Program-made: the position numbers and the translations under genes
In this document: piece after piece, positions 1-64,000 of the stretch
Position numbering within the stretch: position 1 is the stretch's first letter
How the letters are laid out: each line of letters starts with the position of its first letter
The notes under the pieces: generated by a model
The model's input: the letters and a program-made list of their open reading frames with translations, nothing else
Databases searched by the model: none
What the model was told of the DNA's origin: nothing
DNA from: Spirochaetia bacterium
GTDB taxonomy: Bacteria; Spirochaetota; UBA4802; UBA5550
Assembly (NCBI GenBank): GCA_009885955.1
Contig: VFJS01000008.1
Coordinates: 1-64,000 of the forward strand
Direction of reading: 5' to 3'
Length of the DNA stretch: 64,000 nt

Positions 1-56
1 AACCTCGTTTTTTTACCTGCTACGGTATCGCCATTCTACGGCGATTAAACGAGGTT
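1..56. repeat. Nested inverted repeat at window edge
   Basis: Outer arms AACCTCGTTT (1-10) and AAACGAGGTT (47-56) are perfectly complementary, and inner arms ATCGCC (27-32) and GGCGAT (40-45) nest inside. It lies 84 bases past the stop of the leftward lipoprotein gene, so it may be that gene's terminator. It could also be one copy of a dispersed element cut by the window edge. Confidence 0.6.
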
Positions 57-139
57 ACAACTCTTTATCTTATTTCTGATAAAAAATTCATTCTAAATCT
101 GAGTATTATCAATTATAAAAAATAAACAAATCTTTATGA

Positions 140-1720
140 TTATTTGCAACCGCTGTAAAAATAGAATTGATCTTGTAATGTTCCGGTTGTTCCATATATA
201 TTCCAGCCATTCCAATTTAAATCATCGAATGATAAGATTTGACTGCCGCATCCCCAATAATCAGTAACAATAATTTTATCATTATCCTTTGCCAGAAAGT
301 TGCCCGGCCCGTAAAAAAGCCCGGGAGTGCTCGTTGCTGAAGTGGTAGAATCCCCATTACTTGTAGATGTAGATAAATCGGTGGTAAATCTTTTTATCTG
401 ATAGCCGTTCCCTCCATTTGGATTAGTCACATATACGTATGGCGGCTTTATGAGGATGCCTTTGGGATTTCCGGTGATCATAGTTGATGTTGGTATGCTG
501 TCTGTTGCGGGGTCATATATTCCTATAAATTGGGGCGTTGAAGCGCCATAGGTTATATACAGCAACCCGCTGCTGTCAACTGCTAACCCGTATATACTGG
601 TAATTCCGGTGGTAGTGGCAAGAGCTGTGTCATTGGATCCATCAAGGTTGCATTTGCTCAGAACGTTATATTTTGCCTTATATATAACATTATTGACCCT
701 GTCAATAGCTATGGCTTCGTAACCAAAACCTGAACCGTTTGCTCCAAAGGCAATTACATTTCCGCCGCTGATACTGTCAGCCCTTATAATTACGTCTCTG
801 TCTGTGTTATTAGAATTATTGGCGATATATATTCTTCCAAGGGAATCATAATCGACATCATTCGGCAGAAAATCAAAATCGATCCAGGTATTGTCCAGGG
901 GCAGCATATAATTGTAATCAAAAACAGTCCATCCCGTACTGCTCACTGTGGTCGGGAATTCATCGATCTGCGCAACCCGGTTGTTCCAGGTATCGGGAAT
1001 GAGCACCTTTGTCCTGTACAGCGACATGGGAGCATTTAAGGCTACAATATCTCCAGTGGCAAGGACCTGGGTTGTCGTGGCGTACCGCAATGTCCCTGAT
1101 GTTATGGCAGCCAGCACCTCGATAGTATAACTTGAACCGGGTATGAGCGGAACCGCGCTGCCGCTGGGATATCCCGGGATTGAATAGATAACTGTTCCCG
1201 ATGCAGATACATTCAGCGTATAAGCCCCGAGTCCCGATGGCGTCCCTAAGGGAAAGGCTGGTGTTACAGACAGTGCAGTATAGGAGGAAGGCAGCGCAAT
1301 CATGGTAATGGTAAGATTTTCATCTTTTCCTGTTGTCAGATCCGCAGTGGCTGTCCCTATATAATTTGTTGATGAAGCAACTGCCGCAAGCACAAAGATC
1401 CTTTCATTTCCCGCCGGCACTTCCAGCAATATTTCTGCGGCATCTACGGGACATTCCCTGACTATGGGGTCCATGTCTGAAGCTGTAACTAACAGGGTGA
1501 GCGATACGATACCCTGCGGCGCTGCAGCCCTGGCCTCTGTTGCGAAGAGGCGGAGGAACCGGTCAACCATGGATATTTTGTTCTCCTGAACCTCATGGCC
1601 TTTCAGGTTTATGGTGACCCTTGTTTTTCCCGGTTTTACATTTGAGCATGATATCAGTAAAATTGAAATAATTACGGATACAATCCCTGTCATTAATTTT
1701 AATCTATTATTGTTTGTCAT
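140..1720 (-). CDS. Secreted lipoprotein, probable C-terminal beta-propeller
   Basis: The 526-residue protein starts with a lysine-containing N-terminus, a hydrophobic segment and a lipobox-like LLISC near residue 25, so it is probably an exported lipoprotein. GAGG lies six bases before the ATG. Residues about 35-260 are Ser/Thr/Ala-rich beta-type sequence, with several alternating hydrophobic stretches. From about 270 onward, repeated segments such as DVDYDSLGRIYIANN and LAVDSSGLLYITYG resemble NHL/SMP-30-type propeller blades. A structural or ligand-binding surface role is likely, but no catalytic motif is visible. It is transcribed away from the FecR operon, and the two share a 469-base divergent spacer. 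The N-terminal half is unassigned. Confidence 0.75.
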   Translation of the reverse strand: MTNNNRLKLMTGIVSVIISILLISCSNVKPGKTRVTINLKGHEVQENKISMVDRFLRLFATEARAAAPQGIVSLTLLVTASDMDPIVRECPVDAAEILLEVPAGNERIFVLAAVASSTNYIGTATADLTTGKDENLTITMIALPSSYTALSVTPAFPLGTPSGLGAYTLNVSASGTVIYSIPGYPSGSAVPLIPGSSYTIEVLAAITSGTLRYATTTQVLATGDIVALNAPMSLYRTKVLIPDTWNNRVAQIDEFPTTVSSTGWTVFDYNYMLPLDNTWIDFDFLPNDVDYDSLGRIYIANNSNNTDRDVIIRADSISGGNVIAFGANGSGFGYEAIAIDRVNNVIYKAKYNVLSKCNLDGSNDTALATTTGITSIYGLAVDSSGLLYITYGASTPQFIGIYDPATDSIPTSTMITGNPKGILIKPPYVYVTNPNGGNGYQIKRFTTDLSTSTSNGDSTTSATSTPGLFYGPGNFLAKDNDKIIVTDYWGCGSQILSFDDLNWNGWNIYGTTGTLQDQFYFYSGCK

Positions 1721-2189
1721 TTTTTCCTCATTAAAAAAATATTAAAAAAGTATTATCAAAAAAGGATTATAATTTTCATGAAACATAATCTGTTTTTTTT
1801 CAGTAAATCGATTAGATGTCAAGTCCTAATCAGTATTATAAGTATAATAAAAAGCTGATAATAATTTCAATAATATTTTTTATAATCCTGTAATTTATTT
1901 TTTTATCTAAAAATAAAAAGAGTTGGATTTCATAAAATAGGTAGAAGTACTAACTAATGACTAAAATTCAAAACAAAGGCGTTACACTGCCGGTTTTATC
2001 TTTCAGGTGCCGGTTTTGCCCGTATAAAGATTATTGCATATCCTCCCCCGTAACCTTCTGTTTCAGGGTGTTGCTGCAATATTTTGCTTAAATCATTAAA
2101 AAAAGATTTGCAATGCATTTTATTTATAGATACAATGACTGCAGGAATGCCTTTTAATTCTCTGTTGTTACTTTAAAGGAGCAAAAGCA
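1721..2189. other. AT-rich divergent intergenic region
   Basis: 469 bases separate the leftward lipoprotein from the rightward FecR operon. It is strongly AT-rich from 1721 to about 1980. I see no open reading frame with coding character here. The only recognisable signal is the sigma70-like promoter near its right end. Confidence 0.6.
2108..2136 (+). promoter_or_regulatory. Sigma70-like promoter of the FecR operon
   Basis: TTGCAA (2108-2113) and TACAAT (2131-2136) are separated by 17 bases. Predicted transcription would begin near 2143 and leave a leader of about 47 bases before the FecR-domain gene, whose Shine-Dalgarno AAAGGAG lies at 2175-2181. The call is from sequence match only. Confidence 0.55.
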
Positions 2190-2933
2190 ATGAATTACTT
2201 TTTTTGTTATATAATGACGGTTCTCATTATCGCTGCCGCCTCCCAGGCCCATGCAGCCATCAAGGTTCTTTCGGTGAACGGCACAGCGGCATACAAGGAT
2301 GATAAGTCCTGGGTTCCTCTCAGGAACGGGATGATCCTCAAAGACGGGACAAAGGTGAGCACAAGCGTCAAGTCTACAGCAGAGATTCAGATTGACGATA
2401 ATATCGTGACGGTACAGCCGCTTACCATGATGAAAATACAGGGGAGCAAGTCCACGGCCGACAGCTCTTCAACCAGCATCGGGCTGAAAAGAGGGAGCCT
2501 CAGGGCCAATGTAAACAGGGAAAAAAGGATAAAAACAGTTTTCAAGGTCTCAACGCCCATAGCCACTTCCAGTGTCCGGGGGACTGAAAAGATTGTTTCT
2601 CACGGGCCAATGAGGGGAACGCGCATCATAATGATCTCCGGAAACTCGGAAGGTGAAAACAAACATGGCGGGAAACGGTCGGTGAGCGGAAAGCAGGTGT
2701 TCCAGCAGCATGGCAACAGGCCGGGCCCTGAGAATGTTCTTGCCGCTGTGCAGAGTAATTCCCTGGGCAGCATATTCAGTAAAAATCTGACTGAAAATGA
2801 ACAAGCGAATATCCAGAACAACGGCAGCGACCTTATAAACAGCGATAACAACGCTCTTAACATCGTAAACAGCGTAACAGGCGGCAGCGGAACAAACAAG
2901 ACTAATGTAAAAATAACAGTCGGATGGCCTTAA
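2190..2933 (+). CDS. FecR-domain exported protein
   Basis: A 247-residue protein with a cleavable signal peptide (about residues 1-22, ending AHA). The FecR-type domain covers roughly residues 25-140: KVLSVNGTA start, W-V-P-L-R-N-G, then L-K-D-G-T-K-V-S-T and the S-S-V-R-G-T-E signature near 130. In classical systems FecR transmits outer-membrane receptor signals to a sigma factor. Stand-alone periplasmic FecR domains without a transmembrane anchor, as here, are thought to bind surface glycans or partner proteins. The tail is Asn/Ser-rich and low-complexity. It is first in an operon with a small exported protein, a barrel protein and a CHASE2 cyclase, so a role in presenting an envelope signal to the cyclase is a reasonable inference. 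Confidence 0.82.
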   Translation: MNYFFCYIMTVLIIAAASQAHAAIKVLSVNGTAAYKDDKSWVPLRNGMILKDGTKVSTSVKSTAEIQIDDNIVTVQPLTMMKIQGSKSTADSSSTSIGLKRGSLRANVNREKRIKTVFKVSTPIATSSVRGTEKIVSHGPMRGTRIIMISGNSEGENKHGGKRSVSGKQVFQQHGNRPGPENVLAAVQSNSLGSIFSKNLTENEQANIQNNGSDLINSDNNALNIVNSVTGGSGTNKTNVKITVGWP

Positions 2934-3110
2934 AAGTTAAACGGCCCGGCAGTTTACTATTCTTCGGCTGTGCTAACCAATAGTATCTGTGTTATCAGTT
3001 GATGTTTTATGTTCGCGTCAGCCGCTGGATTTCATAGAGTTTTTTTATCAAGCTTCATCTGAATTAAATATTTTTTTGAATAATAATTTCAAAATCAGAG
3101 GGGAATGGCA

Positions 3111-3566
3111 ATGAAAAATTTTTTGATTATTTTTGTGCTGTCTGTTATGCCTGCAGCGCTATTTTCACAGGAGCTGGGTTCTCTCAACTTTATCCACGGC
3201 CTTGATGTTAAAGAGAAGACCACCTATGAAGACGCGGCGGCATTTTTTGTATTAAATCTGGATAAGACCCCTGGAAAATTTGAAGAAAATATTGATACGC
3301 TTGCAAAACTCAGCAAGGTCGGCAGCATGGGGTACGGCAAGGAGAAAATGCTCACCAGGGGAATGCTGTCAAAGATGATTGCCAGGTATCTCGGCCTGAA
3401 AGATTCACTGCTTTATCTTATCCTCAGGAATGAACGGTACGCTTTTAAAGCCTGCGCTGCAGAAGGCATAATGGAAAATGACCAGAGCGAATGGGATACA
3501 CTCAGCGGCAGGGAACTCATTGAAATCATGACAATAGTCCAGGAAAAGAAAGGGGAGAAAAAGTGA
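3111..3566 (+). CDS. Small exported protein of the FecR operon
   Basis: A 151-residue protein with a signal peptide (MKNFLIIF... ending near LFSQ). An ATG at 3105 is also possible, but the GAGGGGA ribosome site (3098-3104) abuts it, while spacing to 3111 is normal, so 3111 is preferred. The mature part is helical and charged, and I recognise no family. Segments about 30-75 and 75-150 might form TPR-like or S-layer-homology-like helices, but this is not firm. Its stop overlaps the start of the next gene, a barrel protein, by four bases, so the two are translationally coupled and probably work together in the envelope. Confidence 0.75.
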   Translation: MKNFLIIFVLSVMPAALFSQELGSLNFIHGLDVKEKTTYEDAAAFFVLNLDKTPGKFEENIDTLAKLSKVGSMGYGKEKMLTRGMLSKMIARYLGLKDSLLYLILRNERYAFKACAAEGIMENDQSEWDTLSGRELIEIMTIVQEKKGEKK

Positions 3567-4969
3567 AAAATAAAATTATCGCATGCATACTGTTTTCTTT
3601 TATTTCTGCTGCCGGGTCCAGTGTATTTGCCCAGCAGAATCTCCCAAAAGATCTGCTCGCTGATTCTATTTATCCCTATAACCAGAATGACGCGGACATG
3701 ATGGTTCCGAAATCGGGCAATTCCTTTTCAACCAAGGGGATACTTTACGGCGGCTGGCTGAATCCGGTTATTATTGATGATAATGACGGGGTTAAGAATC
3801 TGCGGACATCCATGAATTCATTGAAGATCTGGATTAAATCCTATCTCTGGGAAAACAGCTTTCTTTATATAAGGGGTAAGGACACCTACACAAAGCTCCT
3901 TAAAATGGATGGATATGATAAACAGGTTTTTGAAGATCAGGGATATAAGAATGACGCCAAAAATGTCATCGACCTTGATGTGGGATTCATTACCATGACT
4001 ACTGAAACGAATACCATGAAACTCACCCTCGGGAGAAATTATTTTTTGCTTGGCTCGGGCCTCGTGCTTAACGGCAGGGGGGACGGGGCCGAGCTGAACA
4101 TTTATTCCAGGTATGTGAAAGCCGATTTATTCGGGGCTTACACCGGCTATCTTAAGAAGGATGATGATCCGTACAAGCTGAGTACCCGGGACAATACCGA
4201 CGGATCGAACAGGGTTTTTGCCGGCGGGTCCCTCTCCTTTGACATTGACAACCAGTCGCTCTATTTCATGGGCATGTCCCAGAAGGACAGGGGCAAGGAG
4301 GCAGCGGGTGAAAAGAGCCTGTACCAGTCGCAGTACTACGGCGGCGGGCTTAAGGGCGTCATTATGAAAATGCTCCAGTACAACGCAGAGTTTGTATATG
4401 AAACAGGGAAGAGCTATACCCAGGCCGGCAAGAGCGACAGCATCAAGGCCTATGCCGCGCAGGTAAATATCAACTATTACTTCGTTGCTGCCATGAATCC
4501 CGTACTTTCACTGCAGTATGCTTACGGCTCCGGGGACAAGGACAAGAGCAGTTACAGTTCGCCGAACGGCAACGTCAAGGGCGATGACACCGGGTTCCTT
4601 GCATTTGGAACCTATGTCGGCGGTTATGCCCTCAGGCCTGTTCTTGCCAACATGCATGTTGCCAGAGGAGGATTCACCTTATCACCTTTTTCAGGATCTG
4701 ATTCTCCTTCTATGAAACGCATCAACCTCATTGGTAAATATTCCTATTATTTAAAAGATCAGGCAAATTCACCAATTAAAAGCGGAGAAGCTACAGAACA
4801 TGACAAGCACATAGGACAGGGGATCGACGGCTCCTTGAGATGGGGAATTTTTGACGACCTGGCCGTATTTGTGAATTATTCGGTTTTCATGCCCGGCAAG
4901 GCATACGCATCCACCGAGAACGACAAGACGAGAAAATTTTTCATGGGCGGTTTGAATCTGAATTTTTAA
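3563..4969 (+). CDS. Outer-membrane beta-barrel protein (porin-like)
   Basis: 468 residues starting at GTG, overlapping the preceding stop, with AGGGGAG at 3551-3557 as ribosome site. A signal peptide ends near VFAQQ. The rest alternates polar and hydrophobic residues with many aromatic-rich strands and Gly/Asp turns, and ends in NLNF, a terminal Phe typical of outer-membrane barrels recognised by BamA. It resembles alginate-export or long-chain porin-like families in style, but I cannot name the family. Its place between a FecR-domain protein and a CHASE2 cyclase suggests it is the outer-membrane component of a sensing or secretion unit rather than a housekeeping porin. Confidence 0.78.
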   Translation: MKNKIIACILFSFISAAGSSVFAQQNLPKDLLADSIYPYNQNDADMMVPKSGNSFSTKGILYGGWLNPVIIDDNDGVKNLRTSMNSLKIWIKSYLWENSFLYIRGKDTYTKLLKMDGYDKQVFEDQGYKNDAKNVIDLDVGFITMTTETNTMKLTLGRNYFLLGSGLVLNGRGDGAELNIYSRYVKADLFGAYTGYLKKDDDPYKLSTRDNTDGSNRVFAGGSLSFDIDNQSLYFMGMSQKDRGKEAAGEKSLYQSQYYGGGLKGVIMKMLQYNAEFVYETGKSYTQAGKSDSIKAYAAQVNINYYFVAAMNPVLSLQYAYGSGDKDKSSYSSPNGNVKGDDTGFLAFGTYVGGYALRPVLANMHVARGGFTLSPFSGSDSPSMKRINLIGKYSYYLKDQANSPIKSGEATEHDKHIGQGIDGSLRWGIFDDLAVFVNYSVFMPGKAYASTENDKTRKFFMGGLNLNF

Positions 4970-5063
4970 AATTATATCAGGCTCAATCTGCCAGCTGACA
5001 GGAAACAGACATCGGGAACTCCAATTCCCGGTAATCCCATAAATAATTCCACGGGAGAACGGC

Positions 5064-7688
5064 ATGTTTAAAGATTTGCTTGATAAGGTCAACAGGTTCA
5101 TTGAACACAGCAGGTTTTCAGGAATCGTCATTGCTGTTGCGGCTTTTTTCTTTGTCTTTCTCTTCAGTTTTTCGGAGACCTATGACATTTTTGAGCTCAA
5201 GCTCTATGACCTCAGGTTCAAGGCCAAGCCCCAGGTGGAGGAGTGGGACAAACTCACATTTGTCGACATTGACGAGGTGAGCCTCCTGACTGTGGGTCAA
5301 TTTCCATGGCCCAGGATCTTCTACGGGAAAGGGTTCAAATCGTTGAAGGCGGTTGGCGCATCACAGATAGCCCTTGATATCATGTTCCCGGACAAATCCC
5401 CCATCAACCTGGATGAAGATGCCTTTAAGAAATTGCTTGTAAAAGCCGGCGGCAGGAGGAGCATAAGTTCCGATGATGTGAAATCGGTAGCCCTGGACAA
5501 TGACCTTCTATTTTCAAAGGGGGTTTCGGAATACGGGAATGTTATTTTATCATACACCTTTGACTACGATGACCTGAGGCCCGAGAAGCAGAAGGCCCAG
5601 GGCACTCAGGTTTTTGCCAGAGCCGAGAAGAGATTCATAGAAAAGTCGTCCATTCCAATCCCGAAAGAGAGGGCAGGCGAATTCGAAAAGCTCACCGACA
5701 GCAGGATAAAAAGAATATCCTATCCGATTCCTGAACTCATGAATACCGGTAAATACTTCGGTTTTGTACACAGGGATACGGACATCGATGGAGTCATCAG
5801 GAAGATCAAACTCTTCCAGGTTTTTAACGGCAGGATTTATTTCAACATCGCGCTTGCCATGTACATTGATGCCTGTAAAATTACTCTGAGCAATGTTGAA
5901 ATATTTCCCGGCGACAGGATTGTTCTCAAAAAGGCATTGAACCATAAGAACCAGAATATCGAGGACATCGAGATTCCCATTGACAGGAACAGCCTCATTT
6001 ACATCAACTGGGCCGGCCCCGGCCCCAGGGAGAAATCTTTTAAAATTATGCCCTTTTATTCCCTCCTCGAATACGTAGAATACGCCCCTGTGGTTGCCGA
6101 GTTTTTTGACGATAAAGACAGCATGGATAGAAAGGAGAAGGGGGAATTAAAAAAGCTGAAGGAAGATCTTGTTAAAGAAAAGGCCCTCCATGCCGCAGCA
6201 AAAGATTCCACGGCACGAATTGGCAGTTTCAAGAAGATTTCAAGTCTCAGGAAGGATATTGAAAAGATAAAATGGAAATTTTACAATGAATTGAAGACCG
6301 ATGTTGATAAAAAAAAGAAGGAACAGGAGAAGACCAAGGACGGCAGACTGAAGGAGGAACTGGAAATTCTTCAGGATGATCTCAGGGCAATTGAGCTTGT
6401 CATAAAGGTTGAGAGCCTTGCCGACCAGATTCTTCTCACCGGCCTCACTGCCACCGGTACCCATGACCTGGGCGCCATCCCGGTGAGCAGCGAGTATGCC
6501 AGGGTGGGCATATACCATAATACCATAAATACGATACATACAGGCAACTACATACGAAAGGTTCCCATGCCGTTGAATTACGTGATCATGCTTGCCTTAG
6601 CCATAATACTGGGATTTGTTATTCAGAGATTGAACGCGAAATATTCAATCATTACAATCATCGCGTCATTTATTGCGGCGAACATGATGGTCATAATGAT
6701 TTTTGCTTTTTTTAGCGTCTGGGTAAACCAGCTCGGCATCATACTTTCTCTTCTCCTGCCGTCCATTACCATTTCGGCGGTAAAATTCTTAAAAGAGGAG
6801 AGTCAGAAAAAGTTCATCAAGAATGCATTTTCACGGTACCTCACACCAGGTGTTATTGATGAAATCATCAAGCACCCCGAATCCCTGGAGCTCGGGGGCG
6901 TAAATAAAAAGATTACCATTTTCTTTTCTGACGTTGCGGGATTTTCATCGATATCGGAAAAACTTACTCCGCAGCAGCTTGTCGGAAGGCTGAACGAGTA
7001 CCTTTCTGAAATGACCGATATCATCCTGGGCCATGGAGGGACTATTGACAAGTATGAAGGGGATGCTATCATGGCCTTCTACGGCGCCCCCTTTGACATG
7101 GCTGACAGCGAGGTGAAGGCATGCTATGCTGCCATTGACATGAAGAGGCGGCTCCGGGAACTCCAGGAGGTCTGGAAGGAGGCCGGGAAGGATGTCCTCA
7201 GCGCCAGGATGGGCATGAACACCGGTACTGCCACTGTAGGCAACATGGGCTCAAAGACAAGGATGGACTATACGGCAATGGGGGATTCAGTCAACCTTGC
7301 ATCAAGGCTCGAAGGGGCGAATAAATTCTACAGCACCGGCGCAATGATAAGCCAGTCCACCTATGACGGCGCAAAGGATTTTGTTGATGTCCGGAAGCTC
7401 GATACCATACGGGTTGTAGGGAAGCTTGAAGCGGTGGTTATCTATGAACTCCTGGGCAAAAAAGGGACCCTCCCTGAGAGGATGTATGAGCTGATTGATC
7501 AGTATAACCAGGGGCTTAATGCCTTCTCGCACAGGGACTGGAAAAAGGCCAAGTCCCATTTCAGTGAGGCTCTTAAGGTTATCACCGATGACGGCCCCAG
7601 CCTGAAATATCTTGATAGGTGCAATGAATACCTGAAGACCCCTCCTCCTAAAAAATGGGATGGAATCTATTCATTGAAGTCAAAATAA
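5064..7688 (+). CDS. CHASE2-domain class III adenylate/guanylate cyclase
   Basis: 874 residues. An N-terminal membrane segment (about 20-38) is followed by a periplasmic CHASE2 sensor (about 40-490), closely spaced membrane helices (about 503-575) and a cytoplasmic class III cyclase domain (about 612-790). Metal-binding Asp residues are in FFSDVAGFS (about 621) and KYEGDAIMAF, and the later motif MDYTAMGDSVNLASR supplies the nucleotide-binding and transition-state Asn/Arg positions, so it looks catalytically competent. Residues about 805-860 look TPR-like. Unusually, about 100 residues (351-453) inside the CHASE2 region are very Lys/Glu-rich and predicted coiled coil. It is last in the FecR-barrel operon and probably turns an envelope signal into cAMP or cGMP; which nucleotide is not decidable here. 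Confidence 0.92.
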   Translation: MFKDLLDKVNRFIEHSRFSGIVIAVAAFFFVFLFSFSETYDIFELKLYDLRFKAKPQVEEWDKLTFVDIDEVSLLTVGQFPWPRIFYGKGFKSLKAVGASQIALDIMFPDKSPINLDEDAFKKLLVKAGGRRSISSDDVKSVALDNDLLFSKGVSEYGNVILSYTFDYDDLRPEKQKAQGTQVFARAEKRFIEKSSIPIPKERAGEFEKLTDSRIKRISYPIPELMNTGKYFGFVHRDTDIDGVIRKIKLFQVFNGRIYFNIALAMYIDACKITLSNVEIFPGDRIVLKKALNHKNQNIEDIEIPIDRNSLIYINWAGPGPREKSFKIMPFYSLLEYVEYAPVVAEFFDDKDSMDRKEKGELKKLKEDLVKEKALHAAAKDSTARIGSFKKISSLRKDIEKIKWKFYNELKTDVDKKKKEQEKTKDGRLKEELEILQDDLRAIELVIKVESLADQILLTGLTATGTHDLGAIPVSSEYARVGIYHNTINTIHTGNYIRKVPMPLNYVIMLALAIILGFVIQRLNAKYSIITIIASFIAANMMVIMIFAFFSVWVNQLGIILSLLLPSITISAVKFLKEESQKKFIKNAFSRYLTPGVIDEIIKHPESLELGGVNKKITIFFSDVAGFSSISEKLTPQQLVGRLNEYLSEMTDIILGHGGTIDKYEGDAIMAFYGAPFDMADSEVKACYAAIDMKRRLRELQEVWKEAGKDVLSARMGMNTGTATVGNMGSKTRMDYTAMGDSVNLASRLEGANKFYSTGAMISQSTYDGAKDFVDVRKLDTIRVVGKLEAVVIYELLGKKGTLPERMYELIDQYNQGLNAFSHRDWKKAKSHFSEALKVITDDGPSLKYLDRCNEYLKTPPPKKWDGIYSLKSK
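5881..5891 (-). repeat. GCTCAGAGTAA motif inside the CHASE2 cyclase gene
   Basis: TTACTCTGAGC on the plus strand is the exact complement of the RAYT-locus motif and encodes part of K-I-T-L-S-N-V. It may be coincidental, since the sequence sits in an intact domain, but it is the same extended form (TTACTCTGAGCAATG) as the copy in the signal peptide at 19600. Confidence 0.4.
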
Positions 7689-7716
7689 GGCCCAGGCACC
7701 ACTTCTGCCGGAATTC

Positions 7717-8622
7717 TCAGGATGCCGAAGAGCGGGATGCCAGAATTTTTCTGGCCCAACGCCTTCCCCATAATCCGTATATATTAAACAGGCCAAGCCC
7801 CAGGGGAAGGATTTTTTCAATAAATGGAGTAAGATAACAGAGCCTTATCAGGCTGTAGTAGAGTTCATGAATATTTCCGGCTTCAATTACAATTGTATCG
7901 CCATTTACCTTGTACCTCCATAGGGAAGCCATTTTACCTGCTGTGCGTTCACCGTCCCTGATTTTTATTTCAGCCATGAAAGGCCCTTTGAGAATAAGGG
8001 GTTCAGTGTTCATGTTGGCAAGGGATTCCGCTGCTGACCGTGCCATGCCGGCACGCCACCTGTCCCTGCTCTTTTCATCAGACTTATCCTTTATATAAAT
8101 GGTGCTCAGAGTAATGTTTTTGACAGTCCTTTCAGCCTCCATACATGCCACAGGACACCCGGAAAAAAAAATTGGCCGTATTCCGAAAGGGGACAGGGAA
8201 GCTGAAAAGAGTTCCACCTCGGACATGGGCTTCCCGTTGACAAGGAGGCTCTCTATCCGGGAAGTAAGAGTATGGGCAAGGAACCCGCCTGAACCGGAGG
8301 ATGCATGCATCCCTGTCATGAGCAGGGCCGATACTCGGGGCGGATTGCCGATGCCCGGTACTGCACCGCGTTTATATCCATGGAGCATAACTGCCCTGCT
8401 GTCAACAATCTCTGGAAGGATGTTCCAGCCAGTCCTGTGAAAGTCCTTGATATAGACACTCTCTGCCCCTGCATCAAAGAGGGAAACCACAACACTGTGT
8501 ATGTCCTTTGACATTTCGGCGCAGGCCAGTGCCCATTTTTTTGTCATGAATGCCGATGATTCATAATCAGTGCAGCCTGAGCTTCCCTCGATGTCCGAAA
8601 TTATTAATATGTTTTTATGCAT
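7717..8622 (-). CDS. M55-family peptidase, D-aminopeptidase DppA-like
   Basis: A 301-residue cytoplasmic protein of the M55 zinc aminopeptidase family, typified by B. subtilis DppA, which releases D-amino acids from short peptides. The DppA zinc ligands D8, E10, H60, H104 and E133 match D10, E12 (SDIEGSSG), H62 (KDFHRTG), H106 (TGMHASSG) and E135 here, with a constant offset of two, so the site appears intact. The C-terminus has extra hydrophobic sequence. The gene converges on the cyclase gene with a 28-base gap. It contains one copy of the locus repeat (8104-8114) in frame as I-T-L-S. A decayed copy of its first 171 bases lies at 9661-9831, beyond the RAYT gene. Confidence 0.85.
   Translation of the reverse strand: MHKNILIISDIEGSSGCTDYESSAFMTKKWALACAEMSKDIHSVVVSLFDAGAESVYIKDFHRTGWNILPEIVDSRAVMLHGYKRGAVPGIGNPPRVSALLMTGMHASSGSGGFLAHTLTSRIESLLVNGKPMSEVELFSASLSPFGIRPIFFSGCPVACMEAERTVKNITLSTIYIKDKSDEKSRDRWRAGMARSAAESLANMNTEPLILKGPFMAEIKIRDGERTAGKMASLWRYKVNGDTIVIEAGNIHELYYSLIRLCYLTPFIEKILPLGLGLFNIYGLWGRRWARKILASRSSAS
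8104..8114 (+). repeat. GCTCAGAGTAA motif inside M55 gene
   Basis: An exact copy of the 11-base motif that recurs around the RAYT gene. Here it falls in coding sequence. On the plus strand it continues into AATGTTTTT, as does the copy at 9574, which suggests that both derive from one ancestral sequence. Confidence 0.6.
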
Positions 8623-8641
8623 ATTTTATATCGTATTTTTT

Positions 8642-8652
8642 GCTCAGAGTAA
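8642..8652 (+). repeat. GCTCAGAGTAA motif, upstream of RAYT
   Basis: Exact motif 20 bases upstream of the M55 start codon, in the spacer between the divergent M55 and RAYT genes. The core CTCAGAG is an odd palindrome. Confidence 0.6.
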
Positions 8653-8824
8653 TAATGGGGAATAAATTATCAAGTCTGAAAAATATTGATGAACAATAAA
8701 AAAAGTCAGAGCTGCGGAGTTGTGAGAAAAAAATGAGAATTCAAACTGTGTCTGCTTTACAAATTGGCACAAATTAATGTCATTCACATCTAAAGTATCA
8801 TGTATTTGTCCATTTATTTACCAT

Positions 8825-8880
8825 GCTCAGAGTAATTAAATAATTAACCTGATTTAAAAAAATTTATAAGCTCAGAGCAA
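8825..8880 (+). repeat. Paired GCTCAGAG(T/C)AATTAAAT motifs before RAYT
   Basis: Two direct copies, GCTCAGAGTAATTAAAT at 8825 and GCTCAGAGCAATTAAAT at 8870, start 45 bases apart in the AT-rich region upstream of the RAYT gene. The remaining spacer 8623-8959 holds no gene. Such paired sites are plausible binding or cleavage sites for the adjacent Y1 transposase, by analogy with REP/BIME pairs. Confidence 0.55.
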
Positions 8881-8959
8881 TTAAATTCTATTATTTCCCT
8901 GTTATAATCGTATTAAATAAAGAATACCAAATTTATTTCTAATTTATACAGGATAAAAT

Positions 8960-9559
8960 ATGTCAAATCCAATCAGAAGATGTGCCCCTGATTTAACGTA
9001 TCATGTTTATTCAAGATGTATTGATAAATCAAATCTGATGAAGGCCGATAGAATGAAGGACCTTATGATTAAGGTTATGAACATGGCCCTGGCAAAATAC
9101 AGGTTTGAATTATTTTCCTATGTTATAATGCACAATCATTTCCATTTTTTTATAAGAACAGTAGAGGATGGAGAGTCCATCTCCAGGATAATGCAGTTTA
9201 TTAAAGCTCAATATGCCCGCAGGTATAACAAATTGATGGTGAGGAGCGGGCCATTCTGGAATGAAAGATATGGCGATACTATTGTTGAGGAATCAGAAGA
9301 TCCCGGAACCGCATTTAATTATATAAATTGTTACATAATAAATAATCCTGTCAGGGCGAATTATGTAACGGATGCAAGAAATTATAAATACGGCTGTGTG
9401 CATTTTTATCTGGATGAAAATTATGAATCACCTGTAAAATTAACCTATAATAAATATTTCATAAATTTCGGTGTGACTTTTAAAGAAAGAGTGAGAAAAT
9501 TTCTTGAAATTGAAGAACAATTATGCAGAAAAATTATTCCTGAATCTGTTTTTGTTTGA
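8960..9559 (+). CDS. REP-associated Y1 transposase (RAYT)
   Basis: 199 residues of the Y1_Tnp/RAYT family, a domesticated relative of IS200/IS605 TnpA. The HUH metal motif is HNHFH at 58-62, and the candidate nucleophile Tyr is Y85 or Y89 in KAQYARRYN, followed by FWNERY, which is typical of the family. Length is normal, so the gene looks intact. No accessory TnpB is present. It is flanked by copies of GCTCAGAG(T/C)AA (8642, 8825, 8870, 9574) and, further right, by a decayed duplicate of the M55 gene end, so the locus has been rearranged. RAYTs act on single-stranded hairpin DNA and are credited with dispersing REP repeats. The local motif may be its target. Confidence 0.9.
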   Translation: MSNPIRRCAPDLTYHVYSRCIDKSNLMKADRMKDLMIKVMNMALAKYRFELFSYVIMHNHFHFFIRTVEDGESISRIMQFIKAQYARRYNKLMVRSGPFWNERYGDTIVEESEDPGTAFNYINCYIINNPVRANYVTDARNYKYGCVHFYLDENYESPVKLTYNKYFINFGVTFKERVRKFLEIEEQLCRKIIPESVFV

Positions 9560-9573
9560 TTTTTTTTGTTCTT

Positions 9574-9584
9574 GCTCAGAGTAA
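9574..9584 (+). repeat. GCTCAGAGTAA motif downstream of RAYT
   Basis: Exact motif 15 bases after the RAYT stop. It is followed by AATGTTTTTT, matching the sequence that follows the copy inside the M55 gene at 8104, so this side of the RAYT gene looks like duplicated peptidase sequence. Confidence 0.6.
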
Positions 9585-9660
9585 TGTTTTTTCCAAGAAC
9601 ACCGGTGGTAGTGGTAATATTTTATAGTAAGGCAATACTGGGATTTCAATTGTTTTTCCC

Positions 9661-9831
9661 ATAAACACTCTCTGCTCCGGCATCAAAGAGGGAAACTACA
9701 ACACCGTATATGTCCTTTGACATTTCGGCGCAGGCCGGGGCTCATTTTTTTGTTATGAATGCCGATTATTCATAATCGGTACATCCTGGGCTCGCTTCAA
9801 TATCCGGTATCATTAATATGTTTTTATGCAT
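9661..9831 (-). pseudogene. Decayed duplicate of the M55 gene 5' end
   Basis: These 171 bases align without gaps to 8452-8622, the first 57 codons of the M55 peptidase, at roughly 85% identity by eye. The start ATG (9829-9831) is kept, but the codon matching Ser22 is TAA (GAT TAT GAA TAA), so the reading frame is dead. The parent gene's internal repeat lies 348 bases from the homologous boundary, whereas here the copy at 9574 is only 87 bases away, implying an internal deletion of about 260 bases. The remaining sequence 9832-10060 shows no gene. Confidence 0.8.
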
Positions 9832-10066
9832 GTTTCAAATACTTTTTATGATCATCATTTTTTTATCTTTTTTATTTCATCTATCCCCATATCATCTGAA
9901 TCTTATGCAAATACTTGAGTAGATGATAGCTTTATATCGGCAGTGAGGCAGGGTGAAAAACAATTATACATAAAAAACTGTTATATGCAGCAGAAAAAAT
10001 TCAACAAAGCTATCATTTTAATCGTAATTAATAATAAGGATTAAACTGATTTGCCATGTAATTTCA

Positions 10067-10095
10067 TTGACAATTAACATAGGGGCAAATATTGA
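10067..10095 (+). promoter_or_regulatory. Candidate promoter of ctpA
   Basis: TTGACA (10067-10072) is followed after 17 bases by TATTGA (10090-10095). The -35 match is perfect and the -10 match is weak. It would give a leader of about 30 bases containing the GGAG ribosome site before the ctpA ATG. Confidence 0.4.
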
Positions 10096-10128
10096 TAAAT
10101 AAAAACTATATTTAATCTGGAGAATCTG

Positions 10129-11499
10129 ATGTTTAAAAAAATTCGGGAACGGAGAATTCATTTTACTATCCTTGCTTTTTTTACTGGATTGATGCTGGGA
10201 ATTAATTTCTCCTTTCTTGCCTCTGCAAATGAATCACCGCATAAATACCTTGATTATTTTCATAAAGTTTATCAGATTCTAAAGTCACAATATGTTGATG
10301 AACCGAATAATAAGGATGTCATATTCGGGGCTATAGAAGGGATGATTAAATCACTGAATGATCCCTATTCAAGGCTTCTTGATGAGAAATCCTTTTCAAG
10401 CCTTAACGAGATGACTACCGGAAAATTTGTAGGCGTGGGGATTGTCATAACCATCAAGGACAGTGATGTGGTTGTTATTTCGCCGATTGATGATTCGCCG
10501 GCGCAGAGGGCCGGAATACTTTCAGGTGATGTGATTACAAGGGTCAACAAGACATTAATCAAAGATAAAAAATTATCAGACATCGTGGATATGATAAAGG
10601 GCCTGCCCAACAGCAGGGTAAAGATAAACATAAAGAGGGAAGGGCAGGATGAAGAGATGGAGTTTGAACTTGAAAGGACTCCTATCAAAATTAAAAGCGT
10701 TGAATATTCACTGATTGAAAATTCCAATGCGGGATATGTGAAATTAATCAATTTCGGATCGGATACTGCGAAGGACATGGCCGATGCCCTTGAATTTTTT
10801 AACGGCAAAAATGTTTCCAGGGTTCTCCTGGATCTCAGGTCTAATCCGGGCGGGCTGCTCCAATCGGCCATCGAGGTATCGGGACTTTTTATTGAAAAGG
10901 GGCAGATCATTGTCTCCACGAAGGGGCGGGCCGGTTCAGGAGAAGAAATTGTCCACCGGTCCGAAAGAAACCCGGTATATACAAAGAAGCTGATTGTACT
11001 TGTCAACAAGGGTAGCGCTTCGGCATCTGAAATTCTGGCCGGCGCGATACGGGACAACAAGAGGGGGAAACTCCTTGGCGAAAAGACCTTCGGCAAAGGT
11101 TCGGTCCAGAAGACCTTTAATTTAGAAAAGGATATTGCCGTTGCCGTAACCGTGGCAAAGTATTATACGCCGTCTGGTGAGCTCATCCATAACAAGGGTA
11201 TTGAGCCCGACTACAAGGTTCCCATGTTTGACATCCCGAACGATGAATTGAAGATCTTCAAGGAAATCACCAGCGAAAAACTCATGGACAAATTTGTTCA
11301 CAAGGACACCGTTTATGATGAAAAGACAAGGAAAAGCTTTGTTGAATTCCTTGCCGCTCAGAATAAAAAAATGTCGGAAAAGACGGCAGGGTACATGCTG
11401 AAAAAGAGAATAAATTTGTATAAAAAAAGTTCATTATATGATCTAGAATTCGACAGCCAGCTTGCTTCGGGCCTGGAAAAAATTAATAAGAATGACTAA
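10129..11499 (+). CDS. ctpA: C-terminal processing serine protease CtpA (S41)
   Basis: 456 residues. An N-terminal membrane or signal segment (about 12-35) places the protein in the periplasm. A PDZ domain (about 95-185) precedes the S41 protease fold. The catalytic Ser is S298 in KGSASASEI and the general-base Lys is K323 in KTFGKGSVQ. The spacing of 25 residues equals that of E. coli Prc and B. subtilis CtpB. The family trims or degrades envelope proteins with exposed nonpolar C-termini. GGAG lies about eight bases before the ATG. Its end overlaps tsaD by eight bases, an operon-like arrangement seen only as gene packing here, with no obvious functional link. Confidence 0.95.
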   Translation: MFKKIRERRIHFTILAFFTGLMLGINFSFLASANESPHKYLDYFHKVYQILKSQYVDEPNNKDVIFGAIEGMIKSLNDPYSRLLDEKSFSSLNEMTTGKFVGVGIVITIKDSDVVVISPIDDSPAQRAGILSGDVITRVNKTLIKDKKLSDIVDMIKGLPNSRVKINIKREGQDEEMEFELERTPIKIKSVEYSLIENSNAGYVKLINFGSDTAKDMADALEFFNGKNVSRVLLDLRSNPGGLLQSAIEVSGLFIEKGQIIVSTKGRAGSGEEIVHRSERNPVYTKKLIVLVNKGSASASEILAGAIRDNKRGKLLGEKTFGKGSVQKTFNLEKDIAVAVTVAKYYTPSGELIHNKGIEPDYKVPMFDIPNDELKIFKEITSEKLMDKFVHKDTVYDEKTRKSFVEFLAAQNKKMSEKTAGYMLKKRINLYKKSSLYDLEFDSQLASGLEKINKND

Positions 11500-12487
11500 T
11501 AATGTTCTGGGCCTCGGGCTCGAAAGTTCCTGCGATGAAACATCGGCTTCCATTGTCAGAAACGGCAAAACCATTCTATCCAATACGGTTTTCAGCCAGA
11601 TAGAAATTCACAGGGATTTTTACGGTGTGGTTCCCGAAATAGCTTCAAGGGCGCATCTGGAAATTATAAATCCTATTATTGAAACTGCAATGAATGAGGC
11701 TGGAGTGGATTTCAATGATATCGATTATGTTGCCGTTACCAACAGGCCGGGCCTTGTGGGTTCACTGCTTGTATCATTACAGTCTGCAAAGGCCCTTTCT
11801 TTTTCACTGGGCATCCCGGTTATAGGGGTGAATCATCTTGAAGCCCATCTCTATGCCCCTTACCTTGAGGGGAATGAACCGGGTTTTCCCTTTATCGGGC
11901 TTCTCATTTCCGGAGGAAATACGGTAATGTACATTGTCAGGGACTTTGGAGACATGGAAGTTCTTGGTAAAACTGCTGATGATGCGGCAGGGGAGGCTTT
12001 TGACAAGATTGCAAAGTATCTTGATATAGGCTACCCCGGGGGGCCTGCTATAGAGAAGCTTGCAACTACGGCAGTGCGGAAGAATCTGTACCTTCCGAAA
12101 ATACTTGCCGGTTCCCATGACTACAGATTTTCATTCAGCGGGATAAAAACAGCGGTCGCTGTTCTTTACCGGAACGAGCCAGGTGTTGATAAGGCCGAGC
12201 TTGTATATGCTTTTCAGGAAAGGGTTCTTGAAATACTTGTAAGGAGGCTTTTTGCGGCTTCAAGGAGGACGGGTATCAGGCGAATGGTTGTCGCCGGGGG
12301 AGTTGCATGCAGCATGCGGCTCAGGGAATTAATTGATAATGCTAAGGATGATGATGATGTTATTCTTTTCCCATCCTCTTCTCTCTGCACCGATAATGCG
12401 GCTATGGTAGCCGGACTCGGGTTCCAATATTTTGCAAGGGGTATCTATGATGATTTGAACCTGGATGTTTATGCCAGGGTAAAATAA
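11492..12487 (+). CDS. tsaD: tRNA threonylcarbamoyladenosine synthase subunit TsaD
   Basis: 331 residues from the ATG at 11492. An upstream in-frame TTG at 11462 would add ten residues but lies inside ctpA and before the conserved start LGLGLESSCDET. TsaD transfers the threonylcarbamoyl group to A37 of ANN-decoding tRNAs, with TsaB and TsaE. Hallmarks are the metal-binding HLEAHLY, the ASKHA-type glycine motif GLLISGGNT, DDAAGEAFDK, and the later NAAMVAGLG near the C-terminus. Length is normal (about 335). The start sits inside the ctpA stop region, so translation is probably coupled. TsaB, TsaC and TsaE are not in the window. Confidence 0.96.
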   Translation: MTNNVLGLGLESSCDETSASIVRNGKTILSNTVFSQIEIHRDFYGVVPEIASRAHLEIINPIIETAMNEAGVDFNDIDYVAVTNRPGLVGSLLVSLQSAKALSFSLGIPVIGVNHLEAHLYAPYLEGNEPGFPFIGLLISGGNTVMYIVRDFGDMEVLGKTADDAAGEAFDKIAKYLDIGYPGGPAIEKLATTAVRKNLYLPKILAGSHDYRFSFSGIKTAVAVLYRNEPGVDKAELVYAFQERVLEILVRRLFAASRRTGIRRMVVAGGVACSMRLRELIDNAKDDDDVILFPSSSLCTDNAAMVAGLGFQYFARGIYDDLNLDVYARVK

Positions 12488-12501
12488 AAAGGGTAATGAT
12501 A

Positions 12502-13254
12502 ATGGCAGTCCAGAAAAATAAATCGTATAATAATCTAATAGACCTCTGCATTGAGTATGAGCTTGATCCGGATTACGTGGGTAACGCCTATGAGATTTTC
12601 AAGAAGCTTCTCTCGGAATATTTTTTCATGAAAGAATCGCAGATGAGCAAGGGCATGGAGCAGGTATTTAACGAGGTCGAAGCGCCTTCATTTCTTAAAA
12701 GCATTAATAGCATGTATAAAATTGATATTGAAATTTTATCGGACAGTATAAACGGCGAGTCGATAAATCAGTCTCTTTGCGGAAGGATTATGATGTCCAA
12801 GGCATTCCTTAAAGTCTACTATCCTAACCAGACGCCTTCGTTTAACAGCATGGCAGAAGATATCAAGTTCGAGCTGATTGGAAAGATCAAGACCATGAAC
12901 AAGACCATCATTGATGCCTTTGAAAAGATGAAGACCGACAGGCAGGCCGACAAGTCCCGGAAGGTGATAACCCTGATATCCCTGATTCTGAAAAACATAC
13001 ATATGAAAACCGGAAGGCCTCTGCTGAATCTGACAAAGCCCGCTGAAGATATTATCGGCGAAATATTCAGGGATGTGGATAACCGTTTTACGGCAAACAG
13101 CAAGCAGATGTCGAATCTCTCAGATGATTCAAAAATAAAAAACCTGATAAAATCATTTTTTTTCATAAAGCAGTTTAAGGATATTGAAGAGGTAGTCAGA
13201 ATATACAAAATTGAGCTGGAAAGGTTCAGGAAAAGGAGCCAGTGGTCTGTTTGA
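12502..13254 (+). CDS. Hypothetical helical protein after tsaD
   Basis: 250 residues from ATG 12502. An ATG at 12496 is nearer to the AAAGGG ribosome site (12488-12493), leaving only two bases, so 12502 is preferred. There is no signal peptide or membrane segment. The sequence is alpha-helical, rich in Lys, Ile and Met, and has a hydrophobic stretch around 150-170 (VITLISLILKNI). I do not recognise a family. It starts 14 bases after tsaD and is followed by a DUF2461 gene, so it is likely to be co-transcribed in the ctpA-tsaD cluster. Confidence 0.75.
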   Translation: MAVQKNKSYNNLIDLCIEYELDPDYVGNAYEIFKKLLSEYFFMKESQMSKGMEQVFNEVEAPSFLKSINSMYKIDIEILSDSINGESINQSLCGRIMMSKAFLKVYYPNQTPSFNSMAEDIKFELIGKIKTMNKTIIDAFEKMKTDRQADKSRKVITLISLILKNIHMKTGRPLLNLTKPAEDIIGEIFRDVDNRFTANSKQMSNLSDDSKIKNLIKSFFFIKQFKDIEEVVRIYKIELERFRKRSQWSV

Positions 13255-13287
13255 TAACACTTTGAATTTAAAATCGGGATAACTATT

Positions 13288-13989
13288 ATGAATGATGAAT
13301 CCGGATTCACAGGATTTTCCTCTGAAACAATAAAATTTTACCGTGACCTTGCAAAGGATAACAGCAGAACATTTTTTGAAAAAAACAGGTCAGGGTACGA
13401 GAACTTTGTCATGAAACCTTCGCGGAATTTCGTTATTGAAATGGGTGAGAGAATGGGGAAAATTGCATTTGATCTCCATGCTGACCCCAGGGTTGACAGA
13501 TCTATATTCAGGATATACAGGGACTCCAGGTTCAGCAGGGACAAGACGCCATACAAAACTCACCTTGCAATCTGGTTCTGGGACGGTCCGGGGAAAAGAA
13601 TGGAATCTTCAGGATATTATTTTCATCTTGAGCCGGGAAAATTGATGCTGGGCGCCGGTATGTATATGTTCCCTGATTATATGCTAAAAGGATACAGGGA
13701 TGCTGTCTCCGATGAAAAATTCTGTAACGGGCTCCATAAGGCAGTTTCCGGATTACTGAAAAAAAAATACAGTATCGGGGAAAAACACTATAAAAAAATA
13801 CCCAGGGGTTATGACAGGGAGTACCGGTATGCTGATTATCTGCTTTTTAACGGTCTGCATGCTGGAATTGAAGCCGACATTCCCGATGAACTTTTTTCTG
13901 ATGCATTAATTGATTACTGCCTTGAAAGGTTCAGGGATATGTACCCGCTCCATAAGTGGCTCTGCAATATGATTGACAGGCTGATTTGA
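13288..13989 (+). CDS. DUF2461 family protein
   Basis: 233 residues matching the DUF2461 (TIGR02453) family of unknown function. Visible hallmarks are GFSSETIKFYRDL at the start, F-F-E-K-N-R, the central I-F-R-I-Y-R-D-S-R-F-S-x-D-K-T-P-Y-K motif, and H-L-E-P-G followed by a G-A-G-M-Y segment. Length is typical. The protein is cytoplasmic. It ends one base before the next gene, indicating an operon with the 320-residue unknown protein. No biochemical role is established for this family. Confidence 0.88.
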   Translation: MNDESGFTGFSSETIKFYRDLAKDNSRTFFEKNRSGYENFVMKPSRNFVIEMGERMGKIAFDLHADPRVDRSIFRIYRDSRFSRDKTPYKTHLAIWFWDGPGKRMESSGYYFHLEPGKLMLGAGMYMFPDYMLKGYRDAVSDEKFCNGLHKAVSGLLKKKYSIGEKHYKKIPRGYDREYRYADYLLFNGLHAGIEADIPDELFSDALIDYCLERFRDMYPLHKWLCNMIDRLI

Positions 13990-13990
13990 C

Positions 13991-14953
13991 ATGAATTTCA
14001 CGGAAGAGAGAACTCCGAAGGGGATAACCTTAAAAATATTTTATGACAAGGATAAATACCTTGCCTTCGATTCGAAAGGGAAATCGATATATGCTGATGT
14101 TGAAGGCAAAGTAATGGTACATATGGTCCTTCTCATTGTTTTTCTGGGTGACAGCCTCGATTTTAAAAAAGATTATGAAAAAAATTATTTACTTCTGAAA
14201 ATTCAAAAGGGGAAAATAATCATCCCATTTAATATTAAAAACAGGATTGATCCCCAGTATATATTTCTGCCAACGGACATGAAACTCGATATGGTCCCTG
14301 CTAAATTGATCAGGATAAAGGATATTGCCGAGATGGTCAAGGATCTTGATATACATATCATACCGGATTATATTTTAACAGATGAATCAATAACGTCTAA
14401 TGATATTATTATTGTTAAGAACAGATACAAGATTGATGAAGATGTGGTGATAAAAGTTATGGAGAACCTGTCAGTACCGGAGAGGAAATATCCGGCAGAT
14501 GACATTGAGGAAAAAAATATCAATCTTAACCTTATCTCGGAAAATCCGGTTTACCTTGCCAGGATCCATCTCCGTGCAAAGGATCTTTCAAAAATTTACC
14601 AGCTCATCCTCGACTTCGAGTTAACCGCGCTGGATACGGAATATATACTTAATTTCATAGAAGAACAGTTGAAAAATTCCGAGAAGGATCTATCAAGCGA
14701 TAAGAACAGGAGCATGCTGCTGGATTTGAAAAATCTTTATGCTTTTTACATTAAATTATTGAAGAAAAACGATGAAGGCATACGGGATATGATCAATGCC
14801 GGTTCTGAAGTGAAGGAGATGGCAGCTTACAGAACCCTCATATCCAAAGTCAAATCGATATATCCCGGATCAAATGAGCAGATTATTTATACTGAATATG
14901 AAAACAGTGTGATAGATAAATGGGAAGAGCTGAAATCACAGAAAAATTATTAA
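13991..14953 (+). CDS. Hypothetical protein, 320 residues
   Basis: Begins one base after the DUF2461 stop and ends in a TAATG overlap with the next gene, so it belongs to a tightly packed operon. The N-terminal 100 residues look like mixed beta sequence with one hydrophobic strand pair (MVHMVLLIVFLGDSL). The middle includes a possible PilZ-like or DNA-clamp-like small domain, but I cannot support either. The C-terminal third (about 195-320) is alpha-helical. There is no signal peptide and no recognisable catalytic motif. Confidence 0.75.
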   Translation: MNFTEERTPKGITLKIFYDKDKYLAFDSKGKSIYADVEGKVMVHMVLLIVFLGDSLDFKKDYEKNYLLLKIQKGKIIIPFNIKNRIDPQYIFLPTDMKLDMVPAKLIRIKDIAEMVKDLDIHIIPDYILTDESITSNDIIIVKNRYKIDEDVVIKVMENLSVPERKYPADDIEEKNINLNLISENPVYLARIHLRAKDLSKIYQLILDFELTALDTEYILNFIEEQLKNSEKDLSSDKNRSMLLDLKNLYAFYIKLLKKNDEGIRDMINAGSEVKEMAAYRTLISKVKSIYPGSNEQIIYTEYENSVIDKWEELKSQKNY

Positions 14954-15963
14954 TGAAAAGTATACTGATATTTATATTGACTTTCATTTTATTGAACGGA
15001 GCGGCTTCCGGTGATAAAAAGTGGTATGAAATCTATTTCACCTCGCCGGAAAAAGAGAAAGGGATTTTATCCGACAATAATCCTGAAAAAGCTTTTTTAA
15101 GAATAATTTCAGGCGCCAGGAAAAGTATCTGCGGCGCCTTCTACGAAGTATCTTCACCTGCTGTCATCGCAGGCCTTATCGGTGCAAAGTTAAGGGGTGT
15201 CGATGTCAGGATTGTCACGGAGCGGGATACCTCCGGAGGCATGGGTATCAATAGTCTGATGAAATCAGGAATTCCCGTTGTCACCGATAACAAGAAGGGG
15301 CTCATGCACAATAAGTTTGCAGTGGTGGATGATGAACTGACCTGGACAGGCTCATTTAACCTGACTGAAAACGCGTCGAAAAGAAATAACAACAATGTAA
15401 TTATTATTCATTCACAGGAACTTGCAGGGATATATACTGATGAGTTCAGCGAGATGTTCAATGAAAAAATATTCGGCAACAGGAAAGAGTACGGGCCGTT
15501 TGCTTCTATCAGGAAAAAATATCATATCAGGGTGGATGAGACGGATATCAATATCTATTTTTCTCCCGAAGATGATGTTGAGCGGATTATCCTCAAACTG
15601 ATTTTCAAAGCCAGGGAATCGATACAATTTATGGCCTTCTCCTTCACCAGCAGCAATATCGGCGAGGCAATGATTAAGAAATTCAGGGACGGAATACGGG
15701 TGTCCGGACTCATTGAAAAAAAAGGCTCCGACAGCAGCTATTCCCAGTATGTCAGGATGAAGATTGAAGGACTGCCTGTGAAGCTTGATCGTAATGAATA
15801 TAATATGCATCACAAGGTGATCATCATCGATAAAAAGCTTGTTATAACCGGCTCATATAATTTCTCCAGAAATGCCGATAGGAGGAATGATGAAAATATT
15901 CTGATAATTGATAATCGGGATATTGCCGGGGAATATCTGAAGGAGTTTAACAGGCTTTATTGA
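14953..15963 (+). CDS. Exported phospholipase D-like protein, two HKD motifs
   Basis: 336 residues from the ATG overlapping the previous stop (TAATG). This start exposes a signal peptide (MKSILIFILTFILLNGAASG), whereas the longer frame from 14920 would bury it. Two HxK(x)4D motifs are intact: HNKFAVVD with downstream GSFNLTENA, and HHKVIIID with GSYNFSRNA, so both halves of the bilobal PLD active site are present. Members include phospholipases, cardiolipin synthases and Nuc-type nucleases; the compact size and export suggest a Nuc-like or phospholipase activity in the periplasm, undecided. It converges directly on the large transglutaminase-like gene with no spacer. Confidence 0.88.
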   Translation: MKSILIFILTFILLNGAASGDKKWYEIYFTSPEKEKGILSDNNPEKAFLRIISGARKSICGAFYEVSSPAVIAGLIGAKLRGVDVRIVTERDTSGGMGINSLMKSGIPVVTDNKKGLMHNKFAVVDDELTWTGSFNLTENASKRNNNNVIIIHSQELAGIYTDEFSEMFNEKIFGNRKEYGPFASIRKKYHIRVDETDINIYFSPEDDVERIILKLIFKARESIQFMAFSFTSSNIGEAMIKKFRDGIRVSGLIEKKGSDSSYSQYVRMKIEGLPVKLDRNEYNMHHKVIIIDKKLVITGSYNFSRNADRRNDENILIIDNRDIAGEYLKEFNRLY

Positions 15964-18900
15964 TCAATCCCTCAATAGGATTATCCTTTCAAGTTCTTTG
16001 CCGGTTATCGTTTTTGTGAACTCTCTGAAATGAATGTATTCATCAGCATTTATATCCCTGTGGATAATATTAATTACTGAAGCTGCCCTGATTAATTTTT
16101 TTTCCTTTATAAATGTGAATCCTGCGCTGAATTTGGAATTTTTAAATTCTCTGCTTTCCGGAATGCTGAATACCCTGAATCCATCGGGAATAAAATATTC
16201 AACTGTTTCACATACTTGAATTTTCGACGGCAATAGTATTGAAGAGAGCCTGTTTTTTACGAAGGATAAATTTGTATAGTTTTCAGTGGGTATCAGGAAG
16301 GATCTCATAATCATTTCATCTCCCCCAGCCTGTGCAAGGGATGGGATATTTACTGTATAACTGTATGATACGGGCATATCGGGATTGATGCTTTCGATTT
16401 TTAATCCGGATATAGCAGCGCCCGGATACCTCCTGTTCCAGTATTCATTGAGGACCATTATTTTTTTTTCAGAATTTTTAAGTTCTGCCCTTGCTTCAGC
16501 TGCCGATGAGCCTGAAAATATAAGTCTGCGTTCCAGGGAGGCGTTGCCGTCCCTGTCCAGTGTTACCCTGGTAAATGCCTTTTGTGAATTCGGAAGGTAC
16601 ATTGGACTCTCTATATTTTTAAAAAAATACCTGTCATCGCTGAGAACCAATGCGGTGACGCCTGTGATACTGTCGGGGATCTCCCTGAATCCTGAATCCG
16701 TTACCGTGCCGTCAAGAAACAGATCTATGGTACCTGATGCCATGGAATTTATTTTTACAAAACAGACTGCATGGTTGAATTCGCCTATAAACGGAATGGA
16801 GAGGTTTGCCGCCCCCCGGTCTGATGTTCTTAGAAGGGCAAGCCCTGCATCAATCCCGGCCTCCCTTAGCAGAGCAATCAGGACCAGGCTTATGTCCTTG
16901 CAGTCCCCCATCCGTGATGCATAGGTGAGCGCTGCTTCCCTGGGCTGAATCCCGCCTATTCCCAGCTCAAAGCCGACATACCGTATATTGCCGGTTACAT
17001 GATAATATATCTTCCGTACCTTTTCAATATCCGTATCATTTGGAGCAAGTATAACTTTAAGAATTTTTTTCATTTCGCCGCTTGCATGTATCCTGTTTTT
17101 CAGGAGGTGCCTGTACCATGCATGGCATTCGTCCCAGTTTATGTGAGTAGTGAAATATACAGCAGGGAGGATGTCACTGTAATGCGGCATGGACTCCTCT
17201 TTTTTGCGCGGATGAAGATTCTGAACGTTAATTTTCCATATGACTTTTCCATTTTTTTTGAAAATTTCAATGGAACGGCCATCAATATTTTTATTATAAT
17301 TAATTAACTTTTTTCCTTCCTGGCAGCTCACGACAATATTGGTGAGGATGGTCCTGTACTCCCCGCCGAGCATGATTTTCTCTCCGAAATAATCCCGGTA
17401 TTCCTTCCGGTTTCTGTTTTTAACCGTATAGCTCAGGTCCAGGATGCTCCCTTTTCGAAGGGAGATTACCGGAATGACTATAGCCTCGAGGTCATAGTAG
17501 AGCCTGCTTTCAGGATCTGATAATGATTTTCTGTAACGGCCGGTACTGTTTATCCTGCTTCCATCATGTATCACAATGCACCTGACATTCTCAACAGTTT
17601 CCACATCGGGATCGACTATGATATACTGGGTGTTGAAATCCTTAATGGCAGATTCATCGTTGATGAGCACTATCTTTCTGATCCATTTTTCACTGGAGCC
17701 GTCCAGACTGACCCGTGCCGCAGTCTCGGAAAGGAGAATGACAGCCTGCTCATTCCTGTACTTTTCTGCCGAAGACAGGAGGCCGGCAATGGTGCCATTG
17801 TAAAGGTAATCACCGGTTTCATTTATCTCTCCGGATATGACTGACAGAAATTTTTTCAGCTGGTAGTTGTCCGGGTCGAGAGAAGAGGCTTGCCTGAGAT
17901 AATATACTGCCAGTCCCGGCCTGTTAATCCGATAGTATATCTCACCCATTTTTCTCAGGATATTTTTATTATATGGTGAAGATTTAATGGCAGCTGAAAG
18001 ATACGGGAGCGCGGCTTCAGGCGGACCGGTTAATTCAGCAGTTCTGGCAAGGCTTAATATCAATTCCACATCGTCTTTGAATACATAGGTGAGCCCGCTC
18101 AGGGTTGAAATGGATTTATCGTAATATCCCGATTTTATGAAGGTATCGGAAATTTCCATGGAGAGTGTTTTATTATATCTGTCCATGTCTTCCAGAGCCT
18201 TCATACTTTTCAACGCCAGGTCATATTTCATTTCCTCAAGATACATTTTATACAGCAATGAATGCCCCAATGAAGGGAATTCGGTGAGAAGGAGATTCCC
18301 AGCAGTTTTAACTGCTTCATGATTCCACTTTTTATGATAGAAAAACTTTGCCATGAACCAGGAGTGGATGATGGAATGGCGGCTCAGCTCGTTTAACCTT
18401 GAAATCATCTCATAGGCGTCGGCATAAAAGCCAGATGAGAGCTTCATGTGTATCAGTTCCATGAGCGGCTCCATGCCGCTGGAGCCCGATTCATCGGCCT
18501 CCCTGAAATACCGGTCTTTTTTTTCCAGGGATTTTTCTGATTTTCCTGCATAAAAATTTGCCCATGAGAAATAGAGGCTCTTTCTGCTGATCGATGAAAA
18601 GTATCTGTTCATTGCGCCGTTGTCGTCTGTGGATAGACCGGATACAAAGAGGAGGTAACCGGCCATGAAGGACTCTTTCTCTGCGGGTGTTTCTTTTTTT
18701 ATCAGATAATTGAGCGAGGGGAACAGTGATGCATCAAGAAGCCGTCCTTCTGAACCGGGTTTACTATTGTTCCCGCCTGGTTTTGTCAGGGTTTCGCCTT
18801 CTCTTCCTGTGGCCCTGAGTGACAATTTAATTGAGCCGTCAGCATCTGCAGCCTTGATCAGAAGCTTATGTGTACCAGCAGCAAGCCTGACTTTTAAATA

Positions 18901-19656
18901 ATACTGATCATGAGAAAAATCATGCCTGTCCCTTGATTTGAAGATTAATTTACCATTTAATGAAAAATCTATATAGCCTGTCTTGCCAAGGATTAGATAA
19001 TAATCATTTTCTTCAGTGACAGTTAGTTCGGTGTGGAAATAAAAGAATGAATTCACTGTGTCAGGGTTCAGATCTGTAATGTTTGATATTCCCCTCCTGT
19101 CCATGGGACCGCTGATCCATCCAGTGTCATGGTACCTTCCACTGTACAACCGGCTTTTTTCCATTCCTTCCGAGGACGGGTTTGATTTTTCGAATTCATC
19201 GATGCTGCTGCAGGAAAAAGGGCCAAGGATATGGAAATTCAAAAAGCCCGATTTATTCAGGATGTCGCCGGCCTCGGCAATCCTTCCTTTTCTTAAATAA
19301 AGAAAGTTGAGAAAGTGTATGGCCCTGGAAGCAATGAACCTGTTTTTTTTAACGAGAGGATGTTCAAGGAAACTTTCTATCGCGCCTATCCCGTCGTCGA
19401 TAAGTTCCGGAAAAACAATGAGCTCATTCATCCTGAACAGGTTAGTTTCAATGAGAACAGGGTCATCAACCTCTTTTATCCATTTTTTCAGTAAAGTTAG
19501 TGCCTCCCGGTACTTTCCTGTGGCCTTCATAATGAAGTATTCCCTCTCAAAGGATCCGGAAATATCCCGGGGTGCAGCATTGCTCAGAGCAAAAGCATTG
19601 CTCAGAGTAAACATTATGAAAAAGGTTGATAGAATGAATTTTTTTCCGGTTTTCAT
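15964..19656 (-). CDS. Large exported TPR, DUF3857 and transglutaminase-like protein
   Basis: 1230 residues. A signal peptide covers about 1-30. A wide TPR-like helical region spans about 30-600, interrupted around 150-290 by a beta-rich segment resembling a carbohydrate-binding jelly roll. A DUF3857-type domain (about 660-830) precedes a transglutaminase-like core (about 870-1000) with the triad Cys in GDCKD (about 919), His in NHAVCF (about 962) and Asp in FLDGT (about 982). Substrates of DUF3857-transglutaminase proteins are not known; peptidase or cross-linking roles in the envelope are proposed. The signal peptide contains an 18-base tandem duplication made of the RAYT-locus motif. GAG is the only weak ribosome site. 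Confidence 0.88.
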   Translation of the reverse strand: MKTGKKFILSTFFIMFTLSNAFALSNAAPRDISGSFEREYFIMKATGKYREALTLLKKWIKEVDDPVLIETNLFRMNELIVFPELIDDGIGAIESFLEHPLVKKNRFIASRAIHFLNFLYLRKGRIAEAGDILNKSGFLNFHILGPFSCSSIDEFEKSNPSSEGMEKSRLYSGRYHDTGWISGPMDRRGISNITDLNPDTVNSFFYFHTELTVTEENDYYLILGKTGYIDFSLNGKLIFKSRDRHDFSHDQYYLKVRLAAGTHKLLIKAADADGSIKLSLRATGREGETLTKPGGNNSKPGSEGRLLDASLFPSLNYLIKKETPAEKESFMAGYLLFVSGLSTDDNGAMNRYFSSISRKSLYFSWANFYAGKSEKSLEKKDRYFREADESGSSGMEPLMELIHMKLSSGFYADAYEMISRLNELSRHSIIHSWFMAKFFYHKKWNHEAVKTAGNLLLTEFPSLGHSLLYKMYLEEMKYDLALKSMKALEDMDRYNKTLSMEISDTFIKSGYYDKSISTLSGLTYVFKDDVELILSLARTAELTGPPEAALPYLSAAIKSSPYNKNILRKMGEIYYRINRPGLAVYYLRQASSLDPDNYQLKKFLSVISGEINETGDYLYNGTIAGLLSSAEKYRNEQAVILLSETAARVSLDGSSEKWIRKIVLINDESAIKDFNTQYIIVDPDVETVENVRCIVIHDGSRINSTGRYRKSLSDPESRLYYDLEAIVIPVISLRKGSILDLSYTVKNRNRKEYRDYFGEKIMLGGEYRTILTNIVVSCQEGKKLINYNKNIDGRSIEIFKKNGKVIWKINVQNLHPRKKEESMPHYSDILPAVYFTTHINWDECHAWYRHLLKNRIHASGEMKKILKVILAPNDTDIEKVRKIYYHVTGNIRYVGFELGIGGIQPREAALTYASRMGDCKDISLVLIALLREAGIDAGLALLRTSDRGAANLSIPFIGEFNHAVCFVKINSMASGTIDLFLDGTVTDSGFREIPDSITGVTALVLSDDRYFFKNIESPMYLPNSQKAFTRVTLDRDGNASLERRLIFSGSSAAEARAELKNSEKKIMVLNEYWNRRYPGAAISGLKIESINPDMPVSYSYTVNIPSLAQAGGDEMIMRSFLIPTENYTNLSFVKNRLSSILLPSKIQVCETVEYFIPDGFRVFSIPESREFKNSKFSAGFTFIKEKKLIRAASVINIIHRDINADEYIHFREFTKTITGKELERIILLRD
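19582..19610 (-). repeat. 18-base tandem repeat of the RAYT-locus motif in a signal peptide
   Basis: Two copies of GCTCAGAG(C/T)AA start 18 bases apart (19582 and 19600) and are both preceded by GCATT. On the coding strand they encode T-L-S-N-A-F-A-L-S-N-A inside the signal peptide of the large transglutaminase-like protein. The 18-base period keeps the reading frame. Confidence 0.65.
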
Positions 19657-19944
19657 TTATAACTACTCAAAATTTTTTATCATGAAAATAATTGAAAATT
19701 ATAAAGGCATCAGGATTTTTTTATAACATTTAGAAACCATTTTGCCGCCATCGTGTCAAGCAAACAATAGCGGCATCTCCAAAAAATAGAATGTTTCTGC
19801 GGTGAGGTAATTTTCTTATTTACAAATTTATTCATATTTTTCAAATATCATATGGAGCAGCTGCTTGAAAAGATTTTTAGAATTATATATAAGCCATTCA
19901 AATAAAAAATTGAAAGCGGCAGGAATGCGGAAATAACATCTAAA

Positions 19945-21348
19945 ATGAAAAATAAGAAAACATTCAAAGAGAAATTTTACAGGCGCTCATCATTTGATGC
20001 CCCGGTGGAGGAGCTGTTCCGCTGGCACGCGAGGCCCGGGGCCCTGGAGAGGCTGAGCCCGCCCTGGGACCCGGTTAGGGTAGTAACCAAGGAGGGGGGC
20101 ATTGATGACGGAGGTACGGTTAATCTCAAATTGAAGGGCGGGCCTTTCCTGATAAACTGGTCTGCAAAACATGGCGATTATATTGAAAATATGCTGTTTC
20201 GTGATATCCAGGTAAAAGGGCCCTTTGCTGAATGGATCCATTCCCACCATTTCATCCCCGACGGAGCCGGGAGAAGCATTCTTGAAGACAGGATAGATTT
20301 CAGGTTTCCCATCCACGGTATCACCGCGCTTTTTTTTAAAGGGATGGTACTCCAAAGGCTTGAGCGTATATTCCGGTACAGGCATGATATCACCGCCGGT
20401 GATCTGAAGAGCCACGGCATGTTACATGGGAAGAAGAAGAGGCCCATGAAGATTGCTGTTTCAGGCTCGCGGGGGGTCATCGGTTCCGCGCTGGTCCCCT
20501 TTCTCCTGACCGGGGGCCATGATGTATTATCTATCGTCAGGGTGAAGAGCGGCAGGGATGATGAGATTTTCTGGGACCCCGAATCCGGCCGTATTGATAA
20601 GGAGAAGCTTAAAGGGGTTGATGCAATAATTCATCTTGCAGGGGAGCCGATAGGAAGGGGGTTCTGGACGCGTAAAAAGAAGAAGAAGATTATTGACAGC
20701 AGGGTGATGGGCACCAGGCTTCTGGCCGATGCTATGGCAGGGATGAAGAACGGCCCGGGAATTTTAATCTGCGCTTCGGCTGTAGGTTTTTACGGGAACC
20801 GGGGGGACAGAACTCTTACTGAGAAAGATACTCCCGGTGATGATTTTATATCCACGGTCTGCAGGGAATGGGAGGATGCTGCAGGATCTGCGCAGTCGGG
20901 CGGGATCAGGACGGTTTTCCTCAGGCTCGGAGTTGTACTTACGCCTGCAGGGGGAGCTCTTCAGAGGCTTTTCCTGCCGTTCATTCTGGGGCTCGGGGGG
21001 AGAATCGGCAGCGGGAGGCAGTACATGAGCTGGGTCGGTATTGACGATGTCCTGGACACAATAAATTTTATTCTTTTTGATAAAAAGATTCACGGCCCGG
21101 TAAATGTTACATCACCCAATCCCCTTACGAACGGTGATTTTACCAGGATACTCTCGGGCGTTATGAACAGGCCGGCATGGTTTGCAATACCTGAGCTGGC
21201 AGTGAAGATACTGTTCGGCCGGATGGGCAGGGAGGTTCTTCTCTCCAGTGCGAGGGTGATGCCGGAAAAACTTTTGAATGCCGGTTATGAGTTCAGGCAT
21301 GAAAAGGCCGGGGATGCCCTTGAACATCTGCTTGGATTAAGAAACTGA
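19945..21348 (+). CDS. SRPBCC domain fused to TIGR01777 epimerase-like domain
   Basis: 467 residues. Residues about 5-150 form a SRPBCC (polyketide cyclase-like, START-related) ligand-binding domain. Residues about 165-460 are a TIGR01777/YfcH-type short-chain dehydrogenase with a modified nucleotide-binding loop (AVSGSRGVIGSAL), the strand D-A-I-I-H-L-A-G-E-P-I and the active-site region SAVGFYG, ending in a DUF1731-like C-terminus. This fusion is recurrent in bacteria, but the substrate is unknown. It is followed after 18 bases by a polytopic membrane protein, probably the same transcript. The 288-base upstream spacer contains no gene, and I see no convincing promoter or ribosome site. Confidence 0.9.
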   Translation: MKNKKTFKEKFYRRSSFDAPVEELFRWHARPGALERLSPPWDPVRVVTKEGGIDDGGTVNLKLKGGPFLINWSAKHGDYIENMLFRDIQVKGPFAEWIHSHHFIPDGAGRSILEDRIDFRFPIHGITALFFKGMVLQRLERIFRYRHDITAGDLKSHGMLHGKKKRPMKIAVSGSRGVIGSALVPFLLTGGHDVLSIVRVKSGRDDEIFWDPESGRIDKEKLKGVDAIIHLAGEPIGRGFWTRKKKKKIIDSRVMGTRLLADAMAGMKNGPGILICASAVGFYGNRGDRTLTEKDTPGDDFISTVCREWEDAAGSAQSGGIRTVFLRLGVVLTPAGGALQRLFLPFILGLGGRIGSGRQYMSWVGIDDVLDTINFILFDKKIHGPVNVTSPNPLTNGDFTRILSGVMNRPAWFAIPELAVKILFGRMGREVLLSSARVMPEKLLNAGYEFRHEKAGDALEHLLGLRN

Positions 21349-21366
21349 AATGGCCCTGGTGAAAAG

Positions 21367-22485
21367 ATGAACACCGGGATGAGGGCGGTTTTTTTTATCA
21401 TTATGGCAGCTGCCATGTTTTTCGGATTTCTCCACCTCTTCGTCAGCACTGCCGGGAATTACAGTTTTGAACGCCTTCATATATTTCTATTTAACCTCTG
21501 CGCCGGAGGTACATTGATCCTCTGCCGCACTGCCGGCACCTGGAGTTTTGCATGGAATACATCATTATTTCTCATAATGGCAATAATTTATTCCATCCTT
21601 GCATTTTTACATATCTACCCCCCGGTAATAATTATTTCGGTTTTCATGCTGTTCATCGTGGAGCATGAAAGGTGGAAAAGGTTCTCACCCTTCCCGAAAA
21701 ATTTTTTTTCCACAGCATCCGGCGCTTCTGAGAAGTTCCACCATGCCGCACTCCTGTGCCTGTCAATGGGCCTTATTATTTCGGCACTTGTGATTATCAA
21801 TAATGAATTTTACCGGGTAGTTTATTTTAAGAAGCTTGTACTGAATACATTCTTCCTGGGGTTTTCCTTTCCAGTCTCGCTCATAACAATGTCAGTGATG
21901 TTTTCATTCATAGAAGGGAAGGGTGAAAATAAGAGGAACCTCCTGAAAAATTCGGCCTTCTGGACAGTGAACATGGGGGTTATCATTTTTTTCATTTTCA
22001 TTCTTTTAGAGAAATTCATGCCACAGCTTGTTGTGACGCTGATTCTTTTTGCTTCGGTGACGTCAATATTCATTATTTTTATAAGGCATGCCAGCGGGGA
22101 TCAGGAAAAGGCCTTCCTCACCTCAGGGATGGTATTTCTTCTTTTTGCAGCCGTTACCGGGATACTCTATATAATCTTTGGTTTTCTTTCCTATAATAAT
22201 ATGTATCCTTTCAATGATGCTCTTATGAAATTCATTTTAAAAACCCATGCCTTCGCATCACTGTACGGCTGGAACCTCAGCGGTATGGCCGTTATCGCGA
22301 GAAGGGAAAATTTTCCAATCAAACTCAATTTTTCCCGGGTAATCATTCACCACTGGTTCACCGTAATAGTCCTTGCCCCGATAGGGTATTACAATCCTGT
22401 TGCCGCTGTTTTTGCTTTTCTCTCTTACGTGGTACTCCTTGGAAATATTTTTTTCAGCCCAGGCAATTCAAAAAAATCTGCCTAA
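21367..22485 (+). CDS. Polytopic membrane protein of unknown function
   Basis: 372 residues, strongly hydrophobic, with about ten to twelve predicted membrane helices over the whole length. Helix loops include H-Y-P-P-V-I and a conserved-looking K-T-H-A-F-A-S-L-Y-G-W-N-L-S-G near residue 295, whose His could bind a metal or quinone. There is no transporter signature I can name. It lies 18 bases downstream of the SRPBCC-epimerase gene, so it is probably co-transcribed with it. The end overlaps the convergent pirin gene by four bases. Confidence 0.78.
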   Translation: MNTGMRAVFFIIMAAAMFFGFLHLFVSTAGNYSFERLHIFLFNLCAGGTLILCRTAGTWSFAWNTSLFLIMAIIYSILAFLHIYPPVIIISVFMLFIVEHERWKRFSPFPKNFFSTASGASEKFHHAALLCLSMGLIISALVIINNEFYRVVYFKKLVLNTFFLGFSFPVSLITMSVMFSFIEGKGENKRNLLKNSAFWTVNMGVIIFFIFILLEKFMPQLVVTLILFASVTSIFIIFIRHASGDQEKAFLTSGMVFLLFAAVTGILYIIFGFLSYNNMYPFNDALMKFILKTHAFASLYGWNLSGMAVIARRENFPIKLNFSRVIIHHWFTVIVLAPIGYYNPVAAVFAFLSYVVLLGNIFFSPGNSKKSA

Positions 22486-23345
22486 CCCGGTTTGCGCCGG
22501 TGCTTTAAAAAAGTTCCGTTATTGTACTCTTCAAAGGCAGTCTCAAGTTCTTCCTGCGTGTTCATGACAATGGGCCCGTACCAGGCAACAGGTTCGCCTA
22601 TGGGTTTCCCTGATACCAGGAGAAACCTCAAACCTTTCATGCCGGCTTTAATGAGCACCGAGTCTCCGTCGCTGAAAATTACAAGGTTCTCCCTGTCAAC
22701 CTCCTTGCCTTCGCCTGATTCAAAATGGCCCGACCCTTCGAGTGTATAGGAAAATACTGTGTAGTCCCTGGCGGTCTTGTGTTCGAATGCAGATCCGGGA
22801 GGCATGGTGATGTCAAGGTACTCAGGATCTGCAATGATGTTCTTGGCCGGCCCGGTAACTCCTCCTGCAGATCCGCAGATGACTTTTGCCCTGACCCCGT
22901 TTTTCAGGACAGCCTCCGGGATATCCTTTCCTTTTATATCCCTGTATCGCGGGTCCATCATCTTGGACCCAGAGGGGAGGTTCACCCAGAGCTGCAGGCC
23001 CCATATTCCACTTCCGTTTTTCGGCATTTCTGAATGGATAATGCCGCTTCCCGCAGTCATCCACTGAACATCACCGCTTCCAATCACTCCGCTGTTGCCT
23101 ATGCTGTCTCCATGTTCCACCTGCCCATGGATAACGTAAGTGACAGTTTCAATTCCTCTGTGCGGATGCCACGGAAAACCTGCCAGGTAATCCGACGGGT
23201 TATCGGAATGAAAATCATCGAGGAGGAGAAAGGGGTCAAGGAGCGGCGCATCATTATTTCCAAAGGCCCTTTTAAGCCGGACTCCGGCGCCTTCGATGGT
23301 TGGTATGCTTTTATGAATTTTTGTAACTTTTCTGTATGTACTCAT
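22482..23345 (-). CDS. Pirin family protein
   Basis: 287 residues with the bicupin pirin fold. The N-terminal cupin carries the metal-binding set FPWHPHRGIETVTY, then GDVQWMTAGSGIIHSEMP, which supplies the two His plus His/Glu ligands expected for iron. The C-terminal cupin (about 180-280) is shorter on ligands, as usual. Bacterial pirins include quercetinases and redox-responsive regulators, and the substrate cannot be predicted. The ATG is preceded on the minus strand by GGAGGTACC, a good ribosome site. It is monocistronic as far as can be seen. Confidence 0.93.
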   Translation of the reverse strand: MSTYRKVTKIHKSIPTIEGAGVRLKRAFGNNDAPLLDPFLLLDDFHSDNPSDYLAGFPWHPHRGIETVTYVIHGQVEHGDSIGNSGVIGSGDVQWMTAGSGIIHSEMPKNGSGIWGLQLWVNLPSGSKMMDPRYRDIKGKDIPEAVLKNGVRAKVICGSAGGVTGPAKNIIADPEYLDITMPPGSAFEHKTARDYTVFSYTLEGSGHFESGEGKEVDRENLVIFSDGDSVLIKAGMKGLRFLLVSGKPIGEPVAWYGPIVMNTQEELETAFEEYNNGTFLKHRRKPG

Positions 23346-23624
23346 GGTACCTCCGATTATACATATTAAAACGTATTTTCATGCCTTTTTTTATTAGGTA
23401 TGAAATCAGGAATAATGTTGCTGATAATCCTGATTGGGGGGTAAAATAATATTCTTAGAATATTTATCGATTTGTCATTTTTTTTATTGTCATTACCTGA
23501 TAGAATGAATATTTTATATGGGATAACAGTTGGTATTTATGAATTTTTACATATCAGTGCCTTAAAGGGAACCGCCTCTATTATATTATTCATGGTCCCT
23601 GTAAATTTTATTTGGAGGTTTTTT

Positions 23625-24203
23625 ATGAATCAGAGGAATTTTTATGCGGGTATTTTCGCTTTTATCATGATTTTTATTTTATCATGCAAGCCCAATGTGG
23701 AAAATGAGATAAAAAATTATGCCATGAACGTGGAAACAGTCACAAAGAAGATAGCCAGGTATCCCCAGTTCAAGGCGATACTTGAAAAGTTTCTGGCCGA
23801 TGCAAAGGCAAAGTGGGATGCGGGGAATGCCATAAGCGGGGGAGAGGAGAAGGCAAAGGCCCTCAAGGCAGTTAACGAAATGTTCATAGACAATCCCGTA
23901 GCAAGGGGCCTGGGTTCCTATGAAGGCCATATCGACAATGTAAGGAAGCTGCAGAAAGAGCTTGCGGCTGTTAATGACAGACAGTATGCCTACACCATAT
24001 CGCGGGCGCTTGTCGACGGCGACAGGGCCGTTGCTGAAGCCAGGGATATAGTATTCAAGTCTGTCCCGAAAGACGAGGCTGACGGCGCTGAGATCATTAA
24101 AAATGCCAACGGGGTCCTCATCTCCAAGGAGGGCGACCTGAACCGGCTGAAGAAAGCGGTGACACCAAAGACCGAAACTCCGGCGCCGGTTAAGAAGAAA
24201 TAA
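23625..24203 (+). CDS. Exported lipoprotein, helical
   Basis: 192 residues from ATG 23625, chosen because GGAGG lies at 23614-23618 and the start exposes a lipoprotein signal (MIFILSC). A longer TTG start at 23472 would add 51 residues without a ribosome site. The mature protein is helical and Lys/Ala/Glu-rich with coiled-coil tendency (about 30-150), and ends with a Pro/Lys-rich tail (KTETPAPVKKK). The family is unrecognised. It stands alone between the leftward pirin and the RadC-family gene. Confidence 0.8.
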   Translation: MNQRNFYAGIFAFIMIFILSCKPNVENEIKNYAMNVETVTKKIARYPQFKAILEKFLADAKAKWDAGNAISGGEEKAKALKAVNEMFIDNPVARGLGSYEGHIDNVRKLQKELAAVNDRQYAYTISRALVDGDRAVAEARDIVFKSVPKDEADGAEIIKNANGVLISKEGDLNRLKKAVTPKTETPAPVKKK

Positions 24204-24532
24204 GTTTCATCAGCAATACCGGAAAGATTACCTGAAGGGCAGGGATGATGCCAAATCCTGCCTTATCAGGTTATTCGCTGAATTTCATATTTGCCATCGT
24301 CCCCGGCGCCCCGGCAATAAATATCCAGCTCTCTGGCAATTTTTATGTAAAAATATTTATCAAATGATGAAGCTCTTCATGGCCGGAAATCAGGCTGTTG
24401 AGGTGTAACATGTACCGGCAGGTTCCGGATTGCCAAGCATTTTATAAACAGCAGGAAATTTTATTTCATATTCATTATCTCCATTCGTATATAAATAGGA
24501 GAGCATCGAATAATTAAACAGGGGGATAAGAA
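24204..24532. other. Intergenic region without recognisable feature
   Basis: 329 bases between the helical lipoprotein and the RadC-family gene. I find no open frame, tRNA or clear hairpin-plus-U-run. Only the ribosome site AGGGGG at 24521-24526 before the RadC-family start is convincing. Confidence 0.5.
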
Positions 24533-25207
24533 ATGAAAAAGGACAACGGCAGCGGATCCATGCTCCCCATTCAGAAATGCATGTCAGGGCATGATGTTAA
24601 AAATCTTTCCGATGCTGAGCTCCTTGCCATCATACTTGGTACAGGGTGTAAAAATTGTGGTGTTATGGAGCTCTCATCTCTTGTTATCGGGAAGTTTGAA
24701 GGGCTCTACGGCCTTCAGAATTCAGGCATCAGGGAGCTGGCCGGCCAGAAGGGAATAGGTGTTAAAAAAGCTGTGAGGATCCATTCGGCTTTCGAGCTGG
24801 GGATTAGGGTTATAACAGATTCAAAGAGCGTGGTTCAGGTCAGTTCCCCTGAAGCAGTCTGGCGGCTCCTTCTTCCTGAACTTGCCGGTCTTCAAAATGA
24901 AAGGTTTTTTGTCCTGGTTCTTAATAACAAAAATTGCCTGCTGAAAAAAAAATTGATCTCCATGGGAACCGTTTCCGAAGCTATTGTCCATCCCAGGGAG
25001 GTTTTCCGCGATGCAATCAGGGAAGGAGGTACCGGGATAATAATTTCTCATAATCATCCATCAGGCATGCTTGCCCCTTCCCGCGATGATATCATTACAA
25101 CAAAGCGGATTGAGGAGTCCGGGAGGATTATCGGAATACCTCTCCTTGACCATGTTATTATTTCCAATAAATCCTTTTTCAGCATGAAGGAGAACGGAAA
25201 TATTTGA
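24533..25207 (+). CDS. radC: RadC family JAMM-domain protein
   Basis: 224 residues of the RadC/UPF0758 family. The N-terminal helix-hairpin-helix-like part (LSDAELLAIILGTG, residues about 22-36) is followed by the JAMM/MPN+ domain (about 105-220). Zinc-site residues are in SHNHPSGMLAPSRDD (His, His, Ser, Asp), with an upstream Glu in VSEAIVHPREVF. Length is normal. Despite the historical name, a role in DNA repair is not established; related proteins occur on mobile and competence loci. The ribosome site AGGGGG is eight bases before the ATG. No linked mobile genes are visible. Confidence 0.92.
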   Translation: MKKDNGSGSMLPIQKCMSGHDVKNLSDAELLAIILGTGCKNCGVMELSSLVIGKFEGLYGLQNSGIRELAGQKGIGVKKAVRIHSAFELGIRVITDSKSVVQVSSPEAVWRLLLPELAGLQNERFFVLVLNNKNCLLKKKLISMGTVSEAIVHPREVFRDAIREGGTGIIISHNHPSGMLAPSRDDIITTKRIEESGRIIGIPLLDHVIISNKSFFSMKENGNI

Positions 25208-25479
25208 AGATAAATTTCTGGATATATTCTTGACTTATGCGGCTGATGATTTGATACATCACCATATTAATAACATATCAAAAAAATAATAATTTTTCAT
25301 GGCGCCCTTAATTCTGAAATAGAAATCATGATAATAAACAATGTATTATGATTTTTTTCATATCAAGCCGGCTAAAAACAAAGAAATTCCGGGAAATTGC
25401 TGCATATGACATGTTTATTTCCCCGATATATATTACAGCATAAAATTTTATGGTATATGATTATTTTCTGGGTGTCTGA

Positions 25480-26847
25480 TTGGAACTAAAAAAAGAACTG
25501 GGATTGCCAACTGCAACACTGGTTGTCCTGGCATGCATGATTGGCACAGGTATTTTCATAACAACAGGGACTGTACTGGAAATATCCGGGAACTCCCTGG
25601 AAGTTCTGCTCCTGTGGGGATTGGGAGGGGTTGTCGCGCTCACCGGTTCCCTGTGCTATGCCGAACTGGCGACCATGTGGCCCCATGTAGGCGGAGAATA
25701 CATCTACCTGAGAAATTCATTCAATCTTCTCCCCTCTTTCCTGACAGGGTGGATCTCACTTGTTGTTGGGTTTTCAGCTTCCGTGGCAATAAGCGCCATA
25801 ACCTTTGTGGAATACATGAACCAGTTTGTGCAGAGTTTCCTTGGGCCCCAGGCCGGAATTTCCACTTTCCTGTCTGAACCTGTTGCGCAGAAATGCCTGG
25901 CTGCGGTAGTAATATTAATTTTCGGAGCAATCCACATACATGGGGTAAAATCCGGGAGCAGAATTCAGAATGCTCTTACTATCATGAAGCTCGTCATTAT
26001 TTTTCTTCTGATCGTGCTTGGATTCTATTTCGCGGACTGGAGCAGGGTTGATCGGCTGTATGCGTCTTACCCGAAACAGTCTGCGGCAGGAAGTCAGGGG
26101 CTGCCCGGCACCGGGCTTGTTCTCCTTATCATCATGTTCTCCTATTCGGGATGGAGCGGCGCCTCCTACATCGCCGGAGAGATGAGAAATCCCGGAAAGT
26201 ACCTCCCGAGGGCCCTTTTTCTCGGTACTGTCATAACAATGGTTGTGTATATATCGCTCAATGTTGTCTTTCTTCTCTCCTCGCCTGGAGAGATGATCAT
26301 GGGACAGGAGACAGTGGGGGCAGTTGCAGTCCGGAGCCTTTTTGGAACCAGGATGTCGATCTTCTTTACGCTGGCTATTGCGCTTATTCTTTTATCATCC
26401 ATATCAGTTGAGATGATGATAGGCCCCAGGGTTTACTATGCCATGGCGAAGGACAAGATGATCTTCCAGTTTCTTGCGCGTATCAATCCCAGGTTCAGGA
26501 CTCCTTCACTCTCCATTTTAATTCAGATTTTATTATCAATACTCTATGTCTTTATCGGCAATGCGAAATTTCTCATGGAGTACATGGGCTTTGCGCTGGG
26601 GGTATTTCCAATACTTACTGTCATCGGGCTCATCCATATGCGCATCAAAAAACCTGACATCGTAAGGCCGTTCAAGGTCCCTTTTTACCCGGTAACACCG
26701 ATAGTATTCATAACAATATCAACCTTTATGATGGTTACAAGCTTCATGGCCTGGACCAGTACATCAAAATTTGCCATCATAATCATTATACTTGGAATTC
26801 CGGTTTTTTATCTCTGGCGCCTGTATATGAAAAAGAAACCGGCATAA
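25480..26847 (+). CDS. APC-family amino acid permease
   Basis: 455 residues with about twelve membrane helices of the amino acid-polyamine-organocation family. The first helix shows CMIGTGIFITTG, the G-x-G-I-F substrate-binding break, and helix 6 has MFSYSGWSGASYIAGEMRNP, typical of LAT/SLC7-like or YjeH-like exchangers. The start is a TTG at 25480 because it gives the usual N-terminus LGLPTATLVVLA and no ATG precedes the first helix; the ribosome site is weak. Substrate is unknown. It is isolated from neighbours by 272 and 144 bases. Confidence 0.9.
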   Translation: MELKKELGLPTATLVVLACMIGTGIFITTGTVLEISGNSLEVLLLWGLGGVVALTGSLCYAELATMWPHVGGEYIYLRNSFNLLPSFLTGWISLVVGFSASVAISAITFVEYMNQFVQSFLGPQAGISTFLSEPVAQKCLAAVVILIFGAIHIHGVKSGSRIQNALTIMKLVIIFLLIVLGFYFADWSRVDRLYASYPKQSAAGSQGLPGTGLVLLIIMFSYSGWSGASYIAGEMRNPGKYLPRALFLGTVITMVVYISLNVVFLLSSPGEMIMGQETVGAVAVRSLFGTRMSIFFTLAIALILLSSISVEMMIGPRVYYAMAKDKMIFQFLARINPRFRTPSLSILIQILLSILYVFIGNAKFLMEYMGFALGVFPILTVIGLIHMRIKKPDIVRPFKVPFYPVTPIVFITISTFMMVTSFMAWTSTSKFAIIIIILGIPVFYLWRLYMKKKPA

Positions 26848-26991
26848 AAAATTACAGGTAATACTGCATTAATCATTGACATTTCCTCTGCTATTGGTTT
26901 TTTTATTATACAGGCTGCTTTAAAAATCAACGGCCATAGTAAAATGAAATCAAGGATCATGGATTCATTAATTTCCCTTTAAAATTCCTTT

Positions 26992-28659
26992 ATGAAAATA
27001 CGTGCCATTATAATTATCATGTCGCTCTTCACCATTGCTTCTATTTATATTGGCAGCTACATGTATTACAGTTTCATTAAAGAGGCCTCTTTTGAGGAGG
27101 AGGAAAAAAAAGCCCATGACAGGATTAATTCCATGGCCCGGCAGATCGATATTAATATCAGCCAGAGCCGGAAAACCGCAGAGCTGATGAGCGGTTACAG
27201 GGAAATCAGGGATGCCCTGACAATGAAGGATGCATCAAGCTTGAAGGCTGCGAATGCCACGCTGAATTTTATTAACGGTTCGTTGAAGTCCGATGTATGC
27301 TATCTGCTGGACAGCAGGGGATTAACGATAGCCTCTTCAAACAGCATTGAGCCCGACAGCTTTATAGGAAAAAATTATTCCTTCAGGACTTACTTCACAG
27401 ACGCAATGAACAATATTCCCGGACTGCTGATTGCCCTTGGGGTAACTTCCATGAAAAGAGGAGTATATATAAGTCACCCGGTATTTGCCGGCATTGGACA
27501 CATGCCGCTCGGGGTCGCAGTAATAAAAATGTCAATTGAAGAATGGCTTCTCGATATCAATAAAGTTGATGAAGGGATCATATTGATCCATGACCCCAAT
27601 GGAATAATCGTTGTATCAAACCGGAAGGATATTGAATATAATTTTCTCTGGGAGCCGGACGATGCAACAGTAAAAAGTGTTATTCAGTCAATGCTTTTCG
27701 GCAAGGGCCCTTTCAAATGGTCGGGTTATAAAAAAACCGGTATTGGCAGCGCAGTTGATGCAGGCGGTACGGTTTTTACCATGCATGACAGTGAATTAAA
27801 AAATTATCCCGGTTCGAGGGTTGTGTATCTGCAGAGCATAGACGATGTGAAGAAAAAGATTTCCGCGCCCCTTTTCTGGACAACGGGGATTGTGATTGTC
27901 ATGTTGTGCTTCATTATAGGGGTTGCTGTTGCCTATCTCTACAAGGAGGCAAATTTCGAGATTAAAAAGAGGATCTCAGCTGAAGAAGCCATGCAGCAGT
28001 CTCTCCTGGACAAGGATTTTCTCATGAAGGAGATACATCACCGGGTGAAAAACAATCTCATGATTGTACAGACACTGCTCATGCTGCAGATGAACCAGGT
28101 AGATGATGAAAAGGCAAAGTCCCTGTTCATGGAAAGCCAGCACAGGATTCGATCCATAGGCCTCATCCATGAGAGGCTCTATCAGTCGAGTGATATCAGG
28201 TCCCTGAACATATCGGAATACATCAGCAGCCTTGCCGGCGAGCTTTTTAATACATACAATGTTAATACAAGCTGGATTAAACTGAATCTTAAGGTTGATG
28301 ATATCAATCTGAATATAGATACCATGATTCCTTGCGGCCTGATTATCAACGAGCTCATATCCAATTCATTCAAGTATGCCTTTCCTGACAACAGAAAAGG
28401 GGAACTCACCGTAGCCATGGGTTATGGAGATGCTGATGCTGATGCTGATGAAATTATCATGTCGGTTAAGGATAATGGAGTGGGCCTGGATGAAAAATTT
28501 GATATGGCCAGGGCCGGTTCCATGGGGATGCAGATTATCAATTCCCTTGTACATCAGATCCATGGAAAAATTGAAATTATCCGGTTGGATGGTACAGAAT
28601 TCCGTATTACGTTTAAAGAAAAGAAGAGTAGAAAAAACAGGGCAGGACAACAGGCTTAA
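26992..28659 (+). CDS. Membrane sensor histidine kinase, HisKA_2 type
   Basis: 555 residues. Membrane helices at about 5-25 and 298-320 flank a periplasmic Cache-like sensor (about 30-295; YLLDSRGLTIASSN and SFIGKNYSFRTYF are typical). The cytoplasmic part has a HisKA_2 dimerisation domain with the phosphoacceptor region EIHHRVKNNL (His349/His350) and a HATPase_c domain with N-box INELISNSFKYAF and G-box KDNGVGLDE. It is orphan: no response regulator is adjacent. HisKA_2 kinases often partner with stand-alone receivers or antitermination regulators. There is no convincing ribosome site at the ATG. A run of A-D-A-D-A-D at about 481 reflects a short GATGCT-type tandem repeat. Confidence 0.92.
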   Translation: MKIRAIIIIMSLFTIASIYIGSYMYYSFIKEASFEEEEKKAHDRINSMARQIDINISQSRKTAELMSGYREIRDALTMKDASSLKAANATLNFINGSLKSDVCYLLDSRGLTIASSNSIEPDSFIGKNYSFRTYFTDAMNNIPGLLIALGVTSMKRGVYISHPVFAGIGHMPLGVAVIKMSIEEWLLDINKVDEGIILIHDPNGIIVVSNRKDIEYNFLWEPDDATVKSVIQSMLFGKGPFKWSGYKKTGIGSAVDAGGTVFTMHDSELKNYPGSRVVYLQSIDDVKKKISAPLFWTTGIVIVMLCFIIGVAVAYLYKEANFEIKKRISAEEAMQQSLLDKDFLMKEIHHRVKNNLMIVQTLLMLQMNQVDDEKAKSLFMESQHRIRSIGLIHERLYQSSDIRSLNISEYISSLAGELFNTYNVNTSWIKLNLKVDDINLNIDTMIPCGLIINELISNSFKYAFPDNRKGELTVAMGYGDADADADEIIMSVKDNGVGLDEKFDMARAGSMGMQIINSLVHQIHGKIEIIRLDGTEFRITFKEKKSRKNRAGQQA

Positions 28660-28676
28660 ATTTTATTTTTAAAAAA

Positions 28677-28696
28677 CTGCCGGTCTTTTCCGGCAG
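28677..28696. terminator. Small hairpin between kinase and esterase genes
   Basis: CTGCCGG and CCGGCAG form a 7-bp stem with a TCTTTT loop. The U-run (TTTTTT) follows only on the minus strand, where no gene needs termination, so its role as a terminator is doubtful. It may slow transcription between the two rightward genes. Confidence 0.3.
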
Positions 28697-28710
28697 GGGA
28701 TACAGGTAAT

Positions 28711-29643
28711 ATGAAAATAAGGACTTGTGCTGGAGCTTTTATAACTCTTTTATTTATTTTATCAACTTTTACATGGAAAGAGCGGGCCCATTCCGCGGGT
28801 AATGAAAAGATGTACAGAATAAAACATGAAGGCGCCCCTGTGCCCGGAAGATGGCTCAGGAACATCAGTCTGGAATATTCATGGGAGGGTAAAAGTGCCG
28901 CAGTGCCCCTTCAGATCTATTTTCCCGCCGGTTACAGCAAAACATCGGACACAAAAACCCTCGTAGCCCTGCACGGTTATTCCGAGAGCCAGAGGGACTG
29001 GGGGAATGAGACCGGTATAGAGGGTATTGCCGCCAGCTATAAAATCGCCATTGTATGCCCCGGCATGGGAAAGACAATATATGAGACAAAATACTACCGG
29101 GAGACTGAAATCAAATGGGGCCCCATGCCCGGAGGAAGGTTCATCGGCGAGGTACTGATGCATGCCCTCAGGGATGAATTCGGCCTGGCAATGAGAAGAG
29201 AGAAAACGGGTATCATCGGTGTTTCCATCGGGGGGCGGGGTTCCATGCTTGCCGCAAGCCTTTATAAAGATTATTTCTGCGTGGCTGCCGGACTTTCGGG
29301 TTACTATGACATTCTTTCCATGACAAAGGAGAAGCCCCTGGTATCAGTGTATGGAGATCCGGTTGATTTCAAGGAGAGGTGGGAGACTGATGACAATCTG
29401 ATGAACCTGACCGCTAATCTTATGAATACGAATATATTTCTTTTTCATGGAGTCAATGACTATTCCGTACCAAAGGAACAGTCCCTTGTCTATGCCATGA
29501 GGCTTGGACAGGAAAAAAAGAAGAATAACAGCAGCATCACAATCAGGTACAGGGAAAAGAAGCATATGTCCCACGACTGGAAAGCATGGAACAGGATACT
29601 TGCCGAGGCCATGGAATTCATTGATAAGGCAATGGCCAGGTAA
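28711..29643 (+). CDS. Exported esterase-like alpha/beta hydrolase
   Basis: 310 residues with a signal peptide (hydrophobic residues about 7-20, then ERAHSAG). The alpha/beta hydrolase fold is supported by the oxyanion-region strand TLVALHGYSESQRDW, nucleophile elbow GVSIGGRGS, a later Asp in FLFHGVNDYSVP and a His in KKHMSHDW, forming a plausible Ser-Asp-His triad. It is similar in style to esterase D/feruloyl esterase (PF00756) proteins, but the substrate is unknown. It starts 52 bases after the histidine kinase and could be read from the same transcript. Confidence 0.85.
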   Translation: MKIRTCAGAFITLLFILSTFTWKERAHSAGNEKMYRIKHEGAPVPGRWLRNISLEYSWEGKSAAVPLQIYFPAGYSKTSDTKTLVALHGYSESQRDWGNETGIEGIAASYKIAIVCPGMGKTIYETKYYRETEIKWGPMPGGRFIGEVLMHALRDEFGLAMRREKTGIIGVSIGGRGSMLAASLYKDYFCVAAGLSGYYDILSMTKEKPLVSVYGDPVDFKERWETDDNLMNLTANLMNTNIFLFHGVNDYSVPKEQSLVYAMRLGQEKKKNNSSITIRYREKKHMSHDWKAWNRILAEAMEFIDKAMAR

Positions 29644-29682
29644 CATTCATGGATCTGCCGGGATATAACATTCCGTTTGGAT

Positions 29683-30174
29683 CTACTTTTTCCTGAACAT
29701 ATTTTCCCAGTAGAATATTTCATCCTCCGAGAGAACAGGGTTGGGATTTTTTTCTTCCCCCTTCCCGGTTTTAACTCCCGTAAATGTCATCTTCAGCACA
29801 TCAGCAAATTTTTCGCTGGAAAGGGTTTTTGCTCTGAAACGGCGCGCGTCTGAGATAATACCGTTATCCGAAGTAATGACGGTCAGCATCCTGGGATTTA
29901 TATTTTTTTTAATGTACTCTTTTATCATATGATCGGCTGAGTAATCGTGAGAGTAGTAGATGTCAATAGCGCCTTTTTTTTCACTCACTGTTTTATCTGA
30001 AGGCTGCTTTTTTCCGTCAAAAAAAACAATTATTTTTTCTTTTTTTATTGTGTTGTATTCTTTCAGGATTTCGAGGAGTCCTTTTTCAGCATCGGTGACC
30101 CTGTCCTCATACATGAGGCCTTCAAGGTCGGGTATCTTGTAAATGAGATTCAGACCGTCAATTAAAATAGCCAT
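29683..30174 (-). CDS. NYN/PIN-fold ribonuclease, YacP-like
   Basis: 163 residues of the NYN domain, close to the YacP/Rae1 group of RNases. Acidic catalytic positions are visible: MAILIDGLNLIY (Asp6), F-F-D-G-K-K, H-D-Y-S-A-D-H-M-I, and V-I-T-S-D-N-G-I. In B. subtilis Rae1 cleaves mRNA on ribosomes; activity here is inferred from family. The gene follows the aminotransferase by six bases on the minus strand, so the two are probably one transcript. The C-terminal tail is Lys-rich. Confidence 0.85.
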   Translation of the reverse strand: MAILIDGLNLIYKIPDLEGLMYEDRVTDAEKGLLEILKEYNTIKKEKIIVFFDGKKQPSDKTVSEKKGAIDIYYSHDYSADHMIKEYIKKNINPRMLTVITSDNGIISDARRFRAKTLSSEKFADVLKMTFTGVKTGKGEEKNPNPVLSEDEIFYWENMFRKK

Positions 30175-30180
30175 GTCAAC

Positions 30181-31368
30181 CTACAGGCTTTTGACAAAAG
30201 CCTCTATTCTATCCAGTGATTCCCTGATGTTCTGCATTGATGTTGCATAGGAACATCGGATATGATGTTCTCCTGCCAAGCCGAAAGCTATGCCCGGCAC
30301 AACAGCCACCTTGTTGTTTTCTATTAATTGTATGGCAAATTCATTTGAATCAAGGCCTGTTGATGAAATATCGGGGAACACGTAGAAAGCCCCTTCCGGT
30401 TTCAGGCATGGCAGCCCGATTTCATTAAAGCGGCTTGTTATAAAGTTTCTCCTTTTTCGATATTCTTCGACCATCATCTCTACTTCCCTGTCCCCTTTTT
30501 TCAGCGCCTCTATGGCGGCATATTGAGACATGGATGGCGCGCAAAGCGCGGTATACTGATGAATTTTCAGCATCATGCCAATCAGAAATTCAGGGCCGGC
30601 TATATATCCGAGCCTCCATCCGGTCATTGCATGGGATTTGGAAAAGCCGTTTAATAAGATAGTCCTCCCTTTCATCCCGTCAATGGCGCTTATGGAATGG
30701 TGAGGTGAATCATATGACAGGGCAGAATAAATCTCATCGGAAATTACTATGAGGTTATGCTTCATGGCAAGGGCTGCTATTATTTTCAGGGTCTCACTAC
30801 TGATTGTTGATCCGGTGGGATTCGACGGGTAGTTCAGCAGTATGGCCTTTGTTTTCGGTGTTATAGCCTTTTTTAAAAGATCGGGATTGATTTTAAATTT
30901 ATCCTCATACCGCATGGGAACAATAACCGGAACACCGTGGAGCATCATAATGTTGGCCGAGTAGGATACATAGCATGGCTGAAATATGATTACCTCATCG
31001 CCGGGATTGATAATGCTCCTGAGAGCCACATCAAGGCCCTGGCTCACACCGAGGGTTACAATTACCTGGGTCTCCGGATCGTAGGCGACCCTGTATTTTT
31101 TTGCAAGGTACGTGCATATGAGCTCGCGCAGTTCCAGGAGCCCTTTGTTCGATGTGTAATGAGTATATCCTTCCTTGAGCGCGAAAATTCCGGAATCTGA
31201 AATTCTCCATGGTGTCGTGAAGTCAGGTTCGCCAACGCCAAGGGATATGCAGTCGGGCATTGAATATACTATATCAAAAAATTTTCGTATCCCTGAGGGA
31301 GGTATCTGAAATGCCGTTTTTGAAACAAGGGATTCTATTTTTTTACTGTCATCTTTATTTTTTTTCAA
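30181..31368 (-). CDS. Class I/II PLP-dependent aminotransferase
   Basis: 395 residues of fold type I aminotransferase group AAT_I. The PLP Lys is K244 in GFSKSHAMTGWR. Other hallmarks are L-G-V-G-E-P-D-F, N-Y-P-S-N-P-T-G, S-D-E-I-Y-S and the C-terminal R-C-S-Y-A-T substrate-binding Arg. It is similar to aromatic or broad-range (PatA-like) enzymes, specificity unknown. The start is TTG at 31366-31368, supported by GGAG six bases upstream on the minus strand; no in-frame ATG fits. It is the first gene of a pair with the NYN ribonuclease. Confidence 0.93.
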   Translation of the reverse strand: MKKNKDDSKKIESLVSKTAFQIPPSGIRKFFDIVYSMPDCISLGVGEPDFTTPWRISDSGIFALKEGYTHYTSNKGLLELRELICTYLAKKYRVAYDPETQVIVTLGVSQGLDVALRSIINPGDEVIIFQPCYVSYSANIMMLHGVPVIVPMRYEDKFKINPDLLKKAITPKTKAILLNYPSNPTGSTISSETLKIIAALAMKHNLIVISDEIYSALSYDSPHHSISAIDGMKGRTILLNGFSKSHAMTGWRLGYIAGPEFLIGMMLKIHQYTALCAPSMSQYAAIEALKKGDREVEMMVEEYRKRRNFITSRFNEIGLPCLKPEGAFYVFPDISSTGLDSNEFAIQLIENNKVAVVPGIAFGLAGEHHIRCSYATSMQNIRESLDRIEAFVKSL

Positions 31369-31397
31369 TTTCAGCTCCAGGACTCGTGTTTTTAATT

Positions 31398-31487
31398 CCC
31401 CTTACCGCGCTATGCAGCCCTTTTCCCAATAGTGCTCGCATCCTTATCTCATCCATCTCCCTATCGCCTGTATCTTGCAAAAAAATG
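31398..31487. repeat. Degenerate copies of dispersed intergenic repeats
   Basis: 31398-31439 reads CCCCTTACCGCGCTATGCAG and onward, a decayed arm of the composite element at 33685. 31440-31487 (CTTATCTCATCCATCTCCCT...) is similar to 57691-57739, a second decayed family. Neither has coding potential. Confidence 0.45.
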
Positions 31488-31535
31488 CTGTAAAAGGCCA
31501 GCCTGATCGGGTGGGGGCTTTATTATTATCTATTT

Positions 31536-31985
31536 TCAATCATTTAATATTTTAAATTGCAAAGATATATACGTTTCTTTTTCAGTAAAGCCAATTTTTT
31601 TAAAAAAATTAATAAGATATCCATTGCTGTTCTGAATAATAATCTCCACATTCATGAAATCAAGTTTTTTTATCCGGTCCATGAAAGCTGAATAGAGCCG
31701 CTCTTCCACTCCTTTCCCTTTGAGGGGATTGATTACTCCCGCCCATACTATCCGGACTTTCTTCTGCGAATTATTTTCGATGGTTGCGATTATGAATCCG
31801 GCAATCTTCTTTTTGTCCATTGCGACAATAGAGAGGCCGGCGCAGCCGGCAAGCGCATCACCCAGGTTTTCTTCATTCCATGGGAGACAGATATTATTCT
31901 CCCCTGAAAAAATTTTTATGCCTGTGAGGAAAAGTTCCCTTACATCGTCCAGCTTCAGTTCCCTGATAACGTATCTGTTTCCCAC
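31536..31985 (-). CDS. GNAT-family acetyltransferase
   Basis: 149 residues with a GNAT fold: strand IAGFIIATIENN, followed by RIVWAGVINPLKGKGVEERLY, which supplies the acetyl-CoA pyrophosphate-binding loop (Q/R-x-x-G-x-G/A variant PLKGKGVEE), then the C-terminal N-G-Y-L-I-N-F-F-K-K-I-G-F-T motif. Substrate is unknown. It follows nadB by nine bases on the minus strand, so the two are probably co-transcribed. Confidence 0.82.
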   Translation of the reverse strand: MGNRYVIRELKLDDVRELFLTGIKIFSGENNICLPWNEENLGDALAGCAGLSIVAMDKKKIAGFIIATIENNSQKKVRIVWAGVINPLKGKGVEERLYSAFMDRIKKLDFMNVEIIIQNSNGYLINFFKKIGFTEKETYISLQFKILND

Positions 31986-31994
31986 TGCAGGCCC

Positions 31995-33647
31995 TTATTG
32001 CCAGTTTGATATGAGCCGGGGTTTATGGTCGGACCGTATGACTACCCTTTTGAGTTTTTTATACGGTTGTGGATGGTCGGAATTATAATGAAGGCCTATG
32101 CTGTCTTTTCTTTTAAGGGCGCATTTTATAATCAGCTTCGCAATTGTTGCAAGGTTTCTCAGCTCGATTATTTTGAATGATATGGTGCTTCTTTTGTACA
32201 CAGTATGTATTTCTTCAGCCAGCATAATTATCCTTTTCCGGGCTATCTCAAGCCTCATGTCGGTACGGACTATTCCCACATAGTCCCACATTACCCTTTT
32301 TACGTCATCAATGTTATGGTTCACGATAATCCATTCCTTGGGGTCAAAGGTTCCTTCCTTGCTCCATTGAGGGAAATTGGGGATTTTTTTTCTGCCGGCG
32401 CGTGATTCAATAATTTTTCCCATGTCAAGGAAAGCCCTGTGGGAAAAAACAACTCCTTCCAGCAGGGAATTGCTGGCAAGCCTGTTGGCGCCATGTACGC
32501 CGGTGCATGCGGCTTCGCCTGAGACATACAGATTTTTGACAGAGGTCCTCCCATCGTTGTCGGAGATTATCCCGCCGCAGAGGTAATGTGCGGCCGGGAC
32601 TACAGGTATGGGGTCCTTTGAAATATCGATCCCGGCCTTTTTGCAGTGACCGTAGATTTGGGGAAACCGTTTTTTCAGAAATTCCCTGCTCCTGTCTGTT
32701 ATGTCAAGAAATACGCAATCATCACCGAGCCTTTTCAGTTCCCGGTCGATTGTCCTTGCCACAATATCCCTGGGCGCCAGGTCCTTCATAGGGTGGATAT
32801 CTTTCATAAACTTTTCACCCCTTGAATTTATCAGTACGCCGCCTTCACCCCTGACTGCTTCGCTTATGAGGAATGATATGCCGCTTCGTCTCTTGTCATA
32901 GAATGAAGTCGGGTGGAACTGTATGAATTCCATATCTCCGATACTTGCCCCGGCCCTGTATGCCATGGCTATGCCGTCTCCTGTTGCAATTTCCGGGTTG
33001 GTTGTATGGAGATACACCTGCCCCACACCGCCGGTTGCTATCAGGGTAAAATTGGCGGAAAATATGTGGACCCTGAGGGATTCATTGTCGAGAATATATG
33101 CCCCGTGGCAGTGAATTTTTCCATAGGGATTTTTTATCTTCAGCTGGTGTTCTGTAAGGAGGTCAACTGCCGTATGATTCTCAAATATTTTAATTCTCCT
33201 GGATGCTGAAATTTTATTTAAAAGGGCTGATTCAATTTCTCTTCCGGTAAGGTCGGCTGCGTGGACAATTCTTTTATTGGAATGCCCCCCCTCACGGCCA
33301 AGGTCGAATTTTTTTTTTCTGCTCAGGGAGGCATAGGAAAATTTAGTGCCCCATTTAACAAGCTCCATGATCCTTGACGGACCTTCCCTGACCATTATCT
33401 CAACTGCTTTCCTGTTGCCCAGGCCGCCGCCTGCCTTCATGGTGTCATCGATATGGCTGTCAAAGGAATCCCCCGGGTCAATTACTGAGGCAATCCCGCC
33501 CTGGGCATAGTTGGTATTTGAATCGAAGTCCCTCTTCTTGGTGACAATATTTACTGTGCCGTATCTGCTTGCCTTAATGGCAAAGGAAAGACCGGCAATG
33601 CCGCTTCCTATGACAAGGAAATCCGATTCATACTTTTTCTGGATCAT
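31995..33647 (-). CDS. nadB: L-aspartate oxidase NadB
   Basis: 550 residues. NadB oxidises L-aspartate to iminoaspartate, the first step of de novo NAD synthesis, using FAD and O2 or fumarate. Visible motifs are the FAD-binding GSGIAGLSFA (about 13-22), N-Y-A-Q-G-G-I-A-S-V, the substrate-binding QFHPTSFYDKRRSG, E-A-V-R-G-E-G-G, and H-G-A-N-R-L-A-S-N-S-L-L-E-G. Length matches the family (530-550). nadA and nadC, often adjacent, are not in the window. It precedes a GNAT gene by nine bases. Confidence 0.94.
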   Translation of the reverse strand: MIQKKYESDFLVIGSGIAGLSFAIKASRYGTVNIVTKKRDFDSNTNYAQGGIASVIDPGDSFDSHIDDTMKAGGGLGNRKAVEIMVREGPSRIMELVKWGTKFSYASLSRKKKFDLGREGGHSNKRIVHAADLTGREIESALLNKISASRRIKIFENHTAVDLLTEHQLKIKNPYGKIHCHGAYILDNESLRVHIFSANFTLIATGGVGQVYLHTTNPEIATGDGIAMAYRAGASIGDMEFIQFHPTSFYDKRRSGISFLISEAVRGEGGVLINSRGEKFMKDIHPMKDLAPRDIVARTIDRELKRLGDDCVFLDITDRSREFLKKRFPQIYGHCKKAGIDISKDPIPVVPAAHYLCGGIISDNDGRTSVKNLYVSGEAACTGVHGANRLASNSLLEGVVFSHRAFLDMGKIIESRAGRKKIPNFPQWSKEGTFDPKEWIIVNHNIDDVKRVMWDYVGIVRTDMRLEIARKRIIMLAEEIHTVYKRSTISFKIIELRNLATIAKLIIKCALKRKDSIGLHYNSDHPQPYKKLKRVVIRSDHKPRLISNWQ

Positions 33648-33684
33648 GGGGGCTCCATCAATTATTAATTTCCAATAAAACTAA

Positions 33685-33849
33685 ATGCCCTCACCGCGCT
33701 CTGCGCACCCTCTCCCGATAGGGCGAGGGTTTTTTATGCAGAATTTATTCTCTTTTACATGGACATTTAAATATATGCTTTTTAAAGACACATAAATGTA
33801 ACCATCACCCCTCTCTCTATTTTGAGAGAGGGGTCGGGGGTGAGGGCAT
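33685..33849. repeat. Composite double-hairpin repeat, copy A
   Basis: Ends are inverted: ATGCCCTCACC (33685-33695) and GGTGAGGGCAT (33839-33849), extending outward as AAACTAA and TTAGTTT with one extra base. Inside are two further hairpins: ACCCTCTCCC with loop GATA and GGGCGAGGGT followed by a T-run, and CCCCTCTCTC with its complement across TATTTT. Copy B (42206-42434) carries the same arms in the opposite order. A non-coding, MITE- or BIME-like dispersed element is the best description. The rest of 33648-34154 holds only small hairpins near 33958-34015. Confidence 0.7.
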
Positions 33850-34154
33850 TAGTTTAATATAAAATAATGTTAATCCCTTCTGTCAAGATAGTATTTATTT
33901 TATAAAAATTAATTTTGGCAGGAATTCATATGCTTTTCATTGCCCAGAAGGTTCCCAGGCAGTTGCCTCCGGCAAGGGCAAGGATGCTGATATAGCGGCA
34001 TCCTGCTCACCTTGGCCAGGTCAGAGAAAAAATTTAATACAGTAATGGAAACTTGAATAAAATTTTGTGGTTCCATTTAATGTGCAAAGAACTGTAATAA
34101 TCAGAATTTGCTCCTTTTATCAGGTGAAAAATCAATTGACATTTAAAGGAAATC

Positions 34155-34493
34155 TTGAATACTTATAATATGAAAAAACGAATACTTACCGGAGTCCTCC
34201 TCGGAGCTACTGCAGGTATACTTGATGTAATACCCATGGTTCTCCAGGGGCTCACATGGGACGCGAATATTTCTGCCTTTTCCCTCTGGGTCATTGCCGG
34301 ATTCATGATAGCCACAAGCAGTCTGAAAATAAATAAATTTCTGAAGGGCATTATCATCCCCCTCCTCATCTTCATCCCCTGCGGATTTATAATCGCCTGG
34401 AATAACCCGGGAGTGCTTCTCCCGATAATTCCGGCCACCATTGTGCTGGGTGCACTGCTGGGATTTGCAATTGACAAATTCATAAATGACTGA
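34155..34493 (+). CDS. Small membrane protein, unknown function
   Basis: 112 residues, mostly hydrophobic, with three to four predicted membrane helices (about 10-30, 38-52, 62-80, 85-105). TTG at 34155 has a ribosome site AAAGGA five bases upstream; an ATG at 34170 is the alternative and would lie just downstream of a TATAAT sequence. A perfect TTGACA at 34136 lies very close to the start, so transcript and start are uncertain. No family is recognised. Confidence 0.65.
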   Translation: MNTYNMKKRILTGVLLGATAGILDVIPMVLQGLTWDANISAFSLWVIAGFMIATSSLKINKFLKGIIIPLLIFIPCGFIIAWNNPGVLLPIIPATIVLGALLGFAIDKFIND

Positions 34494-34510
34494 TCACTTA
34501 GTAAATTCTA

Positions 34511-34540
34511 TTGACAAGGTAAATCTTTAATTATTATGAT
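34511..34540 (+). promoter_or_regulatory. Promoter of the TPR-Clp ATPase gene
   Basis: TTGACA (34511-34516) and TATGAT (34535-34540) with an 18-base spacer. It gives a leader of about 100 bases before the gene at 34651. I see no heat-shock-type element such as a CIRCE repeat in the leader. Confidence 0.55.
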
Positions 34541-34650
34541 ACTTGCAGCGGGGAGTACGTGATTCTCCTGACGATGGATCGATAGGGGTCCAGGAGTATG
34601 ACCAATGGATTTCAGCGCATACAACATCAAAAGATTGAATCAGGGGATAT

Positions 34651-37137
34651 ATGGGCAGACAGAAAAAAAATCCGGAAAAAGCCGGTGATTTAAACCGGAT
34701 TGGAAATGAGCACTATGAACGCGGCGAGTATAGTGAGGCAAAGGAGTATTATGAAAAGGCGGTAAAGGCAGATAAAAATTTTGCCGACGGGTACTACAAC
34801 ATCGGCCTTGTGTACAAGGCTGAAAACAGGCATGATGATGCGGCGAAATTCTTTGAGAAGGCCATCGATGCCAATCCCGATTATTCCGAAGCAATGAACC
34901 AGCTGGGGATCTACCACTATGACAACAAGCGGTACGATGAATCAGAGAAGTATTACCTTATGGCCCTGGAAAGGGATGATAAACTATACTATGTCTATTA
35001 CAACCTGGCGCTCATTGAAGGGGAGAGAAAGAACCGTGAAAAGCGCCTTGAATATATTGAGAAAAGCCTCAAGATAAAGCCCGACTATTCTCTGGCACTG
35101 AATGAAATGGGCAACCTCTACTACGATGAAAGCGATTATGATAATGCCCATACCTATTATGAAAAGGCCTATAAATCCGATCACAATAACAAATACGCCG
35201 CCTACAACCTGGGCCTCATCGCTGAAATAAACAGCGATTATGCGCTCGCAAAGGATTTCTATGATAAGTCCATTGAGATCGATCCGGCATATGATCTCCC
35301 TGCAAAGAAGCTCAAGGAGATTTCCGACAAGGTGGAGAACGACGGCAAACCCTTCAACAGGCAGGACTCGCAGAAAGGCGACACCGAGAAGGGGGACTCC
35401 TTCATAAAAAAAATCGGAAGAAATCTCAACGAACTTGCCCGTGAGGGAAAATTGAACGAGGTGCTGGGCAGGGGCAGGGAGATCGAAGCCATATTCGAAA
35501 TTTTATTCAAGAGGTTCAAGAACAATCCCCTTCTCATAGGCAACCCCGGGGTGGGAAAGACTGCAATTGTTGAAGGGATAGCAAATATGATCGTAAGCGG
35601 CAATGTCCCTGAACAGTTCAGGAACAAAGAGATAATCGAGCTCAACACCGGGTTCCTGATAGCAGGAACCAAGTACCGCGGTGACTTTGAAATCAAGATC
35701 AAGAAGATCCTGGACGATGCCAGGGGGAACCACAACATCATTCTTTTCATAGATGAGATCCATACGATTATCGGCGCCGGAAGGGTCGAGGACAGCAGCC
35801 TGGACATCGCACAGATTCTGAAGCCCGCGCTTCAGAACGGCGAGATAACCTGCATCGGGGCAACAACCACCAATGAGTACCGGAGATATATCGAGAAAGA
35901 TGCGGCGCTGGAAAGGCGTTTTTATCCGGTCATGATCGAGGAGCTTTCGCCAGGTGCAACCAGGGAGATACTCTACAGCTCCATCGATAAGGCAAACAGC
36001 TACTATAATATTGAGTACAGCAGGGAGAATGTGGATGAGATTGTTGATCTCTCGTCCAGGTATCTGAAAAAGAGGTACTTCCCTGACAAGGCCATAGACA
36101 TATTTGAGAAGCTCGCATCAAGGAACTCCCTGAAGAAAATCAGAGTGGTGAAATCCTCAGACATCAAGACTATCATTGGCGAGATGGCCGGCATCTCTTT
36201 TATTGAGAATGATGATGATGAAATCCGGCGCCTTGCTGACCTGGAGCCCAATCTTAAGAAGGACATCTTCGGACAGGACGAGGCGATACGGAGCATCTGC
36301 AACATCATCCGCATTGCCAAGAGGAGGTTCGACCTGAAGCCGGAACAGCCGGACGGCGTTTTCCTTCTCACCGGACCCACGGGCACAGGCAAGACCTACA
36401 TGGCCAAGTGCCTCTGCCGCCATCTTTTCGGAAGCGACAATAAATTAATGCAGCTCGATATGACTGAGTTCAGCGAGCCCCATAGCGTTTCAAAGATCAT
36501 CGGCGCGCCCCCGGGATACGTGGGATTCGAAACATCGCCGCCCCTCACCGATTTTATTGAGGACAACCCCACATCCATCCTCCTCCTTGATGAGATTGAA
36601 AAGGCCGATATCAATGTGATACGCCTTTTCCTCCAGATTTTTGAAGAGGGGAAGATACTCAACTCCAAGGGGAAGAAGGTCTACTTCTCAGATGTTACGG
36701 TAATCATGACATCCAATGCCCTGTACCGTGAAAAGGGTTCCATGGGGTTCCTGGGAAATGAGAGCCCCTCGGGTAAGACCGATGGGATTGTCAATGCGCT
36801 GACCCAGTATTTCCCGAAGGAGTTTCTGAACAGGGTGGATGAAATTATCGTTTTTAATTCCCTGTCAAAGGATGATGTGAGAAACATCCTGGTGAACAGC
36901 GTACTCAAAGCGGCCAGGGAGAGGTTTGCCGTGGAGCATATTGATCTGGAATTTGACCTGAGCCTGGAAGACTGGATCATTGAAGAGGGATACAGCCCTG
37001 AACTGGGCGCCAGGAACATTCACAGGGTTTTTGAGAGCAGGGTCCTTGCGCCGCTGGTACAGTACATCTTTGATAAAAATCCGGGGAAGGGGAGGATTAT
37101 GCTCTCCTTTGAAAACGGGGAACTGAAGATAGGGTAA
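34651..37137 (+). CDS. TPR-fused ClpB/ClpC-like AAA+ ATPase
   Basis: 828 residues. Residues about 1-230 are six to seven tandem TPRs in place of the normal Clp N-domain. A linker (about 230-255) precedes AAA-1 (Walker A GNPGVGKTA near 297, Walker B ILFIDEIH, Arg finger region ALERRF) and AAA-2 (Walker A GPTGTGKTYM near 576, Walker B LLLDEIEKA, then D2-small domain). No long ClpB middle coiled coil is visible between the modules. A G-S-M-G-F-L-G loop after the second Walker B resembles the [LIV]GF ClpP-docking tripeptide of ClpC. It is thus an unfoldase whose adaptor function may be built in through the TPRs. It has its own promoter, and the C-terminus is intact. Confidence 0.92.
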   Translation: MGRQKKNPEKAGDLNRIGNEHYERGEYSEAKEYYEKAVKADKNFADGYYNIGLVYKAENRHDDAAKFFEKAIDANPDYSEAMNQLGIYHYDNKRYDESEKYYLMALERDDKLYYVYYNLALIEGERKNREKRLEYIEKSLKIKPDYSLALNEMGNLYYDESDYDNAHTYYEKAYKSDHNNKYAAYNLGLIAEINSDYALAKDFYDKSIEIDPAYDLPAKKLKEISDKVENDGKPFNRQDSQKGDTEKGDSFIKKIGRNLNELAREGKLNEVLGRGREIEAIFEILFKRFKNNPLLIGNPGVGKTAIVEGIANMIVSGNVPEQFRNKEIIELNTGFLIAGTKYRGDFEIKIKKILDDARGNHNIILFIDEIHTIIGAGRVEDSSLDIAQILKPALQNGEITCIGATTTNEYRRYIEKDAALERRFYPVMIEELSPGATREILYSSIDKANSYYNIEYSRENVDEIVDLSSRYLKKRYFPDKAIDIFEKLASRNSLKKIRVVKSSDIKTIIGEMAGISFIENDDDEIRRLADLEPNLKKDIFGQDEAIRSICNIIRIAKRRFDLKPEQPDGVFLLTGPTGTGKTYMAKCLCRHLFGSDNKLMQLDMTEFSEPHSVSKIIGAPPGYVGFETSPPLTDFIEDNPTSILLLDEIEKADINVIRLFLQIFEEGKILNSKGKKVYFSDVTVIMTSNALYREKGSMGFLGNESPSGKTDGIVNALTQYFPKEFLNRVDEIIVFNSLSKDDVRNILVNSVLKAARERFAVEHIDLEFDLSLEDWIIEEGYSPELGARNIHRVFESRVLAPLVQYIFDKNPGKGRIMLSFENGELKIG

Positions 37138-37227
37138 GGGCCTATGGACGCTCCTAGGAATTTTTTTTTGCATTTGTGATAATAATATATAAGATAAATT
37201 TTATAATGCCGCACGGGAGATTAATCT

Positions 37228-37791
37228 ATGAGATATTTTTTAACTTTAATTGGACTTTTAGGATTTTCTTTTATTCTATTTTCTAAGGAGTTTCCTAAAT
37301 CAACAAAATCGTCAGCTTTGGACGGCAGTAAATTCAGCACTCACTTGCACCAGAAATTTCAGGTAAAAAGTTGTACGAATTGCCATGATTTCTTTGAAAA
37401 GGAGCTAAAGGGATTGTTGTTTAACTCTCATAAAAATCGAACGGCCGATACATGTGTCGATTGCCATGATCGTGATGTAACAGGTTTTAAAGATGCAGAT
37501 GACTGGTTCGCACAACCGGGTCTTTACATTTCGGGAATGAGCGCAAAAATGGCCTGTGAGACTATTAAGACGGTTCTCCATGCCAGATTTAAAAATAATA
37601 CACTGGTGGCAAGGCAAATGGAGAAGCACCTGTTCGAGGATCCCCGCGTGCTCTGGGGCATTGAAGGCGCTACTCCAAATAGCGGCAAATTGCCAGAGGA
37701 CAAAAAAGAAATTGATTTAGTAAAAGGCGGAATGACAGAATGGAAATCGCAAGTCACTGCGTGGATAAAAGGCGGAATGAAGTGCGAATAG
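37228..37791 (+). CDS. Periplasmic diheme c-type cytochrome
   Basis: 187 residues with a signal peptide (MRYFLTLIGLLGFSFILFS). Two CxxCH heme c motifs are present: CTNCH (about residue 51) and CVDCH (about 76), and a nearby His (HLHQKF) may be a distal ligand. The C-terminal half has no further CxxCH. The heme-binding half resembles cytochrome c3/c7-like or DUF-type small cytochromes. It may shuttle electrons in anaerobic respiration, with the partner unknown. It is monocistronic, ends before a strong hairpin and sits apart from the formate dehydrogenase. Confidence 0.82.
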   Translation: MRYFLTLIGLLGFSFILFSKEFPKSTKSSALDGSKFSTHLHQKFQVKSCTNCHDFFEKELKGLLFNSHKNRTADTCVDCHDRDVTGFKDADDWFAQPGLYISGMSAKMACETIKTVLHARFKNNTLVARQMEKHLFEDPRVLWGIEGATPNSGKLPEDKKEIDLVKGGMTEWKSQVTAWIKGGMKCE

Positions 37792-37860
37792 GAAATTTTA
37801 TGGCAGGGTACATAATACTATATTTTTGCCAGGGATATGTAAATGCTTTAACTTGGTCCG

Positions 37861-37891
37861 CAGGAGCAATCGTCTCATGCGATTGCTCCTG
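37861..37891. terminator. Bidirectional hairpin between convergent genes
   Basis: CAGGAGCAATCG (37861-37872) and CGATTGCTCCTG (37880-37891) form a perfect 12-bp stem with loop TCTCATG, placed between the convergent cytochrome and DUF1566 genes. There is no long U-run on either side, so termination is likely but not certain. Confidence 0.6.
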
Positions 37892-37922
37892 AATTTATGG
37901 TTTCATTATGTACATCAGAGTA

Positions 37923-38486
37923 CTAGAAAGTCCGGACCGGACGGACATAATAATCTTCCACCTCTTTGTTATTATTGCTCTGTTTCCCTTCCCTGAAATG
38001 CTGGGCCCATGCGCCCTGAGCGCTTCCTTCTGAAGAGCTCCAATAACGACGCTCTGTAAAGCCCCCCACGACAGCTTTCTGCTTGAACATTTCATTGAGC
38101 TCATCTTTTGACGGGAGGTACCAGTCATTCAAGCTGCCCCCATTGTAGTCACTGCACAATTTTGCAGCGCTTGCCGTATGCCCCGGCTGGGTTATGATGG
38201 CTTTACTGTTTGCCGATCCCGAACCTATGGCAGTGAGGGTTCCCGGAACTGATTTAAGAAACATGTTGCTCCATTGAGTCTTCGGGTCTTCAGGAGTTCC
38301 CTTCCACTTTGGAGGTGCCGCCTCCAGCCCATGGGCTCCGCCATCTGTTATATAGAATACAATGCCGCCACCTGGCCCCTTGTCACCGATTTTGTATACC
38401 TTATCACCGCCGTAGATCTGGAATGATGATAAAACCATTGCCAGTGTGAGTAGAAGAAAAGACATGCGTGTAAATTGTTTATTCAT
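37923..38486 (-). CDS. Exported DUF1566-type protein
   Basis: 187 residues from the ATG at 38484-38486, supported by GGAGG with proper spacing on the minus strand and by the resulting signal peptide (MNKQFTRMSFLLL to about residue 30). The longer frame to 38576 has no ribosome site and masks the signal. The C-terminal domain shows the DUF1566/fibrobacter-type features K-G-P-G-G-G-I-V-F-Y, N-D-W-Y-L-P-S-K-D-E-L and Y-W-S-S-S-E, and a closing Y-V-R-P-V-R. The role is unknown, and the family is common in exported proteins of gliding and spirochaetal bacteria. Confidence 0.85.
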   Translation of the reverse strand: MNKQFTRMSFLLLTLAMVLSSFQIYGGDKVYKIGDKGPGGGIVFYITDGGAHGLEAAPPKWKGTPEDPKTQWSNMFLKSVPGTLTAIGSGSANSKAIITQPGHTASAAKLCSDYNGGSLNDWYLPSKDELNEMFKQKAVVGGFTERRYWSSSEGSAQGAWAQHFREGKQSNNNKEVEDYYVRPVRTF

Positions 38487-38819
38487 AAAATCCTCCATTT
38501 GAATGTTCTGCGAAAATATATCAGCTTCATGAAATGTCAAGCTACTATTAGGTTTTCTGATGAGAGTCTTATTCAAAATCCATAGAACAAATTAAATTTA
38601 AGTTGATAACCAGCACAATCCTCTTCAGTGGTGACTGTCAAAAAAAATAAAAATATTTTATCAAACCCGCAGCAAAATCGTATTAATATCACCCCCCTCT
38701 TTTTTGAAATTTTTTTTTACCTATTACAAGTATATTCCAGTGTTAAAGTTTCATATAAAAGAAATGTATATAAGATTTCAAAAACCCGTGGGGATATTTT
38801 TTATTTAAAGGAGTTATAG

Positions 38820-40124
38820 ATGTTTAATAAATGTATTTTTTTTGTCATGGCGCTCCTCCTTCCATTTTTTTCATGTTATGAAGAAGGGAAAAGGGGCAAT
38901 AGTGCCGGTATCGTGAGCGGGGCCGCGGGGAATGAAGAAATCTCCCTGGACCGGGCCAGCGTAGCTGTGCTGAAGAAAGATGTACCTCTGCCGCAGGCTA
39001 AAAAGAAATGGACCGTCCTTGTCTACATGGACGGCGACAACAACCTCTCTCCATTCAGTTCGCTGGACATTGAGGAGATGATAAAAACCGGTTCCGGGGA
39101 CAATATGAACATCGTGGTCCTCTGGGACAATGATCCCTCGCAGGACAGCGGAGCCTCTTCAAGGCACGGTTATTATTACATAGAAAAGGGCGGTGTTGTG
39201 CTCCTGAAAGATACGGGCGAGGTGAACATGGGATCGGCTGCAACAGCGAAAAAATTTATTGACTATGCGATAAAAAATTTCAGCGCGGAACATTACATGT
39301 GGGTCTACTGGAACCATGGCGGCGCCGTTGACAGGCGTTCCCGCGGCATAAGCTGGGACGATACGAATGGCGGGGATCATCTCACTGAAACCGAGCAGAA
39401 AGGGATTGCAGACTATTTCGTAAAAAAGGCAGGGAAGAAAATTGATATCCTGGGCTTCGACGCTTGTCTCATGGCCACGGCAGAGATAGCATACCAGTAT
39501 AAAAATACTGCGGACTACCTGGTTGCCTCTGAAGAGACCATCCCGGGAAAGGGTTGGGACTACAACTTTCTCTCGAAAATAAAAACTACACCATCAATTT
39601 CACCCGTTAACCTTGCCAAGCAGGTACTGGCATATTATAAAAAATTTTACACCCCTACAGGAGATGGCGGCAGTGCGACACTTTCAGTGATGGACCTTGC
39701 TCATGCCGGAGATCTTGCCAGGGCAATTGATGACTTTTCTCTCGCAGCAATGAAAAGTGGAGTTTCAGGGGCGGAATTCAAAAAAATTTCCCAGGGACTG
39801 CCCATGTTTGGAGCATATTCCTCCGGAACTAAAAAATATTATTTCACCAGGGACCTCTATGAATATTTTGAAAAGGCGTCAGTCCTGTCATCCCTTCCTA
39901 AAAGCGTGAAAGATAAGGCTAAAAGAGCCATGTCCGTCATTAAAAGCAGCGGACTGGTTGCCGGTGAGTGGCATGGGAGCGACTGGAGCGGCAGGGCGCA
40001 GGGTGTGGCCATGACCTTTAAGTATGCGACAAAGGTTTACCGGGAACTTGAACTGTGCAAAGACACCTCCTGGGATGAATTTCTTAACTGGGCAGGTTTT
40101 CCCGACAGTGATGCGGCGTATTGA
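38820..40124 (+). CDS. Clostripain-family (C11) cysteine peptidase lipoprotein
   Basis: 434 residues with a lipoprotein signal (lipobox FFSC near residue 19). Family C11 hallmarks are T-V-L-V-Y-M-D-G-D-N-N-L, the catalytic His166 in WNHGG and catalytic Cys216 in FDACLM, followed by A-S-E-E-T-I-P-G-x-G-W. These are the motifs of clostripain and related Arg-specific peptidases, so the protease looks active and anchored to a membrane. AAAGGAG precedes the ATG. The 243-base upstream region holds a small open frame (38628-38819) that has no support. A tRNA gene lies further downstream on the opposite strand. Confidence 0.9.
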   Translation: MFNKCIFFVMALLLPFFSCYEEGKRGNSAGIVSGAAGNEEISLDRASVAVLKKDVPLPQAKKKWTVLVYMDGDNNLSPFSSLDIEEMIKTGSGDNMNIVVLWDNDPSQDSGASSRHGYYYIEKGGVVLLKDTGEVNMGSAATAKKFIDYAIKNFSAEHYMWVYWNHGGAVDRRSRGISWDDTNGGDHLTETEQKGIADYFVKKAGKKIDILGFDACLMATAEIAYQYKNTADYLVASEETIPGKGWDYNFLSKIKTTPSISPVNLAKQVLAYYKKFYTPTGDGGSATLSVMDLAHAGDLARAIDDFSLAAMKSGVSGAEFKKISQGLPMFGAYSSGTKKYYFTRDLYEYFEKASVLSSLPKSVKDKAKRAMSVIKSSGLVAGEWHGSDWSGRAQGVAMTFKYATKVYRELELCKDTSWDEFLNWAGFPDSDAAY

Positions 40125-40188
40125 TGACCTGATCAATGGAAGCACCAGGGCAACGTGATACCCTGCATTAAATAATAAAATTTTGCCA

Positions 40189-40282
40189 CAGAGGCTCAGA
40201 GACACAGAGAAAGGAGAGTTAATAATTCAGTATTTTAATTAATTCTGTCAAACTCTGTGCCTCAGTGTCTCTGTGGCTGACT
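40189..40282. repeat. Imperfect inverted repeat (CACAGAG type)
   Basis: GCCACAGAGGCTCAGAGACA on the left and the complementary CTCTGTGCCTCAGTGTCTCT on the right (arms about 25 bases) flank an AT-rich loop of about 45 bases, between the C11 peptidase and tRNA-Ala. Shorter related sequence occurs near 60253. It is probably a dispersed element or a terminator-like structure. Confidence 0.55.
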
Positions 40283-40319
40283 CTCAGGCATCTACAAATT
40301 AATGGTATTAAAAATCTTC

Positions 40320-40392
40320 TGGAGCTGAAGGGAATCGAACCCTCGGCCTCTTCGTTGCGAACGAAGCGCTCTCCCAACTGAGCTACAGCCCC
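40320..40392 (-). tRNA. tRNA-Ala (anticodon CGC)
   Basis: The minus strand folds as a full cloverleaf: acceptor GGGGCTG/CAGCTCC containing the G3:U70 pair that is the alanine identity element, D-arm GCTCAGTTGGGAGAGC, anticodon stem CTTCG/CGAAG around loop TTCGCAA (anticodon CGC), and a T-arm with GGGTTCGATTCCC. The discriminator base is A. CCA is not encoded. The anticodon reads GCG codons. Confidence 0.95.
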
Positions 40393-40501
40393 GGTACAGT
40401 TTTACATTCCAGCCATGCAGGATGAACATGTAATTCTGAATGGCTTTATATCAAGCACTTTTTGTCTTCGATATATGCCTATTTTCTGGCTGAGTAGTTA
40501 C

Positions 40502-41398
40502 CTATTTTTTATATATATCAAAGGCCGCCATGAGCTGCTGCATGATCTCGGTGTTCTTGTTGATGCTGCTGTCGACAAAGAGCACCTTGGTATTGTCTGT
40601 CATACCAATGCTTTTCAGCGTATCCAGGTACTGGGTGAGGGTAAGGAGCGAGAGAATCTCCTGGGATGTTCCGCCCGTGGCCTTCTGTATTATTTCAACC
40701 GATTTCTGGAGCCCCAGTGCAATGGCCTCCCTTTCCAGGGCAATGCCCTCTCCCTGGAGGCGTTTCCGTTCCCGTTCCGCTTCGGCTTCCTTGATGGCCT
40801 GAATTTTCACCGCCTCACCCTTATTCTCCGCTGCCTTCATGAGCTGCTGTGAAGCCACAACCTCTGACATTGCATCGGTTATGGTTGTCGGGAATGTCAC
40901 ATTCGTTATCTGAAAGCTGGCTATGACCATGCCCCACTCCTCAAACTGTTTTTCCAGGTCATTGCGGATATGAAGTGCAAGCTCCTCCTTCTTTTCTATG
41001 ATTCCCTCGTGGGTCTCCCGCGCGATATAGGTCCTCAGGGAGTTTTCAATAATGGCCCCCAGTGACTGTACCCTGTCCTCAAGAACATAGGTGTAGCGCT
41101 TTATCCCCTCCTGGGTATCATTAACTTTGTATATCAGGTTTGTAAAAATATCTACGATGACCTTGTCCTTGGAGGGATATTTTCCTTCATTTGAAAAATT
41201 CTGCTGGCGCAGGGAAACCGTATCGCGCACCGATTCCACTAACGGGATTTTAAAATTAAAACCGGCGTGCATGTTTCTCCTGTATCTGCCGAAAAATTCA
41301 ATGACAAGAACCGTATTCTGCTGAACTATGCGGATGTTGGGGATTATAAGTAAAATGATAAATACAAGAGAAACAGAGGCAATTATTATTAATTCCAT
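40502..41398 (-). CDS. SPFH/band-7 (stomatin-like) membrane protein
   Basis: 298 residues. One N-terminal membrane helix (about 3-22) is followed by the SPFH/band-7 domain (about 24-200) typical of stomatin and paraslipin (V-L-V-I-E-F-F-G-R-Y-R, V-D-I-F-T-N-L-I-Y-K-V), then a Glu/Arg/Lys-rich coiled coil (about 200-245) and a hydrophobic C-terminal segment. These proteins form oligomeric membrane microdomains and often pair with a NfeD protease; no NfeD is adjacent here. The gene is next to tRNA-Ala on the same strand. No regulatory element was found. Confidence 0.9.
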   Translation of the reverse strand: MELIIIASVSLVFIILLIIPNIRIVQQNTVLVIEFFGRYRRNMHAGFNFKIPLVESVRDTVSLRQQNFSNEGKYPSKDKVIVDIFTNLIYKVNDTQEGIKRYTYVLEDRVQSLGAIIENSLRTYIARETHEGIIEKKEELALHIRNDLEKQFEEWGMVIASFQITNVTFPTTITDAMSEVVASQQLMKAAENKGEAVKIQAIKEAEAERERKRLQGEGIALEREAIALGLQKSVEIIQKATGGTSQEILSLLTLTQYLDTLKSIGMTDNTKVLFVDSSINKNTEIMQQLMAAFDIYKK

Positions 41399-41472
41399 AA
41401 ACCTGCTCCGATGATAAATTTTAACTGGTGCTGATATTTTATGAAATCCCGGGTCATGTCAAGCTCATTTTG

Positions 41473-41901
41473 TCAAATATGGAGACTGCCCAGAATGGCC
41501 TTTGAAAGAGTATCGTCGGGATAATGATATTCAGAATTTTCCCGGTTGGTGTCGGTTCTTTCAAAGATAAAAATATTGGCGTCAGAGGAGAGGAATACCT
41601 GGTGCCATACGGCTTTTTTCACATTATAGGCCCTGTTTTTTTTCAGTTGGAATACCAGAGGTTCCCCAGAGAGATCATTGCCGTGAAAAAGTACCATGCC
41701 CGCGCTCCCTTCTGTGAGGATGAATATTTCATCAGTCTCATGATGCCTTTCGATGCGGGAAATTTTTTTGCTGGAAACCCCTTCGAAATATCTGAGTACT
41801 GCCACCCTGAAATATTCAATTTCCATTATCTGCCTGAAACCTTCTCCGGACCATTCCCCTATAGCAAGAAGGTCTTCGTCTATTTTTATATCTTTTTCCA
41901 T
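41473..41901 (-). CDS. Cupin-fold protein
   Basis: 142 residues from the ATG at 41901. Earlier in-frame starts (ATG 41955, TTG 41979) extend the frame but lack ribosome sites and conserved sequence, so the start is tentative. The cupin motif is R-H-H-E-T-D-E-I-F-I-L-T-E-G, followed by a second H in A-V-W-H-Q-V, giving two or three metal ligands. It is probably a small metal-binding sugar- or acid-processing enzyme or sensor, substrate unknown. It is downstream of nothing on its strand and borders a long intergenic region. Confidence 0.7.
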   Translation of the reverse strand: MEKDIKIDEDLLAIGEWSGEGFRQIMEIEYFRVAVLRYFEGVSSKKISRIERHHETDEIFILTEGSAGMVLFHGNDLSGEPLVFQLKKNRAYNVKKAVWHQVFLSSDANIFIFERTDTNRENSEYHYPDDTLSKAILGSLHI

Positions 41902-42205
41902 TGGATACCCACACTGAATTCCGATTGTTTCGTCCCACAGGGCCGGGAATATCATAATAAAATAATATCGATAATTCAATCATTATTTACCGGCAGTATT
42001 AAAAACATATTAATTCTTCTCTCATCAATGTCATCATCTTATTTTAGATAGCGGCAGTAGCTCACGGATTTTTATCTGTATTGTCATATTACTATATATA
42101 AGGTATTTTTAAATAATCCATACATTTAATCTCATCATAAACAATTGTAACTCATTCCGGATTTTTGGGATTTATAGAAAATTAAATACTTATTTTTACC
42201 AATGG

Positions 42206-42434
42206 TGCCCTCACCCCCGGCCCCTCTCCCGAAATAGGGAGAGGGGTGGTAGTTATATTTAAAATTTTTTAAAAATGTGTACTTGCATGATTACTTGAAG
42301 TCACTTATAAAGGAAAGAAGCTGTTTTTTAGTTATGTATTCTTTGAAAAAGATGATTATTATAAAAGTATAGAATACATGCATAAAAGCCCTCGCCCTAC
42401 TGGGAGAGGGCGCGCAGAGCGCGGGTGAGGGCAT
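42206..42434. repeat. Composite double-hairpin repeat, copy B
   Basis: 229 bases with ends TGCCCTCACC (42206-42215) and GGTGAGGGCAT (42424-42434). It contains hairpin CCCCTCTCCC/GGGAGAGGGG with loop GAAATA and hairpin GCCCTCGCCC/GGGAGAGGGC, i.e. the arms of copy A in inverted order, separated by about 130 bases of AT-rich sequence. The rest of the spacer 41980-42574 holds no gene. Only the terminal arms and hairpins, not the middle, are conserved between copies. Confidence 0.7.
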
Positions 42435-42574
42435 TAGATTGATAAGATCAAAAGTATTTTATTTTCCAACATTCCGGACAGAGGCGCTATAAGATAAATT
42501 CCCATACTCCATATTAATTCTTGACAGAACATATATTTTTATAGCCGATTTTAGAATCATTAAAAGGAGGAACC

Positions 42575-43258
42575 ATGCCTAAACCGCCGCTCAGGATACA
42601 GACAACAACATTATGGGACTACCCTTCCCAGAATTACGGTAACGGGAAACAGGGTGATCAGGATTATACCGGGGCAACACCGTCATATATCATATGGAAC
42701 CTCCTCATGCGCTATACCGGCAAGGGGGACCTTGTTGTCGACCCGATGTGCGGAAGCGGTACAACAATAGATGTATGCAGGGACCTTGAACGGCGCGTCC
42801 TGGGGTATGATATAAAGCCCTGGAGGGATGATATTTTCCGTGCCGACGCCAGGAAACTTCCGCTTGAAGACAGGAAGGCCGATTTTGTATTTATCGATCC
42901 GCCATACGGCGACAATGTTGACTATTCCGATGAAAAAAAATGCATAGGGAAATTAAGCGCCGATGGCCCTGAATATTTCAAGGCCATGGACAGGGTGATA
43001 GATGAGATAAACCGGATTCTCAGGAACAGAAAATTTATGGCGCTTTATATATCGGATTGTTATAACAGGAAAAGCGGGCTGATTCCAATCGGATTTAACA
43101 TCTTCGGGAGCCTGTGCAGGCACTTCACCCCGGTTGATATCATATCCGTGGTCCGGCATAATAAAGACCTGAAAAAAGGCAATTATCACAAGGCTGCAGA
43201 GGAACAGAATTTTTTTATGCGTGGATTTAATTATCTGTTTATTATGATGAAAAAATAG
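42575..43258 (+). CDS. Solitary DNA or RNA methyltransferase, N4/N6 type
   Basis: 227 residues with a Rossmann AdoMet-dependent fold: motif I D56-P-M-C-G-S-G-T-T and catalytic motif IV D108-P-P-Y-G-D-N. The upstream aromatic-rich start (TTTLWDYPSQNYG) is typical of the N-4/N-6 DNA methylase superfamily. Target DNA or RNA is not predictable. No restriction endonuclease gene is present nearby, so this is an orphan enzyme. A strong ribosome site AAAAGGAGG precedes the ATG by five bases. It sits beside a composite repeat, possibly a sign of local rearrangement. Confidence 0.85.
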   Translation: MPKPPLRIQTTTLWDYPSQNYGNGKQGDQDYTGATPSYIIWNLLMRYTGKGDLVVDPMCGSGTTIDVCRDLERRVLGYDIKPWRDDIFRADARKLPLEDRKADFVFIDPPYGDNVDYSDEKKCIGKLSADGPEYFKAMDRVIDEINRILRNRKFMALYISDCYNRKSGLIPIGFNIFGSLCRHFTPVDIISVVRHNKDLKKGNYHKAAEEQNFFMRGFNYLFIMMKK

Positions 43259-43324
43259 TTTAAAAATCAAGTTTACCGGAATCCACGGAGTCATCTATTT
43301 TTAGCAGGATGATGCAATTATTAT

Positions 43325-43352
43325 TTGACATTTATTAAGGGATTATTATATT
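43325..43352 (+). promoter_or_regulatory. Promoter of the HD-GYP gene
   Basis: TTGACA (43325-43330) and TATATT (43347-43352) with a 16-base spacer. Predicted start near 43359, leader of about 50 bases to the ATG at 43409. Confidence 0.55.
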
Positions 43353-43408
43353 TATATATAAGAGTGATTTGTTTTGTATTTCCCAAAATTTTTCGATAAC
43401 AGGCATAA

Positions 43409-44608
43409 ATGACAAATTCATCAAATAATATTGAAGAGAGAACTACAATTGATCTCGATTATTTAACACCGAATAAATTTTTTATTTATCCGCTCTATTC
43501 CGACGGCGGTGAGAAGATACTGGACGCCAGGGTTTCTCTCACTAATGAGAAAATCAACGAAATAAGGGGAAAATACGGGAAATATGTTTATTATATAAAC
43601 TCTGTCGCCAGCCCGGTAGTATCCAGGGAAAAGATAGACAGGGCAATAAATCTCTCAGCTGAGATAATGCGTGAAATCCTTCATTCCGATAAACTTGACA
43701 GCGAGACATACCATAAATCTGAAATGGCCATGGAATCGATAATATCCGACCTCACCAAGGCTGATGTGATGGCTCTGAACTTTTTGAAAAAGCTGAAAAA
43801 CTATGAGGAATACCTCTTTCACCATTCTGTAAATGTGGGGGTGCTGTCCGCCCTTCTTGCTAAAAAAATGGACCGGTTCAGCAATGACGAGATTAAGCAG
43901 ATAGGCCTTGGAGGATACCTTATCGATATAGGACAGATGAAAATAGACAAACAGCTGTTAAAACATAACGGGGCCTACAATGTTGCTGATCAGATTAAAA
44001 TGAAGAGGCATCCCCAGCTCGGTTACGAACTCCTGAAAAAAATACCGGATGTAAATCCAATAGTGACCCAGACAGTCCTGTTCCACCATGAAAAGTTCAA
44101 TGAGAGAGGATATTATGGGCTCCCGTACGCAAACCTCCCGCTGCCTCCGAAGATTGCTTCCCTGTGCGATGTCTATGATGCCCTCACTTCACAGAGGCCA
44201 TACAGGGATGCCTATACTCCGGCTTATGCATTGAGGCATATTGTCAATTCCATCAATGTCAATTTCAGTTATGAACTTGTGAGCACATTCATAAACTACC
44301 TTGGAGGCATTTTGAATAACAACCAGTCCTTCTATGGGAAAAAGGACCTCTGCGAGTTAAATACAAATGAAATAGCCGTGGTAAAGGACGTAGGCAGGAT
44401 GGATTACCTGAAGCCTGTAGTTTTCATTTTCTGCAGATTTAACAAGATAAAAAATCAGATTTCGGTTAAATTTTCAAACAGGCCTATAGAGGTAAACCTT
44501 GAGCTTCAACTTGAAAGGCATGTCACAAAGTTCATCACAAATAGCAGCCAGATTGAAGCGCTGAAGGCCCGGATGGAAAAATCAAAAGCCCTTCATGATT
44601 ACTTATAG
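43409..44608 (+). CDS. HD-GYP domain protein with degenerate motifs
   Basis: 399 residues. The N-terminal region (about 1-110) has mixed structure. The HD-GYP domain (about 125-300) contains H138 in FHHSVNVG, but the doublet normally H-D-I-G-K reads I172-D-I-G-Q176, losing the metal-binding His and the Lys, and the GYP triad reads G234-Y-Y236 in NERGYYGLP. The downstream D-V-Y-D-A-L-T-S-x-R-P-Y-R-D-A motif is intact. Canonical HD-GYP proteins hydrolyse c-di-GMP; here the missing His makes full activity doubtful, and a receptor role is possible. The C-terminal 90 residues are unassigned. It has its own promoter. Confidence 0.88.
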   Translation: MTNSSNNIEERTTIDLDYLTPNKFFIYPLYSDGGEKILDARVSLTNEKINEIRGKYGKYVYYINSVASPVVSREKIDRAINLSAEIMREILHSDKLDSETYHKSEMAMESIISDLTKADVMALNFLKKLKNYEEYLFHHSVNVGVLSALLAKKMDRFSNDEIKQIGLGGYLIDIGQMKIDKQLLKHNGAYNVADQIKMKRHPQLGYELLKKIPDVNPIVTQTVLFHHEKFNERGYYGLPYANLPLPPKIASLCDVYDALTSQRPYRDAYTPAYALRHIVNSINVNFSYELVSTFINYLGGILNNNQSFYGKKDLCELNTNEIAVVKDVGRMDYLKPVVFIFCRFNKIKNQISVKFSNRPIEVNLELQLERHVTKFITNSSQIEALKARMEKSKALHDYL

Positions 44609-44760
44609 ATATACTCCATGTATGTTACCTGTAACTATGTAAATAAAGATGTCATACGATCTCTTTTTTTAACTTTGCTTCCCTGATAAACATTCAAAGA
44701 TATACATTCCAGAGGCCCCATGAAAACTGGGCTGTTTTTTTATAAGAAAATAATAATTTA

Positions 44761-44790
44761 TTGACAATTGAATATCCCGGAAGATTTTAT
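44761..44790 (+). promoter_or_regulatory. Candidate promoter of tatC
   Basis: TTGACA (44761-44766) and TTTTAT (44785-44790) with an 18-base spacer. The -35 match is perfect and the -10 match four of six. The leader to the ATG at 44858 would be about 60 bases. Confidence 0.4.
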
Positions 44791-44857
44791 CTGTTCTTAA
44801 TTGAAAATAATGGACAGTAAAATGGTATGACCTGTATTGAGGCATAAAAGGGATAAA

Positions 44858-45811
44858 ATGGCTGATCGAAAAAAAAGTGAACAGGATAAAAAAAAGAAGA
44901 AGGCCCCACCGGATAAACCCCGGAAGAAGGGCGCAAAACCCGGGAAGGGGATTAAAAAACCGGAAAACTCTTATCTGGTAAGCACAGATGGTTTTAACTC
45001 AGAAGACAATGAAAGCCTGAAAAAATTCAGCAGGGAAGAACCCGGAGACAATAACCGTGCAGATGATGACGACAGGGGCCTTAAAATATCTCCGGGGGCA
45101 TTACTTGGCCATCTCGATGCCTTTCGTTCACGCATACTCATTATCCTTGGCCTTCTTATCCTTTTTACAATAGCCGGCTTTTTTTTCTCCGATTATATCC
45201 TGGCGGTTATAAACGCTCCCTTTATTGAGTCCGGCCACAGGCTGAATATTTTTAATATCACAGGCGGATTTATCATACGGGTGAAGACATCATTCGGCGC
45301 TGCAGTACTTCTTGTTTTCCCTTATCTTATTTACCAGATTAGAAAATATATCTCTCCGAAAATTTCCATAAAATCGAGAAGATTTTTCAACATCTCCCTC
45401 ATTTCTGCGATTTTACTTTTTTACTCGGGCATAGCCTTTGTCTATTTCATCATACTTCCTGCATCCATAAAGATACTTCTCGGTTTCATAGGCGATGAAA
45501 TGACAAGCACAATAGGCGCCGATGATTACGTGAATTTCATCATGATATTCAGTTTTGCCCTTGGTCTCCTTTTCGATTTTCCGGTCATTGTCATGATCCT
45601 CACAAAAATCGGCATCCTCTCCCCGCAGTTACTCATTAAGTACAGGCGGCATGCCATTGTGGTCATCTGGATTATTTCTGCCTTTGTGACGCCGACCCCG
45701 GACCCTCTCAACCAGGCCCTCGTGGCTGTGCCGCTTATGATTTTTTATGAGATTTCTGTCCAGGGTTCAAAATTCATTAAGAGGAAGAAGGATGAGGATG
45801 ATAAAGAATGA
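44858..45811 (+). CDS. tatC: Twin-arginine translocase subunit TatC with long N-tail
   Basis: 317 residues from ATG 44858, chosen because AAAGGGATAAA provides the ribosome site; a TTG at 44837 would add seven residues. The canonical TatC start LLGHLDAFRSR lies at about residues 82-92, so an 80-residue Lys/Pro/Asp-rich hydrophilic tail precedes it, far longer than E. coli TatC. Six membrane helices follow, with the family segment F-V-T-P-T-P-D-P near 285. TatC is the substrate-recognising core of the Tat pathway; tatA/tatB are not nearby. A Tat-type substrate, formate dehydrogenase, occurs at 61.9 kb. Confidence 0.92.
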   Translation: MADRKKSEQDKKKKKAPPDKPRKKGAKPGKGIKKPENSYLVSTDGFNSEDNESLKKFSREEPGDNNRADDDDRGLKISPGALLGHLDAFRSRILIILGLLILFTIAGFFFSDYILAVINAPFIESGHRLNIFNITGGFIIRVKTSFGAAVLLVFPYLIYQIRKYISPKISIKSRRFFNISLISAILLFYSGIAFVYFIILPASIKILLGFIGDEMTSTIGADDYVNFIMIFSFALGLLFDFPVIVMILTKIGILSPQLLIKYRRHAIVVIWIISAFVTPTPDPLNQALVAVPLMIFYEISVQGSKFIKRKKDEDDKE

Positions 45812-45855
45812 CAGCATCGATTACACATCCTGAATGTATGGGAAATGATGTCTGT

Positions 45856-46818
45856 CTACTGATGGGCCTCATCCGCATATATCAGGCCCTGCAGAATGGC
45901 TATGATTTTTTCTTTATCAGTGACGGTGACAAGTTCCCTCCTGACGCTTGACGCGTTCCTGATGCCGTGAATATATTTTACCAGGTGTTTCCTCATGAGG
46001 ATGACTCCTCTGGCTCCATAGAATTCAATCATCAATTCGAGATGTTCAATTATCAGGCTGATCATTTTTTCCGTGGACGGTTTTTCCCCGGCAAATATCC
46101 ACGGGTTGCCGATGGCGCACCTGCCGATCATGACCCCGCTGCACCTGGAAGAGTTGAGCCTCTCCATGGCTTTTCCCAGGCTGCTGATATCGCCGTTGCC
46201 CACTATGGGTACTGATGATGTTTCGGCAATTTCACGTATCACATCCCAGTCCGCGGTTCCCCTGTACCTCTGTGACGCGGTCCTTCCATGGACGGTTATG
46301 AAGGAGATGCCGCCGTCGGCCAGGGCTTTCACAATGTCCCTGTAATTTTTACTCCCGTCGTCCCAGCCTATCCTGATCTTGGCGCTGACAGGGACGAGCG
46401 CCTTTGATACGGTCTTTTCTGTTATCTCCCGTACACGCACAGGATCCCTGAGAAGGGCCGCTCCTGAACCGCCGGAACCTGAAACCCGCATGGCCGGGCA
46501 GCCCATGTTCAGGTCTATGAAATCTGGTTTCAGGTCATTCACTGCAGCTGCAGCCTCTCCCATGATCTCAGGAATTTTTCCGAAGATCTGAATCCCCAGG
46601 GGCCTCTCATCATCATGAAACTTTAAAAGGTCAAGGGTCTTTTTATTTTCCCGCACAATGCCATCAGCGCTTATGAGCTCTGTAATTACAGGGGCGCCGG
46701 TAAATTTTCTCACTATCCGCCTGAACGGGGAATCGGTGAACCCGGCAATGGGGGCGAGGAATATATTGCCTTTGGTTGTAAGTTGATTAAATTGTTCGAT
46801 TGGTGCCCGGCTATCCAA
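45856..46818 (-). CDS. dusB: tRNA-dihydrouridine synthase (DusB type)
   Basis: 320 residues of the Dus flavoprotein family, which reduces uridine to dihydrouridine in the tRNA D-loop. Hallmarks are the start F-L-A-P-I-A-G-F-T-D-S-P-F-R, active-site Cys in LNMGCPAMRV, A-K-I-R-I-G-W-D-D, V-H-G-R-T-A-S-Q-R-Y-R-G and the FMN loop I-V-G-N-G-D-I and G-V-M-I-G-R-C-A-I-G-N-P-W-I-F. Length fits DusB, which is the usual single Dus in many bacteria, but subtype is inferred. It converges on tatC with a 44-base gap. Confidence 0.92.
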   Translation of the reverse strand: MDSRAPIEQFNQLTTKGNIFLAPIAGFTDSPFRRIVRKFTGAPVITELISADGIVRENKKTLDLLKFHDDERPLGIQIFGKIPEIMGEAAAAVNDLKPDFIDLNMGCPAMRVSGSGGSGAALLRDPVRVREITEKTVSKALVPVSAKIRIGWDDGSKNYRDIVKALADGGISFITVHGRTASQRYRGTADWDVIREIAETSSVPIVGNGDISSLGKAMERLNSSRCSGVMIGRCAIGNPWIFAGEKPSTEKMISLIIEHLELMIEFYGARGVILMRKHLVKYIHGIRNASSVRRELVTVTDKEKIIAILQGLIYADEAHQ

Positions 46819-46927
46819 TTATTTGACCATGTATTTTTGATTTTTATTAATGTGTATCACCAATCCTAATTCCCGGCATCAGAAATCAACAATAAAAATG
46901 GATGTGAGGCTGATTGTATTCTTTCTC

Positions 46928-46956
46928 TTGACAAAAAAGGTGCCCCGGTCTATTTT
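46928..46956 (+). promoter_or_regulatory. Promoter of the enoyl-CoA hydratase-like gene
   Basis: TTGACA (46928-46933), 17-base spacer, TATTTT (46951-46956). A leader of about 60 bases precedes the ATG at 47026, but GGA in front of GTATGCC is the only ribosome-site trace. Confidence 0.5.
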
Positions 46957-47025
46957 CTGGTAATTTTAAAGGAACAGTTCTTATAAAATGGGCCTGTTCT
47001 TCAACCTGAATTTCCGGAGTATGCC

Positions 47026-47793
47026 ATGCCTGAACTTGTTTTGACAACCATTGAAGATAGAATAATGAAGATCGTCATAAACCGGCCTGAGAAAAAAAAT
47101 GCCCTCACCATGTCAATGTACTCCGCCATGACCTCGGCCATAAAGCATGCGGAAGAGGAGAGGTCCGTCAGGGTCATATTTATAACCGGTTCAGGCGGGA
47201 CCTTTACCAGTGGAAATGACATAGGCGAATTTATTCAAAACCCCCCTTCCGATGAATCGAGCCCGGTGTTCCTTTTTTTACGCGCCATAACAGAGGCCAG
47301 AAAACCCATTGTCGCGGCTGTTGAAGGCACTGCAGTGGGCATCGGTGTAACCATGCTTCTTCATTTCGACCTGGCCTACGCATCCGACACTGCCAGGTTC
47401 AGCCTTCCGTTTGTTAACCTGGGCCTTGTCCCCGAGGCCGGCTCAAGCCTGCTTTTGCCGATGACTGCGGGATATCATGGCGCTGCTGAAATGCTCATGC
47501 TGGGAGAGCCCTTTGATTCATCGGCGGCCCTCAAGGCTGGAATAATAACAGGAATATTTTCAGGTCCGGGTTTTTTAGATGCAGCATGGAAGAAGGCACT
47601 GGACCTTGCACAAAAACCCCCGGAGGCGCTCATGCTTACAAAAGATCTGTTAAAGAGAAAATACCTGCCTGCTATCAGGGAGGCTATAATGGATGAGAAT
47701 AAGCTTTTCGTATCAAAGCTGCGCTCACCTGAAGCAGCGGAGGCATTCAGCGCCTTTATTGAGCGGAGGAAACCCGATTTTACCAGGTTCTGA
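47026..47793 (+). CDS. Enoyl-CoA hydratase/isomerase family protein
   Basis: 255 residues of the crotonase superfamily. Characteristic positions are I-N-R-P-E-K-K-N-A-L near residue 25, the oxyanion-hole region G-T-F-T-S-G-N-D-I near 63 and a second near A-V-E-G-T-A-V-G-I-G (about 105), then L-G-L-V-P-E-A-G-S-S with Glu. The set points to a hydratase or delta3,delta2-isomerase, but the exact reaction is not predictable. It acts on CoA esters in fatty or aromatic acid metabolism. No other beta-oxidation genes are nearby. Confidence 0.88.
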   Translation: MPELVLTTIEDRIMKIVINRPEKKNALTMSMYSAMTSAIKHAEEERSVRVIFITGSGGTFTSGNDIGEFIQNPPSDESSPVFLFLRAITEARKPIVAAVEGTAVGIGVTMLLHFDLAYASDTARFSLPFVNLGLVPEAGSSLLLPMTAGYHGAAEMLMLGEPFDSSAALKAGIITGIFSGPGFLDAAWKKALDLAQKPPEALMLTKDLLKRKYLPAIREAIMDENKLFVSKLRSPEAAEAFSAFIERRKPDFTRF

Positions 47794-47948
47794 TTGCAGC
47801 AATTAATGCATGAGTGAGAGAGAAAATTTTGTATGGGTCCTGTAGTGAATTTTACAATGGGAAGAAAAAAATCTCTTGACATGCCGGTTCCGGCGAAAAA
47901 ATTACTGAAAGCGGTTATATTTAATTATTTTCTGTACATAAAAGCTTT

Positions 47949-49007
47949 ATGATGAAACCTCTCTATATATTTCTGCTCATTTTGCTTATCCCCGGCTGTA
48001 AGCCGTTTCAAATTCTCGAACCTGTTGATCTTGGAAGCAATACGGAGTACCCCCGGAACAATTACCTGGTGATAAGCATGTCAAGGCTTAATATTCCCGA
48101 GGGATGGCGCTTCAGGAGGCCAACAAAAGAGGTAAAAAAATCTGAAGTGATATCGGAGCTCCGTTTTTTTGAGTTTGATGATACGACTGATACCATTGCC
48201 GGATATTTTGAATATTCAACATTCAATGATGTGACAAATGTGTCATTCAAGCATGAACTATTCGATGTCAAGACCGATTCAATCATTCCCCTGGGGCTGG
48301 CGGAAAATTTTGCAGAAGACTGGTCATCGGAGTACAAAAATAAAACAGTTCATAAAACTACAATCAATCAGCATGAAGCTTTTATTATTGAAGGCGTGCA
48401 CAAAGAAAAAAACCGGGACATGATAACGGCACTGCTCCCTGAAGGCAGGAACTTCAATGAAATTCAGATCGTAAGTGATTCCGGATGGATAAAAAGCCAC
48501 AGGTCTATTCCGCACCAGATACTCTCATCATACCGGCTTGAAACAAAAAAACATAACGAACGCTTTATAAAAGATCTCGTTCATTTCAAATGTACTGATG
48601 GCTCATGGTACTGGAAGGATGACTGGAACGTTGAGGGTGTGAGGGGATATTCAATTATTGATTCTTCCGATTTTGAAACTCCTGTGGAATACATCAGCAT
48701 AGCCGTTACTGCATCGGATACGGCAAGGGGCCTTGAACCCCTTTTCACCATGTATGAAGAGATTGTCATCATACCCGATTTTGAAGTGACTATCTCCCTG
48801 GGGAAAAAAAAATATAAAGGCGAGGCCATAGTAACAAAAAACAGGAGCAGGGACATCTCAGCATATTACATTGTTAAGCATGGCGGATTGAACCACCTGA
48901 TTATGGTAGTGTATAAGCAGGGGGCTGTAAGCATCGAGCCCGGGAAACTCCACCTTGAATGGGATGCGATAAAAAATGTTATGGATAATTATTTATCGTT
49001 AAACTGA
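47949..49007 (+). CDS. Exported lipoprotein, unknown family
   Basis: 352 residues with a lipoprotein signal (MMKPLYIFLLILLIPGC, lipobox LIPGC). The mature part is mixed alpha/beta with two similar halves suggested by repeated pairs of strands (about 40-190 and 200-350), but no recognised domain. The start ATG has no obvious ribosome site; ATG 47952 is equally possible. It lies 67 bases before a second, unrelated lipoprotein on the same strand. Confidence 0.75.
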   Translation: MMKPLYIFLLILLIPGCKPFQILEPVDLGSNTEYPRNNYLVISMSRLNIPEGWRFRRPTKEVKKSEVISELRFFEFDDTTDTIAGYFEYSTFNDVTNVSFKHELFDVKTDSIIPLGLAENFAEDWSSEYKNKTVHKTTINQHEAFIIEGVHKEKNRDMITALLPEGRNFNEIQIVSDSGWIKSHRSIPHQILSSYRLETKKHNERFIKDLVHFKCTDGSWYWKDDWNVEGVRGYSIIDSSDFETPVEYISIAVTASDTARGLEPLFTMYEEIVIIPDFEVTISLGKKKYKGEAIVTKNRSRDISAYYIVKHGGLNHLIMVVYKQGAVSIEPGKLHLEWDAIKNVMDNYLSLN

Positions 49008-49073
49008 AAGCGGCGGTAAATTGCTATTCATTGTTTTAAGGGATTGCATAAAATTTATGATTAAGGGTAATGT

Positions 49074-50375
49074 ATGAAAAAGGTAAAATCGATTATATCT
49101 CTCACATTTGTATTCATTTTCTTTTTATTGGAATGCAAGACCGGGGCCTTGAATGTTGCTGAAAAAAACCAGGAGGATATATTCAGCAAATGGATTTCAA
49201 CCCAGATTATTAGGACCGACCTGAATATATATGATGCGATGAAGGATGTAAGCAATAGCAAAATACAATATATCGCAAGGATGATGCCGGCAAACCTGAA
49301 AGCCCAGATGTCCGAAATTCTGCCCGAGATCAGCAATGAAAAACTTGATAACGCATCAATTGATTCAGCCCGCAAAAAAATATTAAACATTTATAAAGAC
49401 ATTGAATTCAACATGCCGGCTTTCATCCATACCATGAAAAACAGGAGTTTTGCCTCTCTGAAAGTTAACAAACAGGAGGCGGGCGAAGACAGCAGCGATG
49501 TTCTGGCAAAATACAGGAAGATGATGGAAATCCTATTTTTTACCGATGACCTGGACAAGTTTGACATGGTCATGGGAGCCATGGGCAACCGTTTCTTCGA
49601 GTTCTGCTATTATGATAAGACCTTCAGCCAGTACAAGGCATTGACGGAGAATAATGAACAGCTGTCGGTCGTCAAACTTTTAAATGAGATATCATGGTAC
49701 TACCTTGCCAGGAGGGAGTGGAAGAGCTGGCACAGCAATACTCTTATGAATCTGAAAAAGGAGTCTGAATCCGGCAAGCAGGTGGTCTATATTGCCGGCG
49801 GGAGCGACATCTACCAGCTCATCAAGTCAGGGGTATATAACATCGTAAACATCGACCCCATTTATCCGACGCAGACAAAATATTATTCCGAGGGATGGGA
49901 ATATCTCGCCAGGGGTCATGGGAAAGGAGGCGGGATTGGAGACAGGATAACCCTGGAGGTGCCTCAGAAAATCATAATGACCAGGGCCTCATATGTGGAA
50001 TCGGGCTATGTGATAAAGGAGAAGGAAATGTTTGGAAAAACTATTTCCATTCCCGACAGCATAACTGTCTGGAATATTGAGGATGGCAAGGGGAAAAAAC
50101 TCGGGACATATAAACTGATAAGGCGTTTTGTGAAGCAGGATGATTTCATCAAAACTCCAGATAAGGTTTTTCTCATTTCTTTTAATGAACTTTATTTCAT
50201 CATGAGAACAGGCCCTGAAAGCTGGGGGATCGATCCCAATAAATTTTCAAGCGACTTTGGCTTTTATGTGAAACAGCTGAGGAATCCCGTTAGCTACCCG
50301 GTATTGATGAATATACGGAGGATCCAGGAAAGCCCCAATTCCCATGTCTTCGGTTCATCAGTCATCGGGAAGTAG
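49074..50375 (+). CDS. Exported lipoprotein with a methyltransferase-like glycine motif
   Basis: 433 residues with a lipoprotein signal (lipobox FFLLEC near residue 21). AAGGG lies seven bases before the ATG. The N-terminal half (about 30-200) is helical. Residues about 235-300 contain V-V-Y-I-A-G-G-S-D-I-Y-Q-L-I followed by I-V-N-I-D-P-I-Y-P, like a Rossmann AdoMet-binding site, but export makes such activity unusual and a fold remnant is equally plausible. The rest is unassigned. The gene follows another lipoprotein gene and ends before a leftward ABC transporter operon. Confidence 0.75.
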   Translation: MKKVKSIISLTFVFIFFLLECKTGALNVAEKNQEDIFSKWISTQIIRTDLNIYDAMKDVSNSKIQYIARMMPANLKAQMSEILPEISNEKLDNASIDSARKKILNIYKDIEFNMPAFIHTMKNRSFASLKVNKQEAGEDSSDVLAKYRKMMEILFFTDDLDKFDMVMGAMGNRFFEFCYYDKTFSQYKALTENNEQLSVVKLLNEISWYYLARREWKSWHSNTLMNLKKESESGKQVVYIAGGSDIYQLIKSGVYNIVNIDPIYPTQTKYYSEGWEYLARGHGKGGGIGDRITLEVPQKIIMTRASYVESGYVIKEKEMFGKTISIPDSITVWNIEDGKGKKLGTYKLIRRFVKQDDFIKTPDKVFLISFNELYFIMRTGPESWGIDPNKFSSDFGFYVKQLRNPVSYPVLMNIRRIQESPNSHVFGSSVIGK

Positions 50376-50418
50376 GGCGCCCCTGCGGCCCGGATATATG
50401 TTTCATGCCTTGAAAATA

Positions 50419-51207
50419 TTATGATGAAGCCGAGCTGTACGCCTTGAGGCCTTTTCGCCAGAACCTTATTACGATGAAGTAAAAAAGGAGAAAGACGGCA
50501 AGGAAGTGAAACAGCAGCAACATATCGAAATTTTCCAGAAGAATCCTGGCAGGAAATGAGGCCATGATACTGAAGGGGAGGGCCGTAGTCAGTATGATCC
50601 GCAGTGGGCCGGTGAAGATTCTGTCGGGCCTTTCGATGAACCTGTTCAGCGTAAAAAAAATCATCTCCAGGCCCTGCCCCGACTGTGCCCAGAAAGACGG
50701 TATGATAAATATCATCCTCACGAAATACCTGAGCAGGGTCCCGAGAATGATCATCACAATAAAAAACAGGACCATATACCATCCGATTTTTTCAGGATAA
50801 CTCATAATTGACCATGTAAGGATTCCGCCGGCCATGATGAGATTGAGGAAGGAATTCGCTGCAAAGTCCCTGACGCTCAGGAAAAAAAGCGGCGATACCG
50901 GCCGTATGAGATAATAATCGAGCTCGCCCTTGTTTATGTATTCCGATATCATCCAGAGGTTATTCGCGAAAACGGTCATATTGATTGCATCGATGATTAA
51001 ATATCCCGAGATAAAGATCATCATCTGGTCCATGTTCCACCCCCCCAGGAGGCCGGTGTGGTTAAAAACAAGTTTGTAGAAGCCGATGTTGATCCCGTAG
51101 AAAATGATGTCCATGACAATTCTGAAATAGAAGTCAAGCCTGAACTCCATAGCCTTGCTGAATGAGAACCTGAGAAAATAGATGTACAGCCTTACGTAAC
51201 GCGACAT
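50419..51207 (-). CDS. ABC-2 type permease (DUF990-like), second subunit
   Basis: 262 residues from the ATG overlapping the preceding gene's stop by one base; GGTGGGA lies upstream on the minus strand. A longer start to 51249 lacks support. Six membrane helices (starting about residue 20) with the pattern of DUF990 ABC-2 permeases. Together with the gene at 51207 and the ATPase it forms a three-gene exporter for an unknown substrate. Similar three-gene systems occur in many bacteria, often linked to envelope or stress functions, but this one has no diagnostic neighbours. Confidence 0.85.
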   Translation of the reverse strand: MSRYVRLYIYFLRFSFSKAMEFRLDFYFRIVMDIIFYGINIGFYKLVFNHTGLLGGWNMDQMMIFISGYLIIDAINMTVFANNLWMISEYINKGELDYYLIRPVSPLFFLSVRDFAANSFLNLIMAGGILTWSIMSYPEKIGWYMVLFFIVMIILGTLLRYFVRMIFIIPSFWAQSGQGLEMIFFTLNRFIERPDRIFTGPLRIILTTALPFSIMASFPARILLENFDMLLLFHFLAVFLLFYFIVIRFWRKGLKAYSSASS

Positions 51208-52019
51208 TAGATTCCCACCCCCGTGTACCTGTATCTGCCCCTGTCCCACATGAACGACATGATTATCATGAACACCCCGGCCCAGGCTCCGGTAATGATC
51301 AGGCCCTCAGCCCATTCAATGAGCGTAATTCTTCCCATGATGCACTGGATTGGGAAAGAGGCCAGGTATGAAAAGGGGAGATATTTCAAAACCGCTTCCC
51401 ATTTTTCAGGGAAAAAGGCAAGGGGGATCATGACTCCACCCAGGAGGGATACGCAGAACCTGACCATGACAAGGAGGGTCCATACATTGTCGGCCCAGAA
51501 GGCTATCAATTCAATGGAGCTGTTTATGAAGAAACAAAGAAGGCCCGAGAAAAATATGGCAGCTATTCCCATGGCGATTGATCCGGCATTCATCGCGGAT
51601 TCAGCCGGCATGCCGAAGATGGCGCGGAAGATTAATAAGGCTGCAAAAAGCTGCGCAATGAAAATAAGCGAATTAGCCACATGCTGCGCATACTTGTACC
51701 TGAAAAAGGATACGGGATAGATTAAATATTTTGTAAGAGAGCCGTCATAAATTTCGCGGGCAACCATTCCCAGTCCTGCGCCGAATATCATCCTTTCAAC
51801 CATGGGAACCATGATGTAATAGAGCATGAGGCCATGGAAGGTATACCCCCGCATCACCGTGACATTATTATAGTCAAAGACAGCCTTCCATAGAAAGAAA
51901 GCAACGCTTACATGGGCAAAGACCGCAACGGTGAACTGCATCCAGAAATCAAACCGGTACGTGACAAGCTTCCTTATTTCCGTGGAGAATACTTTTGTAA
52001 CCCAGCCGTGGACAGCCAT
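51207..52019 (-). CDS. ABC-2 type permease (DUF990-like), first subunit
   Basis: 270 residues with six predicted membrane helices. The helices begin around residue 27 with F-D-F-W-M-Q-F, a DUF990/ABC-2 signature, and R-M-I-F-G-A-G-L-G near residue 75. It starts one base after the ATPase stop and overlaps the second permease by one base, so the three are translationally coupled. The two permeases probably form the heterodimeric membrane channel. Confidence 0.87.
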   Translation of the reverse strand: MAVHGWVTKVFSTEIRKLVTYRFDFWMQFTVAVFAHVSVAFFLWKAVFDYNNVTVMRGYTFHGLMLYYIMVPMVERMIFGAGLGMVAREIYDGSLTKYLIYPVSFFRYKYAQHVANSLIFIAQLFAALLIFRAIFGMPAESAMNAGSIAMGIAAIFFSGLLCFFINSSIELIAFWADNVWTLLVMVRFCVSLLGGVMIPLAFFPEKWEAVLKYLPFSYLASFPIQCIMGRITLIEWAEGLIITGAWAGVFMIIMSFMWDRGRYRYTGVGI

Positions 52020-52020
52020 T

Positions 52021-52998
52021 TCATGATTCCCTGATTATTGACTCGATGATGTTTCCTATATCCTCTTCCTTTATCGTGAGGTCGTTGACGCCCTTTCTTT
52101 TCAGGATAAATGACGCGGCCTCGGCTATGGACTCGCGGCGCACCTTGATTTCAACAATTCCCTGGCTTGAAGTCATTACGGTTCCCAGCCTCTCCGGTAT
52201 TTTCAGGCCGGCAGCAGCGTTGTCGTCATTGAATGTTACCGAGATTATCCTGTGGTCTGCAAAGCCCCTGGAAACACCGCTCAGTTCGCCGTCATACACA
52301 ACCGAGCCATGGCGTAATATAATGATTCTTTTACAGAGCTGTTCAATGTCCTCCATGTAATGGGAAGTGACAATCATTGCCGGCCTGTTTTTCTGCCTGT
52401 AGTTAAGGAGAAAGCGCCTTATGGATCGCTGGGCTGTAAGGTCCAGCCCAATGGTAGGTTCGTCGAGAAAAACCACTCTGGGATCATGGAGAAGTGCGGC
52501 AATGAGTTCCATCTTCATCCTCTCGCCCAGGCTGAGTCGCCGGATCTGAATGTTTAGCTGGTCCTTTACATTCAGCGTCTCCGTAAGGTATGCAAGATTT
52601 TCATTATAGGTATTTTCCGGTATACGGTAAATTTCCTTTAGGAGTATAAAGCAGTCCTCGGCAGGGAGGTCCCACCAGAGCTGGGCCTTCTGGCCCATGA
52701 TGAGGGCAATCTGTCTCCGGAAGTCATTATGCCTGTCCCAGGGGTTGTATCCGAGCACTGTTGCGCTTCCGGAAGAGGGGGAAATAATGCCTGAAAGCAT
52801 TTTAACCAGGGTAGTCTTTCCCGCGCCGTTGGCCCCGACTAAGCCCACGATCTCTCCTTCGCCGATTGAAATGGTCACATCATGTACAGCATTTTTTTCA
52901 ATCCAATTCCGTGAGAAAAGGGATTTCACCGACCCATAGAGGCCGGGCTCCTTGACATGAACCCTGAAAATTTTGCTAATCCTGTTTGTTTTTATCAT
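52021..52998 (-). CDS. ABC transporter ATPase, NatA/EcsA-like
   Basis: 325 residues. Walker A GANGAGKTTL near residue 56, Q-loop, signature LSLGERMK, Walker B V-V-F-L-D-E-P-T, D-loop and switch His in S-H-Y-M-E-D. The C-terminal 90 residues form the accessory region common to ABC-2 exporter ATPases. It is the first gene of the three-gene exporter. The start has no clear Shine-Dalgarno; a GC-rich hairpin lies 12-50 bases upstream and may affect initiation. Confidence 0.93.
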   Translation of the reverse strand: MIKTNRISKIFRVHVKEPGLYGSVKSLFSRNWIEKNAVHDVTISIGEGEIVGLVGANGAGKTTLVKMLSGIISPSSGSATVLGYNPWDRHNDFRRQIALIMGQKAQLWWDLPAEDCFILLKEIYRIPENTYNENLAYLTETLNVKDQLNIQIRRLSLGERMKMELIAALLHDPRVVFLDEPTIGLDLTAQRSIRRFLLNYRQKNRPAMIVTSHYMEDIEQLCKRIIILRHGSVVYDGELSGVSRGFADHRIISVTFNDDNAAAGLKIPERLGTVMTSSQGIVEIKVRRESIAEAASFILKRKGVNDLTIKEEDIGNIIESIIRES

Positions 52999-53009
52999 AA
53001 GGGTGACAA

Positions 53010-53048
53010 ACCCGCGCTGAATATAGTGGTAAAGCCTGCCGCGCGGGT
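53010..53048 (-). other. GC-rich leader hairpin before the ABC operon
   Basis: ACCCGCGC (53010-53017) and GCGCGGGT (53041-53048) form an 8-bp stem with a 23-base loop. On the minus-strand transcript the second half GGGT could instead pair with ACCC just before the ATG (loop TTGTC). Two mutually exclusive structures are therefore possible, as in attenuators, but no Rho-independent U-run is present. Confidence 0.45.
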
Positions 53049-53186
53049 ATTATTTCATTTTTAATACTTCAGTAAGAATATTTGTTCACAGATTCACACG
53101 GATTTTCATGGTTTATTATCTGTAGATATCAGCGCAAAGATCTGAGCAATTATTATTTTCTCAGATGAGCAGCTGTGTACCGTCTT

Positions 53187-54038
53187 CTATTTTGTCCATT
53201 CCCTGATGGAGATTATGGTCACCGGAGTTTCAGGGCTGCTATTTGCCCTGACTTTCACCTTGCTCATCTTGTCAACAATATCCATCCCGCCTACTACCAT
53301 GCCGAAAACGGTATGTTTTCCTGTAAGCCACGGGGTGTCAATAATGTTGATGAAAAACTGGGATCCATTGCTGTCGGGGCCGGAATTTGCCATAGCAATG
53401 ACCCCGCGGAGGGGATGGCGGGATTTTAGAACGTTACTGTATCTGTACCCCATGTTCTGGAAAGCATCAAGTATGGTCATATCCTTCAATGCTGAAGTGA
53501 GCTGACCTTTCTTTTTGTTAAAATCCTCTTCTGAAGTGATCCCGATTTTTTTATACAGGGGTAAAAGGATATTCTGCTGATAATCCACCTGGCTTCTTAC
53601 GAGGAGCCAGCTGTGCGGTATGCCATCTTCTGTGTGGGCTTTAATTTTATCGAGGCCCAGGGCCCTGCCGCTGATTTCATCAGCGAACTTGAATCCGGGA
53701 CTTCCTGTGCCGGTCCCCGTCGGGCATCCTCCCTGGACCATGAAATTATCTATGACTCTGTGAAAAATCAGGCCGTCATAAAAATTCCGTTTTGCCTTGG
53801 CACCGGTTTTTGAGTCGCTGAACTCTTTTCTCCCCTCTGCCAGGTCGAGAAAATTTTTAACCGTATCGGGGGCCGCGTCGGGGAAGAGTTCTATATAGAT
53901 GTCTCCCATTGAAGTCTTAATAACAGCACCAGGATTGTTGGGGTTTTCTTTTATCATCTTAACCTCTGACATCAGCATAGAAGTGGATGCCGCAATTAAG
54001 AGTATTACTGTAAGTAGCCTTATTATCTCATGCCGCAT
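53187..54038 (-). CDS. Exported cyclophilin-type peptidyl-prolyl isomerase
   Basis: 283 residues with a signal peptide (hydrophobic residues 8-21) and GGTGA nine bases before the ATG. Cyclophilin core positions are visible: F-H-R-V-I-D-N-F-M-V-Q-G-G (catalytic Arg), G-S-Q-F-F-I-N, and H-T-V-F-G-M-V. An insertion of about 65 residues (about 130-195, helical, Lys-rich, containing L-R-S-Q-V-D-Y-Q-Q-N) separates the F-A-D-E-I-S-G and G-V-I-A-M-A-N-S-G elements, where ordinary cyclophilins have a short loop. A periplasmic folding catalyst for a specific client is the likely role. Confidence 0.88.
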   Translation of the reverse strand: MRHEIIRLLTVILLIAASTSMLMSEVKMIKENPNNPGAVIKTSMGDIYIELFPDAAPDTVKNFLDLAEGRKEFSDSKTGAKAKRNFYDGLIFHRVIDNFMVQGGCPTGTGTGSPGFKFADEISGRALGLDKIKAHTEDGIPHSWLLVRSQVDYQQNILLPLYKKIGITSEEDFNKKKGQLTSALKDMTILDAFQNMGYRYSNVLKSRHPLRGVIAMANSGPDSNGSQFFINIIDTPWLTGKHTVFGMVVGGMDIVDKMSKVKVRANSSPETPVTIISIREWTK

Positions 54039-54232
54039 AGTTTCACCATGTAATATCAGAAAAAATTAAATATTTTCTTAAAAAATAATATCATGAATAT
54101 TTGTCAATCACATAATAGGAAAATAATTCACCACTTGTACTCAAACGAATGACAGAATTTTATTGAATTGCAGGTTTTTTATTATTGAAAAAATCGGCTC
54201 TTTCCGGGACATTGTGAATATCAGATTTGAAG

Positions 54233-54268
54233 AATAGGGAGAGGGCGCGCAGAGCGCGGTGAGGGCAT
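54233..54268 (+). repeat. Fragment of the composite repeat (arm only)
   Basis: AATAGGGAGAGGGCGCGCAG through GCGGTGAGGGCAT is one arm of the composite element, 36 bases long, without the other half. It lies immediately upstream of the TatD-family gene and supplies a false in-frame GTG (54259). Confidence 0.6.
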
Positions 54269-54306
54269 TTAGTCTGAAAAAGAAATTAATTTCGGAGAAA
54301 CAGCAT

Positions 54307-55092
54307 ATGCTGATCGACACACATGCCCATTTTGACATGATTTTTGAAAAACATGAATTCAGTGAAGAGAGCCTCATGCAGTCAATGAAAGAGAATGGCG
54401 TCCTCCACTCTGTCCAGGTATCAATAGAGCCGGAAGGTTTTCAGTGGTCATTGGACTTTGCGCGCAGGAATGAAGGGAGCGGTGTCCTGTTCACCATCGG
54501 CATGCATCCTTCAACTGCAGCCGGCCCTGAAAGTTTTACAGTGCTGTCTGATTTCACGGAAAAGGTGATGACTTCCGGTGACAGGAGACTTCTCTTTGCC
54601 ATTGGTGAATGCGGGCTCGATTTTTACCGGATGAGGCAGAAAAGGGAGTTGCAGGAGGAGTCATTCCGGCGGCAGCTGATTGAGGCTAAGAAATGGGCTA
54701 TCCCTGTTGTTGTACATTCAAGGGATGCCATGGAGGAAACTCTTGCAGTAATTAAAGAGAGCTCCATAGAGAACGGTGTGATGCACTGCTTTTCAGGCGG
54801 CAGCAAAGCGGCGCAAAAAGTGCTGGACCTCGGTTTTCACATATCCTTTGCCGGCAACGTAACATATAATGGCGCCGGCGAGCTCCATGATTCGGCCCGT
54901 TATGTGCCTCTGGACAGGATTCTTGTTGAAACAGATGCCCCGTTCCTTACCCCTGTGCCGCTCAGGGGGAAACAGAACAGGCCCGAGTACATCAAGAATA
55001 CCTATACATTCATCGCAGGACTGAAAAAAATTCCTGTTGAAAAACTTGCTGCTTCCGTGCAGGAGAACTTCCTGCGGCTTAAAAACCGTTGA
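54307..55092 (+). CDS. tatD: TatD-family metal-dependent DNase
   Basis: 261 residues from ATG 54307; the longer frame from 54259 reads through a repeat element. Metal-site motifs of the TatD/amidohydrolase fold are I-D-T-H-A-H-F-D, G-E-C-G-L-D-F-Y-R, V-V-H-S-R-D-A, M-H-C-F-S-G-G and V-E-T-D-A-P-F-L. The family has 3'-5' DNase or other phosphoesterase activity; despite its name it is not part of the Tat machinery. GGAG at 54294-54297 is the ribosome site. Confidence 0.9.
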   Translation: MLIDTHAHFDMIFEKHEFSEESLMQSMKENGVLHSVQVSIEPEGFQWSLDFARRNEGSGVLFTIGMHPSTAAGPESFTVLSDFTEKVMTSGDRRLLFAIGECGLDFYRMRQKRELQEESFRRQLIEAKKWAIPVVVHSRDAMEETLAVIKESSIENGVMHCFSGGSKAAQKVLDLGFHISFAGNVTYNGAGELHDSARYVPLDRILVETDAPFLTPVPLRGKQNRPEYIKNTYTFIAGLKKIPVEKLAASVQENFLRLKNR

Positions 55093-55258
55093 AAATAATT
55101 GTATATTCAACACCCGGTTTCCTGCCATAAGATTGCTCTGTCAGCTGCAAAACCGATACAACATAATGACAACCATTCAATAGATCAATCATTGTAATTC
55201 GCGGGAGATGATTGAAAAAACAACCCGGTAACAGGGAAAGGTATGTATCAATAATATC

Positions 55259-55287
55259 TTGACATGAAAATATAATAAAAATATTTT
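55259..55287 (+). promoter_or_regulatory. Promoter very close to the prfC start
   Basis: TTGACA (55259-55264), 17-base spacer, TATTTT (55282-55287). Predicted transcription start near 55294 leaves only about four bases before ATG 55298, so the mRNA may be nearly leaderless; no Shine-Dalgarno is visible. Confidence 0.45.
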
Positions 55288-55297
55288 GGATAAAATA

Positions 55298-56887
55298 ATG
55301 AATAACATACGATCAGAAATACAAAAAAGACGCACCTTCGCAATAATATCACATCCCGACGCCGGTAAAACCACACTTACGGAGAAATTGCTTCTCTACG
55401 GCGGTGCAATCGAACTTGCAGGTTCCGTTACAGCGAAAAAAAAGCAAAAAGAAACATCTTCAGACTGGATGGAACTTGAAAAGAAGAGAGGTATCTCAAT
55501 ATCTTCAACGGTTCTTCAATTTGACTATCGCGGTTTTAAACTGAACCTGCTTGATACACCTGGGCATAAGGATTTTTCAGAAGACACGTACCGGGTTTTG
55601 ATGGCAGTAGATTCGGTTATAATGGTCATCGATGCCGGCAAAGGTATAGAAAGTCAGACTTTAAAGCTCTTTGAAATCTGCAGAAAGCGATGTATTCCGA
55701 TTTTTACATTCATTAATAAACTTGACAGGCCGGCGTTACCGGCACTTGAACTTTTAGACCAGATAGAAAAAGTCCTCAATATGCATGCCTATCCTGTATG
55801 CTGGCCTCTGGAGAGCGGCCCGTTTTTCAAAGGAGTATATAACAGGATGAATAAATCTATTCATCTCTTTGAAAAAGTTGTGGGAGGATTGTATAAAGCC
55901 CCGGTATCAGTCCACGGCATTACGGATCCTGTTGTTAAGGATGCCCTCAGTGAACCATCATACAGAGAAATCATTGAAGAGATTGAACTCCTTGATATGG
56001 CTCACTGCTTCTTTAACCATGCAGAAGTGCTCAGTGGAACTACAACACCTGTTTTTTTCGGCAGCGCGGCAAATAATTTCGGCGTGGAACTTTTCCTTGA
56101 CTGGTTTATTGATCATTCTTTAGAGCCTCAGCAAAGAAAGGCCGGGGATTCTTTTGTTCCACTTGAAGGCCCTGATTTTTCTGCATTTGTCTTCAAAATC
56201 CAGACGAATATGAATCCTCAGCACAGAGACAGAATGGTTTTTGCCAGAGTCTGCTCAGGGAGGTTTTTCAGGGATATGACTGCTTTTAATACCAGAAGCG
56301 GGAAAGAAGTGAGGATATCAAATTCCCACAGTATATTCGGACGCGAAAGGGAAATTGCAAATGAGGCATTTCCCGGTGATATCATTGGTTTCATCACAAA
56401 TTCTGATTTCCATATCGGCGATACAATCAGTTCCAACCCTTCCCTGTGTTTTCATGAAATTCCCCGCTTCGCACCTGAATGTTTTGCTTATGTACAAAAT
56501 AATTCGATATCCAACTACAAATCCTTCAGAAAAGGCCTGGATCATCTCCTTGCCGAGGATATTGTTCAATCATTTTTTCCTGAAAACGGCACCAGCAAAC
56601 TGCCTCTTTTAGGAGCAATAGGCCCCCTTCAATTTGATGTTTTACAGTACAGGTTAAAAGATGAATATGGTGTTGAAACAAATCTTGATATGAAACAGTG
56701 GACTGCCCTGCGCTGGTTAGATACGATACCGGAAGGTACATACGCGCAAATGTATCTTCCCCATGATTGTTATCATGGAAAGGATAGCAAAGGCCAACCG
56801 GTTTTATTTTTTCCGAATACCTGGACAGTGGAATATTTTTTAGAGAAAAATCCTGACATCAGATTATATGATACGCCGGTATATTGA
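55298..56887 (+). CDS. prfC: Peptide chain release factor RF3
   Basis: 529 residues from ATG 55298 (a TTG at 55286 would add four residues). Translational GTPase signatures: G1 S-H-P-D-A-G-K-T-T-L, G3 D-T-P-G-H-K-D-F, G4 N-K-L-D, and the RF3-specific A-K-K-K-Q-K-E-T-S-S-D-W-M-E-L-E-K-K-R-G-I. Length fits RF3 (about 529). It recycles RF1/RF2 after peptide release. It is preceded by a promoter almost touching the start, with no visible ribosome site. Confidence 0.95.
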   Translation: MNNIRSEIQKRRTFAIISHPDAGKTTLTEKLLLYGGAIELAGSVTAKKKQKETSSDWMELEKKRGISISSTVLQFDYRGFKLNLLDTPGHKDFSEDTYRVLMAVDSVIMVIDAGKGIESQTLKLFEICRKRCIPIFTFINKLDRPALPALELLDQIEKVLNMHAYPVCWPLESGPFFKGVYNRMNKSIHLFEKVVGGLYKAPVSVHGITDPVVKDALSEPSYREIIEEIELLDMAHCFFNHAEVLSGTTTPVFFGSAANNFGVELFLDWFIDHSLEPQQRKAGDSFVPLEGPDFSAFVFKIQTNMNPQHRDRMVFARVCSGRFFRDMTAFNTRSGKEVRISNSHSIFGREREIANEAFPGDIIGFITNSDFHIGDTISSNPSLCFHEIPRFAPECFAYVQNNSISNYKSFRKGLDHLLAEDIVQSFFPENGTSKLPLLGAIGPLQFDVLQYRLKDEYGVETNLDMKQWTALRWLDTIPEGTYAQMYLPHDCYHGKDSKGQPVLFFPNTWTVEYFLEKNPDIRLYDTPVY

Positions 56888-56986
56888 AATGTATTTTTTG
56901 ATCAATTCATAAACACATGTAACATCAGGTGAGGCAATGGAATGATGCCGGAAGAAAAAATAACCTATGATACAAAAAGTTAACCT

Positions 56987-57619
56987 ATGGAAATCTATTG
57001 TACACTCTGCAGCGAACCGGCTCATGTATTTACTATAGTAAAGAATAATAAATATTATACCTGTTCAAACTGCCGCGCTGTCTTGCTTGACCCGCAACAG
57101 TATCTTTCCCCTGATGAAGAAAGGAACAGATATCTTCATCATGACAATGATGTTAATGATATCCGGTATCAGGAGTTTGTTAAACCAATCGTGGAAGAGA
57201 TAAAAAGGAGTTTTACGATACATCATACCGGTCTTGATTTTGGCGCAGGCACCGGCCCTGTAATATCAAAGCTTTTACGCGAGGCCGGATATTCCATCAG
57301 TTTATATGATCCCTTTTTCTGGAACGCGCCGGAAATGCTTGAATTAACGTATGATTATATTGCCTGCTGTGAGGTCATTGAGCATTTCAAAAACCCGGCA
57401 TCGGAATTTAAACTTTTGAGATCGCTTCTTAATAAAAATGGCAGTTTATTATGCAAAACATCAATATTCAGCCCGGAAATAAATTTTGGAAAATGGTATT
57501 ATAAAGATGATCAAACTCATGTCTTTTTTTACCGAAGGGATACGTTACACTGGATAAAGGAACACTATAATTTTTCTTCATTGACTATCACTGATCAACT
57601 TATTCTCTATACTGTTTGA
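56987..57619 (+). CDS. Class I methyltransferase with N-terminal zinc ribbon
   Basis: 210 residues. The N-terminus (about 1-40) carries two C-x2-C pairs (CTLC and CSNC), a zinc ribbon. The Rossmann AdoMet domain follows: motif I D-F-G-A-G-T-G-P-V near residue 86, E-V-I-E-H-F and L-L-C-K-T. The same architecture occurs in methyltransferases acting on sugars, proteins or small molecules, target unknown. The ATG has no obvious ribosome site, only AACCTATGG. The 57620-57790 spacer holds decayed repeats. Confidence 0.82.
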   Translation: MEIYCTLCSEPAHVFTIVKNNKYYTCSNCRAVLLDPQQYLSPDEERNRYLHHDNDVNDIRYQEFVKPIVEEIKRSFTIHHTGLDFGAGTGPVISKLLREAGYSISLYDPFFWNAPEMLELTYDYIACCEVIEHFKNPASEFKLLRSLLNKNGSLLCKTSIFSPEINFGKWYYKDDQTHVFFYRRDTLHWIKEHYNFSSLTITDQLILYTV

Positions 57620-57690
57620 TTTTCATTCCCCGGCCTGTACTCATGTGCACTGCCCAGTGTATCGGGCTCAAACATCATAGGTACTCAGAT

Positions 57691-57739
57691 ACGTTTCTTA
57701 TCCCCCTATCTCAACTATCTCCCTATCACCTGCATCTGA
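57691..57739. repeat. Decayed intergenic repeat similar to 31440-31487
   Basis: CTTATCCCCCTATCTCAACT and the following CTCCCTATCACCTGCATCTG resemble 31440-31487. It is a short, decayed dispersed sequence with no coding potential. Identity is by eye only. Confidence 0.4.
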
Positions 57740-57790
57740 TCCATTCGTGGTGAAGCCGGGTCCAATGGGACAGTACACCGGATTATTATT

Positions 57791-58183
57791 TCATTGTGGT
57801 GCCTTACCAATATACCGCTCGATGAATTTTTCCAGGTTCCCTTCCGGAATGTCGCCTGCCATGCGGTCAAGTTCCTTTCCTTGATCGTTCAGAATGACAA
57901 AAGTCGGTGTGGCGGTAACTCCGAAAACAATGATCCTGTCCCGGCCTTCCTCAGTGCGTGTGTTGAGTATTGTGAATTCCCTGAAACTGGTTTCATATTT
58001 TTTCTTTATCCTGTCAACTACAGGCTCCATTTTTTGGCAGATGGGTCACTGCGGATCATAAAACTGGATAAATTTTGTGCCTTTTTCCGATTTAGACGAG
58101 CAGCTTACTGAGAAAACAATCCCGCTTAATAAAAAAATAAAGATGAATGTGGAAGTTATCCTGCCGGCTTTTTTACCTTTCAT
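57791..58183 (-). CDS. Selenocysteine thioredoxin-fold lipoprotein (UPIC)
   Basis: 130 residues spanning an in-frame UGA (58046-58048) as Sec46. The ATG (58181-58183) has GAGGTGATC as ribosome site and overlaps the upstream peroxiredoxin stop by 11 bases. Residues 1-27 form a signal with lipobox FSVSC28, so the protein is probably a lipoprotein outside the cytoplasmic membrane. After the strand T-K-F-I-Q-F-Y-D-P-Q comes U46-P-I-C49, the C-x2-C redox site of thioredoxin, with the first Cys replaced by Sec; a cis-Pro T-P-T-F-V follows near residue 98. An hairpin CCTGT-AGTTG-ACAGG begins 22 bases past the UGA, matching bacterial SECIS rules. Reading the frame as ending at UGA would lose the whole signal. 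A disulfide/selenenylsulfide reductant for the partner peroxiredoxin is inferred. Confidence 0.88.
58010..58024 (-). promoter_or_regulatory. Bacterial SECIS-like hairpin in the UPIC lipoprotein mRNA
   Basis: CCTGT and ACAGG form a perfect 5-bp stem with loop AGTTG, whose second base is G, and the loop starts 26 bases after the UGA. Both properties match published bacterial SECIS rules. Confidence 0.55.
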
Positions 58184-58727
58184 TATTGATCACCTCAAGC
58201 ATTTTTATCATATCATCGATTTTTCTCGGTTCATTCAGCGGCGCGATCTGCCTGAACCGCATGTTTCCTTTTTTATCAACTAAAAAGCTGAACCTGTTTG
58301 CGACTTTTTCGTTCGAATTAAAAGCCCCGTATGCCTTTGAAACATCCCTGCCCCAGTCTGAAAGGAGATCAAAGGGCAGATCCAGCTCCTTTCTGAACTT
58401 TGCGTGTGAAGCATAACTGTCAACACTGATGCCGAAGACTTCGGCATTCAGCTCTCCTAACCGCCTGAAATTTTTGCGGTAATCGGAGAGCTCTCCTGTT
58501 CAGACCGGAGTGAAGTCGAGGGGATAAAATACCAGGATAACATTCCTCTTTCCTCTGAAATCACTGAGCTTCACTGTCACTTGGTCCTGATTTTTCAGAT
58601 TAAAATCAGGAGCCCTTTCGCCTGGCTGAAGTTCTTTTACCGATATTATATCAGATTTTCCGCAACCGGCAGAATTCAAAAGAGGTAAAACAGTTGCAAT
58701 AATAAGAATAATCAGTGTTTTGTTCAT
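58173..58727 (-). CDS. Exported selenocysteine peroxiredoxin (AhpC/TSA family)
   Basis: 184 residues spanning an in-frame UGA (58500-58502) as Sec76. The N-terminus is a signal with a lax lipobox NSAGC22, so it is likely to be a lipoprotein. The peroxiredoxin core is [14 protein letters not shown]76-T, where Sec replaces the peroxidatic Cys of the PxxxT(S)xxC motif. After the UGA the frame continues with homology-like sequence (F-G-I-S-V-D-S, then F-D-L-L-S-D, then F-L-V-D-K-K-G) to TAA at 58173-58175. No other Cys follows the Sec, so it is of 1-Cys (1-Sec) type and would need an external reductant. Its stop overlaps the UPIC lipoprotein start, so that protein is the obvious candidate. AAAGG precedes the ATG. 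Confidence 0.9.
58452..58490 (-). promoter_or_regulatory. Bacterial SECIS-like hairpin in the peroxiredoxin mRNA
   Basis: Immediately after the Sec UGA the transcript can fold as CTCTCC, GATT, ACCGC, loop AAAAATTTCAG, GCGGT, TA, GGAGAG: an outer 6-bp and an inner 5-bp stem, starting nine bases after the UGA. Apical loop distance fits bacterial SECIS rules, although the loop lacks the early G. Confidence 0.55.
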
Positions 58728-58770
58728 ACACTACCTTTAAAATTTTTTTTTCTATGTCTGTTATGATAAA

Positions 58771-58799
58771 ATAATAAACAGCATGGCTGAAAAAGTCAA
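58771..58799 (-). promoter_or_regulatory. Promoter of the two-selenoprotein operon
   Basis: On the minus strand TTGACT (58794-58799) and TATTAT (58771-58776) have a 17-base spacer. Transcription would start near 58764, leaving a leader of about 37 bases before the ATG at 58727. No OxyR- or PerR-type palindrome was recognised. Confidence 0.6.
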
Positions 58800-59025
58800 C
58801 TAATATGATGATGTATGCTCAATAAACTGATGGTTAATCATAAAATATTTATGTGTTTATACCTAATTTATATTTTTACTATTTATTTCAATTAAAAAAT
58901 CAAATATTTATTCAATTTAAAAAAAATTTTATTTGAATTTTATTTATTGAAATTTTGTATCATTAAATAATTATAAATATTTTGGTTCAGCCTGATTTTA
59001 AAAATATTATCCGGAGTAATTATCT

Positions 59026-60210
59026 GTGAAAAAAAACAGCATAACTTTACATGCAGTTTTTATTGTAATTTTTATCATTGCATGCGGTTCAAAAAAAGAA
59101 ATCTATCAATCCAAAACCAGGAATGGAATCAGCAGTAATGAAATTATCCTGGGGTCGTCGGCCGCGCTGTCCGGGCATGCATCATTTTTAGGGACCCAGC
59201 TCATCCAGGGGTCTCTCTCGCTATTCAATGAAATAAACAGCAGAAACGGAATTCACGGCAGGAAAATACGCCTCATATCCCATGATGACGGCTATGAACC
59301 GGAACGGTGCCTTGAAAATACAAAAAGGCTGATTGACAGCGATAAGGTTTTTATTCTATTCGATTATGTAGGGACTCCCACGGCTGCGACCATTATCAAA
59401 ATAATCAATGAAAAAAAGATCCCGGTGGCGGGCCTTTTTACCGGTGCCGAGTTTCTGAGGAACCCGCTTCAGCCATATATCCTGAACATACGGGCTTCAT
59501 ATTTTAAGGAGGTGGAGATCATTGTTGATTACTGGGTCAAAAGAAATAAAAAAAGGATAGCGGTTTTCATGCAGAACGATGCCTTCGGAGCAGCTGTACT
59601 TTCGGGAACTGAAGTGGCCCTGGCGCGCCATAAGATTGAGCCGGTTATCATCGGGAGATATACAAGGGGAAAACTTCCGGAAAGGTCAGCAGTAAGCGGA
59701 ATAGCAGTGAAAAAACCTGATGCCATTATCATGGTCGGGACGTACACTCCGCTGGCGCATTTTGTGAAAATGGCAAAGGACGCCGGCCTCCGTGAGACAG
59801 ATTTCCACACGGTATCCTTTGTCGGGTCCGAAGCTTTTGCCGCTGAACTGCTCCAGCTGGGCGAGGATGTGAAAAAAAATGTCTATGTTACACAGGTTGT
59901 TCCATCACCCGATGACCCTGACAATCCTGCGGCTGCGGAATTCCGGAAATTATATAAAAAATATTATCCCGGAGAGGCCCCGAATTATGTTGCCTTTGAA
60001 GGATTTATAAATGCTAAAATCGTGGTTGAAGCCCTTATGCGCTGCGGGAATGATCTGTTCAGGGAAAAGCTGGTATCGGTAATCGAATCGATGTCGGATT
60101 ACAATGGGGAAACAGGGCTTATATCTGATATTGCCCCGGATAACCATAATTTTTTTGATGATGTGAAAATAAGCACGATAAAGAACCGTTCGTTCCAGGT
60201 GATTCAATGA
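59026..60210 (+). CDS. Periplasmic binding protein, type 1 (LivJ-like), lipoprotein
   Basis: 394 residues starting at GTG. Lipoprotein signal (lipobox FIIAC near residue 21). The type 1 periplasmic-binding fold is typical of branched-chain amino-acid-binding proteins (Peripla_BP_6): start I-I-L-G-S-S-A-A-L-S-G, G-R-K-I-R-L-I-S-H-D-D-G-Y, and I-A-V-F-M-Q-N-D-A-F-G-A. Ligands in the family range from amino acids to amides, aromatic and other small carboxylates. No permease or ATPase gene is adjacent; the next gene is a membrane-anchored LytTR regulator, so the protein may deliver its ligand state to that sensor rather than to a transporter. The upstream 298-base spacer is AT-rich with no gene. 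Confidence 0.87.
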   Translation: MKKNSITLHAVFIVIFIIACGSKKEIYQSKTRNGISSNEIILGSSAALSGHASFLGTQLIQGSLSLFNEINSRNGIHGRKIRLISHDDGYEPERCLENTKRLIDSDKVFILFDYVGTPTAATIIKIINEKKIPVAGLFTGAEFLRNPLQPYILNIRASYFKEVEIIVDYWVKRNKKRIAVFMQNDAFGAAVLSGTEVALARHKIEPVIIGRYTRGKLPERSAVSGIAVKKPDAIIMVGTYTPLAHFVKMAKDAGLRETDFHTVSFVGSEAFAAELLQLGEDVKKNVYVTQVVPSPDDPDNPAAAEFRKLYKKYYPGEAPNYVAFEGFINAKIVVEALMRCGNDLFREKLVSVIESMSDYNGETGLISDIAPDNHNFFDDVKISTIKNRSFQVIQ

Positions 60211-60349
60211 ACAGCCCGGGTTTACATTATAACAATGCCTGTGGGGGAAAATATTTTTTTCCGCAGAGATACAAAAACTCAGAAAAACAGCAGGAATGAA
60301 TCTGTGGCTGATTTTCCAGACATAGATCCCCAGAGTAAAGTTGCGTAAC

Positions 60350-61603
60350 ATGAGAAAATCAATACAGGGGAATGTCTTTATCCTTTTTTCCATCAGCCTG
60401 GGTATCATTATCATATCGCAGCTGCTGACGGTCTCTCTCTATTACAGACTTGGTGTAAGCTCGCAGAATGCCGACATTTTATTTCTGCAGAACAAGTCGA
60501 TTGAATCCCTGAGCAGAAAATTTCTCCAGGTAACCATGCTTGCCAATTCAGCAAGGGAGAATGCCTTTGACATCTTCAATCTAAACCTGAACATTGAACG
60601 CGATATAAAACAGATCCACGACATCACGGGAATCATGCTCGAGGGTGGAGAGATATTAATTGAAGGAACCATTTACCGGTTCCCCCCGCTTGCCAGAATT
60701 CACCATGCTGAGATCAATAACATGGGCCTCCTGCTCAATGCATACATGTTTGTCAAAGACATCATATTAAAATCGGACAGCATACCGGAACGCGAAAATA
60801 AACTGGTCCTTCTTACCAGTATCATCGGGCAGTTGACCGGAAAGAACCAGTCGATACTCAGGATTATAAAAAAAGAGGTCAGATTTGACCAGATGATATT
60901 TTCAGCGGTCATGGTTATTGCCCTGCTGATTGTCATCATTGTGTTCCTGCTGTTCAGGCAGTATGTTGTCGGCAGCATCATCAATCCGCTCAAAAATTTT
61001 TCAGCGAGATTTGCCGATCTGTCCGTGGGCCATATCGGGACAGAGATAGAGTATATACGGAAAGATGAATTCGGAGATCTCTATAATTCATTCAATCTTC
61101 TTCTCAGGATACTGAAGGGATTCTCCAGTCATTTTGAGAATATGCTGTCCAATCATTATCCCGGAAAACAGTCCGGTGAAAATAAAAGTCTTTTCAAACC
61201 GGGTCACATGAATGAACTTTTCATGCGGTTTAACAGTTCTGCGAAACCGAAAAGCCTTGACTATAATAGTCAGTCAAATATCTCGCTGAGCGACAAGAAT
61301 AACATTTATTTTTTTCCGCCGGATAAAATAGTGTACTGCTCTTCCTCGGGCAGCCAGACAATCATACACACGGTAAAGCGGGACTTTGCTCTGAATGTAA
61401 AATTCAAGAGTATCGAGGAAACTCTTCCGGAAACATTTTTACGCATACATAAACAGTACATTGTTAATTTCAGGTATATTTCCCGTCTCACTCATGTAAT
61501 GAGCGGGCATTACAAATTATTACTTGATGATGAAGACGATACTGAACTTCCCGTGGGTAGAAATTATATAGCCTCATTAAAAAATATGATTAATACGAAG
61601 TAA
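60350..61603 (+). CDS. Membrane-anchored HAMP-LytTR transcription factor
   Basis: 417 residues from ATG 60350 (TTG 60341 is the alternative). Two membrane helices (about 11-33 and 180-205) flank a helical periplasmic sensor of about 145 residues; a HAMP-like linker (about 206-260) leads to a LytTR DNA-binding domain (about 310-410: start N-N-I-Y-F-F-P-P-D-K-I-V-Y-C, then E-E-T-L-P-E-T-F-L-R-I-H-K-Q-Y-I-V-N, ending V-G-R-N-Y-I-A-S-L-K). A protein that is both membrane sensor and DNA-binding regulator bypasses a kinase/receiver pair. The stop codon abuts the first of three LytTR-type direct repeats, and the next gene is formate dehydrogenase. Its neighbour upstream is a binding protein, plausible ligand partner. 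Confidence 0.88.
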   Translation: MRKSIQGNVFILFSISLGIIIISQLLTVSLYYRLGVSSQNADILFLQNKSIESLSRKFLQVTMLANSARENAFDIFNLNLNIERDIKQIHDITGIMLEGGEILIEGTIYRFPPLARIHHAEINNMGLLLNAYMFVKDIILKSDSIPERENKLVLLTSIIGQLTGKNQSILRIIKKEVRFDQMIFSAVMVIALLIVIIVFLLFRQYVVGSIINPLKNFSARFADLSVGHIGTEIEYIRKDEFGDLYNSFNLLLRILKGFSSHFENMLSNHYPGKQSGENKSLFKPGHMNELFMRFNSSAKPKSLDYNSQSNISLSDKNNIYFFPPDKIVYCSSSGSQTIIHTVKRDFALNVKFKSIEETLPETFLRIHKQYIVNFRYISRLTHVMSGHYKLLLDDEDDTELPVGRNYIASLKNMINTK

Positions 61604-61653
61604 CCGTTCATCGCGTTTTGGTACCTGTTCAACCGCTTTCAGTAACCGTTCAT
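61603..61653 (+). promoter_or_regulatory. LytTR-type operator: three repeats at 21-bp spacing
   Basis: ACCGTTCAT at 61603-61611 and 61645-61653 are exact, both matching the LytTR consensus [TA][AC][CA]GTTN[AG][TG]. A weaker third site (CCTGTTCAA, 61624-61632) lies exactly between. All spacings are 12 bases, i.e. 21 per repeat, the canonical LytTR arrangement. The last repeat ends 10 bases before the -35 of the next promoter, the position expected of an activator site. Confidence 0.75.
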
Positions 61654-61663
61654 TTCCTGCCTA

Positions 61664-61691
61664 TTGACAAAATGTTAAAATAAAGGATAAA
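61664..61691 (+). promoter_or_regulatory. Promoter of the formate dehydrogenase gene
   Basis: TTGACA (61664-61669) is perfect. The best -10 is GATAAA (61686-61691) after 16 bases, a weak match typical of an activator-dependent promoter. It would yield a leader of about 180 bases that contains a 7-bp palindrome at 61830. Confidence 0.5.
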
Positions 61692-61829
61692 TATCCTAGG
61701 ATTTTTGTAATATACCGGATATTGCGGATCTATGACTCCCGGCCACACTGTCGGCTCAGGGATAAGCAGATTGATTTCACCGTAAAATCAGGTACATATA
61801 TAAACATATTACAAAGTTGGATCCAAAAA

Positions 61830-61847
61830 TGGACAACATATTGTCCA
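61830..61847. promoter_or_regulatory. Perfect 7-bp palindrome upstream of fdnG
   Basis: TGGACAA and TTGTCCA surround a CATA spacer, ending 31 bases before the ATG. It may be an operator or an RNA hairpin near the ribosome site. I cannot assign a regulator. Confidence 0.45.
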
Positions 61848-61878
61848 GAAAGCTGTTAATCTATACTGGAGGTGTATG

Positions 61879-64000
61879 ATGGACAAATTCAGCCGGAAAT
61901 CTTTTTTAAAGATGGGAGCTGTTTCCGTGGGGTCGATGGTATCAGGATTTACCCTGTCATCGAAATCAGCATGGGCCGATACAAAGGAATTTAAAACATA
62001 CAGAACAAAAGAGACAACAAGCATCTGCTGTTTCTGCGGTGTGGGCTGCGGGCTCATTGTGAGCCAGAGGGACGGCAGGATTGTCAACGTTGAAGGAGAC
62101 CCGGATCACCCTATTAATGAAGGATCTGTCTGCTCCAAGGGAGCCGGTATTATCCAGACCACGGTAAACAAGAGACGGCTGGACCATGTCCTCTACAGAG
62201 CCCCTGGTTCGGGAAGCTGGGAGAAGAAGGACTGGAAATGGGCAATAGAAAAAATCGCAAAAAATATGGTCGAGGCAAGGGAAAAATCCCTGGTCCAGAA
62301 GGACGCGAAAGGGAGGCTCGTCAACCGCACCGACGGCATAGCCAATCTCGGCGGTGCCGCACTTGACAATGAAGAGTGCTATCTTATATCAAAATTCATG
62401 AGGTCCCTGGGGCTTACATGGATAGAGCACCAGGCGCGAATTTGACACTCCTCAACGGTCGCCAGTCTGGCGGCCACTTTCGGACGCGGTGCAATGACAA
62501 ACCACTGGATAGACATCCAGCATGCCGATGTTATCATGATGATCGGGAGCAATGCGGCAGAAAATCATACCATTTCAATGAAATGGATAAATAAGGCCAT
62601 TGAAAACGGTTCCACCCTTATCTGCATAGACCCGAGGTATACCAGGTCTGCGTCGCTGGCACAGATCTACGGGCCGCTCCGCTCCGGGACTGATATTACC
62701 ATGATAGGCGGGATCATCAATCACGCTTTAAAGAATGATAAAATTCATAAAGAGTATGTAATAAATTCAACGAACGCGTCATTCCTGATAAATCCCGGAT
62801 ACGGTTTTGATGTAGAAAAGGGGGTATTCTCGGGATACGATGAGGCAAAGAGGAGTTACAAAAAGGAAACATGGTCCTATCAGCTTGACGGCGCCGGAAA
62901 TCCACTGCGTGACATGACACTCATGGATCCTAATTGTGTATACCAGCTGATGAAAAAGCATTACACCAGGTACACGCCTGAAATGGTTTCAGGAATAACC
63001 GGCTGCCCGAAAGATGTATTCATGAAAATCGCAGAAACTTTTACTGCAACATCGGCGGCTGACAAGGTGGCTACGATTATGTATGCCATGGGGACTACCC
63101 AGCATACCGTGGGGACACAGAATATAAGGTCTTATGCCATGCTCCAGCTTCTCATGGGTAATATTGGAAAAGCCGGAGGCGGGATAAATGCGTTGAGGGG
63201 TGAATCCAATGTCCAGGGATCAACGGATATGGCCCTCCTCTACAACACGATTCCCGGATACCTGAAGTCTCCAGGCCCGGGCGATACGGATCTTGCAACC
63301 TATATTAAAAACATCACGCCTAAAACCAATGATCCCAAATCGGCAAACTGGCTGAGCAACAGCTCAAAGTACATCACGAGCCTGTTAAAGTCCTGGTGGG
63401 GGGAACATGCCCAGAAGGATACTGAAGGGGGATTCTGCTTCAACTATCTACCAAAAGGTGAGGGCTGGATGGACCACATTACCCTTTTTGAACAGATGTA
63501 CGCAGGCCAGTTCGATGGCATGCTGGTATGGGGCCAGAACCCGGCAGTAGGCGGCCCTAATCTGCAGAAGGAATCCATCGCGTTTGAAAAGCTCAAGTGG
63601 ATGGTAGTCGTAGACCTATGGGAGCATGAAACTGCTACTTTCTGGAAGGCCCCAGGTGTGAAAACAGCGGACATAAAGACAGAGGTATTTCTCCTTCCCG
63701 CGGCATCGTCCATGGAAAAGGAGGGGTCAATTGCGAATTCAGGGAGATGGGTCCAGTGGCGCTATGCTGCAATCAAACCCGGCGATCCGGGATGGCACAA
63801 TGATGCACGTTCCGATCTCTGGATAGTCGATTCGCTGTTCAAAGCGGTAAAGGCTGAATATGAAAAAACTCCGGGGAAATTCGCGGCGCCCGTGGTAAAT
63901 CTAAACTGGGATTACGGCACAGGGAAAACCCTGGACCTCCACAAAGAGCCCGATGTGCATAAAGTCGCCAGGGAGATAAATGGCTACCTGATAAAAGACG
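61879..64000 (+). CDS. fdnG: Selenocysteine formate dehydrogenase alpha subunit, FdnG-like (partial)
   Basis: 3'-truncated by the window; 707 codons present. Start 61879 is preferred over 61876 because GGAGG (61868-61872) leaves six bases. The signal SRKSFLK is an RK variant of the twin-arginine motif, so export by Tat is expected. A [4Fe-4S] motif (CCFCGVGC) leads to the molybdopterin domain. The in-frame UGA at 62443-62445 is Sec189 in H-Q-A-R-I-U-H, the Mo-ligand of formate dehydrogenase; translation continues collinear with E. coli FdnG (T-F-G-R-G-A-M-T-N-H-W, then T-Q-H-x-V-G-x-Q-N-I-R, then Q-G-x-T-D). It oxidises formate at the periplasmic side and would need an iron-sulfur and a cytochrome or quinone-linked subunit, beyond the window. 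Promoter with LytTR repeats lies upstream. Confidence 0.95.
62457..62475 (+). promoter_or_regulatory. Bacterial SECIS hairpin in fdnG
   Basis: GGTCGCC and GGCGGCC pair over 7 bp (one G-U) around loop AGTCT. Loop bases 22-26 counted from the U of UGA fall in the same register as GGUCU in E. coli fdhF, which is known to bind SelB. Confidence 0.75.

Follow-up and report, generated by a model that had tools for sequence, protein, structure and literature searches.

The question raised by this locus is why a gene for a periplasmic solute-binding protein is followed directly by a gene for a membrane-bound LytTR regulator, and that in turn by a formate dehydrogenase gene. The three genes are on the forward strand near the end of the window, by which we mean the whole stretch of 64,000 nucleotides that was analyzed (positions 1 to 64,000 of contig VFJS01000008.1 from a Spirochaetia bacterium). 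The most likely explanation, to which we give a probability of about 0.6, is that binding protein and regulator form a membrane LytTR switch that activates the fdnG operon and in which neither a kinase nor a phosphorelay takes part.

The first gene (59026 to 60210) codes for a lipoprotein-type solute-binding protein with a Peripla_BP_6 domain (Pfam, E 1.1e-52). It has a lipobox-like motif, FIIAC, whose Cys is invariant in the alignment of the four members of its family, and the other three members are 51-75% identical to it. The nearest solved structure is 4kv7. The first-pass annotation had read it as a periplasmic binding protein gene without a transporter, and this is borne out by the Pfam match and by the immediate gene neighborhood in the window, where no transporter gene adjoins it. 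Its assignment to the LivJ type of amino-acid-binding proteins was rejected on the residues that align with LivJ ligand contacts such as T102 and E226. In all members of the signaling-associated clade to which the window protein belongs these residues are G and S by alignment, and S79 of LivJ is replaced by T. The signaling members have in common a pocket-region signature made up of VGTPT, FTGA, RASY or RATY, SFVG, a TQVVP-like segment, and an EGYI-like segment. Because they share this signature and do not have the LivJ contacts, it is suggested that these proteins bind a common class of ligand other than that of LivJ. Formate and other small acids had been suggested for ligand assays, and the sequence data give no support for a ligand of this kind; formate was dropped as a candidate, the sister pairs of binding protein and MCP not being beside formate genes as far as these were read. 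Just outside the unit, on the reverse strand (58176 to 58727), lies an AhpC/TSA peroxiredoxin gene with a lipobox-like N-terminus, which scores 131.7 bits in Pfam when an in-frame UGA at 58500 to 58502 is read through. Since this UGA is at the TPV-U-T position the gene probably codes for a selenocysteine peroxiredoxin; no Rfam match to a SECIS element was found at this gene.

The second gene (60341 to 61603, the ATG at 60350 being the likelier start and the one that agrees with the start in its relative) codes for the regulator. Two transmembrane segments were found by a simple scan, at residues 12-30 and 186-204, and the Pfam content is limited to a HAMP domain at residues 209-255 (60965 to 61105; PF00672, 26.4 bits against a cutoff of 25) and a LytTR DNA-binding domain at residues 321-417 (61301 to 61591; PF04397, 76.3 bits against a curated cutoff of 22.6), with no kinase or receiver domain. 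With membrane segments and a DNA-binding domain on one chain and no kinase or receiver, this is a membrane one-component regulator, and by its PF04397 score it is a LytTR transcription factor; the scan and Pfam thus confirm what had been claimed, namely, a membrane-anchored protein with a periplasmic sensor, HAMP, and LytTR. In the AlphaFold model the sensor and transmembrane part is confident, the sensor being a helical bundle, and the LytTR part is poor. When the sensor was searched with Foldseek, NarQ fragments ranked high and the LytS sensor from the XylFII complex was listed, neither being significant, as nothing fell below E 0.001. Pfam found no match in the regulator to the TorS sensor domain (PF21689) or to MHYT.

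Is the binding protein a partner of the regulator or only its neighbor? In 393 spirochaete genomes a profile of the sensor had four strong matches, each adjoining a binding protein of one family, and a profile of the binding protein had four members at E < 1e-60, which are the same four adjacent pairs. Adjacent and inherited together in 4/4 cases, these pairs have the gene arrangement of binding-protein-coupled receptors. The output domain behind the pair is swapped: it is LytTR in the window and in one relative (G006, described below), and an MCP both in a second genome (G029) and in a sister pair elsewhere in the source genome, whose binding protein is 58% identical to that of the window. 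On plasmids the binding protein has remoter relatives, 30-39% identical, which adjoin MCPs in Phaeobacter, Ruegeria, Thioclava, Halomonas, Deinococcus (where CheW is also present), and Terrarubrum, and a TorS-like hybrid kinase in Burkholderia. The Terrarubrum MCP carries the Pfam TorS sensor domain, a likeness to the TorT/TorS system. The neighbors are not receptors in Eleftheria, Bradyrhizobium, Cupriavidus, and Variovorax, and some of them are metabolic or transport genes, which counts against a signaling relay. Judged by these gene neighborhoods, the binding protein of the window belongs to signaling.

Between the regulator and the formate dehydrogenase gene, three direct repeats at an exact spacing of 21 bp and a TTGACA promoter had been described, and both are there, the second repeat being the weaker one. 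Repeat 1 (ACCGTTCAT, 61603 to 61611) starts within the stop codon of the regulator, repeat 2 (CCTGTTCAA) is at 61624 to 61632, and repeat 3, which is ACCGTTCAT again, is at 61645 to 61653 and ends 10 bp before the -35 box TTGACA (61664 to 61669). Scored against what we take to be the LytTR consensus, repeats 1 and 3 fit exactly and repeat 2 has three mismatches. These are 9-bp direct repeats with spacers of about 12 bp next to a promoter, as expected of a LytTR site, except that the middle repeat is weak in the window. After a spacer of 17 bp comes the -10 box ATAAAT (61687 to 61692), which matches TATAAT at 3/6 positions and is too weak for the promoter to have appeared in the promoter-scan list. 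At period 21 the highest score for a three-fold self-match of 13-mers is 31; across 500 dinucleotide shuffles, in which periods 19-24 were all searched, no score was higher than 26. Because of this difference, and because a second genus retains the elements, the repeats are not a product of chance. Upstream of the binding-protein gene neither the window genome nor G006 has a good 21-bp repeat pair, and LytTR autoregulation was rejected on this ground. Shortly upstream of the fdnG start is a perfect inverted repeat, TGGACAA-CATA-TTGTCCA (61830 to 61847), that is not conserved in the relative; it is possibly a second operator or an mRNA hairpin.

The gene behind this promoter is fdnG (61876 to 64000, continuing to contig position 65043), which codes for the alpha subunit of formate dehydrogenase-N and matches TIGR01553 (formate-DH-alph) above its cutoff with 901 bits. 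The first-pass annotation had the right gene and the wrong end, which it put at 62445, since the UGA there (62443 to 62445) is a selenocysteine codon in frame. It lies in a SECIS element at 62440 to 62498 (Rfam RF01989, SECIS_3) that scores 60.3 bits with E 1.3e-12, just below the gathering score of 63, and the fdnG of the relative also has the in-frame UGA. The equivalog match and the selenocysteine UGA with its SECIS identify the product as FdnG. Downstream, past the window, fdnG is followed by genes for an FdnH-like 4Fe-4S protein and for a membrane subunit of the NrfD family, and then by an FdhE-like gene, which falls slightly short of the cutoff in Pfam. Upstream of the order's other fdnG genes, most of which are 46-62% identical, there is neither a LytTR gene nor one for a binding protein, and therefore the link to the regulator is particular to the fdnG lineage of the window. 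The source genome has a second formate-dehydrogenase-like gene (G000:C70:172338-174689), 42% identical, with a frame of 1029 codons and no internal stop.

A single scan of genome contigs gave one close relative only, G006 (JAJRXZ010000026.1), which is a spirochaete MAG that shares the family but not the genus of the source; among the genomes searched, no further one was found to carry the regulator. The first-pass annotation would have been refuted by a relative with the regulator but with no linked fdnG and no repeats, and this sole relative has both: after the binding protein (75% identical to that of the window) and the regulator (64-65%) come the three repeats, a gap of 10 bp, TTGACA, a selenocysteine fdnG, fdnH, an nrfD-like gene, and an fdhE-like gene. 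The genes upstream of the unit differ between the two genomes, and therefore the conserved block is that of binding protein, regulator, and fdn. Upstream of the unit in the relative (L035:2-4328), open reading frames indicate a histidine kinase of the membrane that has CxxCH motifs, a multiheme-like protein rich in CxxCH, and genes of the 4Fe-4S and NrfD/HybB-like kinds. When the window was aligned with this locus, 10/11 positions were identical in repeat 1 (block 61601 to 61611) and likewise in repeat 3, and 7/11 in repeat 2, which is ACCGTTTAC in the relative; the -35 box is conserved at 8/8 positions as TATTGACA and the -10 box at 6/7. The spacers are about 50% identical and the leader 70/169, so that conservation between the genes is limited to the elements.

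The distance between repeats and promoter was compared with that at other LytTR loci of the order. Over 117 combinations of period and gap, we counted the pairs of sites that had two consensus mismatches or fewer and were followed by a TTGACA-like hexamer, in 314 kb surrounding LytTR genes and in 234 kb of control DNA. Period 21 with gap 10 had nine matches, every other combination had 0-2, and the control DNA had none at period 21 and gap 10. Each of the nine overlaps an end of a LytTR gene or lies no more than about 100 bp away from such a gene, mostly directly 3' of the stop codon or divergent from the start of the gene. The weak middle repeat keeps the site of the window out of this count. 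Since pairs with this period and gap are strongly enriched beside LytTR genes, the repeats and promoter in the window have, on sequence, the geometry of a site for a LytTR activator. A bias of the same kind is published: sites of LytTR Regulatory Systems have 9-bp repeats with a 12-bp spacer, tend to lie 10 bp upstream of the -35 box, and serve activators (PMC6193735). One of the nine is in the source genome itself, where a LytTR gene on contig 31 (L140:3450-4311), predicted by a simple scan to code for a multi-TM protein with three transmembrane segments, has directly 3' of it ACCTTTCAT-N12-ACCATTCAT-N10-TTGACA and then a 615-aa gene, a replicate of the arrangement within one genome. At six other loci (L039, L040, L043, L045, L046, and L056) large LytTR genes adjoin 21-bp site pairs that are separated by 10 bp from a TTGACA-like hexamer, and each large LytTR protein of the relatives probably drives the gene adjacent to it. 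The LytTR proteins of about 950 aa in relatives were rejected as being of the same architecture as the window regulator, because they look like hybrids of 7TMR-DISM histidine kinase, receiver, and LytTR, these being the domains of the one such protein that was scanned in full (in L044).

It may be that the LytTR domain controls fdn through the repeats while the sensor detects its signal directly, the binding protein being outside the relay or serving a transporter elsewhere. Four-helix sensors often bind their ligands directly, which is how NarQ senses nitrate. NarQ fragments did rank high in Foldseek, and the fact that neither the NarQ nor the LytS match is significant by E-value also counts against the relay. 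The source genome has 26 matches to BPD_transp_2, which could use the binding protein, and adjoining genes for solute-binding proteins and receptors are not always functionally linked, as with AgtS and AruS (PMC11113362). However, the two families are adjacent in all four cases and with two different outputs, the distant relatives of the binding protein mostly adjoin receptors, and G029, which has the pair, has no LIV-type (BPD_transp_2) permease anywhere in its genome, in a search that finds the family in 12/14 control genomes. Thus, direct sensing is an unlikely explanation.

It is quite improbable that another LytTR protein binds the repeats and that the adjacent regulator controls something else, because at the loci compared each site immediately adjoins its own LytTR gene, the rest of the window genome and of G006 gave no comparable site pair above background, and regulator and sites are conserved together. 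Nevertheless, the source genome does have two other LytTR proteins that could bind the sites, a receiver-LytTR protein on contig 112 and the multi-TM protein on contig 31, and the gene of the latter has its similar pair at its own downstream promoter. The remaining explanation is that the regulator represses fdn and that the loaded binding protein lifts the repression, as CO does for CoxC, which is a membrane LytTR protein with a three-repeat operator and a repressor (PMC11347149). The operator of CoxC, with repeats TTNNNGCN, overlaps the -35 box, whereas in the window 10 bp lie between the last repeat and this box, which is the position of LytTR activators, and the -10 box is weak; this makes repression very improbable.

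A membrane one-component LytTR protein had been thought new in kind, but it is known already from the membrane-integral CoxC (MHYT-LytTR) of Afipia carboxidovorans (PMC11347149) and from a survey of transmembrane transcription regulators (PMC10269533). Like CoxC, the window regulator has three direct repeats and the operon of a one-carbon-oxidizing molybdoenzyme (PMC11347149); unlike CoxC, a 7-TM MHYT gas sensor, it has two transmembrane segments, a periplasmic sensor, and a binding protein, and membership in the CoxC subfamily was rejected on the two segments and the absence of an MHYT (or MHYE) sensor. As in TorT/TorS, which responds to TMAO, and XylFII/LytS, which responds to xylose, a soluble binding protein and a membrane receptor are encoded together; in those systems the binding protein makes contact with the periplasmic domain of the receptor (PMC6321045, PMC8534201). 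In sequence, however, the window sensor does not detectably match the TorS sensor domain, and the known binding-protein-coupled receptors have a kinase or chemoreceptor output (PMC6321045, PMC8534201), that of TorT/TorS and XylFII/LytS being a histidine kinase with a phosphorelay, whereas here it is a DNA-binding domain. The LytTR Regulatory Systems HdrRM and BrsRM have the same repeats, spacer, and position just upstream of the -35 box, with activation (PMC6193735), but their LytTR protein is soluble, is inhibited by a separate membrane protein, and is autoregulated; the window regulator is itself membrane-bound and no good repeat pair lies upstream of its operon, and so it was not placed with the HdrRM type. 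With ToxR and CadC it has in common that a membrane-bound one-component factor reads an outside signal, and it differs from them in the type of DNA-binding domain and in its binding-protein partner. Transmembrane regulators of this kind are reported to be enriched in Spirochaetota, and the passages of the survey that were considered mention no binding-protein-coupled LytTR case (PMC10269533). Since no membrane LytTR protein coupled to a binding protein was found described in the open-licence literature, it is this coupling, together with formate oxidation, that appears to be new.

The switch that we favor would work as follows. The lipid-anchored binding protein would capture a small molecule outside the inner membrane and, when loaded, would change the state of the helical periplasmic sensor, presumably by touching it, in analogy to TorT/TorS or XylFII/LytS. 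HAMP would pass this change straight to the LytTR domain, with no kinase or phosphorelay involved. LytTR domains would then bind at the three repeats, which end 10 bp short of a promoter whose -10 box is weak, and would activate fdnG-fdnH-nrfD-fdhE, that is, the periplasmic selenocysteine formate dehydrogenase. Both activation rather than repression and the direction of the response to the ligand are inferred. The chain from binding protein through regulator and repeats to fdn, as first proposed, is thus retained as a reading of synteny, repeats, and co-occurrence of the pair, and its formate or small-acid ligand is not. Among the genomes searched the LytTR version occurs in two only, which counts against this reading, as does the weak middle repeat in the window.

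If this reading is correct, the route from binding protein to promoter is a very short one, consisting of ligand, binding protein, one membrane protein, and DNA, and LytTR and chemoreceptor outputs on the same sensor are a natural domain swap in which the transfer of the signal from HAMP to a DNA-binding domain can be tested directly. For the order as a whole, the rule of 21 bp, 10 bp, and TTGACA predicts targets for many membrane LytTR proteins. We lean slightly towards the wider view that one module of binding protein and sensor is plugged either into chemotaxis, through an MCP, or, without a phosphorelay, into transcription, through LytTR, and that here it adjusts the oxidation of formate in the periplasm to a compound from outside, one towards which the same cell may also swim. 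The formate dehydrogenase operon of these uncultured spirochaetes would then have a defined local regulator.
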